48,692 nucleotides of DNA, from the NCBI GenBank assembly GCA_937862865.1, contig CALMFJ010000014.1, positions 1 through 48,692 on the forward strand. Direction: 5' to 3'. Position 1 is the first letter of the stretch, and the number at the start of each line of letters is the position of its first letter. This document shows, in pieces, positions 1 to 48,692 of this stretch. The notes under the pieces are model-generated. The model was not told where the DNA came from and made no database searches. It saw only the letters and a program-made list of their open reading frames with translations. Source of the stretch: an uncultured Pseudomonadota bacterium (GTDB taxonomy: Bacteria > Desulfobacterota > Syntrophorhabdia > Syntrophorhabdales > Syntrophorhabdaceae). Both the position numbers and the translations under genes were made by a program.

Positions 1-49
1 GCCGTTAGCCGTTAGCCGTTAGCCGTTAGCCGTTAGCCGTTAGCCGTTA
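1..49. repeat. Tandem repeat, seven copies of GCCGTTA
   Basis: Seven perfect head-to-tail copies of the 7-mer GCCGTTA, followed by a partial unit that runs up to the stop codon of the first gene. The array may continue beyond the window edge. A degenerate relative (CCGTTAGCCGTAAGCCGTTA) lies near 35029-35060, so this belongs to a family of short intergenic repeats in this genome. There is no spacer structure, so it is not a CRISPR array. Slippage-type repeat; function unknown. Confidence 0.9.
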
Positions 50-52
50 GCC

Positions 53-520
53 TTATACCTTCTTCGCCGCGTCCTCCACCGCTTCTATGATCTTTTTGTA
101 CCCTGTACACCGGCAGATGTTGGAGGATATTGTCTTTATTATCTCTTTCTTCGTCGGCTTTTTGTTGCGGTCGAGGAGCGCCTTTGCGGTCATTATCATG
201 CCGGACGTGCAGAAGCCGCACTGCACGGCGCCTTTTTCCATGAAGGCCTGCTGGAGAGGGTGCAGTTTTCCGTTCTGCCTCAAGCCCTCCACGGTCGTTA
301 TCGCCGCCCCGTCCGCCTCCGGTGCGAGCACAAGGCAGGACCTGACCGGGATCCCGTTCATGATGACCGTGCATGCGCCGCAGGAACCCATCGAGCAGGC
401 CTCCTTGGCCCCTGTCAGGTTAAGGCGTTCCCGGAGGGTTTCGAGGAGGGTTTCGTAGGGACGCACGTCAAGGCTCACCGTTTCGTTATTGATAGTGAAA
501 TTCACCCGTGTCGTCTTCAT
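53..520 (-). CDS. hcrC: Molybdenum hydroxylase small subunit, two [2Fe-2S] clusters (HcrC/CoxS type)
   Basis: 155 aa, the usual length for the iron-sulfur subunit of three-subunit xanthine-oxidase-family enzymes. It passes electrons between the molybdenum site and the FAD subunit in the cytoplasm. The N-terminal plant-type [2Fe-2S] domain has C42, C47, C50 and C62. The C-terminal helical [2Fe-2S] domain has C101 and C104 (CGFC) plus C136 and C138 (CRC), so both clusters look intact. It is the last gene of the long leftward operon; its ATG overlaps the stop of the FAD subunit (TAATG), implying translational coupling. It is assigned to an HcrABC-type enzyme because the neighbouring FAD subunit has the extra cluster insert typical of 4-hydroxybenzoyl-CoA reductase. 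A generic CoxS-type dehydrogenase role cannot be excluded from this subunit alone. Confidence 0.93.
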   Translation of the reverse strand: MKTTRVNFTINNETVSLDVRPYETLLETLRERLNLTGAKEACSMGSCGACTVIMNGIPVRSCLVLAPEADGAAITTVEGLRQNGKLHPLQQAFMEKGAVQCGFCTSGMIMTAKALLDRNKKPTKKEIIKTISSNICRCTGYKKIIEAVEDAAKKV

Positions 521-1464
521 TATTTTCCCTCCCCGATGGCCCTTTTGACCGCTCTCTTTATCAGCACCCCGACCATCTTCTTCCGGTATACGGGCGATAC
601 CACCGTGTTTGCGGCCGGCCTCGCATCGGACGAGGCCTTATCGGCGATCTCCTTGATGCCGGCTTCGCTTGTGTTCCTGACCTCATATATGAGAGGCTTG
701 AGCCCAACCCCGGTAACGCAGACATTCCATCCGGGGCCGGACGAGGAGACCGCTACGCCGACGAGCGGGTAATCCATGGATTCGCGCACCCGCAGTTTCT
801 CGTACGCCCCCTTTGTCTTTTTCACGGGGATGCGTATGTGCGTTAAGATCTCTCCCGCCCTGACTGCGAAGGGCTTGAAGGCATCGCCCGTAAAGAGGCT
901 GGCGAGCTTTATCGCCCGTTTACCCTCCGGGCCCTCAAACCGCGCCTCTGCATCGAGCGTCACGAGAGCGGGCGCATTGTCGCTGCAATAATTGGCAAAG
1001 CATATCTTTGAACCTTTCACGACGTTGCATGCCTTTCCGCCCGACCGCAGGCAAAAACCCCGTGCTGTCCTCCACTCAAGCGACTGGTTGTGCTCGAGGC
1101 AACGGGTGTCCTGCAGGATGTTGCCGCCGATCGACCCCCGCATCTGCAGGGTCTCGCATGCCGTGGCCTCGAGAGATTCGTGCAGCGCCGGGAAATTGTC
1201 CTTGATGACGGCGTTATTCTTGAGCTCGAACAGCGTAACATTCGCCCCTATCTCGACATATCCGCCCTTGCTCGTGACGGACCTCAACTCATCGATGCCC
1301 TTGAGGTCGATGACCGCTTTCGGCATCGACAGTTTCTGTTTCATGAGCGGTATCAGGTCGGTTCCGCCCGCCAGGTATACCGCCTTGCCCTTCCGGGCCT
1401 TGTAGAGGGCGATCGCATCGGCGACGTCCCTGGCCTTCTTGTATTCGAACCTGGACAGGACCAT
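520..1464 (-). CDS. hcrB: FAD subunit of HcrABC-type Mo enzyme, with extra [4Fe-4S] cysteine insert
   Basis: 314 aa, CoxM/HcrB family, FAD-binding (motif AGGTDL near residues 32-37 and GSIGGN near 110-115). After GGNILQDT comes an insert of about 40 residues with four cysteines, C122, C138, C146 and C155. That pattern is what carries the additional [4Fe-4S] cluster in the beta subunit of 4-hydroxybenzoyl-CoA reductase, where it helps run the enzyme in the reductive (dehydroxylating) direction. Ordinary CoxM proteins, including the second copy in this window (9654-10631), lack it. The gene overlaps both neighbours by a few bases. Seen: the cysteine pattern and gene order. Known: cluster role in Hcr. 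Inferred: this enzyme acts on an aryl-CoA or similar substrate, possibly as a reductase. Confidence 0.9.
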   Translation of the reverse strand: MVLSRFEYKKARDVADAIALYKARKGKAVYLAGGTDLIPLMKQKLSMPKAVIDLKGIDELRSVTSKGGYVEIGANVTLFELKNNAVIKDNFPALHESLEATACETLQMRGSIGGNILQDTRCLEHNQSLEWRTARGFCLRSGGKACNVVKGSKICFANYCSDNAPALVTLDAEARFEGPEGKRAIKLASLFTGDAFKPFAVRAGEILTHIRIPVKKTKGAYEKLRVRESMDYPLVGVAVSSSGPGWNVCVTGVGLKPLIYEVRNTSEAGIKEIADKASSDARPAANTVVSPVYRKKMVGVLIKRAVKRAIGEGK

Positions 1465-3740
1465 TATTTCACCCCCTTCTTGCGTTCCAGAATGGTCAGC
1501 ACCTTATCCGGCGTGAACGGCAATTCACTGAAAAGTTCGCCCGTGGCATTCGTCAGGGCACAGGCGACCGCGCTGTACGCGTTCATGCGTACCGTCAGGC
1601 CCCCCTCCTTTGCACCGAACGGCCCCGCGGGGTCGCGTGAACTGACGATGATCGTGTCCATCTCCGGCATGTCGCATGCCAGCGGGACCTTGTACTCGAG
1701 AAGGTTGGGGTTCAAAAGGTGTCCCCTGTCCCACAGGTTCCCCTCGATAAGCGCCGCAACGCCCGCCTGCTGGATGGAACCCTCCATCTGCCCTTCCACC
1801 GCCATCGGGTTGATCGGGCGGCCGCAGTCATGGGCCGACGTGAATTTGGGCATCGTGATCTTGCCGGTCTCCTGGTCTATCTCGATCTCGGCGACCGATG
1901 TCCCGAACGAGAACGTTCCGGCCATCTGGCCCCACGGCCGGGTGACCCATTCCCTCTCGAAATCGATGTTCGGGAAGAACGAACCGGTCGCGACGATCGG
2001 CTCCCCCCTGAAAAAGGCCTCCCGCACAACCCAGGATATCGGCATCTTCTTGTCGGGATGCTTTATCGAATATGCCGCGCGGTCCTTTAAGCCCACGTCG
2101 TTCTCCTTGATGCCGAGCTTCTCCGCAGCTATCGCAACGATCCTCTTCCGGGCGTTCTCGCACGCGACCCGCACGGCGTTCGCGCCGACGAAGGCCGCCG
2201 CCTGTGAATACGCGCCCGGGTCGAGGTTCGTCACCTCGGTGTCCGCGCAGACGAGGTTGATGTCCTCCATCGGCACACCGAGGACCTCGGCGGCGACCTG
2301 GATGACCATCGATTCGTTGCCCTGCCCGTTGTCGACAAGGCCGGTCACGAGGGTCACCTGCCCGTCGTCGTTTATCTTTACGTAGGCCGAGGATCCGGAG
2401 CGGAAGCCCATCGGGAACCCGCACATGATGGCCACACATCCCATGCCGATGCCCTTGCGTTTCGGCGGTTTCGCCCATCTCCTCTTGAAATTGGTCTTCT
2501 CCGATGCCTCGAGGATCGTCTCCTTCAGGCCGCAGCTCGTTATCTTCGATTTTGTCGCCGTTATCTCCCCGGGTTTGTGGCCGTTTTTCAGCCTGACATC
2601 AACAGGGTCGAGGCCCAGCTGTTTTGCCATGAGGTCCATCTGCGCCTCATTCCCCGCGAGGAAGGCCCGCCCGTGGCATCCGTACATCCCGCGGATGCCC
2701 TTGTTCGTGAACACCCTGTACCCATTGTACCGTACGTTCGGGAAACGGTAGCATTCTTCGTACACATAGAACGGGATTGATGTCGCGATCGGCCCGGTCG
2801 AGCTGTACGCCCCGCCGTCGTAGACGACCTTGTAATCCTTGGCGACGATCGTACCGTCCTTCTTCATACCGGTCTTGATCGTGGCCACCATGTCGTGGAC
2901 CTGCCGTGAGGCCGTCGCGTTCTCCTCGCGCGAAAGGACGAGCTTTACCGGCCGGCCGGACTTGATCGCGAGAAGCGACGCCACGAGGTCGCCCGGTGCG
3001 ACCTCGGAACGCCCGCCGAAGGCGCCGCCGGAATTGATATGGCGGATGCGTACCCTGTTGAGGGGAAGTTTCAGCATATTCGACAGGGCCTTTGCCCGTA
3101 CGTGGGGCCCTGCGTTCGGCATGTACAGGTCAAGGAAACCGTTCTTGAAGACGGCCACCACCGCGTACGGCTCCATCATCGCGTATGCCTCGCCCGCGGC
3201 CTTGAAGGTGTCCTCCCGCACAAGGAAGGCCTTCTCCATGGCCCTGTCCACCTCGCCGACATCGATGTGGATATGGATGTTGATATTGTTCTTGTACTCT
3301 TCATGGATCTGAGGGGCACCGTCCAGCATCGACTCGAAGGGGTCATAAACGGCCGGCAGAGGCCCGTAATCGACCTTGATGAGCGACAGCGCCTCGAGCG
3401 CCGTCTCTTCGTCGACGGCTGCCACGGCGGCGACGTCTTCCCCGATGTAGCGCACCTTGTCCGTGTGGAGCATTGCATGGTCCTGCGTGTAGCGGAAAAC
3501 CCCCCATTTTATCCCGTACGAGTCGAAACCGCTGACAGCGGCCTTGACCCCGGGCACCTTGAGGGCCTTCGAATAATCGATCTTGAGGATCTTCGCGTGC
3601 GGATGCGGGCTCCTCAAGACCTTTGCCACGAGCATGTTCGGGAGTTTGAGGTCCGCGGTATAGCGCGCCTCGCCGGTGACCTTGGCGAGGGAATCGCTCC
3701 GCGCGACCCTCTGTCCGACTATGTTGAGTTCGTTCTTCAT
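1464..3740 (-). CDS. hcrA: Molybdopterin subunit of HcrABC-type Mo enzyme
   Basis: 758 aa, the length of a complete XdhB/CoxL-type large subunit, with the N-terminal aldehyde-oxidase a/b hammerhead domain followed by the molybdopterin-binding domains. GGAFGGRSE near residues 240-248 corresponds to the GGGFG molybdopterin loop, and a DNGQGNES segment corresponds to the usual GQG motif. Odd feature: the C-terminal active-site segment reads FGAKEGGL (E712). In most family members it is FGAKGxGExGL, with the catalytic Glu three residues later, so about three residues are missing and the only Glu left is directly after the Lys. The chain is otherwise full length and uninterrupted. The ATG at 3740 is preceded by a GGGGG-type ribosome site. 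Substrate unknown; 4-hydroxybenzoyl-CoA reductase-like by its partner subunit. Confidence 0.88.
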   Translation of the reverse strand: MKNELNIVGQRVARSDSLAKVTGEARYTADLKLPNMLVAKVLRSPHPHAKILKIDYSKALKVPGVKAAVSGFDSYGIKWGVFRYTQDHAMLHTDKVRYIGEDVAAVAAVDEETALEALSLIKVDYGPLPAVYDPFESMLDGAPQIHEEYKNNINIHIHIDVGEVDRAMEKAFLVREDTFKAAGEAYAMMEPYAVVAVFKNGFLDLYMPNAGPHVRAKALSNMLKLPLNRVRIRHINSGGAFGGRSEVAPGDLVASLLAIKSGRPVKLVLSREENATASRQVHDMVATIKTGMKKDGTIVAKDYKVVYDGGAYSSTGPIATSIPFYVYEECYRFPNVRYNGYRVFTNKGIRGMYGCHGRAFLAGNEAQMDLMAKQLGLDPVDVRLKNGHKPGEITATKSKITSCGLKETILEASEKTNFKRRWAKPPKRKGIGMGCVAIMCGFPMGFRSGSSAYVKINDDGQVTLVTGLVDNGQGNESMVIQVAAEVLGVPMEDINLVCADTEVTNLDPGAYSQAAAFVGANAVRVACENARKRIVAIAAEKLGIKENDVGLKDRAAYSIKHPDKKMPISWVVREAFFRGEPIVATGSFFPNIDFEREWVTRPWGQMAGTFSFGTSVAEIEIDQETGKITMPKFTSAHDCGRPINPMAVEGQMEGSIQQAGVAALIEGNLWDRGHLLNPNLLEYKVPLACDMPEMDTIIVSSRDPAGPFGAKEGGLTVRMNAYSAVACALTNATGELFSELPFTPDKVLTILERKKGVK

Positions 3741-3748
3741 GATACCCC

Positions 3749-5008
3749 CTACTCCTTGAATTTCTCGCTGATATAGGCCATCGACTCGTCAATCGCCTCC
3801 GCCGTCAGGTTAAGGTCGTCCTCCGTGTGCCTGAAACAGATGTACGCGTGATGGTGGGGCGTAAAGAAAAATCCCCGGCGTATGAGCTGGGTGTAGAACT
3901 CGGTCCTGCGGTCCTTCGTCGTTTTCGGGTCGCCCTTTGTAAAAGTGATCATGAACATCGGGGCAACCCCGGTCAATTCCGCGCCGGCATTGGGGTATTT
4001 ATCGATGATGCCCCGTATCTTTCCCATAAGCCGGTTTCCTTTGTCCCATATATTATCGATGACCTTTTCGCGCTCCATGACCTCGATCGTCTTCAGTGCC
4101 GCGATATACCCCTCGCTGTTGGGAAAGAACGTCGACGATATAAAGAGCTTCGACGATGCCGCCATCATGACGTCCTTTTTGCCGGTCACGACGCTGATCG
4201 CCCAGCCGTTGGCCATGCCTTTCCCGAGCACCGTCAGGTCCGGCTTCACCCCGTACAGCTCCTGCGCCCCGCCCATCCTCAGGCGGAAACACGTCCGGAC
4301 CTCGTCGAAGATCAGGACCGACCCGTATTTGTCGGCCAGTTTTCTCACTCCTTCGAGGAAGCCCGGTTTCGGTTCCTGCATCTTCTGGTGGAGCGGATGG
4401 CCGAACGGCGTCATGATGATGGCCGCCGTCTGGTCGCCGTGCTTCTTCATCAGGTCTTCCAGCATGTCAAGGTCGTTGTAGTGAAACTCAAAGACATCCT
4501 CGTAAAATTTCTCCGGGATGCCGCCCTTCATTTCGACACACCAGTCATGCCACCCGTGATACCCGCAGCGCATGACCTTGACCCTGCCCGTGTACGCGCG
4601 GGCGATACGGATCGCCGCGGTCGTCCCATCCGAGCCCGTCTTGAGAAAGATGCTGAGCTCGCCCGAGGGTATGAGTTCGTGGACCTTCTTCGCGAGGTCG
4701 TTCTGGTACGGCTGGGTGAGCGTGAAGCAGAACCCCTTCTCCTTTATCTGCCGGAACACGGCATCGTCGACCTCGTCCTCCCTGTACCCCAGGATTACAG
4801 GCCCGTAGCCGCACAGATAGTCGATGAACTCGTTGCCGTCCACATCGATGAGACGGGCCCCTTTTCCGTATTCGAGAAAGATCGGGTACTCCCCCATGAT
4901 GAAATCGCCGGGCTTGCGCGCCCCGAGGACCCCGCCGGGCACCAGGGTCTGCGCCTCCTCAAAAAGCGCGAGGCTCTTCGTGATGTTGAGTTTCGGGACC
5001 TCTTTCAT
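3749..5008 (-). CDS. Class III PLP aminotransferase, glutamate-1-semialdehyde aminomutase-like
   Basis: 419 aa. Fold-type I class III aminotransferase: the GDGTTAAIR segment near 127-135 holds the cofactor phosphate, FDEVR (D235) contacts the PLP ring nitrogen and K263 in LGKGMANG is the Schiff-base lysine. The length suits GSA-aminomutase or omega-aminotransferases. The start at 5008 was chosen because AAGGAGG lies just upstream; a longer in-frame start at 5152 has no ribosome site and would overlap the next gene. It sits 8 bases before the HcrA-like gene within the catabolic operon, far from any haem genes, so a haem role is unlikely. A role on a beta- or omega-amino acid intermediate is inference. 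It could also be a mutase rather than a transaminase. Confidence 0.88.
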   Translation of the reverse strand: MKEVPKLNITKSLALFEEAQTLVPGGVLGARKPGDFIMGEYPIFLEYGKGARLIDVDGNEFIDYLCGYGPVILGYREDEVDDAVFRQIKEKGFCFTLTQPYQNDLAKKVHELIPSGELSIFLKTGSDGTTAAIRIARAYTGRVKVMRCGYHGWHDWCVEMKGGIPEKFYEDVFEFHYNDLDMLEDLMKKHGDQTAAIIMTPFGHPLHQKMQEPKPGFLEGVRKLADKYGSVLIFDEVRTCFRLRMGGAQELYGVKPDLTVLGKGMANGWAISVVTGKKDVMMAASSKLFISSTFFPNSEGYIAALKTIEVMEREKVIDNIWDKGNRLMGKIRGIIDKYPNAGAELTGVAPMFMITFTKGDPKTTKDRRTEFYTQLIRRGFFFTPHHHAYICFRHTEDDLNLTAEAIDESMAYISEKFKE

Positions 5009-5042
5009 ATCATCCTCCTTGGTTGAAAATCCTTCAACGGGC

Positions 5043-6185
5043 TTACAGAGTGAACATTGACCGTATCGTCTCGGTCTGGTGTATCCTCGCCCCGCGCTTG
5101 AGCAGTTCGGACAGGAACATATCGGGATCGATACAACCTTCCGGTGCGACAACGCCTTTCACGGTCACCTCGCCCGCATCCATCATGAGCGCGGCTATCG
5201 AGGCCGGCAATCCCGTTCCCGGGGCCATCCTGCCAACGATGTCCGCGGTGTATGTCACCTGTTTCCCCTGCCTCTCGCCCTTGACGATGACCTTGAGGCC
5301 GGAAGCCTGGGGGCCGTTGTCCCTGTCCTGCGGGATCGTGTCCCAGAGCTTGAGGGCCAGATCGTACGGCACCACCTTGTTCCCCCTCACGTCGACAGGT
5401 TCGTTGGCGAGAAGGCCCATGGCCTTCTGTTCCTTGATGAGCCTGTCAACCCACACGGGGATCAGGGCCCCTTTTATAACGACAGTCTTCACGCCCTGAA
5501 TGTATTTCGGTATGGTGATCGGCTGGGGATGGCCGACGTAGCTGATGAGGCACTCGCCGAGCGGTTCGAGGAAGTGCTCTATCTCCTCGCCTCCGCCTCC
5601 GTCCACCTCAACGAGCTGCCCGTCGATATACTGGGGTATCCTGCCGAGCACCATGTGGAGGCTGTGGTCCCACGCCGCCCCGGCAAGCTCCGCGATCGAG
5701 ACGACCCAGTAGAGGTAGATCTCGTCCACGCGGTCGAGTCTGTCCGCATACCATTTGACGAGGACATTGTTCGTCCCGGGGTCGGACCCCATTCCCGTGA
5801 GGACCGTTATCCCGGCTGCCTTTGCGGCGGCGTCGATATCGGATGCGAACAGGATCTGGGCGGCCTCGTAATCGTCGCAGATATCGATATAGTTGACCTT
5901 CGCTTCGACAGCGGCCCGTGCCACCGCCACGGCCGTCTTGTAGAACGGCCCGGCGCAGTTGACGGCAACGTCCGCCGCCCTGATCGCCGCGACCATCCCG
6001 GCATGATCGTTCACATCGATCTTCACAAGGGACACCTTCGGGCTCGCCTTCAGTTTCTCCTGCACCCTGCCGGGATCTATATTGATATCGCCGAGCGTCA
6101 CCGTCTCGATCCGTTCCTGCTTGATGAGGTCCCGCGCAACCCCCTGCCCCATTCCGCCCGTACCCCCCACAACCAATACCTTCAT
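5043..6185 (-). CDS. Saccharopine dehydrogenase-like NAD(P)-binding oxidoreductase
   Basis: 380 aa. N-terminal Rossmann fold with GGTGGMGQG at residues 8-16, then a DI..D pattern for the nucleotide ribose and an NCAGPF loop near 90, typical of the saccharopine dehydrogenase/homospermidine synthase-like family. The C-terminal half resembles the catalytic domain of lysine-pathway saccharopine reductases, but substrate residues cannot be judged by eye. AAGGAGG precedes the ATG. It lies just upstream of the class III aminotransferase, so the pair could handle an amino or imino acid intermediate; no other lysine-degradation genes are present. Function beyond NAD(P)-dependent redox chemistry on an amine or keto acid is unassigned. 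Confidence 0.85.
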   Translation of the reverse strand: MKVLVVGGTGGMGQGVARDLIKQERIETVTLGDINIDPGRVQEKLKASPKVSLVKIDVNDHAGMVAAIRAADVAVNCAGPFYKTAVAVARAAVEAKVNYIDICDDYEAAQILFASDIDAAAKAAGITVLTGMGSDPGTNNVLVKWYADRLDRVDEIYLYWVVSIAELAGAAWDHSLHMVLGRIPQYIDGQLVEVDGGGGEEIEHFLEPLGECLISYVGHPQPITIPKYIQGVKTVVIKGALIPVWVDRLIKEQKAMGLLANEPVDVRGNKVVPYDLALKLWDTIPQDRDNGPQASGLKVIVKGERQGKQVTYTADIVGRMAPGTGLPASIAALMMDAGEVTVKGVVAPEGCIDPDMFLSELLKRGARIHQTETIRSMFTL

Positions 6186-6261
6186 TCTCCCTCCTTGGAT
6201 ACCATAATTATCTGCAGCTGCTCATCATCCATCCCGGCACGACCCGGGATCCCCCACCATC

Positions 6262-6383
6262 CGTCATCCCGGTGCTTGACACCGGGATCCAAGGTTTGGT
6301 TTTTATAAAGGTTTTCTCTTTCAAGCCTTTCAAAAGACTTAAAGGAAAAACCTTGGATTCCGGCGTCAAGCGCCGGAATGACG
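6262..6383. repeat. MITE-like palindromic repeat, copy A
   Basis: About 122 bases. It begins CGTCATCCCGGTGCTTGAC and ends with the inverted counterpart GTCAAGCGCCGGAATGACG. The two arms each continue inwards through ATCCAAGG / CCTTGGAT, so the element can fold into a long imperfect hairpin. A related element is at 15959-16108, and a half copy precedes this one (about 6231-6253). There is no ORF inside. It fills the gap between the glyoxalase-fold gene and the saccharopine-dehydrogenase-like gene. Non-autonomous mobile or REP-type repeat is the likely class; no target-site duplication is obvious. Confidence 0.8.
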
Positions 6384-6454
6384 TGAAAATTACAATTGCA
6401 GCGCACCCTGTTTCCCGGATTGACGTGTTATGCATTCTTGTTCTTTATAAACTC

Positions 6455-6874
6455 CTATTTGTTGATGTCGAAATCCCCCTCCAGCAGTTCCGTCAGCACC
6501 CCGTGGAGCTTGCTCGGATGGTGGACGAACGCGTACCGCGTCCCGAACAATTCCCTTGGTTTCTTATCGATAAGATCGACCTTCTTCGCTTCAAGCTCCT
6601 TCATCGCCTTCGTCAGGTCGTCCACCTTGTACGAAATGAGGAAGACCCCCTCGCCCCGCTTTTCAATGAACCTGGCAACCTCTCCCTCGGGTGAGGTCGA
6701 TTCCATGAACTCCACCGCGACCTCGCCAATGTAGTAGCGCGATACCTTGATCATCTCCGACTCGGCGGTATACTCGCACGAAGGGATGAGACCGAAGTCC
6801 TCGCGGTACACGCGCTTCGTCTCCTCGAGGTCACTGACCGCAAAGCATATATGATCGATCTTTTCGATCTTCAT
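6455..6874 (-). CDS. Glyoxalase/methylmalonyl-CoA-epimerase-fold (VOC) protein
   Basis: 139 aa, vicinal-oxygen-chelate fold with two beta-alpha-beta-beta-beta modules. IDHICFAV at the N-terminus supplies the first metal ligand (H8), VEFMES in the middle an acidic ligand, and LTELLE near the end the last Glu. The position where methylmalonyl-CoA epimerases have the second-module His (consensus GLHHIAF) reads GVFLISY, so one metal-ligand His appears missing. It is therefore not a standard epimerase, despite the mutase genes further upstream in the operon. It directly follows the large Mo subunit gene (13 bases). An isomerase, epimerase or lyase acting on a CoA thioester is possible; substrate unknown. 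Confidence 0.8.
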   Translation of the reverse strand: MKIEKIDHICFAVSDLEETKRVYREDFGLIPSCEYTAESEMIKVSRYYIGEVAVEFMESTSPEGEVARFIEKRGEGVFLISYKVDDLTKAMKELEAKKVDLIDKKPRELFGTRYAFVHHPSKLHGVLTELLEGDFDINK

Positions 6875-6887
6875 ATTCCCCCCTTTT

Positions 6888-9173
6888 TCAGACTTTCTGT
6901 CCCTCTTTCTCCTTGAGGGCCCTCAGCACCTTCTCCGGCGTGATGGGAAGGTCTTTTATCCTTACCCCCACCGCGTCATAAACGGCGTTCGCAATGGCGG
7001 GAGCGGTCGGGACAAGGCCCGGCTCGCCGATGCCTTTCGCGCCGAACGGGCCGGCCTGCTCATCCGATTCGACAATGACCGCCTGGACGGGCGGGATGTC
7101 CCGGACGGTCGGCATCTTGTAGTCGAGGAAATTGCCGTTCTTCAGGTACCCCCTGTCCCAGATCATCCTTTCGCCGAGAGCGTAACCGACGCCTTGCAGG
7201 CCGCCGCCGTAGATCTGCCCCTCGAGGAGCATCGGGTTAATGGCCTTGCCGACATCATGGGCGGCTATGTAGTTGAGGATCTTCACCTGGCCTGTTTCCC
7301 GGTCGACCTCGACCTCGACCCCATGCGTGCCGTACGCATACGCAACGGACAGGTTGCCTCTGAACGTCTGGTCAAAATTTTCGTTCGGCGGGTCGTAAAA
7401 ATTCTCCGCTACGAGCATCCGTCCACCCAGGGTATAATGCGCCTTGCGCAGCACCTTTGCCAGGGGGATGTTCTTTTCCCTGTCGTTCTTCGAAAATATG
7501 ACCCCGTCCTGCATATCGAGCGCCTCTACAGGTTCACCGAGATTTTTCGCCGCTATCTCCATGATCTGCGCCTTGATCTTTTCAGCCGCCCCGAGGGCCG
7601 AGTTCCCTGCGACGAACGTTGTCCTGCTGGCATGAACACCGACGTCCCACGGGCACACGTCTGTATCGTTGTTTATGACGTTGATATCATCCATACCGAC
7701 GCCAAGGACCTCGGCAACGATCTGGGCGATTATCGTTTCCGAACCCTGCCCTATTTCGGACGACCCGGTTATGACGTCGACCTTGCCGTTGTCGTCGACC
7801 TTGATGATGGTCCCGCACCCGTCGGATTTATAGACGCGCGCGGCACCGCCGACGTGTATGAGCGACGCCATCCCGACGCCTCTTCCGTTTCTTTTGCCAT
7901 GCTTGTTCTTCCAGTCGAGACGATTTACCACCTCTTCTATACAATCCTTCAGCCCGCAGGATGTGATGCGGAAGTTTTGCGGGGTCACCTCCCCCGGTTC
8001 ATTCGCATTGATCCGCCGGATCTCGACCGGGTCGATCCCGGCCTTTATGGCGAGCTCATCGAGGCACGACTCGATGGCGAACGTTGCCTGCGGGTTCCCG
8101 TACCCCCTGAACGCCTGACTGTACGTGTTGTTCGTGTAGACGCATTTTGCCGTGTACTTGATGTTCGGGACCTTGTACAGGGAAGATATCGGCACCATCA
8201 TGACGGACGGCGTCGTTGCGCCCCACGACGTGTACGCGCCGTTGTCGAGGACCATCTCGATCTCGCGGAACGTCAGCTTCCCGTTCCCGTCGCATCCCTG
8301 CGATATCCTCGTTATCGTCGGCTGGCGCGGCGATGTCGCGAGGAATTCCTCTTCGCGCGAGAAAACGACCTTGACGGGCTTTCTCGTCCTGAGCGCGAGG
8401 AGGATCGCGATATATTCGTAGGCATACGTGTCGAGCTTGCTCCCGAAACCGCCGCCGATGGTGTTCTGGATCACCCTCACCCTCTTGTTTTTGAGCCCGA
8501 ACACCTTGAGGGCCTCGAGGAAGTCGTTCTGGGCGAGCGACGGGATCTGCGTATTGCTGTATATCGTGAGGTTGTTGCTTACATCGAACGACGCTACGCA
8601 CCCGCTGGTACCGAGGCAGCAATGCGTCACCCACTGTGTCGTATAGGAATCTTCGGCGATAAATGCCGATTCCTTTTTTGCCGCCTCGACATCCCCATTG
8701 ACGAATTTCCAGGGAAGCTTGAGGACATTCGATTTCGTTTCCTCATGGAGCAGCGCGGCGCCTTCCTTCATCGCCTCGATCGGATCGAAGATCCCCGGCA
8801 ATTCCTCGTATTCCACCTCTATGAGATCGACGGCCTCGTCGGCGATCTCCTGGGTTATCGCAGCAACTGCGGCGATCTCGTCGCGCGTCGACAGCACCTT
8901 GCCCGACTTCAGCGGCGGGTTGTCCTTCAAGAAACCGAACTTGAAATTGTTCGGTACGTCCGCTCCGGTGAGAACGGCCCTTACACCCGGCAGGGCGGCC
9001 GCCTTTGAGACATCGAGCCTCAGTATCTTTGCGTGCGGGTACTTGCTGTAGAGGATCTTGCCGTACAGCATGCCGGGAAGCTTCAGGTCCTGGATGTAGA
9101 CCGCCTGGCCTGTCGCCTTGAGGGGTGCGTCTTTCTTGGGTATCCTTTTTCCGACATATTTCAGGCCTTCCAT
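6888..9173 (-). CDS. Molybdopterin subunit of CoxL/XdhB-type hydroxylase
   Basis: 761 aa, complete large subunit of a second, distinct molybdenum hydroxylase. The hammerhead domain (residues about 15-120) is followed by molybdopterin domains with GGGFGSK in the first Mo loop, and near the C-terminus FGAKGIGEPG holds the canonical catalytic Glu (E717). The enzyme would hydroxylate a carbon next to a ring nitrogen or an aldehyde with water-derived oxygen. The start at 9173 follows GGAGGTGACC; the longer in-frame ORF to 9344 is only overlap with the small-subunit gene. The gene order M-S-L (FAD, FeS, Mo) differs from the L-M-S order of the HcrABC set at 53-3740. In the proposed indoleacetate-like scheme this enzyme would oxidise the heterocycle; that is inference. 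Confidence 0.92.
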   Translation of the reverse strand: MEGLKYVGKRIPKKDAPLKATGQAVYIQDLKLPGMLYGKILYSKYPHAKILRLDVSKAAALPGVRAVLTGADVPNNFKFGFLKDNPPLKSGKVLSTRDEIAAVAAITQEIADEAVDLIEVEYEELPGIFDPIEAMKEGAALLHEETKSNVLKLPWKFVNGDVEAAKKESAFIAEDSYTTQWVTHCCLGTSGCVASFDVSNNLTIYSNTQIPSLAQNDFLEALKVFGLKNKRVRVIQNTIGGGFGSKLDTYAYEYIAILLALRTRKPVKVVFSREEEFLATSPRQPTITRISQGCDGNGKLTFREIEMVLDNGAYTSWGATTPSVMMVPISSLYKVPNIKYTAKCVYTNNTYSQAFRGYGNPQATFAIESCLDELAIKAGIDPVEIRRINANEPGEVTPQNFRITSCGLKDCIEEVVNRLDWKNKHGKRNGRGVGMASLIHVGGAARVYKSDGCGTIIKVDDNGKVDVITGSSEIGQGSETIIAQIVAEVLGVGMDDINVINNDTDVCPWDVGVHASRTTFVAGNSALGAAEKIKAQIMEIAAKNLGEPVEALDMQDGVIFSKNDREKNIPLAKVLRKAHYTLGGRMLVAENFYDPPNENFDQTFRGNLSVAYAYGTHGVEVEVDRETGQVKILNYIAAHDVGKAINPMLLEGQIYGGGLQGVGYALGERMIWDRGYLKNGNFLDYKMPTVRDIPPVQAVIVESDEQAGPFGAKGIGEPGLVPTAPAIANAVYDAVGVRIKDLPITPEKVLRALKEKEGQKV

Positions 9174-9175
9174 GG

Positions 9176-9643
9176 TCACCTCCCCCCGCCAACGGATTTT
9201 ATGGCATCGATGATCTTCACATAACCGGTGCATCTGCAGAGGTTGCCCTCGATGCTTTCCTTTATCTCTTCGTCCGTCGGTTTGGGCTTCCGGTCGAGGA
9301 GCGCCTTCGCCGACATGATCATGCCGGGGATGCAGAAACCGCACTGGACCGCTCCTTCATCCACGAACGCCTTCTGGATCGGGTCGAGCTCGCCATTCTT
9401 CGCCATAAGGCCTTCGATGGTAACGATACTCCTGCCTTCAGCCTCCATGACGGGGTACAGGCACGAATTGACCGCCTGGCCGTCGATTATGACCGTGCAT
9501 GCGCCGCATTCACCGTAGCCGCACCCTTCCTTGGTGCCCGTCATCTCAAGGACCTCCCGAAGAACGTAAAGAAGGGTCCATTTGGGATCGGCTTCAATGT
9601 TTATCTTCTCATTGTTTAAGGTGAAGGTGATCTCTTTTTTCAT
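9176..9643 (-). CDS. Molybdenum hydroxylase small subunit, two [2Fe-2S] clusters
   Basis: 155 aa. Ferredoxin-like N-terminal domain with C41, C46, C49 and C61, and C-terminal cluster domain with C101, C104, C136 and C138, so both [2Fe-2S] sites are complete. It transfers electrons from the molybdenum centre (6888-9173) to FAD (9654-10631). The start at 9643 was chosen because AAGGAGGGG lies upstream; the longer ORF to 9706 runs into the FAD-subunit gene. It is separated from both partner genes by only 2-10 bases. It is clearly similar to, but not a recent duplicate of, the small subunit at 53-520, since the sequences differ throughout the second half. Confidence 0.93.
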   Translation of the reverse strand: MKKEITFTLNNEKINIEADPKWTLLYVLREVLEMTGTKEGCGYGECGACTVIIDGQAVNSCLYPVMEAEGRSIVTIEGLMAKNGELDPIQKAFVDEGAVQCGFCIPGMIMSAKALLDRKPKPTDEEIKESIEGNLCRCTGYVKIIDAIKSVGGGR

Positions 9644-9653
9644 TTTCCCCTCC

Positions 9654-10631
9654 TTACCACAGCCTTTCCGGCCAGATGGTGTCATCGGGCCTGATAACGC
9701 GGTCAACCGCTCTCAATATTGCGCGCTTCGTCAGTACCCTTACCATGTCGCGCCGGTACCAGGCCTCGCCGCGTATGCTGTCGCGCGGCTGACATTCCGA
9801 GGCGGCTATCTCGCCGATCTCCTCAAAGAGACCTTCCGAAATGACCTTGCCCTTGAGCGCCGTTTCAGCCTTCTTCGCACGCATGGGACGCGGGGCAACT
9901 ACCCCCAACGCTATCCTGGCATCCTCGCAGACCAGTTTTTCGTCTTCGAACCTTTTGAGCACATTTGAGATATTATCGATAGTGCAGAGGGCATCCCTGC
10001 AACCGATCTCGTTCCCGTCTATCCTGATGGTCACCCGGGCCGCAACGCCGAGCATCGGAAGGTCCATTGCCTGGCGCCGCGTGTGCTTGATGTATGCGGA
10101 CCCCGTTTTCTCGCTGAAGGCGGGCATCGCGAAACCCTTGACGATCTCGCCGGGCCCGAGTGCGACCTTGTTGGGCCCTAAGAAGAATTCGTCGATCGGC
10201 ACCGCGCGCTCGCCCGACTTTCCCGCTATCACAACGCTCGCATCGAGGACAAGAAGCGGGCACGCGGTGTCCGCAGACGGTGCCGCGTTGCAGATATTCC
10301 CGCCCATCGTTGCGACGTTGCGGATCTGGAGGGACCCGACCTTGCTTGCCGCATCGGAGAGGGCGGTGTACCTCTTCTGAATGAGATCATTCTTCGCTAT
10401 CGCATTATGCGTGACCGCACTTCCGACAGCAAGGCCGGACGATGTGTCGACGTAGTCAAGATCTCGCACATTGCGCAGCGAGATAAGGCACCCGGGAGAA
10501 AGTTTCCTCTGCCGGATGAGGACCATAACATCCGTACCGCCGGAGATATACACGCCTTTTCCGCCGGAACCCTCCATCAAGGCCATAGCCTCGGCAACGC
10601 TTTCGGGCTTGTAATACTCGAAGCTCCCCAT
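9654..10631 (-). CDS. FAD subunit of CoxM-type molybdenum hydroxylase
   Basis: 325 aa. FAD-binding motifs SGGTDV near 31-36 and TMGGNICNAAPSAD near 108-121 are typical CoxM signatures, followed by the CO-dehydrogenase flavoprotein C-terminal domain. It lacks the four-cysteine insert seen in the other FAD subunit of this window, so it should be a conventional electron exit to NAD or another acceptor. The start at 10631 is preceded by AGGAGGGG; the longer in-frame ORF to 11045 lies inside the CoA-ligase gene and is not real. First gene of the second Mo-hydroxylase trio, 38 bases after the CoA ligase. Confidence 0.92.
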   Translation of the reverse strand: MGSFEYYKPESVAEAMALMEGSGGKGVYISGGTDVMVLIRQRKLSPGCLISLRNVRDLDYVDTSSGLAVGSAVTHNAIAKNDLIQKRYTALSDAASKVGSLQIRNVATMGGNICNAAPSADTACPLLVLDASVVIAGKSGERAVPIDEFFLGPNKVALGPGEIVKGFAMPAFSEKTGSAYIKHTRRQAMDLPMLGVAARVTIRIDGNEIGCRDALCTIDNISNVLKRFEDEKLVCEDARIALGVVAPRPMRAKKAETALKGKVISEGLFEEIGEIAASECQPRDSIRGEAWYRRDMVRVLTKRAILRAVDRVIRPDDTIWPERLW

Positions 10632-10669
10632 AACCCCTCCTATTGTGATCCTCAAGGAACAGAGGACCC

Positions 10670-11977
10670 TTATATGTCTCTCTCGTCGTAAACGCGTTTC
10701 GTCTTGCGTTCCGAACGCGGAAGCGACCCGTAATCCTCGACCTCCACGTCGCAGCTTACGAGCACCTGCCTCTTGATCTCCTTTTCTATTGCCTTGCGGA
10801 TATGTTTGTCCGCATCGTGCGACTTTGCTGTCCCCTGCGCACGCTCGACCTTTACCAGCATATGGTCCTTCCCGCCCTTTTCCTTCCGGTAAAGGCGTAT
10901 CTGGTACTCGCTCCCGACGTCCTTCATGTGCGACAGTATCTGGTCGATGTGGCTCGGGTAGATATTGACCGCGCGGAAGATGAACATGTCGTCGCTGCGG
11001 CCGAGTATCCTGTCGTGGCGCGGCATGAGGCTTCCGCAGGGGCACTCTCCCGGGATAAGCCTCGTCAGGTCACGCGTGCGGTACCGGATAAGCGGCGCCC
11101 CTTCCTTGCGCAGCGTCGTCACGACCATCTCGCCGACCTCTCCCTCGGGAACGGGCTCGAGCGTTTCCGGGTCGAGGATCTCGAGGATGTAGTAATCGGC
11201 CCAGTAGTGGATCCCCGTGTGGTACCTGCAGTCGAGCCCCGTGCCCGGCCCGTAAAGCTCCGTCATGCCCGGGATATCGTACAGCTGGTCGAACGCCACG
11301 CCGGAGAGCTCCGATATCCTCTGGCGCATGGAATCGCTCGCCCTTTCCGAACCGAAGATCATCTTGCTGAGGGCGATCTTTCCGCGCAGCCCCCTTTCCT
11401 CGATAAGCTCCGCCATGAGAAGGCCCATCGACGCGGTACACGTCATGACGGTCGTCCCGAAGTCTTCGAGGAACTGGCACTGCATGTCCGTGTTGCCGGG
11501 GCCGATGGGGATGGACATCGCACCGAAACGCTCACAGCCGTTCTGGAAACCCCATCCCGCCGTCCAGACGCCGTACCCGACGGCGATCTGTATCCTGTCT
11601 TCGGGGGTGCAGTCCGCGTATGCATAACACCGGGCGAACATGTTTGCCCAGTCCTCGATATCGTTTGCGGTATAGCAGAGCACCTTGCGCTTGCCGGTCG
11701 TCCCGCTCGACGCGTGGATGCGGACGATCTTCTCAAAAGGGACGCTCCGCAAGGGAAAAGGGTACCCTTCCTGAAGGTCCTTGCTCGTCGTGAAAGGCAG
11801 CTTCCGTATATCGGCGAGCGATTTGATCCTGTCCGGCGTGACCCCCGCCTCGTCGAGCTTCCTGAGATAATGCGCGGAACCCCTGTACGCATGTTCGACC
11901 GTCCATTTAAGCCCTTTGAGCTGGAGCTCCTTCAGCTCCTTTTCGGATTTCACTTTACTGTCGAATGGCCGTTCCAT
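10670..11977 (-). CDS. paaK: Phenylacetate-CoA ligase-like AMP-forming enzyme
   Basis: 435 aa, the normal length for PaaK-type aryl-acetate CoA ligases. The adenylate-forming phosphate loop SSGTTGK lies near residue 90, the mid-chain DIPGMTELYGPG segment forms the adenine/acid pocket, and YRTRDLT marks the hinge to the C-terminal domain. It activates a carboxylic acid to its CoA thioester with ATP, giving AMP and PPi, in the cytoplasm. AGGAGGAG precedes the ATG at 11977. It lies between hyuB and the Mo-hydroxylase genes, which suggests it activates the aromatic or heterocyclic acid handled by those enzymes. The symbol is by family only: this need not be phenylacetate-specific, and PaaK-like enzymes for indoleacetate exist. 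Confidence 0.9.
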   Translation of the reverse strand: MERPFDSKVKSEKELKELQLKGLKWTVEHAYRGSAHYLRKLDEAGVTPDRIKSLADIRKLPFTTSKDLQEGYPFPLRSVPFEKIVRIHASSGTTGKRKVLCYTANDIEDWANMFARCYAYADCTPEDRIQIAVGYGVWTAGWGFQNGCERFGAMSIPIGPGNTDMQCQFLEDFGTTVMTCTASMGLLMAELIEERGLRGKIALSKMIFGSERASDSMRQRISELSGVAFDQLYDIPGMTELYGPGTGLDCRYHTGIHYWADYYILEILDPETLEPVPEGEVGEMVVTTLRKEGAPLIRYRTRDLTRLIPGECPCGSLMPRHDRILGRSDDMFIFRAVNIYPSHIDQILSHMKDVGSEYQIRLYRKEKGGKDHMLVKVERAQGTAKSHDADKHIRKAIEKEIKRQVLVSCDVEVEDYGSLPRSERKTKRVYDERDI

Positions 11978-12010
11978 GGTGATCTCCTCCTGTGATGGCA
12001 ATGCGCCTTC

Positions 12011-13720
12011 TTATTGTCTCAATTTTCGTGTCTGGTCTTCGTTGACCCGCATCGTCTCCGGGTCGATGGCGACCCTGTATTCCGAGCGCGCACGCTCAAG
12101 GCTCACATAGCCCTGGATGACGTCGTTGAGGACGAGCGCAGGGTCGCGCTCCTGAGGGTCGCCGTAGCCGCCGCCGCCCGGGGCGTCGATGATCACGACA
12201 TCGCCGGGCTTGAGCTGCGTCAGGCCGTAAGAATTTCCCGGTTCGCCGTTGACGAGGAACTGTGCCCGCGCGCCCGGCTTGCCCCCGAAAAGCCCCTCTG
12301 CCGGGTAGGTATACCGCCCGGCCTGTATGCCGAGGTTGACAGGCGGCATCGGGGAATACTCGTCGTCGGGGACCCTGAAGACCTCCCGTTTGCCGAGCCC
12401 GCCCTTCATTCTCCCGATACCCCCCGAATCCGTCAATATCTCGCGCTTTTCAACGATGAGCGGCGTATCGCTTTCAAATATCTCGACCGGGGTGTTCGCG
12501 CCGTTGGCCGGAAAGATGTAGACATAGTTCCCGTCGTTGCGCGCCCCCGCACCCATGCCGCCGCCCCGTATGATGACGCTGTGCCAGGGCTTTGCATCCT
12601 TTCTCTTCCCGTAAAAGACATTCATCGCCGCCGGGGTCCCGCCCGATGCCGCGATGACCTTGTCCGGGAGTACATCGGACAGTGCCCGGTAGATGACCTC
12701 GGTGAGGAAATGGCCGACCCCCATGCGGGCAGCCACAGCCGCGGGGAACTTGCAGTTGATGACCGTCCCCTCGGGCGCCGTCAGCACGATGGGCCGCGCA
12801 CAGCCTTCATTGTTCGGTATATCGGGGGCGAACATGCTCTTGATCGCCATGAAGACATACGCATACGTGAAGTTGTAGACGACATTGCCGCCCCAGTTCA
12901 CCTGGCCGGAAGACCCGTCAAGGTCGACGAGGATATCGCTTCCCTTTATCTCCACCTTCGCGTTGATGACGATATCGCTCGAGCCTTTCATCTGCTCGAT
13001 GACACCGCGCGTGCGGTAAACACCGTCGGGGATCTTTTCTATCTCTTCCCGCATGCTCTTCTCGGTGAGCCCGATGATCTGGTCCGCCAGGTCGTCGAGG
13101 TTCTCGAGACCGCTTTCCTTGAGCATCTGGCATATCTTTTCACCGCACACGTGGTTCGCCGCGATCTGCGAGCGGATGTCGCCGATGACCTCGTCGGGCG
13201 TCCTGACATTCCACCTTATGAGGTCGAGCACCGATTCGTTGAGCACCCCCTTGTCGTAGAGCTTCACGAGGGGTATGAAGAGCCCCTCTTCGAAGACGTC
13301 ATGGTTGTCGGAGGCCACGCGACCGCCGATGTCGGAATGGTGAAAGACACAGGCAGTGAACGCAACCAGTTTGTCCCGGTAGAAGATCGGGCTCATGACG
13401 CAGACATCGTTCAGGTGCCCGGCAAGCGCCCACGGGTCGTTCGTGATGAACGCGTCGCCCTGGTTGTAGTATTCGACCGGGAATTTATTGACGAGGTTTT
13501 TGATCCCGAGGGCCATCGCCCCGGACTGGCCGGGCGTGGCAAAGGATCCCTGCGCCAGTTCGCGCCCGAAGCGGTCGGTGAACATGCAGGTGTAGTCGTG
13601 GGCATCGCGCAGGAGGCTCGAAAAAGCCGTACGCGCAACACTGCCGTCCGCCTCGTCGACGATCGATATGAGGCGCCGCCACAATATTTCGAGTGTGATA
13701 GGGTCGAATGCGCGTGCCAT
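12011..13720 (-). CDS. hyuB: HyuB-type hydantoinase/oxoprolinase subunit
   Basis: 569 aa, full length for N-methylhydantoinase B / acetone carboxylase alpha-family subunits of the HyuB class (acetone carboxylase subunits are about 200 residues longer). Family features include the N-terminal DPITLEILWRRL, DFSCxF-like DYTCMF, NDPWALAGHLNDVC in the first third and a glycine-rich GGGGYGDP near the C-terminus. It acts with HyuA in ATP-dependent hydrolysis of a cyclic amide (hydantoin, 5-oxoproline or lactam ring). GGAGGTGAT precedes the ATG, which overlaps the hyuA stop region at 13720. In an indoleacetate-type pathway the pair would open the oxindole lactam; that role is inferred from neighbours. 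Confidence 0.9.
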   Translation of the reverse strand: MARAFDPITLEILWRRLISIVDEADGSVARTAFSSLLRDAHDYTCMFTDRFGRELAQGSFATPGQSGAMALGIKNLVNKFPVEYYNQGDAFITNDPWALAGHLNDVCVMSPIFYRDKLVAFTACVFHHSDIGGRVASDNHDVFEEGLFIPLVKLYDKGVLNESVLDLIRWNVRTPDEVIGDIRSQIAANHVCGEKICQMLKESGLENLDDLADQIIGLTEKSMREEIEKIPDGVYRTRGVIEQMKGSSDIVINAKVEIKGSDILVDLDGSSGQVNWGGNVVYNFTYAYVFMAIKSMFAPDIPNNEGCARPIVLTAPEGTVINCKFPAAVAARMGVGHFLTEVIYRALSDVLPDKVIAASGGTPAAMNVFYGKRKDAKPWHSVIIRGGGMGAGARNDGNYVYIFPANGANTPVEIFESDTPLIVEKREILTDSGGIGRMKGGLGKREVFRVPDDEYSPMPPVNLGIQAGRYTYPAEGLFGGKPGARAQFLVNGEPGNSYGLTQLKPGDVVIIDAPGGGGYGDPQERDPALVLNDVIQGYVSLERARSEYRVAIDPETMRVNEDQTRKLRQ

Positions 13721-15816
13721 CAGATCACCTCCTTCATATCCACCCAGAGGAACCCGTAATCATCCACCCGGACGTGGGAGCCCTCCCCGATGATCAGGGT
13801 CGACTCCTTCTCTTCGATGATCGCCGGGCCGGGGAACATGGCCGACGGGTACAGGTTATAGCGGTCGTAGACCGTAAAGGGGATAAAACCCTTCGATATC
13901 GGCGAATACGCGAGCCGCTCTCCTTTGACCGCACGGTCGAGGGTCTTCCCCGCCCCGTCCATCTTCGGCAGCTGCAGCAATTTTTCCGGAAGGCTCGCCC
14001 TCACCTTGAAGTTGATGAATTCGACCTCGGAATCCGGGTACGTCCGGCCGTACAGTCTCTCATAGGCCTGGTCGAAATAGCGCCTGACCGCGCCTTTTTC
14101 TATCTTTGCAAAGTCCCCGTCAGGAACGGCAATGTTCATCTCGGAGCCCTGGCCGACAAACCGCATATCGACCGTCCTTTCGAACCGGATCACCTCCCCG
14201 CTCGCCTCTTTCTTCAATATCTGCGCCGCATCGGCCTCGAGCTTCCTGAAGATGTCCTCGATCTCCGCAAACGACGCATCCGCAAGCGAGACCTTGTGGC
14301 TCCTCAAGAGGTCGAACGCGCGCGGGGCCGTGAAAAAACCCATCGCGGACCCGACACCCGCATTGGGAGGTATCAGCATCCGGGGCGACCCCAGTTTCCT
14401 CGCGAGCCCGTAGGCGTGGACCGGGCCCGCACCGCCGAACGCCGCGATGGTGACGATCTTCGGGTTGCCCCCCTTCTCGGCGATATGCGTCTTCGCCGCA
14501 GCGGCCATCGTTTCGTTTATCAGGTCGTGGATGCCCCAGACGGCCTGGATGAAGGAAACCCCGAGCGGCTTTGCGATCTTTTCCTCGACGCCGCGGCGTG
14601 CAGCCTCCTTGTCGAGTTTCATGGTGCCGCCGAGGAAATAATTCTCATCAAGATACCCGAGGAGAAGGTCGGCATCGGTGACGCAGGGTTCCGTCCCTCC
14701 CCTGCCGTAGCAGATCGGACCGGGGTCGGCGCCGGAGCTCTCGGGGCCCACCTGGAGCGTGCCGAGCTTGCTCACCTTCGCTATCGAGCCGCCTCCCGCA
14801 CCGATCTCCATGAGGTCGACGACCGGGACCTGGATGGTGAGCCCGCTTCCCTTCATGAACCTCTGGACACGGCCCACCTCGAAGGTCGGCACGACGCCCG
14901 CGACGCCCTTCTGGATAAGGCACGATTTCGCGGTCGTCCCGCCCATGTCGAAACAGAACATCTCCGGGATATCGAAATGCTTCCCGTAGTACTGGCCTGC
15001 TATGACGGCGGCGGTGGGGCCGGATTCGATGATCCTCACGGGGAACTGCGCGGCCGTATCGACGGACGTGACACCGCCCGATGACAGCATGATGAAGAGC
15101 TTTCCGGTAAAGCCGATCGATTGCAGCCGCCCCGACAGCTTCGCCACGTACCGGCCGGTGAGGGGCTTCACATACGCGTTCGTGACGGTGGTGCTCGTCC
15201 TCTCATATTCCTTGATCTGCGGAAGGACGTGGTACGAGATCGATGTTGAGATGCCCGGCGCCTCCTTCTCTATCATCTCTTCGATCATACGCTCGTGCGC
15301 GGGGTTCTCGAAAGAATTGAGAAGGCACACGGCGACGGACTCGACACCCATATCGAGGAGGTTCTTGATGGCCCTCCGTGCGTCTTCCGGATCGAGCGGT
15401 TTCAGGACCGTACCGTCGCTGCGGATGCGTTCGTCGACCTCAAGGCGGTATTGCCTCGGGATGAGCGGTTCAGGGAATTCGGCGAAGATGTCGTACGGTG
15501 CGTACCGGATCTCCCGCCCGATCTCCAGGATGTCGCGGAAGCCCCTCGTCGTGATGAGGCCGGTCCGCGCTCCTTTTCTCTCGATAATGGAATTTATGAC
15601 AAGCGTTGTCCCGTGGATGATCTCATCCAGTTTCCCCACAAAGTCGGGCGTTACCTGTTCGAGGGCGCGTATCCCCTCTTCGACCGCGTCCGACGGGTCA
15701 CGCGGCGTCGTCAGGCACTTGCCGGTCATGATCTCCCCGGTCTGGTCGTTGAGCAAAACGAAATCGGTGAATGTCCCGCCTATATCACACCCGAGCCGGT
15801 AAAACCTCTCTTGCAT
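13720..15816 (-). CDS. hyuA: HyuA-type ATP-dependent hydantoinase/oxoprolinase subunit
   Basis: 698 aa, the size of HyuA proteins. The N-terminal DIGGTFTDF (about residues 10-18) is the phosphate-binding loop of the ASKHA-fold ATPase, repeated in the FDMGGTTAKS motif in the centre, and GGAGPVHAYGLA lies further on. These three motifs define hydantoinase A / acetone carboxylase beta. The enzyme uses ATP to activate a ring amide for hydrolysis. GGGGGAG precedes the ATG. It is the first gene after the repeat-filled gap 15817-16202, so a fresh promoter there is possible although none is convincing. The length and the partner HyuB argue against acetone carboxylase, and no third (gamma) subunit is present. 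Confidence 0.9.
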   Translation of the reverse strand: MQERFYRLGCDIGGTFTDFVLLNDQTGEIMTGKCLTTPRDPSDAVEEGIRALEQVTPDFVGKLDEIIHGTTLVINSIIERKGARTGLITTRGFRDILEIGREIRYAPYDIFAEFPEPLIPRQYRLEVDERIRSDGTVLKPLDPEDARRAIKNLLDMGVESVAVCLLNSFENPAHERMIEEMIEKEAPGISTSISYHVLPQIKEYERTSTTVTNAYVKPLTGRYVAKLSGRLQSIGFTGKLFIMLSSGGVTSVDTAAQFPVRIIESGPTAAVIAGQYYGKHFDIPEMFCFDMGGTTAKSCLIQKGVAGVVPTFEVGRVQRFMKGSGLTIQVPVVDLMEIGAGGGSIAKVSKLGTLQVGPESSGADPGPICYGRGGTEPCVTDADLLLGYLDENYFLGGTMKLDKEAARRGVEEKIAKPLGVSFIQAVWGIHDLINETMAAAAKTHIAEKGGNPKIVTIAAFGGAGPVHAYGLARKLGSPRMLIPPNAGVGSAMGFFTAPRAFDLLRSHKVSLADASFAEIEDIFRKLEADAAQILKKEASGEVIRFERTVDMRFVGQGSEMNIAVPDGDFAKIEKGAVRRYFDQAYERLYGRTYPDSEVEFINFKVRASLPEKLLQLPKMDGAGKTLDRAVKGERLAYSPISKGFIPFTVYDRYNLYPSAMFPGPAIIEEKESTLIIGEGSHVRVDDYGFLWVDMKEVI

Positions 15817-15958
15817 AACTCCCCCTTTTTAAACCATCAGCTACAAGTATGTTCTCTTGTGTCCCGTTCCTTGTCCGTCGTCCATCCCCTGGGGACTACG
15901 TCGCAACTCCCCTCCCCTTCGAGAATCATCCGTTGCGTTTCCAGACGCAACCCCCTGT

Positions 15959-16108
15959 CGTCATCCCGGTGCCTGACACCGGGATCCAAGGTCCTGGTTT
16001 TCTTGTATCGTTTTGTTTCCAAATTATTCCTTAATATGTTTAACAATATGGCCACAATACCTCATAACAGCAAAACCTTGGATTCCGGTGTCAAGCACCG
16101 GAATGACG
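15959..16108. repeat. MITE-like palindromic repeat, copy B, with an adjoining half copy
   Basis: About 150 bases bounded by CGTCATCCCGGTGCCTGAC on the left and GTCAAGCACCGGAATGACG on the right, with inner arms ATCCAAGG / CCTTGGAT. The same ends are found in copy A at 6262-6383; the centres differ. A decayed half copy (CCTGGACTCCAGCGTCC onwards, 16122-16164) follows directly. These elements occupy most of the 386-base gap between the large mutase subunit gene and hyuA. The rest of that gap (15817-15958) shows only the hyuA ribosome site and no clear promoter or ORF. Confidence 0.8.
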
Positions 16109-16202
16109 GGTTGAGTGAATACCCTGGACTCCAGCGTCCAAAGGATGTCCGGCCGGGATGACGGGTTGGGTTTCCACGGCAGGCCCTCCACTCGCACCCC
16201 TG

Positions 16203-17831
16203 TTAAAACAGCCCCGGTTCCTGGAACTCGCCGAAGACGTCGCGGAAGACGCGGGCCATTTCGCCAACGGTCGTGTAGGCCTTGCAGCATTCGACAAGGG
16301 AGGGCATGACGTTCTTCCCTGCCCGCGCCGCCGCCTCCAGCTCCGTAAGTGTGCGTTTCACGTCGGCGTCGCTCCGTTCGCGCCTTAACTGTTTCAATGC
16401 CGCGATCTGCTTCTCGGCGGATTCGCCGGTATATTCATGGAGCTCGACCTCCATCGGCTCTCCTTCCGTGTAAATGTTGAGGCCGACCTTCTTCAGTTCC
16501 CCGGACTGGAGCCCTTTCTCGTACTCGTACGCCTGCTGGGATACGAGGCGCTGGACATATCCCGTGGCCACGGCCTGAGTGATCCCGCCGATCTTCTCGA
16601 TCTTCTCCATCTCCTCTTCGATCTTCTGCTCCATCTCCTTCGTGATGGTCTCGATGAAGTAGCTTCCCGCAAGCGGGTCGACCGTGTCGCGAAGGCCTAT
16701 CTCGTCCATAAGAAGCTGGAGCGTGCGAAGCGATATGATGGCCGAATGCGGTGTCGGGATCGTGTACGCCTCGTCGTAGCTGCACAGGGCGATCGTCTGC
16801 GCGCCGGCGAGCGCGGCGGACAGGGCGTAGTATGCGCCGCGCATGATATTGTTCTCGGGCTGGGCCTTCGTCAAGCCGTAGCCGCCTCCGCCGAACAGGC
16901 CCCTCAAATACATGTTCGAATCTTTCCTGACGCCGTACTTCTCTTTCAGGTTGCGCGCCCAGAGCTTGCGGGCCGCGCGGAACTTTGCCACCTGCTCCCA
17001 GATATTCCCGAACACATTGAGGTTGAACGAGAACCGGCCGACAAAATCATCGACGTCGTACCCTCGTTTGAGCACATTGTCGATGTAGGCGTTGGCGATG
17101 AGTATCGCGTAACCTATCTCCTGGGCGGGCGTCGCCCCCGACTCGCGGATATGGTACCCGCAGATGCTGACGGGGTTCGTCCTCGGCAGTGTCGTCATCG
17201 AGTACTCTATCGTGTCCCCGATAAGGTTCACCGCAGGCTCGACGGGAAAGATCCACGATCCCCTGCCGATCATCTCCTTCAGGATATCGTTCTGGGGCGT
17301 CGCCGATATCTTCTTCGGGTCGAACCCGTACTTTTCCGCAACGGCCTGGTACATGGCGAGCATGATCGACGCTACGGCGTTGATCGTGAGACCTGACCCG
17401 ATCTTTTCGAGGTTGATGCCCTTGAAGGCTATCTCGAAATCCCGCAGCGAGTCGATCGCCATGCCGACCCTTCCGACCTCTCCCTCCGCCATCGGGTCGT
17501 CCGAGTCATACCCCATCTGCGTCGGCAGGTCGAAGGCCACGTTGAGCCCGGTCTGCCCGTGCGATATCATGAGCCTGAAGCGCTCGTTCGATTCCTCGGG
17601 GGTCCCGAACCCGGTGTACTGGCGTGTGGTCCACGCCCGCGAGCGGAAACCTTCCGCATGGATGCCGCGCGTGAAAGGGTACTGCCCCGGCGGGGCGAGG
17701 TCTTTCTCGTAGGAGAACCCGACACGCTCTAAGTCTTCAGGCCCGTAACACGCCTTGACGTGTATGCCGGACTGCAGTTCAACATCGGTGATCCGATCCT
17801 TTTCATCCTTCGTATATCTGGCTACACCCAT
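16203..17831 (-). CDS. Methylmalonyl-CoA-mutase-family large subunit (B12-dependent acyl-CoA mutase)
   Basis: 542 aa, the substrate-binding TIM-barrel subunit of a split mutase; the B12 domain is a separate gene (17842-18240). It catalyses radical carbon-skeleton rearrangement of an acyl-CoA. TTRQYTGF (Y72), NDILKEMIGRGSW (R190) and GYHIRESG (H227) align with the methylmalonyl-CoA mutase residues that bind the free carboxylate and the radical intermediate. Tyr and Arg are kept, so the substrate should carry a carboxylate, unlike isobutyryl-CoA mutase. The residues after Arg (GSW) differ from the usual NTY, hinting at another substrate. AGGAGG precedes the ATG. MeaB (24749-25690) is its likely chaperone. 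An arylsuccinyl-CoA substrate is proposed from context; a true methylmalonyl-CoA mutase is the alternative. Confidence 0.9.
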   Translation of the reverse strand: MGVARYTKDEKDRITDVELQSGIHVKACYGPEDLERVGFSYEKDLAPPGQYPFTRGIHAEGFRSRAWTTRQYTGFGTPEESNERFRLMISHGQTGLNVAFDLPTQMGYDSDDPMAEGEVGRVGMAIDSLRDFEIAFKGINLEKIGSGLTINAVASIMLAMYQAVAEKYGFDPKKISATPQNDILKEMIGRGSWIFPVEPAVNLIGDTIEYSMTTLPRTNPVSICGYHIRESGATPAQEIGYAILIANAYIDNVLKRGYDVDDFVGRFSFNLNVFGNIWEQVAKFRAARKLWARNLKEKYGVRKDSNMYLRGLFGGGGYGLTKAQPENNIMRGAYYALSAALAGAQTIALCSYDEAYTIPTPHSAIISLRTLQLLMDEIGLRDTVDPLAGSYFIETITKEMEQKIEEEMEKIEKIGGITQAVATGYVQRLVSQQAYEYEKGLQSGELKKVGLNIYTEGEPMEVELHEYTGESAEKQIAALKQLRRERSDADVKRTLTELEAAARAGKNVMPSLVECCKAYTTVGEMARVFRDVFGEFQEPGLF

Positions 17832-17841
17832 GGATGCCTCC

Positions 17842-18240
17842 TCAGGACTTCACGTTTGCGGTGATAAAACCGGTGATCTCGGCGAACGGCGTTCCGCCGG
17901 GGAACACTCCCCCGGCTCCGAGCTCTTTCAGCTTCGGGATATCCCGGTTGGGTATGACGCCGCCGACAACGACCATCTTGTCGCCGATGCCCTCCTCCTT
18001 CGCTTTCTTTACCAGCTTTTCCGTGATAGGGATATGCGCGCCGCTCATGATGGACAGCCCGATCACATCGACATCCTCCTCGACCGCTATCCGTATGATC
18101 TGATCGACCGTCTTGTGAAGCCCGGTATAGATCACCTCCATACCCGCCTCCTTCAATGCGTGGGCCACCACTTTCGCACCGCGGTCATGTCCGTCCAAAC
18201 CCGGCTTGGCTACTAAGATCTTAATGGGCCTTCTGTTCAC
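17842..18240 (-). CDS. B12-binding small subunit of acyl-CoA mutase
   Basis: 132 aa, a stand-alone cobalamin-binding Rossmann-like domain. The signature DGHDRG (residues 16-21) supplies the lower cobalt ligand H18; the LSIMSGAH and VVGGVIP segments line the nucleotide-tail pocket. It pairs with the large subunit encoded 10 bases downstream. The start is GTG at 18240, chosen because GGAGGCATCC lies directly upstream; the same GGAGGCATCC precedes the large-subunit ATG, so both are probably translated at similar rates. Length and motif match split methylmalonyl-CoA or isobutyryl-CoA mutase small subunits. Confidence 0.93.
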   Translation of the reverse strand: MNRRPIKILVAKPGLDGHDRGAKVVAHALKEAGMEVIYTGLHKTVDQIIRIAVEEDVDVIGLSIMSGAHIPITEKLVKKAKEEGIGDKMVVVGGVIPNRDIPKLKELGAGGVFPGGTPFAEITGFITANVKS

Positions 18241-18279
18241 GGATGCCTCCTTCGTGTATCTCTCCTGTTCCCCTGCCCT

Positions 18280-18999
18280 TCATACCGTATTGCCCGCATC
18301 CAATTCCTGGATGATCAGGTCCATCCCCCGGAGAATATGTTTCTTGACCAATTGCTCCACCTTCTTCTTGTCCTTGAGGCGCATCGCCCTGACCATGTCC
18401 TCGTGGTCGTGAAGCGAGACCTGTGCATAATGCTCGGACGTGAGAAGAGGCCTGCGGTAGCGATGGATCGCGTCCCGGAAACTGTTGATGAGGGAGTAGA
18501 GTTTCTCGCTTCCCGCCGCCCTGTATATGATCTCGTGGAACTGGCTGTTCAGCTGCATGAGCTTATCGGTATTGCTTCCCTTTTTTTCCAGGGCCGCCCT
18601 GTACGCACGGATGCTGTCTTCGAGCTTCTTCAATATCTCATCATCGATATGCTCCGTCGCGAGGTATGCCGCATAGCTCTCGAGCAGGGCCCTTATCCCG
18701 AGGGTCTCCTCGATCTCCTTGCGGCTTAAGCCCTTGACGACAAACCCCCGCACGCCGGACCGCTCGACGAGGCCTTCCTGTTCCAGTTTCTTGACCGCCT
18801 CGCGCACCGGCACCCTGCTCACCTCCATAAGGGAGGAAAGCTGGTTTTCGATGAGCCTCTGCCCGGGAGGGATATCTCCCTTGACAATCGCCTGCTTCAG
18901 GTAATCGTAAGCGATGTCACCCATGGAACGTGGTTTGCCGAGGGCCCGGATACCTTTGAGCTGCCCTGCCTTCGCCGGTGCTTTCTTCGAACTCTCCAT
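18280..18999 (-). CDS. GntR-family regulator, FadR/FCD subgroup
   Basis: 239 aa. An N-terminal winged helix-turn-helix (about residues 30-90, with PPGQRLIENQLSSLMEVSR and VPVREAVKKLEQEGL) is followed by a helical FCD effector domain. Candidate metal-ligand residues in the FCD domain are in QFHEII, HDHEDM and KKHIL. The start at 18999 was chosen because GGGGAG lies six bases upstream; a longer start at 19023 lacks a ribosome site. The gene sits inside the catabolic operon between fixX and the mutase genes, so it is likely autoregulated. It is the best candidate to bind the GTATAC palindromes at 27003, 27098 and 28504. The effector is probably the pathway substrate or a CoA intermediate (inference). 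Confidence 0.9.
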   Translation of the reverse strand: MESSKKAPAKAGQLKGIRALGKPRSMGDIAYDYLKQAIVKGDIPPGQRLIENQLSSLMEVSRVPVREAVKKLEQEGLVERSGVRGFVVKGLSRKEIEETLGIRALLESYAAYLATEHIDDEILKKLEDSIRAYRAALEKKGSNTDKLMQLNSQFHEIIYRAAGSEKLYSLINSFRDAIHRYRRPLLTSEHYAQVSLHDHEDMVRAMRLKDKKKVEQLVKKHILRGMDLIIQELDAGNTV

Positions 19000-19015
19000 C
19001 CCGTGCTCCCCTGTA

Positions 19016-19297
19016 TTATCCATACCTGTATTGGACCCCGTATTCCCCTGAAGGATAATCCCACACGATCGAGCCATAGGTGCAGGCAACAAGGCATGTC
19101 CCGCATTCGAGGCACCCGGCGTACTCGACCACCATCTCACCGGTCTCCTCGTTCTTCGAGTACAGATGGGCCGGGCACACCTTTACGCACATACGCTCCC
19201 TGCAGCCCGCGCATATCGCCTGATTGAGCTGGATATGGCTCTTGACGTCGTTCTTTATTGCATTGAGGGCAATCTTTTCCTCAACTTTCTTTGTCAT
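19016..19297 (-). CDS. fixX: FixX-type ferredoxin
   Basis: 93 aa. Two cysteine groups: C29, C32, C37, C41 and C62, C65, C68, C72, with CPAHLY and GCLECGTC in between as in FixX/YdiT ferredoxin-like proteins that partner FixC. It carries electrons from the FixAB flavoprotein and FixC toward the quinone pool. The gene overlaps the 3' end of fixC by four bases and ends 16 bases before the GntR gene. GAGGAAATT precedes the ATG. Confidence 0.93.
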   Translation of the reverse strand: MTKKVEEKIALNAIKNDVKSHIQLNQAICAGCRERMCVKVCPAHLYSKNEETGEMVVEYAGCLECGTCLVACTYGSIVWDYPSGEYGVQYRYG

Positions 19298-20583
19298 AAT
19301 TTCCTCGCGGCAAGAAGGTCTTTTATCGTGTCCATATTGAGGACATATTTCTTCGCGACACGCTTCGCCGATGTGTACAGGCCTTCTTTCGGCCTGTCAC
19401 TTATCGTGAACAGCTCGTCGAACATTTCGCAGATAAACCGGGGATACACGGTGAAGAGGCGCTTGTTGTCGAGCACCTCCCGGGCGTTCCGGAACGTCTC
19501 CATGTCGGGCAGGACAAAGCTCTCCTTGAGCCTCTTCTCGTATCCCGCAAGAGCGCCGGCCGATGTGTCGTTCTTATTGAGTGCCTCGATGGCCGTCTCG
19601 GCCGCAAGGACGCCCGATGCGACGGCGAATTCCATGCCCCTGACGGTAAGCCCCAGGTTAAGCGCGAAGCCCGCCGCATCACCCGCGATGAGCATGCCGT
19701 CCCTGACGAGCTTCGGCATCGTGCCGATCCCCGCCTCGGAAATGATGTGGGCCGAATATTCCTTTAACTCCCCTCCCCTGATATAGCGTGCAACCTCGGG
19801 CCGTGCCGTGAAAGACTCCATGAGCGACGGCGCGTCAAGGCCGCTCTCGTTGAGCGCAAGCTGGTGTATGCCGATGACGAGGCCGAGCGACAGCGTGTCC
19901 TGGTTCGTATAGAGGAAACCCCCGCCGAACATTCCCCGCGTGAGGGAGCCCATGTAGAGGCCGGCGGCACCCTCGTCGCCTTCAAGGCCGAAGCGGTCTT
20001 CGATAATCTTCCGGTCAAGCTGGTATATTTCCTTCACGGCCACAGCCAGGTCCCCGGGCTTGTGAGCCCCGCGCATCCCGGCCTTCTGCGCCATGAAGGA
20101 CAGGGCGCCGTCCGCCGCAATAACGACGTGCGCGCCGATCTCCTCCGCACCCGACCGGATGCCCGCTACCTTGCCGTCTTCCCACAGCAGGTCCTCCACC
20201 TTCTTCCTGGGGATGATGAACGCGCCCCTGGCGGCCGCCTGGTCGGCAAACCAGCTGTCGAACTTCGCCCGTAAGACCGTGTAGCTCATGTACGGCTCCT
20301 GCCGCCATTTCGCGTTCGCGTACTCGAACGAGACCGCACCCGCGTCGTCGAGGACCGTAATCATCTCTTTTACGACATGGCGTTCGAACGGGGCTGCATC
20401 GATGATGCCGGGCAGGTATTTCCGGATGGGGCCCACGTAGATCCGTCCCCCCGTCACGTTCTTGCTCCCCGGCGCATCCCCGCGTTCGAGCAGGATGACC
20501 TGCTTTCCTGCATCCGCCAGCTTATATGCGGCCGAGAGGCCGGCAAGGCCGCCCCCGACCACGATGGCATCTATTTTATCCAT
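19294..20583 (-). CDS. fixC: FixC-type electron-transfer flavoprotein:quinone oxidoreductase
   Basis: 429 aa. An N-terminal dinucleotide fold (VVGGGLAGLSAAYKLADAG, residues 8-26) binds FAD, a mid-chain GDAAGF motif near 300 is the second FAD contact, and the C-terminal tail is typical of FixC/YdiS. With FixA, FixB and FixX it forms a membrane-associated complex linking NADH or acyl-CoA oxidation to ferredoxin and quinone. The ATG overlaps the fixB stop (TAATG). Within this operon, two acyl-CoA dehydrogenase genes precede fixA, so electrons from those reactions are the likely input (inference). Confidence 0.93.
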   Translation of the reverse strand: MDKIDAIVVGGGLAGLSAAYKLADAGKQVILLERGDAPGSKNVTGGRIYVGPIRKYLPGIIDAAPFERHVVKEMITVLDDAGAVSFEYANAKWRQEPYMSYTVLRAKFDSWFADQAAARGAFIIPRKKVEDLLWEDGKVAGIRSGAEEIGAHVVIAADGALSFMAQKAGMRGAHKPGDLAVAVKEIYQLDRKIIEDRFGLEGDEGAAGLYMGSLTRGMFGGGFLYTNQDTLSLGLVIGIHQLALNESGLDAPSLMESFTARPEVARYIRGGELKEYSAHIISEAGIGTMPKLVRDGMLIAGDAAGFALNLGLTVRGMEFAVASGVLAAETAIEALNKNDTSAGALAGYEKRLKESFVLPDMETFRNAREVLDNKRLFTVYPRFICEMFDELFTISDRPKEGLYTSAKRVAKKYVLNMDTIKDLLAARKL

Positions 20584-21560
20584 TATCCCTTTTCCTTGCG
20601 TTTCCTTATTTCTTCCGTCATTGCCGGCAGCACGTCAAAGAGGTCGCCGACGATCCCGTAATTGGCGTAATTGAAGATGATCGCGTTCGCATCGCGGTTG
20701 ATCGCAACCACGACCTTCGCGGTGTCCATTCCCATGATGTGGTGGATCGCCCCCGATATGCCCGCGCCGATGTACAGCTTCGGCGATACGGTCTTCCCGC
20801 TCTTGCCGATCTGGTCCGCCTGATCGCGCCATTTCGCGTCGACGACCGAACGGGTCGCCCCGACCGTCGCCCCGATAAGGGCCGCCATGTCCTCGAGGAG
20901 CTTGAAGTTCTCGGCAGCCTTGAGGCCGCGTCCGCCCGCCACGATAAGGTCGGCTTCCGTGAGATCGACCGCACCCTCCTTCGCTTCGGCGCGGCGCAAG
21001 AGTTTCGTCCGGACGGTGCCCTCCGGGACCCCCGCCGGCTTTTCAACGTATTCTCCCTGTATGCCGCCGGGCATATCCAGCCCGAAGCTGTTCGGCCGCA
21101 TTGTGACGACAACCGGTGCCCGGAACGAGACCTCCGCGAATACCTTCCCGCCGAATTGCGGCCGCACGAATGTCATCGGATCGCCGTCCCAGTTGGCCTG
21201 CGTGGCGTCCGATATCATCCCGGCATCGAGCATCACCGCGACGCGGGGAAGGAAATCCCTCCCGATGCCCGTTGCCCCTGCCATGACGATCTTCGCCCCA
21301 ATCTCCTTCGCGTAACCCGCAACGGCATATGCATATCCTTCCGGGCTGTATGCGGCGAGAGAGGCATCGGTAAGATTGACGACCTTAGGCACCATGGTGA
21401 GGAGCCTCTCCTTTGCCCCTTGCGAAAGCGCCCCGCAGCACACGGCCTCCACGGCGAACCTGCCGCCGGCGGCAACCCGTGCCCCTTCGCATAAAAGCTC
21501 CAGGGAGGCCTTCCTGATCTCATCACCTTTCGTCTCGACGAATATAATGATCGTGTCCAT
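20583..21560 (-). CDS. fixB: Electron-transfer flavoprotein alpha subunit (FixB)
   Basis: 325 aa, full length for EtfA/FixB. The C-terminal FAD domain contains GATRSVVDAKW, TVSPKLYIGAGISGAIHH and INRDANAIIFNYANYGIVGD, the classic alpha-subunit FAD-binding stretches. Partner of FixA (21571-22341). It could belong to either a bifurcating or a simple ETF; the presence of fixC and fixX favours the bifurcating FixABCX type. The gap to fixA is 10 bases and to fixC nil. Confidence 0.94.
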   Translation of the reverse strand: MDTIIIFVETKGDEIRKASLELLCEGARVAAGGRFAVEAVCCGALSQGAKERLLTMVPKVVNLTDASLAAYSPEGYAYAVAGYAKEIGAKIVMAGATGIGRDFLPRVAVMLDAGMISDATQANWDGDPMTFVRPQFGGKVFAEVSFRAPVVVTMRPNSFGLDMPGGIQGEYVEKPAGVPEGTVRTKLLRRAEAKEGAVDLTEADLIVAGGRGLKAAENFKLLEDMAALIGATVGATRSVVDAKWRDQADQIGKSGKTVSPKLYIGAGISGAIHHIMGMDTAKVVVAINRDANAIIFNYANYGIVGDLFDVLPAMTEEIRKRKEKG

Positions 21561-21570
21561 ATCGCCTCCC

Positions 21571-22341
21571 CTATATGGCCCGCTCGACGTCGGCGAGGAT
21601 CCGCACGATCTCCGCCGCTGCCTGCGCGGGCTCTCCCTCGATGAACTGCACGGCCGGGCGCTTCTTCGGCGGCAGGTACCTGAGGACGGATGTCTTTTCT
21701 CCGGCGTCCTTCGACACGCCGAGGCTGTCTATCGTAAGCTTCGGTATCTGGGCCTTCATCGCCTTCATGACGCCGGTAATGAGAGGGACCCGCGGTTCGT
21801 TCAGCCCTTTCTGTGCCGTAAAGACTGCAGGAAGCCCCACCTCTATGACCTCGGTTGTGCCCTCGAGAGAGGATTCCGCGGTCGCTTTCCCGTCGGCGAT
21901 ATCGAGCTTGACTATGACGCCGACATGGGGCAGGCCCAAAAACTGGGCAACCATCTGCGGCACCTCGGCCCGGTCCCTGTCTATGGCCTGCCGCCCGCAC
22001 AGGATGATGTCGAAGGTCTCTTTCTGCAAGGCCCGGCTCAGTGCGAGGGCCGTGTCGTACCCGTCACGCGCCGCGAACGATTCATCCTCGATGAGGACCG
22101 CCTCGTCCGCTCCCATGGCGATGGCCGTGCGCAGGGCCTCTATCGCCTTCGGCCCGCCGAGGCAGATGATCTTGACCGGACCTCCGTGTTTCTCCTTGAG
22201 CCGCAGCGCCTCTTCCAGCGCGAACTCGTCGAAAAGGTTTATTGCAAACTTCGGCTCGATATTGAGATCTTTCCCGCTCGCCGCTATTTCCACGAGCGCC
22301 TCCGGGTCGGGGACCTGCTTTACCAGAACTATGATATTCAT
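21571..22341 (-). CDS. fixA: Electron-transfer flavoprotein beta subunit (FixA)
   Basis: 256 aa. It begins MNIIVLVKQVPDPE, typical for EtfB, and contains VKIICLGG, LRTAIAMGADEAVLI and the CGRQAIDRDRAEVPQ loop that lines the nucleotide/FAD pocket in FixA-type proteins. The start at 22341 (ATG, GAGG upstream) is preferred over an in-frame TTG three codons earlier. It follows two acyl-CoA dehydrogenase genes by 41 bases and heads the fixABCX set. Electron acceptor for the dehydrogenases is the inferred role. Confidence 0.94.
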   Translation of the reverse strand: MNIIVLVKQVPDPEALVEIAASGKDLNIEPKFAINLFDEFALEEALRLKEKHGGPVKIICLGGPKAIEALRTAIAMGADEAVLIEDESFAARDGYDTALALSRALQKETFDIILCGRQAIDRDRAEVPQMVAQFLGLPHVGVIVKLDIADGKATAESSLEGTTEVIEVGLPAVFTAQKGLNEPRVPLITGVMKAMKAQIPKLTIDSLGVSKDAGEKTSVLRYLPPKKRPAVQFIEGEPAQAAAEIVRILADVERAI

Positions 22342-22382
22342 ATCACGCAACCTCGCTCATCCTTCACGCGGACAGCCCATGC

Positions 22383-23531
22383 TTACGCCTTCCCGATAAG
22401 GAGCCGTCCCATAAAATCCTTCAGTATCTCGTGCGTGCCGCCTCCATACAGAAGAAAGCGCGCATCCCTGAAATGGCGCGCCGGATTGTATTCGTTGGCA
22501 AACGCATTGGCACCCCAGATCCTGGTAACCTCGTCGACGACCTTGCAGCACGTCTCTGTCGCGAACATCTTTGCCATGGCGGCCTCGATGCGGCTCGGCA
22601 GCTTTTCCTTCATCTTCCACGCCGCGGAATAGATAAGGAGCCTCGACGCCTCCATCTCCGTGGCCATATCCGCGAATTTTGCCCTGATGAGCTGGTAATT
22701 ACCGATCGGCTTCCCGAAGGCTATCCGCTTGCGGGCATATTCGAGCCCCTCGTCGTAGGCGGCCTGGGCGATACCCATTGCCATCGCACCCGTCATGACA
22801 CGGACCTCGTCGAGGATCTCGGCGAGGTACTCGACACCCTTGTTGAGCTCGATGCCGAGGAGGTTCTCCTCGGGTATCCTGACGTTGTCGAAGACAAGCT
22901 CGCCCGTCACGGTGCCCCGGCAGCCCAATTTATCGAGGACCTGGCCCGGGGAAAACCCCGGGGTCCCCTTCTCCACCAGGAAGAAATTGAGGCCCTTTGC
23001 GCCGAGAGAGAGGTCCGTCGTCGCGAGGACGGTCGCGAAATCGGCAACGGGGCCGTTCGTTATCCACATCTTCGTCCCGTTGATGATCCATTCGCTGCCG
23101 TCTTTCACCGCCGTCGTGCGCGTCGCCGCCAGGTCGGAGCCGGACTGGTCTTCAGTAAAGCACATCGTCGCGACCTTCTCACCCCTCATGGCGGGGAAGA
23201 GACAGCGCTCCTTGATCGCCTGCGACCCGAAACGGTAGACAAAGTACGTCCCCATCAGGATGTTCATGATGACGCTCTGGGCAAAACCGACAGAGCCGCG
23301 CGCGATCTGCTCATAGAAAATCATCGCCGTCACGGGGTCCGCGTTCATCCCCCCGATCTCCTCGGGGTAACGCAGGCCGAGGTACCCGAGCTTCGTAAAA
23401 TCCTTCCACAATTCCCAGGGGAACTCGTCCTTCTCGTCGATCTCGCGCGCCTTTGGCACGACCATCTTATCGACCGTGTCCGTTATGATCTTTTTGAAGA
23501 ATTCCTGCTCCTCCGTAAAAGCAAAATTCAT
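22383..23531 (-). CDS. Acyl-CoA dehydrogenase (isovaleryl/long-chain-type active site)
   Basis: 382 aa, complete acyl-CoA dehydrogenase: N-terminal helical domain, middle beta domain with CFTEDQSGSD (FAD/substrate loop near 124-133) and WITNG, and C-terminal helical domain ending in YGGGTHEI. In most family members the last motif is YEGT with the catalytic Glu; here it is Gly, and a Glu is instead present at E242 in DEVRVMTG, the position used by isovaleryl- and long-chain acyl-CoA dehydrogenases. The enzyme is therefore probably active, on a branched or bulky acyl-CoA. It is about 12 bases downstream of a paralogue (23543-24703). Oxidative decarboxylation of an aryl-malonyl-CoA type substrate is one possibility (inference). 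Confidence 0.92.
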   Translation of the reverse strand: MNFAFTEEQEFFKKIITDTVDKMVVPKAREIDEKDEFPWELWKDFTKLGYLGLRYPEEIGGMNADPVTAMIFYEQIARGSVGFAQSVIMNILMGTYFVYRFGSQAIKERCLFPAMRGEKVATMCFTEDQSGSDLAATRTTAVKDGSEWIINGTKMWITNGPVADFATVLATTDLSLGAKGLNFFLVEKGTPGFSPGQVLDKLGCRGTVTGELVFDNVRIPEENLLGIELNKGVEYLAEILDEVRVMTGAMAMGIAQAAYDEGLEYARKRIAFGKPIGNYQLIRAKFADMATEMEASRLLIYSAAWKMKEKLPSRIEAAMAKMFATETCCKVVDEVTRIWGANAFANEYNPARHFRDARFLLYGGGTHEILKDFMGRLLIGKA

Positions 23532-23542
23532 ACACCCCTCCT

Positions 23543-24703
23543 TCAGTTGGTCTCGAAATCGGATCTTTTCATTATGTCCTTTGCGATGATCGACTTCAAT
23601 ATCTCCGACGTCCCGCCGCCGAAAAGCAGGAACCGGCCGTCCCGGAAATAACGCTGCGCCGGGTATTCCTGAGCGATCCCGTACGCGCCATGTATCCGCG
23701 ACACCTCGTCAACGACATAGCATGCTGTTTCTGTCGAGTAGAACTTTGCCATGGCGGACTCTTTCGCCGTCAATTTTCCCCTGTCCTTGAGCCATGCCGC
23801 GTGGTACGTCAAAAACTCCGCGGCCTTTATCCTTACATCCATCTCGGCCAGCTTCTCTTCGATAAGCTGAAATTTACCGATGGGCCTCCCGAACGCCTCA
23901 CGCTGACGGGCATAGGTAAGGCCCGCCACAAAGGCGCTCTTCGCAAGGCCCAGGCCCAAACCGGCGATCATGATCCTGATCTCGCTCAATATGTCATTGA
24001 GATATTTTGCGCCCTTTCCCTCTTCACCCATGAGGCTATCCGCGGGGACCTGGCACTCGTCGAATATGAGTTCCATCGTGGCCGCGCCGCGGGCAGACAT
24101 CTTCTCGATCTTCTGTCCCGTCGAAAAACCGGGTGTGCCCTTTTCGACGAGGAAGAAACCGATCCCGCCGAGCCGTTTCTCCGGATCGGTCGTTGCCGCG
24201 ACCGTCACAAAATCGGCGACGTCCCCGTCCGTGATCCAGAGTTTGCGGCCCGTCAGTATATATCCCCTGTCGTTGCGCACAGCCCTCGTCCTGATCCCGC
24301 CAAGGTCGGAACCGCAGTCAGGCTCCGTAAACGCGATCGTGCCGATCCTTTCGCCCTTTATTGCCGGGAGAAGGCATCTTCTCTTCTGCGCGGCGTTGCC
24401 GAACCGGTATATGAAATCCGTTCCCATCAGGCACTGCATCGTGACGATGGCCGCGAACCCGATCGACACCCGGGCAAGTTCTTCAGCCAGTATCGTGAAA
24501 GATATGCAGTCGGCGCCCATGCCGCCCACATCCGACGGATAGCGTATACCGTAGTACCCGAGGGCGCCGAGCTCGCGAAAGAGCTCCCCCGGGAACGCAT
24601 CACTTTTGTCAATGGAATCCGCGAACGGTGCCACAATACGCTCGAGTGCGCGCGACACCTGCCCCTTAAAAAACTTCTGCTCCTCAGTCAACGAAAAGTC
24701 CAT
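23543..24703 (-). CDS. Acyl-CoA dehydrogenase, paralogue of the following gene
   Basis: 386 aa. Same architecture as the 382-aa neighbour: AFTEPDCGSD near 124-133, WITDGD, and a C-terminal FGGGTSEI in which the usual catalytic YEGT Glu is Gly. A Glu at E241 (SEIRIMIAG) occupies the isovaleryl-type catalytic position. The two proteins are aligned almost residue for residue and are clearly tandem paralogues, though diverged; they may form a heteromer or act on successive substrates. The nearest family outside is benzylsuccinyl- or isovaleryl-type dehydrogenases by motif. The gap upstream (24704-24748) contains a short CCCATTG repeat. Confidence 0.92.
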   Translation of the reverse strand: MDFSLTEEQKFFKGQVSRALERIVAPFADSIDKSDAFPGELFRELGALGYYGIRYPSDVGGMGADCISFTILAEELARVSIGFAAIVTMQCLMGTDFIYRFGNAAQKRRCLLPAIKGERIGTIAFTEPDCGSDLGGIRTRAVRNDRGYILTGRKLWITDGDVADFVTVAATTDPEKRLGGIGFFLVEKGTPGFSTGQKIEKMSARGAATMELIFDECQVPADSLMGEEGKGAKYLNDILSEIRIMIAGLGLGLAKSAFVAGLTYARQREAFGRPIGKFQLIEEKLAEMDVRIKAAEFLTYHAAWLKDRGKLTAKESAMAKFYSTETACYVVDEVSRIHGAYGIAQEYPAQRYFRDGRFLLFGGGTSEILKSIIAKDIMKRSDFETN

Positions 24704-24730
24704 CTACACTCCAACCCGTCGCCTTTCCCT

Positions 24731-24749
24731 ATTGCCCATTGCCCATTGC
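24731..24749. repeat. Short tandem repeat ATTGCCC
   Basis: Two and a half copies of ATTGCCC between the MeaB and acyl-CoA dehydrogenase genes. It resembles the CCCAT-rich intergenic repeats at 32690-32756 and 43167-43203. No other signal is seen in this 45-base gap. Confidence 0.6.
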
Positions 24750-25690
24750 TATTTTTCGTATCCCAATCTTTCAAGTATAATGTGAACGGCACTGTACGGG
24801 TCCATCCTCCCGGACAGGACCTCATTCGAAAATTCCCTGAAAACATCGTGCCCTGTTATTCTGGAGGATACTGCCTGCCACAATTCTTCTTTCAGGAGGG
24901 CCGTCAGGAACGCCTCGAGATGCTCCGCCTTGCGTGAGGCCAGTTTTTCCTGCCCTTTCACGGCCTGGCGGTGCGCCTCCACTGCGTCCGCGAGATCCAG
25001 GACCCCCTCGCCGCTCACCGCCCGCGAAAGGAGCACCGGGACGTGCCACCCGTTCGACCTGGCATTGCGGTCAGCCGCGATGCCGATCTCCCGTGCAGCA
25101 TCGTCCGCACCGGGCTTGTCGGATTTGTTGATGACGATGATGTCCCCGATCTCCATGAGCCCGGCCTTGAAAAGCTGTATGTCGTCACCGTATTCGGGGG
25201 TGAATATCGTGATCACGGTATCGCACAGGAAAAAGAGGTCTTTGTCCGATTGGCCCGCGCCGATGCTTTCCATGATGATGCAGTCCTTGCCGAGGCCTTC
25301 CATGACGTAGGCCGCGGCAGCGGACGCCTTTGCAACCCCGCCGGGAAATGAACGGTGCGCCATCGACCGGATGAATATGTCCTGCTCCTCGGCGCCTTTC
25401 ATGCGCACGCGGTCGCCGAGGAACGCCCCTGTCCCGCTCACGCTCGAAGGATCGGTCGCAATGATCCCGACACGCCTCCCGCGGCGGGCCATCTCCACCG
25501 CGAGCTGTCCGGCGAGGGTGCTCTTGCCCGCGCCAGCCGGGCCCGTCACGCCAATAATGTGCGCGTTGCCGGCACGGGAAAAAAGAACGGCGAGGTCCCG
25601 GTATGCACCCGTATCACCATTTTCTATACGGGTGATCAACCGGGCCGCGCTCCTTACGTCCCCGCCCAGGATGTCATCGACGATGCCCAT
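24749..25690 (-). CDS. meaB: MeaB/ArgK-type GTPase, mutase chaperone
   Basis: 313 aa, G3E-family P-loop GTPase. Walker A GPAGAGKST (about residues 50-58), ATDPSS switch region, and NKSDKPGAD for guanine recognition. Such proteins load and protect B12-dependent acyl-CoA mutases, so the partner is the mutase at 16203-18240, nine genes downstream in the same operon. It lies 26 bases after the CoA-transferase gene; AGAGGCG precedes the ATG. Chaperone for this mutase is inferred from family and operon. Confidence 0.93.
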   Translation of the reverse strand: MGIVDDILGGDVRSAARLITRIENGDTGAYRDLAVLFSRAGNAHIIGVTGPAGAGKSTLAGQLAVEMARRGRRVGIIATDPSSVSGTGAFLGDRVRMKGAEEQDIFIRSMAHRSFPGGVAKASAAAAYVMEGLGKDCIIMESIGAGQSDKDLFFLCDTVITIFTPEYGDDIQLFKAGLMEIGDIIVINKSDKPGADDAAREIGIAADRNARSNGWHVPVLLSRAVSGEGVLDLADAVEAHRQAVKGQEKLASRKAEHLEAFLTALLKEELWQAVSSRITGHDVFREFSNEVLSGRMDPYSAVHIILERLGYEK

Positions 25691-25716
25691 GCACGCCTCT
25701 TCATAAGAAATTGAGG

Positions 25717-26904
25717 CTAAATGACTCCCTTTTCTTTTAAACCGGCCAGTTTCTCTGCCGGATATCCAAGTTTTCCATATATCTCGGCGTTGTTCTCCCC
25801 GAACCTGGGAGGGAATGTCATCTCGCGGTTCGATTCCTTCAGGAACTCCGTCATGAACGGCGGCGGCGCCATCCAGATCTTCGTGCCTGTTCTCGGGTCC
25901 GTTGCGAAAAGCATCGCCTGCTTCACGTATTCGTCCTCGATCACCTCTTCAACCGTATTGACCTTCGATATGGCAATCGTGGCCCTGTTGCACATTTCGA
26001 TCATCTCGGCGGTCGTCTTCAACCGTGTGCATTCGTTGATCATGTCGTTGAGGTTCCTGACGTCGGCAATGCGCCCCTTGTTCTTTTCGTACTCAGGCCT
26101 GGCCAGTTTTTCGAAGCCGGGAAGCTGGGCCATCGAGGCGAACTGCCGGTCGTTCCCGACAGCGATGTAGACATAGCCGTCCTTCGTCTCGTAGACCGAG
26201 ACGGGCGCGAAGAACTCATGGGTATTGCCCCGGCGCGAGATCTTGTTGCCGAATGATTTCGTCAGGGTGATCGGCACCGCGAGCCACGACGTCGTCGACA
26301 TGAACATCGACACATCGATGCGGCTGCCCTGCTGCGTCATTGCCCGTTTTGCGAGGGCCTTCATAATAAGGCCGTAGGCGTGTTCGCTCGTTCCCATGTC
26401 GGGAAGCGGAACGCCGACGACCTGAGGGTCTTTCCCCGCCTCACCCGTCAATTCCATAAGGCCGCCGCGCGCCTGAAGGATCGGATCGTAGGCCGCCTCA
26501 TTGCTGTCCGGCCCGAAACCGGTGAGCCCGACCCATATGATGTCCGGCTTGATCGACTTTAATGTGGCATAGTCGATGCCGAGCTTTTCGTAATTTCTCG
26601 GCAGCTGGTTCGTTGCGAAGATATCGACATTGAGCTTGAGGACCATGTCCCTGAGGATATCCTTGCCCTCCGGCGACCCCAGATCAAGGGTAACGCACTT
26701 CTTGCCGGAATTGATGGCCATGAAATACGTGTTCATCCTCTCCTCACCCAGCCGGTTCTCCCCGATCATCCGGTTCGGGTCCCCGTACACAGGGTGCTCG
26801 AGCCTGATGATGTTCATTCCGTCCATTGCGAGGCGATAACTGAGATAAGGAAGAACGGTCGCCTGCTCCAACGACAGCATCGTCATTTGCCTGAAAACAT
26901 CCAT
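25717..26904 (-). CDS. Family III CoA-transferase (CaiB/BaiF)
   Basis: 395 aa, CaiB/BaiF family. The catalytic Asp is D169 in PLPDMGTSEH, the same place as in formyl-CoA transferase, and GFGPDSNEAAYDPILQARGGLM is a family hallmark. It moves CoA between carboxylic acids without ATP, in the cytoplasm. The start at 26904 follows GGAGGG; the longer ORF is a chance extension into the promoter region. It is the first gene of the leftward operon, directly behind the operator-controlled promoter, so it is probably the committed activation or CoA-recycling step. Family members that activate aryl-succinates with succinyl-CoA are known, which fits the proposed pathway. Confidence 0.92.
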   Translation of the reverse strand: MDVFRQMTMLSLEQATVLPYLSYRLAMDGMNIIRLEHPVYGDPNRMIGENRLGEERMNTYFMAINSGKKCVTLDLGSPEGKDILRDMVLKLNVDIFATNQLPRNYEKLGIDYATLKSIKPDIIWVGLTGFGPDSNEAAYDPILQARGGLMELTGEAGKDPQVVGVPLPDMGTSEHAYGLIMKALAKRAMTQQGSRIDVSMFMSTTSWLAVPITLTKSFGNKISRRGNTHEFFAPVSVYETKDGYVYIAVGNDRQFASMAQLPGFEKLARPEYEKNKGRIADVRNLNDMINECTRLKTTAEMIEMCNRATIAISKVNTVEEVIEDEYVKQAMLFATDPRTGTKIWMAPPPFMTEFLKESNREMTFPPRFGENNAEIYGKLGYPAEKLAGLKEKGVI

Positions 26905-27002
26905 CGAACCCTCCTTCAATGTATGCTGACGCCGGCATCGAAACCCCGCCCAGCCGGCCAATGATATGCAGATCGTTTTTCCCTTGACACAAACACTGTT
27001 TT

Positions 27003-27015
27003 GTATACAGTATAC
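27003..27015. promoter_or_regulatory. Candidate GntR/FCD operator 1 (GTATACAGTATAC)
   Basis: Perfect 13-base palindrome, GTATAC-A-GTATAC. It lies just downstream of the predicted leftward start site (-10 at 27028-27033), where a bound repressor would block the catabolic operon. It is part of a 17-base block (TGTATACAGTATACTCT, 27002-27018) that recurs identically at 28503-28519. TGTATACA-type sites are common for FCD-subgroup GntR proteins, and such a gene is in the operon (18280-18999). Confidence 0.75.
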
Positions 27016-27027
27016 TCTTTATGCTCA

Positions 27028-27056
27028 ATGATAATAAATGAAGAAATCGGTGTCAA
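27028..27056 (-). promoter_or_regulatory. Leftward sigma-70-type promoter of the catabolic operon
   Basis: Read on the minus strand: -35 TTGACA (27056-27051), 17-base spacer, -10 TATCAT (27033-27028). Perfect -35 and one mismatch in the -10. The expected start is near 27020, about 120 bases before the CoA-transferase ATG, with operator 1 immediately downstream. Confidence 0.7.
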
Positions 27057-27080
27057 GCGATATTTTTTATATTTTTTCGA

Positions 27081-27108
27081 TTGTCATTTTCGGGATTTTG
27101 TATACAAT
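27081..27108 (+). promoter_or_regulatory. Rightward sigma-70-type promoter of the TRAP operon
   Basis: -35 TTGTCA (27081-27086), 16-base spacer, -10 TACAAT (27103-27108). The -10 overlaps the TTGTATACAA palindrome at 27098-27107, so regulator binding should occlude it. Expected start near 27115, leaving a leader of about 290 bases before dctP. Confidence 0.65.
27098..27107. promoter_or_regulatory. Candidate GntR/FCD operator 2 (TTGTATACAA)
   Basis: Perfect 10-base palindrome, sharing TTTTGTATACA with operator 1. It sits on the -10 of the rightward promoter. Together with operator 1 it places one site on each of the two divergent promoters. Confidence 0.7.
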
Positions 27109-27114
27109 AGTAGA

Positions 27115-27405
27115 ATAAGCTTTTCGGGGAATCCGGGGATTTAACCGGTATGTGCTGGTAACAATTCGGGAAATATTGTGAAGGGCACGGTTTCTGTTCA
27201 TGGAAATGGCCACAGGGTGTCAAGGGGAATGTTGGTACCCGGACAGGTCGATCATCGCGGACCGGACACTCGTTTCTCGCTCTCCGCTCGGCTGCATTTC
27301 TGGTCTCTTATCTCACGCTCACACGCACATCGTAACCTTTAGGTTGAGTTGACTTTTATTGTATCGGCCCGTGATGCGGGCCGCAAAAACATGAAGGGGG
27401 TTGTT
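27115..27405 (+). other. Long dctP leader without a recognised gene
   Basis: About 290 bases between the predicted rightward start and the dctP ATG. No convincing ORF. A 7-bp hairpin (CGGCCCG at 27365-27371 with CGGGCCG at 27377-27383) lies just before the ribosome site AAGGGGG, where it could modulate translation. The rest shows no feature I can name. Confidence 0.5.
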
Positions 27406-28443
27406 ATGAAGGGCAAAAGATCGCTGTTTGTTCTCGGTTTAGCTGTTTTATTGTTCGGGGCATTCGTTATCTGCAGCGGCAATCTGCAGGGCCAGACGAA
27501 AATAACGCTGACCTATGCCAATTTTCCGCCGGCGAAGACCTTCCCGTGCGTCCAGATGGAGCGCTGGGCGAAGGAGGTCGAGAAGAGAACGAACGGGAAG
27601 GTGAAGGTACAGACATTCCCGGGCGGTACGCTCCTGCCTGCGAAGAATATCTTTGACGGCGTCATCGCCGGGACCGCCGATATCGGCAATTTCGCGATGA
27701 GCTACCAGCCGGGCCGTTTCCCGGTGTCCGAGGCGATCGACCTGCCGCTCGGCTTCACAAGCTCAAAGGCGGCGAGCCGCGCCCTGTATGACCTCCTTGA
27801 AAAATATCCCCAGGAGTTCGACAAGGTCAAGCTCCTCACCGTCTTCACCTGCCCGCCGGCGGACTTCATGACAACGAAGCCGGTACGGTCTCTGAAGGAC
27901 CTCAAGGGGATGGAGTTGAGGGTGTCCGGCACGGGGGCCGAAGCCGTCAAGAGACTTGGCGCCATCCCGATCGCGATGCCGCAGTCCGATACCCCGGAGG
28001 CCCTGCAGAAAGGCGTCGTAAAGGGTGTCGTATCCTCGATGGAGATACTCCAGGATTTCAATTTCGCGGCGTATACTCCGTATGCAACCGAGACGAACCT
28101 TTTCGTCGTGACCTTCGCCGTCGTGATGAACAAGGAAAAATGGAACTCTCTCCCCGCCGACGTCAAGAAGGTCCTCGATGACTTAAGGCGCGAACAGGCC
28201 GAATGGACAGGGAAATACGTTGATGACCACGTGAACGACGCGATTAAATGGTCCAAGGAGAAATATAAACTCGAGGTCATCAAGCTTCCCGCAGCCGAAA
28301 TGGCCCAGATCCCGAAGCTGACGAAACCCATGATCGACGACTATATCAAACGCGTCAGCGCCAAGGGGCTCCCCGGCGATAAGATCATCAAGGACGCATA
28401 CATGCTCAGGGACAAATACGAGAAACAGTTCAAGGGCAAATAG
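27406..28443 (+). CDS. dctP: TRAP transporter periplasmic binding protein (DctP family)
   Basis: 345 aa. It begins with a Sec signal (MKGKRS, then a hydrophobic stretch to about residue 25), followed by a DctP/TAXI-like solute-binding fold: LTYANFPPAKTF at the start of the mature protein, FPGGTLLPAKNIFDGV, and a central GMELRVSGTGAEAVKRLGAIPIAMPQSDTPEAL region, where the Arg usually clamps the carboxylate of the ligand. It binds an organic acid in the periplasm and delivers it to DctQM. The start at 27406 has AAGGGGG upstream; the in-frame ATG at 27391 does not. Being divergently transcribed from the catabolic operon and sharing operators with it, it probably imports the pathway substrate. 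Confidence 0.92.
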   Translation: MKGKRSLFVLGLAVLLFGAFVICSGNLQGQTKITLTYANFPPAKTFPCVQMERWAKEVEKRTNGKVKVQTFPGGTLLPAKNIFDGVIAGTADIGNFAMSYQPGRFPVSEAIDLPLGFTSSKAASRALYDLLEKYPQEFDKVKLLTVFTCPPADFMTTKPVRSLKDLKGMELRVSGTGAEAVKRLGAIPIAMPQSDTPEALQKGVVKGVVSSMEILQDFNFAAYTPYATETNLFVVTFAVVMNKEKWNSLPADVKKVLDDLRREQAEWTGKYVDDHVNDAIKWSKEKYKLEVIKLPAAEMAQIPKLTKPMIDDYIKRVSAKGLPGDKIIKDAYMLRDKYEKQFKGK

Positions 28444-28455
28444 GGACAAAATCCG

Positions 28456-28487
28456 ACCGGGGCCGTGACGTATGGCCCCGGTTTATT
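28456..28487 (+). terminator. Intercistronic hairpin between dctP and dctQ
   Basis: ACCGGGGCC (28456-28464) pairs with GGCCCCGGT (28474-28482), a 9-bp GC-rich stem with a 9-base loop, followed by TTATT. A weak intrinsic terminator or 3' stabiliser, which would give more DctP than DctQM, as usual for binding-protein transporters. Confidence 0.7.
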
Positions 28488-28503
28488 CGAGCCTGTTCAT
28501 GCT

Positions 28504-28516
28504 GTATACAGTATAC
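28504..28516. promoter_or_regulatory. Candidate GntR/FCD operator 3, in front of dctQ
   Basis: Same 13-base palindrome as operator 1, within a 17-base identical block (28503-28519). It lies between the dctP hairpin and the dctQ ribosome site. A TATACT (28512-28517) could be a -10, but no well-spaced -35 is visible. It may control a second promoter for dctQM or act as a roadblock. Confidence 0.7.
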
Positions 28517-28548
28517 TCTGCATTCGGATTAGGATACGAGGAGGGTGC

Positions 28549-29031
28549 ATGAAGTACCTTGACATGATCAACAATCTCTTCAACAAGATCATGCTTTTTC
28601 TGGCCGGCATAGCCGTCCTTGCCCTCATGCTGCTCGCCACGGGCAACGTGGTCCTGAGGATCTTTCACCTGCCGTTCAGGGGAACATACGAGATCGTCTC
28701 TTTTCTCGGGGCCGTCGTTATCGCTTTTGCCCTTGGTTATACGCAAAAGAGGAGAGACCATATCGTTGTCGATATCCTTACCGACAAGTTCCCCGACGTG
28801 ATAAAAGAAACGATCGACAAAGTGGCGTACATTGCGATGACGATATTTTTTACCATCGTGGCATGGCAGCTCTATGTCTGGGGAATGAAGATCATGGAGT
28901 CGTCCGAGGTCTCCGAAACACTGAAGATCATCTTCCATCCTTACATTTTCATGACCGCCGCCGGGTTTATAATGCTTGCGTTCACGACATTTATCCAGTT
29001 TCTCAAAAACCTGTTCCACGAGGAGGACTAG
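28549..29031 (+). CDS. dctQ: TRAP transporter small membrane subunit (DctQ)
   Basis: 160 aa with four predicted membrane helices (about residues 14-36, 50-70, 90-110 and 128-150), the DctQ pattern. LGAVVIAFALGYTQKRRDHIVVDILTD is the typical mid-chain signature. Inner-membrane partner of DctM. The start at 28549 follows GAGGAGGG; the longer upstream ORF runs through the operator and is not coding. Confidence 0.92.
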   Translation: MKYLDMINNLFNKIMLFLAGIAVLALMLLATGNVVLRIFHLPFRGTYEIVSFLGAVVIAFALGYTQKRRDHIVVDILTDKFPDVIKETIDKVAYIAMTIFFTIVAWQLYVWGMKIMESSEVSETLKIIFHPYIFMTAAGFIMLAFTTFIQFLKNLFHEED

Positions 29032-29033
29032 GG

Positions 29034-30341
29034 ATGGAAGGACCTATCGTCGGTGTATACGGCATCATCATCATGTTCGCCACCCTGTTTCTCCTGCGGA
29101 TACCTGCGGGTTTCACGATGGCGATCATCGGTTTTCTCGGTGTGGCCTATGTGACGAATTTCAAGGCGGCGTTCGGGATGATAGGCGGGGACATGTGGAG
29201 CATATTCTCCAATTACGGGTTGACCGTCATACCCATGTTCATCCTCGTCGGTGAGTTCGTCCACTATGCGGGCTACAATAACGGCCTTTACAATGCGACG
29301 CACAAATGGTTCGGGCACTACAAGGGCGGTCTTGCGATCACGACCATCATGGCCTGTGCGGCATTTTCCGCGATCAGCGGAAGCAATACCGCGACAGCGG
29401 CGACAATGAGCTCCGTGGCGATCCCCGAGATGAAAAAATATGACTACCACCCCATGCTCAATGCCGGCTCCGTGGCGGCAGGCGCCACCCTGGGCGTTCT
29501 TATCCCGCCCAGCATCGTTCTCGTCGTTTACGGGCTGTACACGGGCCAATCGATCGGGAAGCTGTTCTTCGGGAATGTTATCCCGAGCGCTATCCTGACC
29601 GTCGCTATCGCGGCGACCGTCGGCTACATCTGCTGGCGGCATCCCGACTGGGGGCCCAAGGCGGAAAAGAGCACATGGCGCGAGCGCTTCAGGGCATTGC
29701 CGGACATAATCGATATCCTGATCCTTTTCGCGATCATCATGTACGCACTCTTTACGGGCGTCGTGACCGCCACCGAGGCCGCGGCTGCGAGCTGCACGCT
29801 GGGGCTCATCATATGCCTCATACGGAGAAAGCTTTCGTGGGACGGCTTCATGAAATCGATCGTGGATACGCTGCGGATATCCTGCCTCGTTTTTATGATC
29901 GTGGCCGGGGCCGTCATATTCGGCCGTTTTATCACCGTGACGCGGCTTCCTTTTGAAATCGCGGGATGGATCAGCGGGCTTGCCCTTCCCAACTGGGTCC
30001 TGCTGTGGCTCATCATCTTCTGCTACATCATCGGAGGATGCGTTATGGACGCCCTTGCATTTCTCCTGGTGTCCCTGCCCATCTTTTACCCGCTCGTCAC
30101 CCAGCTCGGCTATGACCCGATATGGTTCGGGCAGGTCATATGCATCGTTACGACGATGGGCTCCATTATGCCGCCGATCGGGATATGCTGTTATGTTGTC
30201 GCGGGCATGGCAAAGGACATCCCGCTCGCAACCGTATTCAGGGGGGCGTTCTACTACGTCCCGGCGTATATCGTGTCCATCATACTTCTCATGTTCTCGC
30301 CGTACTGGACCGTGCTTATCCTGTCAAATCTCGTAAATTAG
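29034..30341 (+). CDS. dctM: TRAP transporter large membrane subunit (DctM)
   Basis: 435 aa, about twelve membrane helices, DctM family, ion-coupled transport channel. Features include the NTATAATMSSVAIPEM and GATLGVLIPPSIVLVVYG re-entrant loop segments and the second-half GSIMPPIGICCYVVAG. The start at 29034 follows the dctQ stop by two bases, with GAGGAGG inside the dctQ end. Na+-coupled import of an organic acid anion is known for the family; the substrate is inferred to be that of the catabolic operon. Confidence 0.94.
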   Translation: MEGPIVGVYGIIIMFATLFLLRIPAGFTMAIIGFLGVAYVTNFKAAFGMIGGDMWSIFSNYGLTVIPMFILVGEFVHYAGYNNGLYNATHKWFGHYKGGLAITTIMACAAFSAISGSNTATAATMSSVAIPEMKKYDYHPMLNAGSVAAGATLGVLIPPSIVLVVYGLYTGQSIGKLFFGNVIPSAILTVAIAATVGYICWRHPDWGPKAEKSTWRERFRALPDIIDILILFAIIMYALFTGVVTATEAAAASCTLGLIICLIRRKLSWDGFMKSIVDTLRISCLVFMIVAGAVIFGRFITVTRLPFEIAGWISGLALPNWVLLWLIIFCYIIGGCVMDALAFLLVSLPIFYPLVTQLGYDPIWFGQVICIVTTMGSIMPPIGICCYVVAGMAKDIPLATVFRGAFYYVPAYIVSIILLMFSPYWTVLILSNLVN

Positions 30342-30350
30342 AAAAAATGA

Positions 30351-30378
30351 AAGGCCGGTGGGTCGCACCACCGGCCTT
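30351..30378. terminator. Bidirectional terminator between dctM and abfD-like gene
   Basis: AAGGCCGGTGG (30351-30361) pairs with CCACCGGCCTT (30368-30378), an 11-bp stem with a 6-base loop. On the minus strand it is followed by a T-rich run (TTTCATTTTTTC), so it suits the leftward gene particularly well. It lies between convergent genes. Confidence 0.85.
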
Positions 30379-30406
30379 CAATCTATGAAACTAAGGGGGG
30401 TATATC

Positions 30407-31837
30407 CTATTCCTTTATACCTGCAAGCCTCTTCGCCGCCTTCTTCTTGTCATTGACGTTCGTTTCCCGGAAGATCGTGACCCTGTGGGCCGCAGGAGAA
30501 CCGCCGCCGTGGATATCGGAGATCGTGTCGGCGCTCTCGAGGGCCAGCTTTTCGGCAAGACGGTACATCTTGATCCGTTTTTCGACCGGGATGCTGTCCA
30601 CGCCCTTGAGATACTTCTTCAGGAGATCACCAACCTCGGGGTTCGAGAAATCGCGGTCCGAGGGCAGGTCCGCGACAAAGCCGCCGCACGCGTCGATCAT
30701 GAGCCGGGTCGCTTCGGCCATCTCTTTGCCCTCATGGATCTTGGAGGCGTTCGCAAGGACCGTATCTATGTAGTACGTGCCCGAAGGCTGTTTCGTTCCT
30801 TCGTAAGAGGAAGCGAGGCAGCACCCATAAAGGGTCTCCGCCCTGTGGATCATGTCGATGACCTTCTCTTTCAGGTGGCCGACCTTGGATGTACCGTTGA
30901 AATCCATCATCGTCAGGGCGCAGCCTATCATGCAGTCGATCTTGCCTGCCTTGCACCCGCCGTGGCTCTGGCGATGGAGTGCCGAGAATTTGACGACCAT
31001 GTCCTGAGCGAATTCCGACTCACCGAACAGGAACACCCTTTCCCACGGGACGAACACATCGTCCAAGATAAGGGTCTGGCAGTATTTTGAGTAGTACTGG
31101 TTCCCTATGTCGCAGCCGTCAAGTTCGCGCATATCAAGGGTCGACCGGCCGACAACATGGATGAGCCCCTTCGTGTCTGCAGGCACCGCAAACGCAAGGG
31201 CATAATCCTTATCCTCTTTCGCCATTGCACGGGAAGGAAGCACGATGATCTCATGGGCGGAAAGGGAGCCCGTCTGGTGGGCTTTGGCCCCGCGGACAAC
31301 GATGCCGTCTGCCTTTTGCTCGACCACGCGGACGAACATGTCCTTGTCCACCTGTTCATGCGGGGCAAGCGACCTGTCGCCTTTGACGTCCGTCACGCCT
31401 GCATTGGCCGTAAAGTCATTTTTCTGCATGTATTTCAAAAATTCCTGGAATCTCGGGAAATACTCGGTATTGTATTTCTGGTCCACATTATACGTAACAA
31501 CCGCAAGAGCGGTAAGGCAGTCGAGCCCTGTACAGCGCTGATGGCATGTCCCGACGTAATTGGCCAGCTTGCGGTTCACCTTGACACGTGCCACAAGGTC
31601 CTCAAGGGTCGACGGGGGAAGCGTGAAACGGTTGACCGGTTCGTTGATGAGCGGGCTTGTCGTGATCATCAGGCCCGGGTCAAGCTGTGCCATTTCATAC
31701 GTGGCCCCGGTTGCCTCTATACCGGCGCGCAGGCGCGGATTATCGACAATATTGGTAAGCCTTTCTCCAAACATGTACGCTACCGGATTGAGGGACCGCA
31801 GTGATTCGATATATTCGTCTTTAGTCTTGATGCCCAT
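30407..31837 (-). CDS. abfD: 4-Hydroxybutyryl-CoA dehydratase / vinylacetyl-CoA isomerase-type [4Fe-4S] flavoenzyme
   Basis: 476 aa, HpaB-like acyl-CoA-dehydrogenase fold. The cluster ligands of 4-hydroxybutyryl-CoA dehydratase are all present: C98 and C102 (CHQRC), H288 and C295 (HRQSHGGC), with the spacing of the clostridial enzyme. The flavin-monooxygenase relatives of HpaB lack these, so the dehydratase reading is favoured over 4-hydroxyphenylacetate hydroxylase. It dehydrates 4-hydroxybutyryl-CoA to crotonyl-CoA by a radical mechanism; related members handle other hydroxyacyl-CoAs. AGGAGG precedes the ATG. It is co-transcribed 45 bases after a GntR gene, convergent with dctM. Confidence 0.88.
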   Translation of the reverse strand: MGIKTKDEYIESLRSLNPVAYMFGERLTNIVDNPRLRAGIEATGATYEMAQLDPGLMITTSPLINEPVNRFTLPPSTLEDLVARVKVNRKLANYVGTCHQRCTGLDCLTALAVVTYNVDQKYNTEYFPRFQEFLKYMQKNDFTANAGVTDVKGDRSLAPHEQVDKDMFVRVVEQKADGIVVRGAKAHQTGSLSAHEIIVLPSRAMAKEDKDYALAFAVPADTKGLIHVVGRSTLDMRELDGCDIGNQYYSKYCQTLILDDVFVPWERVFLFGESEFAQDMVVKFSALHRQSHGGCKAGKIDCMIGCALTMMDFNGTSKVGHLKEKVIDMIHRAETLYGCCLASSYEGTKQPSGTYYIDTVLANASKIHEGKEMAEATRLMIDACGGFVADLPSDRDFSNPEVGDLLKKYLKGVDSIPVEKRIKMYRLAEKLALESADTISDIHGGGSPAAHRVTIFRETNVNDKKKAAKRLAGIKE

Positions 31838-31882
31838 ATTCTTAGCCTCCTTATGAAGTGTGATCGGTACAGGACGTCTTTC

Positions 31883-32575
31883 TTAGAATTCAGAGCGTTC
31901 CTGTTCTGCAAGCATCTTGCGCACGCTCGTCAGGACCTGGACCTTGACATTGGTCACGTGGTTTTTCAGAACGGTCTGTGCGCGGTCCAGGCTCCTTAAG
32001 GAGACGGCGTCAAATATCTCCTGGTGCTCCTGGTCCGTTGCCACGAGTGACGACCGCGGCAGGTCGCTGTACTTGAGGAACAGGATATCGAACAAATTCC
32101 GAAGGATCCGTATCTGTGTCTCTTTCTGTGAAAGCCCGGCAAGCGTCAGGTGGAACTCCCTGTTCTTAAAGAGCCTGTCTTTCAGGTAAAAGTCGCGTTC
32201 AGCGGACAGGTGCGCTTCCAGGGCGGCTTTAAGTTCCGCGAGGCCTTTCTTGTCGATATTCTGGACCGTGCCGGCCAGCAAGGAAGGCTCGATGAGCTCG
32301 CGCATCTCGTAGATCTCTTCGACCTCTTTCAAGCTGAACGGGGACATGTAGAAACCCCTGTTGGTCTCATGACTGACGAAACCAAGAAGCTCAAGCCTTT
32401 TCAGTGCCTGAATGATGGGCGTGGGGCTCAAGTCAAGCTTTTCAGCCAAATCCCTGTAGGCTATCTTCTGACCCGGCACCAGCTCTTTCGCATATATCAT
32501 GCGCCGGATACCCTGGTATGCCACCTGACTGCTGTCCTCTGTCTGTTTCGTTGATTTTTTCTTTATCTGTGCCAT
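31883..32575 (-). CDS. GntR-family regulator (FCD subgroup)
   Basis: 230 aa. N-terminal winged helix (QVAYQGIRRMIYAKELVPGQKIAYRDLAEKLDLSPTPIIQALKRLELLGF) and C-terminal FCD effector domain. Only distantly similar to the other GntR in this window. Located directly upstream of the abfD-like gene and divergent from sucC, it probably regulates one or both. Two AT-rich TGCAATT boxes (near 32607 and 32801, the latter on the sucC -10 region) are candidate sites but weak. The ATG lacks a good ribosome site, so the start is less certain than the frame. Confidence 0.88.
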   Translation of the reverse strand: MAQIKKKSTKQTEDSSQVAYQGIRRMIYAKELVPGQKIAYRDLAEKLDLSPTPIIQALKRLELLGFVSHETNRGFYMSPFSLKEVEEIYEMRELIEPSLLAGTVQNIDKKGLAELKAALEAHLSAERDFYLKDRLFKNREFHLTLAGLSQKETQIRILRNLFDILFLKYSDLPRSSLVATDQEHQEIFDAVSLRSLDRAQTVLKNHVTNVKVQVLTSVRKMLAEQERSEF

Positions 32576-32648
32576 GCGTGAAAACTTACATCAATATAAT
32601 TAAAAATGCAATTAAATTTTTAAACACCCGGCTATAGGCCATGGGCAA

Positions 32649-32750
32649 TAGGCTATAGGCCCGACGATGAACGATTTCCCGGTATTTCCCATCGCCCATA
32701 GCCTGTTTTATTTTTTCCCATTGTCTGCTGCCCGTCGCCTATAGCCTATC
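32649..32750. repeat. Inverted intergenic repeat (ATAGGCTATAGGC / GCCTATAGCCTAT)
   Basis: Perfect 13-base inverted arms at 32649-32661 and 32738-32750, with further degenerate GGCTATAGG and CCCATAGCC phrases around and between them (about 32631-32756). No ORF. It occupies the middle of the 306-base gap between the GntR gene and sucC; the remainder is AT-rich promoter sequence. Confidence 0.75.
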
Positions 32751-32783
32751 GCCTGTTTTTAATCATATTATTAATCAATTACG

Positions 32784-32813
32784 TTGACATCAAACGCGAT
32801 TGCAATTTATACT
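32784..32813 (+). promoter_or_regulatory. Promoter of the sucCD-like operon
   Basis: -35 TTGACA (32784-32789), 18-base spacer, -10 TATACT (32808-32813). Expected start near 32820, about 60 bases before the sucC-like ATG. Strong match to the sigma-70 consensus. Confidence 0.75.
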
Positions 32814-32881
32814 TGCGTGTTGCCGCTGCGGCATCCCGCAGTGCACAGGGAGTCAAATCAACACCAAAGGGATGTTATCGT

Positions 32882-34051
32882 ATGAGACTTCACGAATATG
32901 AAGCACTGGACATTTTTGAACAGAACCGGATCCCCGTCCCCCGGCGCGAGCTCGTCAGTACGATGCACGACGCCCTGCACGTCGCCGGCGAGATAGGATA
33001 CCCCGTCATTCTCAAGGCGCAGGTGCTTGTCGGCGGGCGCGGCCTGGCGGGCGGCATCAGGACGGCCCAGAACGAGGATGAGCTGAAAGAGGCCGCGGAC
33101 GAGCTTTTCATGTCCGAGGTGAAAGGTATGCCCGTCCGTAAGGTCCTCGTCTGTGAGAAGGTCGACATCGCCAGGGAACTGTACCTCGGGATGACCATCG
33201 ACGGGTATTCCGGCAAGCCGGTCATCGTCGCAAGCACCGAGGGCGGTGTGCTCATCGAGGAGACCGCCAGAACATCACCCGAAAAGATCGCGGCGATACA
33301 TATAGAGCCCTCCTTCGGATATTACCCGTACCAGGCACGGGGCCTTTTGCGCATGCTCGGGATCGAGCAGAAGATGATCACCGCGTGGAGCGACATCATA
33401 GGCCAGCTTTACCATATCGCGACACGGTACGAGGCCCTGATCGCGGAGATCAACCCGCTCGTCGTCCTGACGAACGGCGGGCTCATGGCGGTCGATGCCG
33501 TGCTCGAGGTTGACGACTCGGCACTGTCGCGTATACGGTTCCCTCTTCCCGACCGCGTTGACCGCATCGAAAACCCTCTCGAGAGACGCGGGAGGGAGAT
33601 CGGGGTCACCTACGTCGACCTCGACGGCGACATCGGGCTCATATCTTCGGGCGCCGGGCTTGGTATGGCATCCATGGACATCATAGGCCAGACAATGCGG
33701 CCCGCGAATTTCCTCGAAACCGGCGGGGGCATCACGGCCGACCTGCTCTACCGCTGCATGGAGCTCATCATGATGAAACCCGACCTGAGGGGCATCTTCA
33801 TCAATGTGTACGGCGGGATCAATCCCATCCACGAAGGGGCCAAGGGCGTCATCAGGTATATGCAGGAACACAACGTGAAGATCCCCGTCGTTGCAAAGGC
33901 CCTGGGCAACCGGCAGGAAGAGACCTGGGAAATATTCAAGTCCGGCGGCGTCCACGTGGTGACGGAAGCGGCCACGGAAAAAGCGGTCGATGTCCTGTAC
34001 AAACTTGTCGGGCCGGGTGAAAAGGGGCCCGCGGCAAAAAGCTTACGTTAG
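32882..34051 (+). CDS. sucC: Succinyl-CoA synthetase beta-like subunit (acyl-CoA synthetase, ADP/GDP-forming)
   Basis: 389 aa, the usual length for SucC. An ATP-grasp domain starts MRLHEYEALDIFEQNRIPVP, GGRGLAGGI is the nucleotide loop, EINPLVV the Mg2+-binding segment, and the C-terminal ligase domain has GAGLGMASMDII and NFLETGGG. Together with the next gene it interconverts an acyl-CoA and acid with nucleotide phosphorylation. The sequence departs from canonical SucC in places (ETGGG rather than DVGGG), so malate, citrate or another acid is possible. Its place next to an acyl-CoA dehydratase and a thioesterase suggests energy conservation at the end of a fermentative acyl-CoA route rather than a TCA cycle cluster. 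Confidence 0.87.
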   Translation: MRLHEYEALDIFEQNRIPVPRRELVSTMHDALHVAGEIGYPVILKAQVLVGGRGLAGGIRTAQNEDELKEAADELFMSEVKGMPVRKVLVCEKVDIARELYLGMTIDGYSGKPVIVASTEGGVLIEETARTSPEKIAAIHIEPSFGYYPYQARGLLRMLGIEQKMITAWSDIIGQLYHIATRYEALIAEINPLVVLTNGGLMAVDAVLEVDDSALSRIRFPLPDRVDRIENPLERRGREIGVTYVDLDGDIGLISSGAGLGMASMDIIGQTMRPANFLETGGGITADLLYRCMELIMMKPDLRGIFINVYGGINPIHEGAKGVIRYMQEHNVKIPVVAKALGNRQEETWEIFKSGGVHVVTEAATEKAVDVLYKLVGPGEKGPAAKSLR

Positions 34052-34117
34052 AATAAAAGCCATGGAAGGAACTTCCCTCCACGGAGAATTGATAATTGAA
34101 ATGAACGAGGTTTCCCT

Positions 34118-34990
34118 ATGAGCATATTGATGAATGATTCCACACGCGTCATCGTGCAAGGCATCACCGGCCGGATCGGAAGCGCCCAGACACACTGGAT
34201 GCTCGAATACGGAACGCGGGTCGTTGGCGGGGTCACCCCGGGAAAAGGCGGAATGGAGGTCGAGGGCGTCCCGGTCTTCAACAGCGTTCTCGAAGCGGTA
34301 AAAGAAACAGGGGCGAACGCATCCGTATTCTTTGTCCCCGCCGCCGGGGTGCTCGATGCGTTCCTCGAGACCATCGACGCAGGGATAAAGCTGATCGTCA
34401 TCGTTCCCGAGCATATCCCGGTCAAGGATGTCCTGAGAATGCGCAGCTATGCCCTCGAAAAAGGCGTCTTCGCACTGGGCCCGACGACACCGGGCATCCT
34501 CGTTCCCGGGATGGGAAAGATGGGCATCATGCCTGCATCACTGTTTCAGCCGGGCCGCGTGGGCATCATATCCCGCAGCGGAACGCTCTCCTACGAGTTT
34601 GCCGGGATCCTGTCCGAGAGCAAGGTCGGGCAGAGCACGGTCGTCGGCATGGGCGCCGACCCCGTCGTCCTGAGGAACCTTGCCGACATCCTCGAACTGT
34701 TTGAAAACGACAGGGACACCGACGCGGTGATCATCGTCGGAGAGGTCGGCGGGGAGCAGGAAGAGAAGGCGGCAGGCTTCATTTCACGGAAAATGACGAA
34801 ACCGGTCGCCGCATACATAGCAGGGCGCTACTCCCCGCAGGGCAAGAAAATGGGCCACGCCGGCGCCATCGTCCGCGGAAGCACCGGCACCGTCGCCGGC
34901 AAGCATGAAGCCCTGAAGAATGCCGGCGTCGCCGTCCTCGACAGCCCCATCGACGTCGCGAAATGGGCTAAAAAGAATAAGTTAAAATAA
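34118..34990 (+). CDS. sucD: Succinyl-CoA synthetase alpha-like subunit
   Basis: 290 aa, full length. An N-terminal CoA-binding Rossmann domain (VIVQGITGRIGSAQT, residues about 11-25) is followed by a ligase domain with the phosphorylated His in KKMGHAGAIV. The CoA-loop motif is GPTTPGI where SucD normally has GPN(T/C)PGI, a single Asn-to-Thr change. GAGG precedes the ATG at 34118. It lies 66 bases after sucC, a little long for an operon but with no terminator between. The acid specificity cannot be told from sequence. Confidence 0.9.
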   Translation: MSILMNDSTRVIVQGITGRIGSAQTHWMLEYGTRVVGGVTPGKGGMEVEGVPVFNSVLEAVKETGANASVFFVPAAGVLDAFLETIDAGIKLIVIVPEHIPVKDVLRMRSYALEKGVFALGPTTPGILVPGMGKMGIMPASLFQPGRVGIISRSGTLSYEFAGILSESKVGQSTVVGMGADPVVLRNLADILELFENDRDTDAVIIVGEVGGEQEEKAAGFISRKMTKPVAAYIAGRYSPQGKKMGHAGAIVRGSTGTVAGKHEALKNAGVAVLDSPIDVAKWAKKNKLK

Positions 34991-35060
34991 CGGCGTACGG
35001 CGTACGGAAAAAGACATTATGATATTTCCGTTAGCCGTAAGCCGTTAACCGTTGGCCGGA
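34991..35060. repeat. Imperfect inverted repeat with CCGTTAGCC phrases
   Basis: CGGCGTACGGCGTACGGAAA at 34991-35010 is roughly complementary to TTTCCGTTAGCCGTAAGCCG (about 35025-35044), allowing an imperfect hairpin. It is related in wording to the GCCGTTA array at 1-49. It fills the gap between sucD and the thioesterase gene. Confidence 0.6.
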
Positions 35061-35067
35061 TTTTATT

Positions 35068-35508
35068 ATGCCTCGAGTAAAGCTTATCGAACAGCCGCAC
35101 TACGAATTTTCATATCATACTACATTAATGCCCCGGGATATCAATTATGGAGGGCATCTTGGGAATGATGCGACCGTTGCTCTCTTCGGCAGTGCGCGGG
35201 CGGGGATGTACCACGCGATGGGCTTTGGTGAGGGTGATCTCGGGGATGGGGAGAACGGCACGATCATGTCTGACCTGGTCGTAAATTACAGGTCTGAAGG
35301 CTACGTCTTCGATGAGATACGCATAGATTCCCATATCGCGGAATTAGGCACCGGCAATTTCCGCATTTTCCAGCGCATGGTCCGCAATGGCACCTTAATC
35401 GCCCTCGCTGAAACGGGGATCGTGGTGTTCAACTACGCGGAGCACAGGGTAGGCCGCCTGCCGGACGTTTTCGTCAAGAAGCTCAACGATATGCAAAAGG
35501 CTGAATAA
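35068..35508 (+). CDS. Hotdog-fold acyl-CoA thioesterase
   Basis: 146 aa. It has the YbgC/4HBT-like signature RDINYGGHLGNDA (about residues 23-35), with the Asp/Asn-Gly-His segment typical for acyl-CoA thioesterases. It would hydrolyse an acyl-CoA in the cytoplasm. Located 78 bases after sucD, probably read through from the same promoter. There is no clear Shine-Dalgarno site before the ATG, so the start is moderate. Could release a product acid or relieve CoA sequestration; substrate unknown. Confidence 0.82.
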   Translation: MPRVKLIEQPHYEFSYHTTLMPRDINYGGHLGNDATVALFGSARAGMYHAMGFGEGDLGDGENGTIMSDLVVNYRSEGYVFDEIRIDSHIAELGTGNFRIFQRMVRNGTLIALAETGIVVFNYAEHRVGRLPDVFVKKLNDMQKAE

Positions 35509-35616
35509 CGCCCGGCCCCCTGCCATACGCACCCCCGGTCGCAAAGATTTTACATTGCTTTTCAGGTCTTGCATCATGTAAATTTGATGAGCAAAGACAT
35601 CTTTCATGGAGGCAAC

Positions 35617-36075
35617 ATGTCATATACGTGTGAACTCAGCAGTATAGACCCTCAGCCCGTGATCATGATCAGGTCGCGTGCGAAAGCAGAAGACCTCCCG
35701 GAGATATTCGAAGAATCTTTTGCCCGCCTCATAGCATATCTCGAGGAGACCGGTGAAGGCATCTCCGGGCCTCCGTTCGCGATCTATCACGACATGCTGT
35801 CCGACCAAACCGATGTCGCAATGTGCCTGCCCGTCTCGAAGATGGTCCCGGACAGCACGGATATCACCTGCCGCGAGGTAGCGATCAGCAATGCGGCCAC
35901 CACGGTGCACACGGGGCCTTACGAGGAAATAGAATCGGCATACGTCGCGCTTGCCGAATGGATGAATGAGAACGGTTACGAACCGACAGGGGAAAGCTAC
36001 GAATTCTACCTGAACGACCCCGGTACGACATCCCCGGAAGACCTTCAGACGGTGCTCTTTATGCCCCTCAAATAG
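35617..36075 (+). CDS. GyrI-like / AraC effector-binding domain protein
   Basis: 152 aa. Stand-alone GyrI-like small-molecule-binding domain (SOUL/BmrR C-terminal fold): VIMIRSRAKAEDLPEIFEESFARL in the first repeat and HTGPYEEIESAYVALAEWMNENGY in the second, the latter being the family hallmark. No DNA-binding domain is attached. The start at 35617 is preferred because GGAGG lies four bases upstream; an ATG at 35587 has none. Role probably ligand binding or hydrolysis of reactive compounds; not further assignable. Confidence 0.8.
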   Translation: MSYTCELSSIDPQPVIMIRSRAKAEDLPEIFEESFARLIAYLEETGEGISGPPFAIYHDMLSDQTDVAMCLPVSKMVPDSTDITCREVAISNAATTVHTGPYEEIESAYVALAEWMNENGYEPTGESYEFYLNDPGTTSPEDLQTVLFMPLK

Positions 36076-36117
36076 GACAACAGGCCTGCCGGGCCGCAAT
36101 CACGGCAAATATTTCTA

Positions 36118-36146
36118 TTGACAACGTATCCCCGCTCCGATAAACT
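36118..36146 (+). promoter_or_regulatory. Promoter of the tyrosine-leader / aminotransferase unit
   Basis: -35 TTGACA (36118-36123), 17-base spacer, -10 TAAACT (36141-36146). The expected start is 36152-36154, only two to four bases before the leader ATG at 36156, so the leader peptide would be translated from a nearly leaderless mRNA. Confidence 0.7.
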
Positions 36147-36155
36147 CTTGCCAAT

Positions 36156-36242
36156 ATGTTGAGAATCGACACATCTATCCGGACCTTCTCTTACTATTAC
36201 TATTATTATTCCCCCGGGCACTCGTGTCGATCTTTCTCCTGA
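36156..36242 (+). CDS. Leader peptide with six consecutive tyrosine codons
   Basis: 28-codon ORF (ATG 36156 to TGA 36240-36242, followed by TAA in frame after one codon boundary). Residues 13-18 are Tyr-Tyr-Tyr-Tyr-Tyr-Tyr, encoded TAC TAT TAC TAT TAT TAT at 36192-36209; residues 11 and 27 are Phe. It lies right behind a promoter and right before two tandem hairpins, the second an intrinsic terminator, in front of an aminotransferase gene. This is the layout of amino-acid-sensing attenuators such as trp, his and phe operons, here tuned to tyrosine. Segment ATCGACAC (36165-36172) is perfectly complementary to GTGTCGAT (36224-36231), enclosing the Tyr codons. No ribosome site is present, in line with near-leaderless initiation. 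The ORF is too short for homology evidence; confidence rests on architecture. Confidence 0.75.
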   Translation: MLRIDTSIRTFSYYYYYYSPGHSCRSFS

Positions 36243-36254
36243 TAAGGTAAAGAA

Positions 36255-36285
36255 AGGGGCCATGGGTGCAAAACCCATGGCCCTT
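36255..36285 (+). promoter_or_regulatory. Attenuator hairpin 1
   Basis: GGGCCATGGGT (36257-36267) pairs with ACCCATGGCCC (36273-36283), an 11-bp stem with a 5-base loop, extendable by two weaker pairs. It starts 13 bases after the leader stop codon, about where a ribosome on the stop would reach. Its 3' arm can alternatively pair with the 5' arm of the terminator (CCATGGCCC 36275-36283 with GGGCCATGG 36296-36304), giving an antiterminator. Confidence 0.75.
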
Positions 36286-36294
36286 AAAGCTTTC

Positions 36295-36326
36295 AGGGCC
36301 ATGGACAGGATCCATGGCCCTTTTTT
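36295..36326 (+). terminator. Intrinsic terminator upstream of the aminotransferase (attenuator)
   Basis: AGGGCCATGGA (36295-36305) pairs with TCCATGGCCCT (36311-36321), an 11-bp stem with a 5-base loop, followed by an uninterrupted T run (36321-36326). It lies after the leader ORF and 60 bases before the aminotransferase ATG. Because its own promoter is upstream, it would end most leader transcripts unless antitermination occurs. Confidence 0.88.
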
Positions 36327-36386
36327 ATGTCGAGAAAGGAAAAGGGAAATGAACACAAATTCAAGAAACAACGGAGGAGGAAAGTC

Positions 36387-37637
36387 ATGAAAGGTCGGGA
36401 AGAAATGAAGGCACAGGACACCAGGGTCCTGGACATACTGGAAGGTGACGGGATATCGCCTTTCGGCATGCGGTTTGACCCCGTACACGGTGGCGGCGCG
36501 CAGCGCCTTCACATGATACGTGAGTCTTTCATCAGGGAAATGACGCGGCTCGCCATTACGCACAATGCCATCAACCTGTCGCAGGGATTCCCTGATTTCG
36601 ATCCGCCGCGTGAGGCGATCGAGGCGGCGCAGGAGGCCCTTGCGTCAGGCGGGAACCAGTACACGATCACCTGGGGAACGCTTCCGCTCCGCGAGGCCAT
36701 TGCCGCCAAGATGAGCAAATGGTACGGACTCGCATTCGAGCCCAACGAACATATAACGGTAACGTGCGGGGTCACCGAGGCCATCCTTGCCACACTGATG
36801 GGGACCATCAACAAGGGCGATGAGGTTATCATTATCGAGCCCTACCACGAGGGATACCTTCCCGCCGTCGTATTTTCGGGCGGCATACCGCACTTTGTGC
36901 CGCTTGAATCCCCGGACTACACCCTCGACCTCAACCGGCTTCGCAATGCGTTCAACGAACGGACAAAGGCGATCATCGTCAATACGCCCCACAACCCCAC
37001 CGGTCACGTCTTCACACGTGAGGAGCTGGAGGGGATAGCCGAATTGTGCCAGGAATTCAACGTTGTCGCGATCACCGACGAGATCTACGAACATATAACG
37101 TACGATGGCCTTACGCATACCCCGCTCGCCGCGATACCCGGCATGGCGGAAAGGACAGTGACGATCAGCGGACTTGGCAAGACATTCGCGATGACGGGTT
37201 GGCGCCTTGGATACGCCTGCGCCCTGAACCCCTTGAGCACGATCCTCCGCACGGTCCATGACTTTATGACCATTTGCGCCCCCGCCCCCCTCCAGGCGGC
37301 ATGCGCGGCAGTCCTTCAGCTTCCCGACTCATATTATACACAGCTTCAGGCCGACTACACGCAAAGACGCGAAAAAATGATGTCGATCATCGACAGGGCC
37401 GGGTTCCGTGCATCACCCATACAGGGCTCTTACTACGTGATGGCCGATTTCAGCAACTGGGATTTCGACGGCGATGACTACTCCTTCGCCCGCTGGCTGC
37501 CGGCAAATCTCGGTGTGGCGGTAGTCCCCGGGTCATGTTTCTACGGAACGAAGGGAATGGGCAAGAAAATGGTCCGTTTTGCATTCGCAAAGAAACTGGC
37601 GACGCTTGAAGCCGCAGAAGCGCGGCTTTGCAGGTAA
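36387..37637 (+). CDS. Class I PLP aminotransferase (kynurenine/methionine/aromatic type)
   Basis: 416 aa, fold-type I aminotransferase of the I-gamma subgroup (kynurenine aminotransferase, glutamine transaminase K, YbdL-like), which favours aromatic amino acids, methionine and glutamine. NLSQGFPDFDPP (substrate/N-terminal segment, residues 63-74), NTPHNPTG (N203), DEIYEH (D231 near PLP nitrogen) and SGLGKTFAMTGWRLGY (Schiff-base lysine K265) are all present. The start at 36387 follows GGAGGAGG. Expression is probably set by the tyrosine leader attenuator directly upstream, which supports an aromatic substrate such as tyrosine (inference). A bidirectional terminator follows. Confidence 0.92.
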   Translation: MKGREEMKAQDTRVLDILEGDGISPFGMRFDPVHGGGAQRLHMIRESFIREMTRLAITHNAINLSQGFPDFDPPREAIEAAQEALASGGNQYTITWGTLPLREAIAAKMSKWYGLAFEPNEHITVTCGVTEAILATLMGTINKGDEVIIIEPYHEGYLPAVVFSGGIPHFVPLESPDYTLDLNRLRNAFNERTKAIIVNTPHNPTGHVFTREELEGIAELCQEFNVVAITDEIYEHITYDGLTHTPLAAIPGMAERTVTISGLGKTFAMTGWRLGYACALNPLSTILRTVHDFMTICAPAPLQAACAAVLQLPDSYYTQLQADYTQRREKMMSIIDRAGFRASPIQGSYYVMADFSNWDFDGDDYSFARWLPANLGVAVVPGSCFYGTKGMGKKMVRFAFAKKLATLEAAEARLCR

Positions 37638-37652
37638 ATAACGATCTCTGAA

Positions 37653-37687
37653 TAAAAACCCCCGGGGCCGCTGCCCCGGGGGTTTTT
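37653..37687. terminator. Bidirectional terminator
   Basis: AAAAACCCCCGGGGC (37653-37667) pairs with GCCCCGGGGGTTTTT (37672-37686), a 15-bp stem with a 4-base loop CGCT, followed by more T. It separates the convergent aminotransferase and FNT genes. Confidence 0.93.
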
Positions 37688-37702
37688 TTGTTTTCCCTTC
37701 TG

Positions 37703-38530
37703 TCAGGTAGGTGAGATCGAAGAGAGCTCCTTCTTGAAGGAGATGAAATACACCGCCCCGATAAAGATGAACCCGCCGATGATGTTCCCGATCGTCACGG
37801 GGATGAGGTTCCAGTAAAAGAACTGTCCCCAGGTAACTTTGGCGCCAAGCATAATGCCTGCCGGGATGAAATACATATTGGCGACGCAGTGCTCAAAACC
37901 GGAAGAGACGAAAGCCATTATGGGGAACCAGATCCCGAAGAACTTTCCGATCATGTTCTTTGACGACAGCGCGAGAAGGATAGCGAGGTTCACGAGCAGG
38001 TTGCAGCCAATACCCTTCATGAACGCGGACCACAACCCGGCTCCGCCGTTTGCCATGTACGGCAATGTCTTTGCCTGCGCGATCGCTACTGCACTCTGCC
38101 CGAACGCGGTCAGCTCCGGACCGCCGCCCTTGCTGAAGGGCCCGACCGTCATAAGATATGCCCAGAAAAGCGACCCTATGAAATTGCCTATGTAAACCCA
38201 GACCCACGCGTTCATTACCTTGCCCCACGTTGTTTTGTTCTGAAAAACCGCCATGGGGATCAACATCGTGTCGCCTGTAAAAAGGGACATGCCGGTCAGG
38301 ACGATCGCGATCAAGCCTACCGGGAAGACAGCCCCGGCTATCATCGACTTGAAGCCGGCCCCCATAAAGGTGTCAAGACCGGTCCCGCATACTGTGGCCA
38401 ACGCGCCTCCGACAGCGATAAAAAGGCCCGCCATAAAACTGCGTATCAGGTAATTGCCCGGAGTAAGGTTAGCCTTGTACTTTCCTGCATCGCCGGCCAA
38501 CTGAACGATCTCTACTGGTTTGTTCGCCAT
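37703..38530 (-). CDS. Formate/nitrite transporter (FNT/FocA family)
   Basis: 275 aa, six membrane helices, pentameric FNT channel family. FTGDTMLIPMAVFQ (helix 2b/loop, residues 84-97) and GFEHCVANMYFIPAG with the central pore His (H214) are diagnostic. It exports or imports formate, nitrite, lactate or similar small anions across the inner membrane. AAGGAGGG precedes the ATG. The upstream 38531-38653 is very AT-rich and probably holds its promoter, but I cannot place it with confidence. In an anaerobic syntroph, formate export is the plausible role. Confidence 0.93.
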   Translation of the reverse strand: MANKPVEIVQLAGDAGKYKANLTPGNYLIRSFMAGLFIAVGGALATVCGTGLDTFMGAGFKSMIAGAVFPVGLIAIVLTGMSLFTGDTMLIPMAVFQNKTTWGKVMNAWVWVYIGNFIGSLFWAYLMTVGPFSKGGGPELTAFGQSAVAIAQAKTLPYMANGGAGLWSAFMKGIGCNLLVNLAILLALSSKNMIGKFFGIWFPIMAFVSSGFEHCVANMYFIPAGIMLGAKVTWGQFFYWNLIPVTIGNIIGGFIFIGAVYFISFKKELSSISPT

Positions 38531-38653
38531 AATCCCTCCTTTTTTAACTCCGCCCCACTATTTAATTGTTCATCTGAATGAATAATAGAAAACATATTCT
38601 TATTCGTATATCAAGAGAATTATTTGTAATTAGTTTGTGAATAACAAATTTAA

Positions 38654-39448
38654 TTACTTTTCGTATTTATTTATAAATGACCGGACTGCATCCATATATT
38701 GCTCCATTCCGTAATACATAATGTCATTATGGCCCACGCGGGGGATAAAGAGCGAATATTTTTCCTGCGAGCCCGAGACCTCGTACAATTTTCGACCCTC
38801 CGCTGCAGGGATTATTTCGTCCCGCTCCCCGTGGATGATAAGGGCCGGTATCCTCACATCCCTTATCTTCAGGTCATTCCCGAAACCGACAGGTTCTTCG
38901 TCACCATCAAAGAGGTGCTCGACGCCGAGCCGGCCGATCTGATTGCGGGCGCTTGCGAAACCACTTTCTATAATAAGGCCCCTGAGCACATCCTGGTAAT
39001 GAAACGCAAGTTCAATTGCCGGTGCGCTCCCCAGCGAACGTCCCATTGCGAAGAGGTTGCCCGTATACCCGGCCTCTTTCAGATATTTCCGGAAATATTG
39101 AAAAAGAGGGTGGGCATCTTTTATCATGGCTGTGCATGTCGGCTGACCGCCGCTTCCCCCGTATCCCCTGTAATCCGCCACAAACAAATTCAAGCCGTAC
39201 CGGGCATAAACGGGGGCTACATGATCGTAGTCCGCGGCGATCTCTCCATTGCCGTGAAAGTAAATAATATTCGGGGAATCATTGCGGACCGTGAAGAACC
39301 GGCAGCAGATCGGGACCCCGGGGGCCGCATCCACGTAATGGTTCACCGCCTTACCGGTGTCCGGGGCCACCTCCCGCCTGGGAAAAAAGAGGCGATAAAG
39401 GACCTCCGGCCTGTCGTATAATGCGAGTCCCCTGTCAAAGTCGACCAT
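38654..39448 (-). CDS. Alpha/beta hydrolase, BEM46/YfhR-like
   Basis: 264 aa, alpha/beta-hydrolase fold with the oxyanion motif YFHGNGE (residues 63-69), nucleophile GRSLGS (S138), acid D210 in HGERDE and catalytic His H240 in RVGHNDI. This pattern fits the serine-aminopeptidase-S33-like / BEM46 group. No signal peptide, so probably cytoplasmic. Single gene, with an AGGG site before the ATG. Substrate unknown; ester or thioester hydrolysis is likely. Confidence 0.87.
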   Translation of the reverse strand: MVDFDRGLALYDRPEVLYRLFFPRREVAPDTGKAVNHYVDAAPGVPICCRFFTVRNDSPNIIYFHGNGEIAADYDHVAPVYARYGLNLFVADYRGYGGSGGQPTCTAMIKDAHPLFQYFRKYLKEAGYTGNLFAMGRSLGSAPAIELAFHYQDVLRGLIIESGFASARNQIGRLGVEHLFDGDEEPVGFGNDLKIRDVRIPALIIHGERDEIIPAAEGRKLYEVSGSQEKYSLFIPRVGHNDIMYYGMEQYMDAVRSFINKYEK

Positions 39449-39578
39449 ATCCCTAAAACCCCTTCAGTGCGGCGTTCTACAGCATACCCATGCTTAAAGA
39501 CTAAGGGAAATCGCTGCCTCATATCAAGCGGAAACATTGATATTTCTTTATTTCTGCATGCCGGGCCGCAATTATTTC

Positions 39579-39607
39579 TTGCACCTGACTGATTTTTATG
39601 CGATAAT
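39579..39607 (+). promoter_or_regulatory. Cold-shock gene promoter
   Basis: -35 TTGCAC (39579-39584), 17-base spacer, -10 GATAAT (39602-39607). Expected start near 39614, giving a leader of about 116 bases before the csp ATG. Long leaders that act as RNA thermosensors are common for CspA-type genes. Confidence 0.5.
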
Positions 39608-39729
39608 CGACCCCGGAACAAAGGAAGGGAACACGCTGTTCGTCACATACCGCAGGAATATTCATTTTTGTTGTCTGTCCGTAGCACAGTTCCTTCTTCT
39701 TCCACATTCTATCAGGAGGTTTCATTAGT

Positions 39730-39930
39730 ATGGCAAAAGGAACTGTGAAATGGTTCAACGAGTCCAAGGGTTTCGGTTTTATCACGGGTGATGACGGCAC
39801 AGATGTGTTCGTTCACTACTCTGCCATTCAGGGCAGCGGCTTCAAAACACTCTCCGAAGGCGATGCAGTCACTTTTGATGTCGTGAGCGGCCCGAAAGGC
39901 CCCGCCGCATCGAACGTGGCAAAGGCGTAA
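39730..39930 (+). CDS. cspA: Cold-shock domain protein (CspA family)
   Basis: 66 aa, single cold-shock OB-fold. RNP1 KGFGFI (13-18) and RNP2 VFVHY (26-30) bind single-stranded nucleic acid. RNA chaperone or antiterminator in the cytoplasm. AGGAGG lies 8-9 bases before the ATG. It stands before the TypA/BipA gene, separated by a GC-rich hairpin; both proteins are linked to low-temperature growth in other bacteria. Confidence 0.95.
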
Positions 39931-39948
39931 AACTTAACCAGGCTATCT

Positions 39949-39973
39949 AAGGCCCGGACACATCCCGGGCCTT
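39949..39973 (+). terminator. Hairpin between csp and typA
   Basis: AAGGCCCGG (39949-39957) pairs with CCGGGCCTT (39965-39973), a 9-bp stem with a 7-base loop. No T run follows, so it may be a weak terminator or mRNA-end stabiliser. It ends 20 bases before the typA ATG. Confidence 0.65.
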
Positions 39974-39992
39974 GCAATCCCCCCACATCTGT

Positions 39993-41813
39993 ATGGAACA
40001 GAATGAGATCAGGAATATTGCGATCATCGCCCACGTCGACCATGGGAAGACCACGCTTGTGGACCAGTTCTTCAGGCAAAGCGGGATGTTCCGCGACAAT
40101 GAGATCGTCGAGGAACGCCTCATGGATTCGATGGACCTCGAACGTGAACGCGGTATAACGATCTCGTCAAAAAACGGTTCGTTCTTTTACAAGGACCATT
40201 TCATCAACATTATTGACACGCCGGGGCATGCCGATTTCGGCGGACAGGTGGAACGCGTGCTGAAAATGGCGGATGGGGTGTTGCTTCTCGTGGATGCGGC
40301 GGAGGGGCCCATGCCCCAGACGCGCTTCGTCCTGAAAAAGGCGCTCGGCCTTAATTTGCCTGTCATCGTCGTGATAAACAAGATCGATAAGCCCGCGGCC
40401 CGGTGCGATTGGGTCGTGGACCAGGTATTCGATCTCTTCGTCAAGCTCGACGCACCCGATGACATCCTTGACTTCCCTATCATATATACCTCTGCAAAGG
40501 CCGGATATGCAACGCTCGATCACGAGGTCTGCACATCGTCGATGCTCCCGCTTTTCGACATGATCATCGATGCCGTCCCGCCTCCGATTGGCAATCCGGA
40601 CGCCCCGCTCCAGATGCTCGTCAGCTCCCTGTCGTACTCCCCGTTCCTCGGCAGGCTCGCGATCGGCAAGATAACATCCGGGGTGCTCAACCTGAACAAA
40701 GACGTTATCGTCGCGACGGAGGGTGTGCCCTCTTCCCCCGCCCGGATCACGAAGGTGTACCGGTTCAAGGGAAGCTCCATGGAGGAGACGCAGATCGCAG
40801 GCACGGGTGAGATCGTCGCCGTGGCGGGCATGGATTCCATCACGATCGGCCAGACCCTGACCGACCCGGAAAACCCGGCGCCCCTGCCCGGCATCGATAT
40901 CGACCCGCCCACGATATCGATGAATTTCATCCCGAACGACTCGCCCTTTGCGGGAAAAGAAGGGCGTTTTCTCACATCCCGCCATGTCAGGGAGAGGCTC
41001 CTGCGGGAGACACTTTCCGATGTCGCGCTCGTCGTCGAGGAACTTGACGATTCGATCGGCTACAAGGTCTCGGGACGGGGCGAACTTCACCTGTCGATCC
41101 TCATTGAAAAGATGCGGCGCGAAGGGTACGAGTTCCAGGTCACCCGACCGAAGGTCATCTATCATGAAACCGAAGACGGCACCCTCGAACCCTACGAAGA
41201 ACTCACCATAGATGTCGATGAACAGTTCGCAGGCGCTGTTATCGAAAATCTCGGGAAACGCAAAGGCCAGATGGTCCACATGGACCAGGGTAAGGGGATT
41301 GTACGCTTAAGCTACCGTATCCCGACCCGCGGGCTCATCGGCTTTCGCTCCCAGTTCCTGACGGAAACAAAAGGAACGGGCACCATGAATTACATCTTCG
41401 ACGGGTACGACCGGTATGCCGGTGAAATGAAGAACCGCAACAACGGCGTCCTCGTGGTCATGGAAGAATGCACGACCGTGGCGTATGCCCTGTTCAACCT
41501 CCAGGAGCGCGGCCAACTCTTCCTCGGCCCCGGCGAAAAGGTCTATGGAGGCCAGATCATCGGGGAGCACAGCCGCGAGATCGACCTCGTGATAAACCCG
41601 GCAAAAGGGAAGAAACTCACCAACATGCGGGCCGCCGGCTCCGACGACGCGGTCATCCTGACCCCCGCCCGGAACATGAGCCTCGAAGACTGCATCTCCT
41701 ACATCAACGAAGACGAACTCGTGGAGATAACCCCGAGATCCATCAGGCTGCGGAAAACGATCCTCGACGGGCTGGAACGGAAACGGGCAAAAATAGCCAA
41801 CCAAAAACCGTAA
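39993..41813 (+). CDS. typA: Ribosome-binding GTPase TypA/BipA
   Basis: 606 aa, full length. G-domain motifs AHVDHGKTTL (G1), DTPGHADF (G3) and NKIDKP (G4), then EF-G-like domains II, III and V and the BipA-specific C-terminal domain (RGLIGFRSQFLTETKGTG). It acts on the ribosome in stress, cold and assembly. The start at 39993 is the ATG matching the family N-terminus; a TTG 21 bases earlier is inside the hairpin. There is no recognisable ribosome site, so translation may depend on structure or coupling. Confidence 0.95.
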   Translation: MEQNEIRNIAIIAHVDHGKTTLVDQFFRQSGMFRDNEIVEERLMDSMDLERERGITISSKNGSFFYKDHFINIIDTPGHADFGGQVERVLKMADGVLLLVDAAEGPMPQTRFVLKKALGLNLPVIVVINKIDKPAARCDWVVDQVFDLFVKLDAPDDILDFPIIYTSAKAGYATLDHEVCTSSMLPLFDMIIDAVPPPIGNPDAPLQMLVSSLSYSPFLGRLAIGKITSGVLNLNKDVIVATEGVPSSPARITKVYRFKGSSMEETQIAGTGEIVAVAGMDSITIGQTLTDPENPAPLPGIDIDPPTISMNFIPNDSPFAGKEGRFLTSRHVRERLLRETLSDVALVVEELDDSIGYKVSGRGELHLSILIEKMRREGYEFQVTRPKVIYHETEDGTLEPYEELTIDVDEQFAGAVIENLGKRKGQMVHMDQGKGIVRLSYRIPTRGLIGFRSQFLTETKGTGTMNYIFDGYDRYAGEMKNRNNGVLVVMEECTTVAYALFNLQERGQLFLGPGEKVYGGQIIGEHSREIDLVINPAKGKKLTNMRAAGSDDAVILTPARNMSLEDCISYINEDELVEITPRSIRLRKTILDGLERKRAKIANQKP

Positions 41814-41816
41814 GGC

Positions 41817-41907
41817 GTTCCGCGTTCTACGTTGTTTCATTCATGGGAAATACGGGGAAGATTCGTCATTTCGGCGGCTTTGATGTCTTTAACGTAGAAC
41901 GCGGAAC
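41817..41907. repeat. Inverted repeat GTTCCGCGTTCTACGTT
   Basis: A perfect 17-base inverted repeat, 41817-41833 and 41891-41907, separated by 57 bases, followed by further GTAGAACGCAGAACG units. It may act as a bidirectional hairpin between typA and the convergent ArsC-like gene. It belongs to the same style of short-phrase repeats found elsewhere in the window. Confidence 0.8.
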
Positions 41908-41927
41908 GTAGAACGCAGAACGTTTTC

Positions 41928-42269
41928 TCAACCCGTCCTCAGCCATTCCTTCCAGATGTCGGGTTGATAGCCTATCGTTGATTTCCCGCCGTTGCGGACG
42001 ATGGGGGTTTTGAAAAGAAGGGGGTGCTCGAGGAGCTCCTCTTCGATGTCATGCGTGAGGTATTTCAGGTTCAGCTTCGCGTATTCTTTTCCTTCCGTGT
42101 CTATCAGGTTCTCAATCCCGATCGTTGCTTTGACGCTGTGCAGCTCGCCCTTGCTCAATCCTTTCATGTCAAGGTCAACGTACTGGAACTTGATCCCCCG
42201 TTCCTTGAAGAACCGCTGGGCGGCCCTGGTATCCCGGCATTTATTCACCCCAAAGATCTGAATGTTCAC
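41928..42269 (-). CDS. ArsC/Spx/YffB-family thioredoxin-fold protein
   Basis: 113 aa, arsenate-reductase-like family with the redox Cys C11 in KCRDT and the C-terminal FKTPIVRNGGKSTIGYQPDIW signature. The single Cys (no CxxC) fits the YffB/ArsC-glutaredoxin-coupled class rather than Spx. Probably a glutathione- or mycoredoxin-type reductase; no other arsenic genes are nearby, so arsenate detoxification is unproven. It follows the sirtuin gene on the same strand with a 25-bp hairpin in between. Confidence 0.85.
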   Translation of the reverse strand: MNIQIFGVNKCRDTRAAQRFFKERGIKFQYVDLDMKGLSKGELHSVKATIGIENLIDTEGKEYAKLNLKYLTHDIEEELLEHPLLFKTPIVRNGGKSTIGYQPDIWKEWLRTG

Positions 42270-42280
42270 TTTAACCCCCG

Positions 42281-42353
42281 TGAAACGTAAAACGCGAGAC
42301 GCAAAACGGGAAAGAATATTAAACTTCTTGCGTTTCGCGTTTTACGTTTCACG
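42281..42353. repeat. Long inverted repeat overlapping the sirtuin stop codon
   Basis: Arms at 42281-42305 (GTGAAACGTAAAACGCGAG...) and 42329-42353 pair over 25 bases with one G-T type mismatch and a 23-base loop. The right arm covers the last codons of the sirtuin gene. Composed of CGTTTTACG/CGTAAAACG phrases. Could end or stabilise the sirtuin transcript, though no T run follows. Confidence 0.85.
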
Positions 42354-43122
42354 ACTGATTGGCCTTTTTTACCTCATCTAGAATTGCTCCCATGATCGTC
42401 CCTGCCTGTCCCCTTATTATCACGTCAGCCCGGTTATCGCATGCGGTCTCGTCCCGATTTACGATGACGAGCTTTGCGCCCGCCTGTTTTGCGACAACAG
42501 GCATCTGTGCAGCCGGATAGACAACGAGCGATGACCCGATCACGATAAAAAGGTCACAGTCGGCGCTTCGCCGGAACGCCTCCGCGGTCTCACGTTCGGG
42601 CATAGCCTGTCCGAAGGATATCGTGGCAGGTTTCAGCAGGCCGCCGCACGCATCACACTGCGGCGCCCTGTCGCCGGCGGTAATGCGCTCCTGGATAGCG
42701 GCCCTTTCGTACCTTCTGCGGCAGTCAAGACAGGCGACGTGCATGGCGGTGCCGTGGAGTTCCAGTACCTTATTCTCTGAATTGCCCGCCTTGAAATGCA
42801 GGCCGTCGATATTCTGCGTGATCAGGCAATCGAGCTTCCCCAGCCTTTCGAGCTCTGCGACCGCCATATGCCCGGCATTCGGCTTCGCGTCCTTCATCCC
42901 GTCATACATCTCGGTCGCCATTTCCCAGTATTTTTCCCGTTTTGACCGGTCCGAGATAAAGTTCTGAAAATAGAAATCTTCCGGGTCGTATCTGTCCCAC
43001 ACCCCGCCCGGGCTGCGAAAATCGGGTATCCCCGATTCAGTGCTCAGCCCCGCACCGACAAACACAACGATCTTCTTCGCATTGCCGATCATCCGTGCAA
43101 CACGCTTCACCAGCTCTTCCAT
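42349..43122 (-). CDS. cobB: NAD-dependent protein deacylase (sirtuin, CobB)
   Basis: 257 aa, class III sirtuin. GAGLSTESGIPDFRS (NAD-binding), TQNIDGLH (catalytic loop), the catalytic His in ELHGT, and a zinc site formed by CLDC and CDAC. It removes acetyl or other acyl groups from lysines; acyl-CoA synthetases are typical targets, which suits an organism rich in acyl-CoA chemistry. The start at 43122 follows GGAGAGG; the longer ORF adds a repeat-derived leader. Confidence 0.94.
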   Translation of the reverse strand: MEELVKRVARMIGNAKKIVVFVGAGLSTESGIPDFRSPGGVWDRYDPEDFYFQNFISDRSKREKYWEMATEMYDGMKDAKPNAGHMAVAELERLGKLDCLITQNIDGLHFKAGNSENKVLELHGTAMHVACLDCRRRYERAAIQERITAGDRAPQCDACGGLLKPATISFGQAMPERETAEAFRRSADCDLFIVIGSSLVVYPAAQMPVVAKQAGAKLVIVNRDETACDNRADVIIRGQAGTIMGAILDEVKKANQS

Positions 43123-43166
43123 GCCCTCTCCTTTGTTCAGGGACCAATGGCCACGGGCCCGCATCC

Positions 43167-43203
43167 CCCATCACCGATTACCCATCGCCCATAGCCCATA
43201 GCC
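43167..43203. repeat. Degenerate CCCAT(C/A)GCC repeat
   Basis: Run of CCCATCACC, TTACCCATCGCC, CATAGCCCATAGCC units in the 88-base gap between the sirtuin and the lipoprotein genes. Same wording as the repeats near 24731 and 32690-32756. Confidence 0.6.
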
Positions 43204-43210
43204 TTTCCTT

Positions 43211-43753
43211 TCACTCTTCTTCGAATTCCATTGCAAACATGAGGACGCAGATCGGATAGAAATCACCCGAGCATCCCACGCCGGTTATCGTGTACTCAGG
43301 GTCGAGGAAATAAACATCCGGCCGTCCGCCCTCCGTTACCTTATTCTCTTTCATAAGCTCGCCAACGACCACCCTCGGGGGGAACCCATGGCTCACAAGC
43401 TCAGCAACCCTTCCCTTAACCTTGCCGAATTTCCGGACCCGGGCCATGAGCGCCTCGGGGCCGGAAGCGCCCTCCTTCCGGCTTCGGTCTGCGAGTTCAA
43501 CCGCCCTTTGTTTGGCCGCGGACGACAGACCTTTCGACAGCCTGAGGGGCTGCAGCGTTCCATCACCCGTCTTTGACCGTGCCTTTATCATATCGTGCAC
43601 GATCTCCAGCTCGCCCGACGTAAGAAAAGCAGTGTCCCTGACCCCTGCATTCAGCGGGACATCCACGGGTTCATACCCTGGCCAGTTCACCGTGGAACAC
43701 CCTGCGGCAAAAATAATCCCCAGTAAAATAAATGCCCGGCAAGACTTTTTCAT
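43211..43753 (-). CDS. CAP/SCP-domain lipoprotein
   Basis: 180 aa. The signal peptide ends in the lipobox FAAGC (lipidated Cys near residue 19), so the mature protein is membrane-anchored on the periplasmic side. The remainder fits a small CAP (SCP/PR-1-like) domain: LEIVHDMIKARS..., LRLSKGLSSAAKQRAVELADRS and a C-terminal VGCSGDFYPICVLMF. The start at 43753 was chosen because the lipoprotein signal begins there and AGGAA lies upstream. Function in bacteria poorly known. Confidence 0.78.
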   Translation of the reverse strand: MKKSCRAFILLGIIFAAGCSTVNWPGYEPVDVPLNAGVRDTAFLTSGELEIVHDMIKARSKTGDGTLQPLRLSKGLSSAAKQRAVELADRSRKEGASGPEALMARVRKFGKVKGRVAELVSHGFPPRVVVGELMKENKVTEGGRPDVYFLDPEYTITGVGCSGDFYPICVLMFAMEFEEE

Positions 43754-43798
43754 GGCACATTCCTTTCCTGAAAATATCTCGATAAGACGCACAGGACG

Positions 43799-44491
43799 CT
43801 AGTCCTGTGCTCCCGCGCTTTCGAGAAGGTGCGCTATATCGCTCCGTCCATGGCCCCGGGCCTCCATGAGCGCCGTGTAACCCCCGTCACCCCTTATGTT
43901 GACGTCGGTCCCGGCATCTATAAGCACCCTTACGACATCCGTACGGCCCGTCATGACGGCAAGCATCAGGGCCGTCAAATGGTTCTTGTCATAGGCGTCC
44001 ACATCGGCAAACGCCGCGACCAGGATGCGGACAACATCTGTGTGGCCCTTGCCGGACGCATCCATAAGGGCCGTGTACCCGCTTTCACCCCGTGCGTTGA
44101 CATCGGCCCCGGCATCAAGCAGGGTGCGGACCACATCGCTGTGCCCTTCCGTCGATGCCCACATCAGGGCAGTGGTACCCCGGTGGTCGCGCGCATGAAT
44201 ATCAGCCCCCGACTCTATCAACATGTGCACTATATCCATGAAACCGCCCGAAGACGCCGCCATGAGCACCGTGACGCCGAGTTCGTCCGCCGTATTGACC
44301 TCCGCCCCGGCCGCAATGAGGGCGCGGGCCATGTCGGCCCTGCCTGCCTGGCACGCCAGCATAAGAGCGGTCCATCCGGTATCCTCCGCCACATTCACAT
44401 CGGAGCCGGAGGCTATGAGCTCAGTGAGCTCCGCCATGCTGCCTTTCTCGACCGCGTTGATGATCATCAATAAATCTCCGTTCTCTTCCAT
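43799..44491 (-). CDS. Ankyrin-repeat protein
   Basis: 230 aa made of about seven 33-residue ankyrin repeats, each with xTALMxAxxxGxxDVVRxLIxAGADVNxR spacing, covering almost the whole protein. A protein-interaction scaffold of unknown partner. The ATG at 44491 starts right before the first repeat but has only a weak GGGA site; an in-frame ATG at 44590 would add a 33-residue basic tail with no ribosome site. No signal peptide on the shorter form. No clear operon partner. Confidence 0.82.
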   Translation of the reverse strand: MEENGDLLMIINAVEKGSMAELTELIASGSDVNVAEDTGWTALMLACQAGRADMARALIAAGAEVNTADELGVTVLMAASSGGFMDIVHMLIESGADIHARDHRGTTALMWASTEGHSDVVRTLLDAGADVNARGESGYTALMDASGKGHTDVVRILVAAFADVDAYDKNHLTALMLAVMTGRTDVVRVLIDAGTDVNIRGDGGYTALMEARGHGRSDIAHLLESAGAQD

Positions 44492-44657
44492 TTCCCGTTT
44501 CCCGTTTTTAAAGGAACCCTTCTTTCGCGCGCCATTGAGCTGCACACGAACACCGCCCTGCAGCCGCACCCGGCCATGATCGCCAGACATAGAATCATAT
44601 CGCCGCCCCGTGATAATGTCAATCAGCGTGCCTCACGGCAGGTCCCGATATTATGGC

Positions 44658-44685
44658 TTGATTTTTTCGCCTATCGTGTTATGCT
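44658..44685 (+). promoter_or_regulatory. nikR promoter
   Basis: -35 TTGATT (44658-44663), 16-base spacer, -10 TATGCT (44680-44685), 27 bases before the nikR ATG. No extended GTATGA-type NikR box is seen, so autoregulation is unproven. Confidence 0.5.
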
Positions 44686-44712
44686 TGCAAAAAAAGGTAC
44701 TGCAGGTAAAAA

Positions 44713-45129
44713 ATGCCAAAACTTGTCAGATTCGGCGTCTCCCTCGATGATGAGCTTCTGAAGAAATTTGACCGGTACAGAAAGGAAAAGAACTATTCCA
44801 ATCGTTCCGAGGCCTTCAGGGACCTCATACGACAGGAACTGATAAAAAAGGAATGGGACATGGATACGCAGATCGCCGGCGCGATCACCCTTATCTATGA
44901 CCATCATCACAGGAGGCTCCTGGACAAGATAATGGACCTGCAGCACGATCATCAAAAAGTCATAATATCGACGCAGCACGTCCATCTCGATCACGCCAAT
45001 TGCCTCGAGATCATCGCTGTCAGAGGCAAGGCCAGGGAAGTGCGGAAGCTCGCGGAGATGCTCAAGGCCATCAAAGGCATCAAACACGGCACCCTCAGCA
45101 TGTCGAGCACCGGGAAAGACATAGTCTAG
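44713..45129 (+). CDS. nikR: Nickel-responsive regulator NikR
   Basis: 138 aa. N-terminal ribbon-helix-helix DNA-binding domain (RFGVSLDDELLKKFDRYRKEKNYSNRSEAFRDLIR) and C-terminal ACT-like nickel domain. The four high-affinity Ni ligands are present: H78, H89, H91 (QHVHLDH) and C97 (NCLEI), with the spacing of the E. coli protein. It represses nickel uptake genes when Ni is replete; no nik or hydrogenase gene is in the window, so its targets lie elsewhere. AGG precedes the ATG closely. Confidence 0.95.
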   Translation: MPKLVRFGVSLDDELLKKFDRYRKEKNYSNRSEAFRDLIRQELIKKEWDMDTQIAGAITLIYDHHHRRLLDKIMDLQHDHQKVIISTQHVHLDHANCLEIIAVRGKAREVRKLAEMLKAIKGIKHGTLSMSSTGKDIV

Positions 45130-45154
45130 AGCATATATCTTGCCCGGCCGCTGT

Positions 45155-45811
45155 CTATGGGCCGCCGCCTAAAAGGACCATGCGGCCGGATGTCGTGTCG
45201 ACGGTCAGGAAGAAGTTGAGCTTTTCTTCGTTGTATCGATTCGTATAATAAATGTGCTTACCCTGAAAACGGGCCTTGTAAAGGCCTGCGGAATTATCCT
45301 CCGATACCAGGCAGAGGATGGACTCCACATGCCAGTACGTAGTCACGACCTGCGATTCCAGAAGGAAAAGCACTATGTCGCGCAATGTAACCGGCCTCAA
45401 GGATATAGCGAGGAACGTCCCGATCTCCTTCTCCTGCCCCGGCTCGATCCTGGTCGCATCGACGCGTGCCAGAGGCGAAAAATATCGTGACGACACGACG
45501 GGCTCCTGCGTCTTCCTGTCAATACCCATAAGCCCATGTCCCGCCGTTCCATAGGGGCCGAGCGGCGGGACCGCTTCGTAATCCCCACCTTTCAGGTCAA
45601 CAGCCCTGACGGGCCTTCCCTGCCACCCTGCCATCTGTGAATCCCATGCCCTGAAAGGGTTCGTCGCCTTCCCGATACGCAGTTCCGCAACACATGGCTT
45701 CGCCGTGCCCACCGCCTCCGGCGGCCCCGCGAAGATATTCCCCGGTCCAGCCGGTTGCGCTGCAGTTATCGCAACAGAAAAAAAGAAAAGAAAACAGAAC
45801 TTCCTTACCAT
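45155..45811 (-). CDS. Exported protein of unknown function
   Basis: 218 aa with an N-terminal Sec signal (MVRKFCFLFFFSVAITAAQPA, cleavage probably near residue 20). No recognised domain. The central region is rich in Pro/Gly, and the C-terminal half looks like beta strands ending in a GGGP tail. GAGAGGGG precedes the ATG. It follows another exported gene (45892-46815) on the same strand with an 80-base gap, so the two may be made together. Likely periplasmic. I do not recognise the family. Confidence 0.7.
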   Translation of the reverse strand: MVRKFCFLFFFSVAITAAQPAGPGNIFAGPPEAVGTAKPCVAELRIGKATNPFRAWDSQMAGWQGRPVRAVDLKGGDYEAVPPLGPYGTAGHGLMGIDRKTQEPVVSSRYFSPLARVDATRIEPGQEKEIGTFLAISLRPVTLRDIVLFLLESQVVTTYWHVESILCLVSEDNSAGLYKARFQGKHIYYTNRYNEEKLNFFLTVDTTSGRMVLLGGGP

Positions 45812-45891
45812 GCCCCTCTCCCGGACAAACGTTACCTGCGAGCAAACGTTATAAGAGATATTATTTCAACGGGCACGAAAAGACAAATCAA

Positions 45892-46815
45892 TTATTCCTG
45901 GACCAGCAGGTGCCTTTCCTCGATAAGATCGGTCTTGAATATGCGGGGATACGTCTTGTCCCCGACGGTCCTTACCTCGTAGGGAGGATCGCAGGTCGTC
46001 CTGCACGTGTCCGGGGGCACGCTTAAAGGGGGAGCGCACCGGTAGATGAGCAGGTCGTGCCACAGATAGTATTTGTCCTGGCGGACGTCGTATATATACC
46101 TGTACCGGTCAAGATAGCCGGGAACCTCATCATCCCTGCCGTAATCGCTGCTTACCCACTGAACAAGCCGGAAACTGTCGGGTAATCCGTCGCCGTCGGC
46201 GTCCGGCCCGAAAAAAAAACCGTTATTGCAGCCGTCGGGAAAACGGCACTCGCCGATGACCACTCCCTGCTGCCTGCCAGACGGGAAATAGTAAAGACGG
46301 TACCGGGGGAAGAAACCCTCCCACCGGACCTCCAGCCTTTCCCCCGACTGCGCCCGGATAGGCTCCCCGAGTATTCCCCTTTCTCCGAAAAAACCACCGC
46401 TATCGATCGAAACGGGCGGTATGCCAAACCTTTTCAGCCCTTCTCCTTCCAGGGCGTCCACATCTTCTTCATTGCGGCCGAAGGGGCCGGGGCGGCGGTC
46501 AAGGACCGCCGAATTGTCCGGGCCCGGCCTGGCCCCGCAGGATTGCAGGACACCGGCCGAGGGACTGCGGACCTGCGTCATCCGCAGTCCCTCACCGGAC
46601 CTGTACTGAAATGTCTCCCGCACCGGTGCAAGATCTGCGGGATTGATGAAATCGAGGTAAATGACGGCCCCGTCCCTCACGGGAACGGAACAGACCGTCT
46701 TATGCCCGTCACCGGATGCGATCGTGAGGCATGCGGCCCCTGCCGGTCCCTCCATGAAGACGAGGGCCGCAGACCAAACAAAAAATGCGGTCAGGCACAG
46801 GACGATCGTTCTCAT
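45892..46815 (-). CDS. Exported protein with a Ca2+-binding-type DxDGDGLPD loop
   Basis: 307 aa with a Sec signal (hydrophobic stretch to about residue 27). Six or more Cys, several in the C-terminal PPDTCRTTCDPP segment, suggest disulfides. FGPDADGDGLPDSF (about residue 203) is a thrombospondin-type-3/EF-hand-like calcium loop. Otherwise no known domain. The start lacks a strong ribosome site. It lies upstream of the 218-aa exported protein and downstream of the PEP carboxykinase gene, on the same strand. Function unknown. Confidence 0.7.
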   Translation of the reverse strand: MRTIVLCLTAFFVWSAALVFMEGPAGAACLTIASGDGHKTVCSVPVRDGAVIYLDFINPADLAPVRETFQYRSGEGLRMTQVRSPSAGVLQSCGARPGPDNSAVLDRRPGPFGRNEEDVDALEGEGLKRFGIPPVSIDSGGFFGERGILGEPIRAQSGERLEVRWEGFFPRYRLYYFPSGRQQGVVIGECRFPDGCNNGFFFGPDADGDGLPDSFRLVQWVSSDYGRDDEVPGYLDRYRYIYDVRQDKYYLWHDLLIYRCAPPLSVPPDTCRTTCDPPYEVRTVGDKTYPRIFKTDLIEERHLLVQE

Positions 46816-46842
46816 TTTGAAAGCTCAGAAGGCCTTCAGGCG

Positions 46843-48636
46843 TTAACTCCCGAGCCTCAAAAGAAGCTCCTTCAATTGCGTCGCCAGCGCTCCGGGCAGA
46901 CGGTCACCGAACTGGGCGAAGTGCTCCTGCATATCCTTCGCCTCCTCCTTCCAACCGGCTGCATCGACACGTAAGAGCTCTTTTACGTCCTCAACAGGCA
47001 CGTCAAGGCCTGCGAGATCGAGGTCTTCGACGGATGGCATATAGCCTATCGCCGTCTTCTGTGCACCTGCCTTGCCGTCGACACGCTCGCACATCCATTT
47101 CAGGACGCGGCTGTTCTCACCGAAACCCGGCCAGAGCCATCGTCCGTCTTCAGTCTTCCTGAACCAGTTCGTATAGAAGATCCGGGGGGCCTTATCGCCC
47201 AGGCGCTTGCCCATTGCAAGCCAGTGGGCGAAATAGTCACCCATGTGATACCCGCAGAAAGGTTTCATGGCAAAGGGGTCGCGCCTGACATTCCCGATCG
47301 CTCCGATGTTCGCAGCGGTCGTTTCCGATGACGCGGTTGCACCCATAAAAACGCCGTGTTCCCAGTTGAATGCCTCATGGACGAGCGGGATCGTGGACGC
47401 CCGGCGGCCGCCGAATATAAAAATGTCGATGGGAACGCCTTCCGGCTTTTCCCAATCGGGGCTGATGATCGGGCACTGACCGGCCGGAGCGGTGAAACGC
47501 GCGTTGGCATTCGCGGTCGGCTCCTTGGAATCCGGTGCCCAATCCTGTCCCCGCCAGTCGATGGTATGCGCCGGCGGTTCCTTCGTCATACCTTCCCACC
47601 ATACGTCGCCGTCATCGGTAAGGCCGCAGTTCGTAAATATGCAGTTCTCCTTGATGCTGTCCATGGCTGCCGGGTTCGAGGAATACGACGTCCCGGGGGC
47701 TACCCCGAAGAAACCTGATTCCGGGTTGATAGCGTGCAGCCTTCCATCCGGCCGGATCTTCATCCACGCGATGTCGTCACCGATGCACTCCGCCTTCCAG
47801 CCGGGAATGGTCGGGTATATCATGGCGAGGTTCGTTTTCCCCGATGCCGACGGGAACGCCGCCGCGATATGGTACTGTCTCCCTTCCGGGTTCGTCAGCC
47901 GCAGGATGAGCATATGCTCGGCCATCCAGCCTTCACGGCGGGCCATTGCTGAAGCGATGCGCAGCGCAAGGCATTTCTTGCCGAGGAGCGCGTTCCCGCC
48001 GTAACCCGAACCATACGACCATATAAGGTTCTCGTCGGGAAAATGGCTGATGTATTTCTTTTCCATCGGCGCACATGGCCAGGGGACATCCCTTTCCCCC
48101 GGCGCCAGCGGCGCGCCCACGGAATGAAGGCACGGGATGAACTCTCCGTCCGCGCCAAGCTTTTCGATCACCTTCGTTCCAACCCGCGTCATGATGTGCA
48201 TATTACAAACGACATAGGGGCTGTCGGTTATCTCGATACCGATCTTTGCGATCGGTGATGCGAGAGGGCCCATGGAGAACGGGATGACATACATGGTCCT
48301 GCCCTTCATGCACCCGTCGTACAGACCGCGCATGATCGCCTTCAATTCATCCGTCTCGATCCAGTTGTTCGTCGGGCCGGCCTCTTCCCGGTCGCGGTAG
48401 CTGATGTACGTGCGGTCCTCCACACGCGCCACGTCCGACGGCTGTGAACGAAAGAGAAAACTGTTCAGCCGCTTCTTAAGCGGCGTGGCGGACCCGCTTT
48501 CCACCGCGCCTGCCATGAGGCGGTCATACTCTTCTTTGGAACCGTCGCACCAGTAAACGCTGTCAGGTTTGCACATGCGCGCCATCTCGTCGACCCACTG
48601 AAGAAGTTTTGTGTGTTGTGTGCTCGCGCTTTTCAT
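46843..48636 (-). CDS. pckG: Phosphoenolpyruvate carboxykinase (GTP)
   Basis: 597 aa, GTP-type PEPCK. The P-loop/kinase-1a segment [12 protein letters not shown] (262-272), kinase-2-like GDDIAWMK and the NWFR and EHGVFMGA guanine-site motifs are present. It interconverts oxaloacetate and PEP in gluconeogenesis. In most GTP-PEPCKs the P-loop reads SACGKTN with a reactive Cys; here it is Ser (S265). The start at 48636 follows AGGAGG; the ORF extension beyond is noise. An anaplerotic or gluconeogenic role from acetyl-CoA-derived C4 acids fits growth on organic acids. Confidence 0.95.
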
Positions 48637-48692
48637 GTTCTTCGATCCTCCTGTCAATATCTGCAGCGCAATAGTTAACAACATTACACGGC

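What the first reader, a model, noticed from the sequence alone, without database searches (positions are those of the whole stretch)
36118..36386. Tyrosine leader peptide and terminator: a candidate tyrosine attenuator for an aminotransferase
Within 270 bases there is a promoter (TTGACA/TAAACT), a 28-codon ORF whose codons 13-18 are six consecutive Tyr codons, two tandem GC-rich hairpins, the second with a T run, and then a well-placed ribosome site and an aminotransferase of the aromatic/methionine type. Six Tyr codons in a row by chance in a short ORF is very unlikely. The trp/his/phe operon logic is established; a tyrosine-only leader of this type upstream of an I-gamma aminotransferase is, to my knowledge, not a standard textbook case.
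Basis: partly seen in the sequence, partly recalled or inferred. Interest (0 to 1): 0.88.

Follow-up and report, generated by a model that had tools for sequence, protein, structure and literature searches.

The report
Tyrosine-sensing leader switch for an aminotransferase
Upstream of an aminotransferase gene in the anaerobe Syntrophorhabdus lies a short coding sequence with six tyrosine codons in a row and a set of competing RNA hairpins, which together look like a switch that lets the enzyme be made only when tyrosine runs short; the same RNA design recurs with phenylalanine, tyrosine and tryptophan codons before other aromatic amino acid genes in related bacteria, and a tyrosine-only version does not appear to have been described.

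Summary
Confirmed and extended. The promoter, the 28-codon ORF with Tyr codons 13-18, two hairpins, the T run and the aminotransferase (AT) are all there. TAY x5 occurs at only one place in the 2.6 Mb genome. All 11 other homologous leaders (10 Syntrophorhabdus genomes, one other genus; nine with the complete AT beside them) keep 5-8 Tyr codons. Termination state: 1:2, 3:4, 5:6 (7 pairs with compensatory changes). Antitermination state: 2:3, 4:5 (all pairs kept in 11/11 aligned). The last Tyr codon lies exactly 8 nt before segment 2 in 11/11. Folding predicts antitermination only for a ribosome stalled at Tyr. The leader mRNAs appear leaderless. A covariance model shows one member of a family, absent from Rfam, of aromatic leader attenuators: Phe/Tyr leaders before a sister AT, Trp/Tyr/Phe before DAHP synthase, Trp before a TrpB-like gene. 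Sister-AT leaders are depleted of Tyr codons where the Tyr-AT exists; a genome that lost it carries a relict, frameshifted Tyr leader. Known mechanism; new amino-acid specificity and RNA family. No expression data.

The parts
36118..36146 (+). sigma-70-like promoter TTGACA-17-TAAACT
   Evidence: -35 box conserved in 10/10 leaders (window included) whose contig reaches it, -35 to ATG distance 38 nt (35 in L010)
36156..36242 (+). leader peptide ORF, 28 aa, MLRIDTSIRTFSYYYYYYSPGHSCRSFS; start 9 nt after the -10 box, no Shine-Dalgarno: probably leaderless
36192..36209 (+). six consecutive Tyr codons (regulatory codons 13-18)
   Evidence: 5-8 Tyr codons in the 11 other homologous leaders
36165..36172 (+). 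segment 1 (AUCGACAC), pairs with 36224-36231
   Evidence: four pairs with compensatory changes
36218..36226 (+). segment 2 (GCACUCGUG), pairs with segment 3 at 36261-36269; its 3' end also pairs with segment 1 (36224-36231)
   Evidence: 8 nt after the last Tyr codon in all 11 aligned leaders
36256..36269 (+). segment 3 (GGGGCCAUGGGUGC): 5' part pairs with segment 4, 3' part with segment 2
36274..36285 (+). segment 4 (CCCAUGGCCCUU): pairs with 3 (termination state) or 5 (antitermination state)
36295..36305 (+). segment 5 (AGGGCCAUGGA)
36311..36326 (+). segment 6 and T run: intrinsic terminator with segment 5
36349..36390 (+). second mini-ORF, 13 codons (MNTNSRNNGGGKS), stop overlaps the AT start as ATGA; probable translational coupler
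   Evidence: sequence; homologues with strong SD (script; by eye)
36387..37637 (+). regulated gene: class I/II aminotransferase (KAT / YbdL / aromatic type), proposed tyrosine aminotransferase

Best explanation
It is a tyrosine-specific, ribosome-mediated transcription attenuator of the his type (six RNA segments). Transcription starts at or within a few bases of the leader AUG, so the leader is translated from a leaderless mRNA. When Tyr-tRNA is charged, the ribosome runs to the UGA (36240-36242), covers part of segment 2 and reaches to 3-4 nt before segment 3. Hairpin 3:4 then forms, 5 is left for 6, and RNA polymerase terminates at the T run. When charged Tyr-tRNA is scarce, the ribosome stalls early in the Tyr run and leaves segment 2 (8 nt after the last Tyr codon) free. 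Segment 2 pairs with 3, 4 is freed and pairs with 5, terminator 5:6 fails, and the aminotransferase, probably the enzyme making Tyr from 4-hydroxyphenylpyruvate, is transcribed. Without translation, 1:2 sequesters part of segment 2 and the default is termination. Shown here: sequence, conservation, compensatory changes, geometry and predicted folds. Inferred: the start site, stalling, response to Tyr-tRNA and the enzyme's substrate.
For: Tyr run in all 11 homologous leaders found beyond the window. Termination-state helices: 96.6% of cells paired, 7 pairs changed on both sides, 0/500 shuffles as good. Antitermination helices: 100% of cells paired, one compensatory pair. Segment 2:3 beats at least 95 of 100 shuffles in 60 of 68 family members and covaries in divergent ones. 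Last Tyr codon to segment 2 is 8 nt in 11/11 aligned leaders; 2:3+4:5 is the predicted minimum-energy state at intermediate RNA lengths in 9/11 with a stalled ribosome, never with a ribosome at the stop codon or absent. The same scaffold with matching codons sits before DAHP synthase, a sister AT, PheA-like and TrpB-like genes. The locus in G004, which lost the AT, has a frameshifted Tyr run and no attenuator hairpins.
Against: No RNA or expression data. Enzyme specificity is inferred from the leader codons and weak family resemblance. The 4:5 and 3:4 arms are nearly invariant in the Tyr leaders, and the antitermination helices alone do not beat shuffles there (96/500); the support comes from the wider family. 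The complete termination state is more stable than the complete antitermination state (-42.2 against -28.5 kcal/mol), and 3:4 is the predicted minimum over part of the transcript even with a stall, so the switch must be kinetic. In L002 and L010 the antitermination state is never the minimum.
Confidence: 0.88

Rival explanations
1. A leader-peptide attenuator in which the nascent peptide itself, with an effector such as free tyrosine or 4-hydroxyphenylpyruvate, stalls the ribosome (TnaC-like) rather than a lack of charged Tyr-tRNA.
For: The C-terminal residues KGHSCRTFS are conserved in most Syntrophorhabdus leaders.
Against: Those codons encode segment 2 and are explained by RNA pairing; L010 lacks the tail and stops within segment 2. 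The family shares the scaffold while the codon content changes with the target gene.
Confidence: 0.05
2. Translational (ribosome-binding-site) attenuation: the hairpins control access to the AT start rather than termination.
For: A mini-ORF with its own strong Shine-Dalgarno lies between terminator and AT and overlaps the AT start.
Against: The last hairpin ends in a T run of 5-8 in most members and lies about 50 nt before the AT Shine-Dalgarno in the window; no predicted arm contains that site.
Confidence: 0.04
3. A constitutive tandem terminator behind the upstream GyrI-like gene, with a Tyr run that is incidental or codes for a small functional peptide.
For: The hairpins lie downstream of the GyrI-like gene on the same strand.
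Against: The promoter and ORF lie between that gene and the hairpins; the Tyr run, 2:3 and 4:5 are conserved while the flanks are not; G029 has the element although the gene upstream of it is unrelated and on the other strand.
Confidence: 0.03

Closest known systems
his operon attenuator of enteric bacteria (from own knowledge)
   Same: Six segments, three stacked hairpins for termination, two alternative hairpins for antitermination, a run of codons for the end product
   Different: Tyr instead of His; single aminotransferase gene; predicted leaderless leader; sequence unrelated (no Rfam match)
trp / pheA leader attenuators
   Same: Ribosome stalling on codons for the pathway product selects antiterminator over terminator
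   Different: Two extra segments here; tyrosine codons only
Corynebacterium glutamicum aroR leader upstream of aroF (Neshat et al. 2014, as described in PMC11802643)
   Same: Aromatic leader peptide (Phe-Tyr-Phe) in front of an aromatic biosynthesis gene
   Different: That leader responds to Phe and not to Tyr; other phylum; here Tyr only, 5-8 codons
Sinorhizobium meliloti trpL (PMC7298713)
   Same: The attenuator RNA begins with the AUG of the leader ORF (leaderless)
   Different: Trp codons; trpE(G)

Membership tests
ribosome-mediated transcription attenuator (trp/his class) | Short translated leader ORF with a run of codons for the amino acid made by the regulated gene | tested here: met
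   Six Tyr codons in the window; 5-8 in 11 homologous leaders. That the gene makes Tyr, and that the ORF is translated, are inferred
ribosome-mediated transcription attenuator (trp/his class) | Intrinsic terminator between leader and gene | tested here: met
   11-bp hairpin plus TTTTTT
ribosome-mediated transcription attenuator (trp/his class) | Mutually exclusive antiterminator whose formation depends on ribosome position | tested here: met
   2:3 and 4:5 against 3:4 and 5:6; geometry and ribosome-position folding; prediction only
ribosome-mediated transcription attenuator (trp/his class) | Expression responds to charging of the cognate tRNA | not testable with these tools
   No RNA data available
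Rfam families, including known amino-acid leaders and the T-box | Covariance-model score at or above gathering cut-off | tested here: not met
   No match in the window or in ten related leader loci; best weak match in the leader 20.1 bits against a cut-off of 43
tyrosine aminotransferase (enzyme) | Transaminates 4-hydroxyphenylpyruvate / tyrosine | not testable with these tools
   Class I/II fold family; nearest curated families below cut-off; solved relatives include kynurenine, methionine (YbdL) and aromatic aminotransferases

The most novel reading that the evidence does not exclude
The element is the tyrosine-specific member of an undescribed family of leaderless, mostly six-segment aromatic amino acid attenuators in Syntrophorhabdia and some other lineages of the phylum. 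Their regulatory codons (Tyr, Phe, Trp or mixtures) have been re-tuned as enzymes were gained and lost: where a dedicated Tyr aminotransferase with a Tyr-only leader exists, the sister aminotransferase leader has shed most of its Tyr codons.
Probability: 0.72. Interest if true: 0.72.

Novelty: new variant of a known kind. Interest (0 to 1): 0.64.

Why it matters
Textbook attenuators sense Trp, His, Phe, Leu, Ile/Val and Thr; the closest reported leader with Tyr codons (C. glutamicum aroR) responds to Phe, not Tyr. A Tyr-only attenuator fills that gap. The family also offers a readable record of regulation: the codon run states which amino acid each uncharacterised aminotransferase serves, giving enzyme-specificity predictions in anaerobes with little genetics, and shows one RNA scaffold re-coded for several amino acids.

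Tried and rejected
A first structure string had the wrong length and one protein reference had wrong coordinates. Simple trp-type pairing of the leader tail with the bases just 5' of hairpin 3:4 was considered and dropped: those bases form a separate hairpin around the stop codon and do not overlap segment 3. A reductive route from arylacetates (acyl-CoA synthetase, indolepyruvate oxidoreductase, aminotransferase) was considered because Tyr leaders also precede an acyl-CoA synthetase-like gene; oxidoreductase-alpha matches occur in all 45 genomes searched and the genes do not cluster with it, so it is left open. A T-box was ruled out by the Rfam scan. Viral contigs held only one distant AT homologue. 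Literature searches for tyrosine-codon leaders found none.

Full report
Observation. Every element reported is present at the stated place. The leader ORF 36156-36242 reads MLRIDTSIRTFSYYYYYYSPGHSCRSFS, with Tyr codons 13-18 at 36192-36209. Five or more Tyr codons in a row (TAYx5) occur only here in the 2.64 Mb genome; the reversed control pattern is absent. The region folds at z -6.6 against dinucleotide shuffles.

Host. Orthologues at 77-87% identity fall in the same genus, and two of them correspond to records titled Syntrophorhabdus sp. PtaB.Bin047 and Syntrophobacterales bacterium Delta_02. The window genome is therefore taken to be a Syntrophorhabdus.

Conservation. Eight other Syntrophorhabdus genomes and one genome of another genus (G029) hold the complete aminotransferase (AT) with its upstream DNA; G007 holds a contig-truncated AT, and in G001 only the leader lies on the contig. 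These eleven further leaders all carry 5-8 Tyr codons. Distant AT homologues, at about 53% identity or less, lack any Tyr run. The element is therefore lineage-specific but fixed within its lineage. Because the leaders come from related genomes, conservation alone is not independent evidence; the compensatory changes are.

Architecture. Eleven leaders (the window plus ten) were aligned. Termination state: 1:2 (36165-36172 with 36224-36231), 3:4 (36256-36266 with 36274-36285), 5:6 (36295-36305 with 36311-36321), then TTTTTT. It is 96.6% paired, with 7 pairs changed on both sides, against 1.9 in shuffles and 0/500 as good. Helix 1:2 carries most of these changes, chiefly through the divergent L010. 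Antitermination state: 2:3 (36218-36226 with 36261-36269) and 4:5. All 198 cells pair; L010 has the compensatory change GCGCUCAUG:CAUGGGCGC. On these eleven alone the antitermination helices do not exceed shuffles, because they hardly vary (96/500).

Family. A covariance model of the leader (R1) finds the Tyr leaders at E 1e-24 to 1e-32 and weaker matches in most genomes of the family and order. In 395 genomes drawn from the phylum it also reaches one further family and two single genomes, one of which (G065) has no convincing aromatic leader. Reading these matches shows leader peptides rich in aromatic codons before aromatic genes. Leaders with Phe/Tyr codons (e.g. MNRFMIPSNFYYFYFSSLHPCTFML) precede a second aminotransferase, here called the sister AT. 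Leaders with Trp/Tyr/Phe codons (e.g. MISDLRKSAAGYWYFYWRNAHPGRFLS) precede DAHP synthase. A Trp/Phe/Tyr leader precedes a chorismate mutase/prephenate dehydratase-like gene, and Trp leaders precede a TrpB-like gene; these gene names rest on sequence reading, not on family searches. In 68 members, segment 2 lies just after the regulatory codons and pairs with segment 3; 60 of 68 beat at least 95 of 100 shuffles, and divergent members covary, e.g. GGUCACCCAU:AUGGGUGACC (L196), GGCUCAUCCAU:AUGGGUGAGCC (L248), GUGAAACCGU:GGCGGUUUCAC (L245). In L175 and L235 the CCATGG core has changed together in all four arms, as 4:5 pairing requires. Some members (L192, L195, L241, L243) lack the second hairpin and are plain four-segment attenuators. 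None matches Rfam.

Ribosome geometry. In all eleven aligned leaders the last Tyr codon is 8 nt from segment 2. In ten, a ribosome at the stop codon would overlap segment 2 by about 5 nt and end 3-4 nt before segment 3; in L010 the stop codon lies within segment 2 itself. Folding growing transcripts beyond an assumed ribosome edge gives 2:3+4:5 as the minimum-energy state at some lengths in 9 of 11 leaders when the ribosome stalls at the first Tyr codon, and never when it is at the stop codon or absent. Complete termination is more stable than complete antitermination, so the outcome depends on timing, as is usual for attenuators. Stalling at the last Tyr codon covers segment 2, so the first codons of the run should matter most.

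Leaderless start. In all ten Tyr leaders whose contig reaches the -35 box, the ATG lies 35 or 38 nt after the first base of that box, that is at about the expected +1. In 51 of 62 other family leaders an aromatic-rich ORF starts 35-45 nt after a -35-like box (50 of them within 41 nt; the search window was 33-45 nt, so this is a fit and not an independent measurement). Pairing to the anti-Shine-Dalgarno is near zero for most. A leaderless attenuator ORF has a precedent in S. meliloti trpL (PMC7298713).

Functional inference. The wider pathway is present: the window genome encodes an aro gene cluster in which one gene carries a chorismate mutase-like N-terminus and a prephenate dehydrogenase domain. 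The AT is a class I/II enzyme of the kynurenine/YbdL/aromatic group; its substrate is inferred from the leader. Two comparative observations support tyrosine. First, the sister-AT leader has a Tyr share (Tyr/(Tyr+Phe)) with median 0.125 where the Tyr-AT is present (n=11) and 0.43 where it is absent (n=25), Mann-Whitney p 9e-6; this is not corrected for phylogeny and the first group is mostly one genus. Second, in the clade G000/G004/G009 (support 1.0), G000 and G009 keep the Tyr-AT and have FFFSFFFF in the sister leader. G004 has no AT orthologue, has YYSKLFFF in the sister leader, and at the syntenic place keeps the start of a Tyr leader with a frameshift in the Tyr run and without the attenuator hairpins, next to an MFS gene. 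This is one event in one draft genome.

Second ORF. Between terminator and AT a 13-14 codon ORF with a strong Shine-Dalgarno ends in the ATGA overlap with the AT start, in seven homologues by script and in L001, L007 and L008 by reading; L010 lacks it. Translational coupling is the likely role.

Prior knowledge. The library held no paper on tyrosine-codon leaders. The nearest report is the C. glutamicum aroR leader, Phe-Tyr-Phe before aroF, which responds to Phe and not Tyr (Neshat et al. 2014, described in PMC11802643). The library misses most subscription journals, so absence there is not proof of novelty.

Verdict. A well-supported Tyr-specific attenuator of established mechanism, with a new amino-acid specificity and in a new RNA family; regulation itself is untested.

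Noticed in passing
L179:2434-2584 (own genome, contig C122): A Phe-only leader (FFFSFFFF) with the same scaffold precedes the sister aminotransferase in the window's own genome.
   Followed up: yes
L164, L165, L168, L192, L195, L200, L235, L241, L250, L251: Trp/Tyr/Phe leaders with terminators precede DAHP synthase in related genera.
   Followed up: partly
L178 and L202 (G025:C106); L183 and L203 (G021:C96): Tyr-run leaders (two in tandem in G025: YYYYYYYY and YYYYYYW) precede an ADP-forming acyl-CoA synthetase-like gene; why Tyr should control it is unknown.
   Followed up: partly
L206 (G004:C88, 5957-6122): Relict Tyr leader with a frameshift at the Tyr run where the aminotransferase has been lost and an MFS gene lies instead.
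   Followed up: yes
window 36349-36390: A 13-codon ORF overlapping the aminotransferase start by ATGA; equivalent ORFs in the other Syntrophorhabdus loci.
   Followed up: partly
L181 (G025:C85), L246 (G014:C38): Aromatic-codon leaders (WFNFYYFYYY; FGLFYFYYF) before an undescribed 480-527 aa protein.
   Followed up: no
L253 (G026:C53), L245 (G034:C168): Trp-codon leaders (WIWWW; WWW) before a TrpB-like gene, with a 2:3 pairing of different sequence in L245.
   Followed up: partly
window 30407-31837: HpaB-domain protein (4-hydroxyphenylacetate 3-hydroxylase family) with a GntR-type regulator gene beside it.
   Followed up: no
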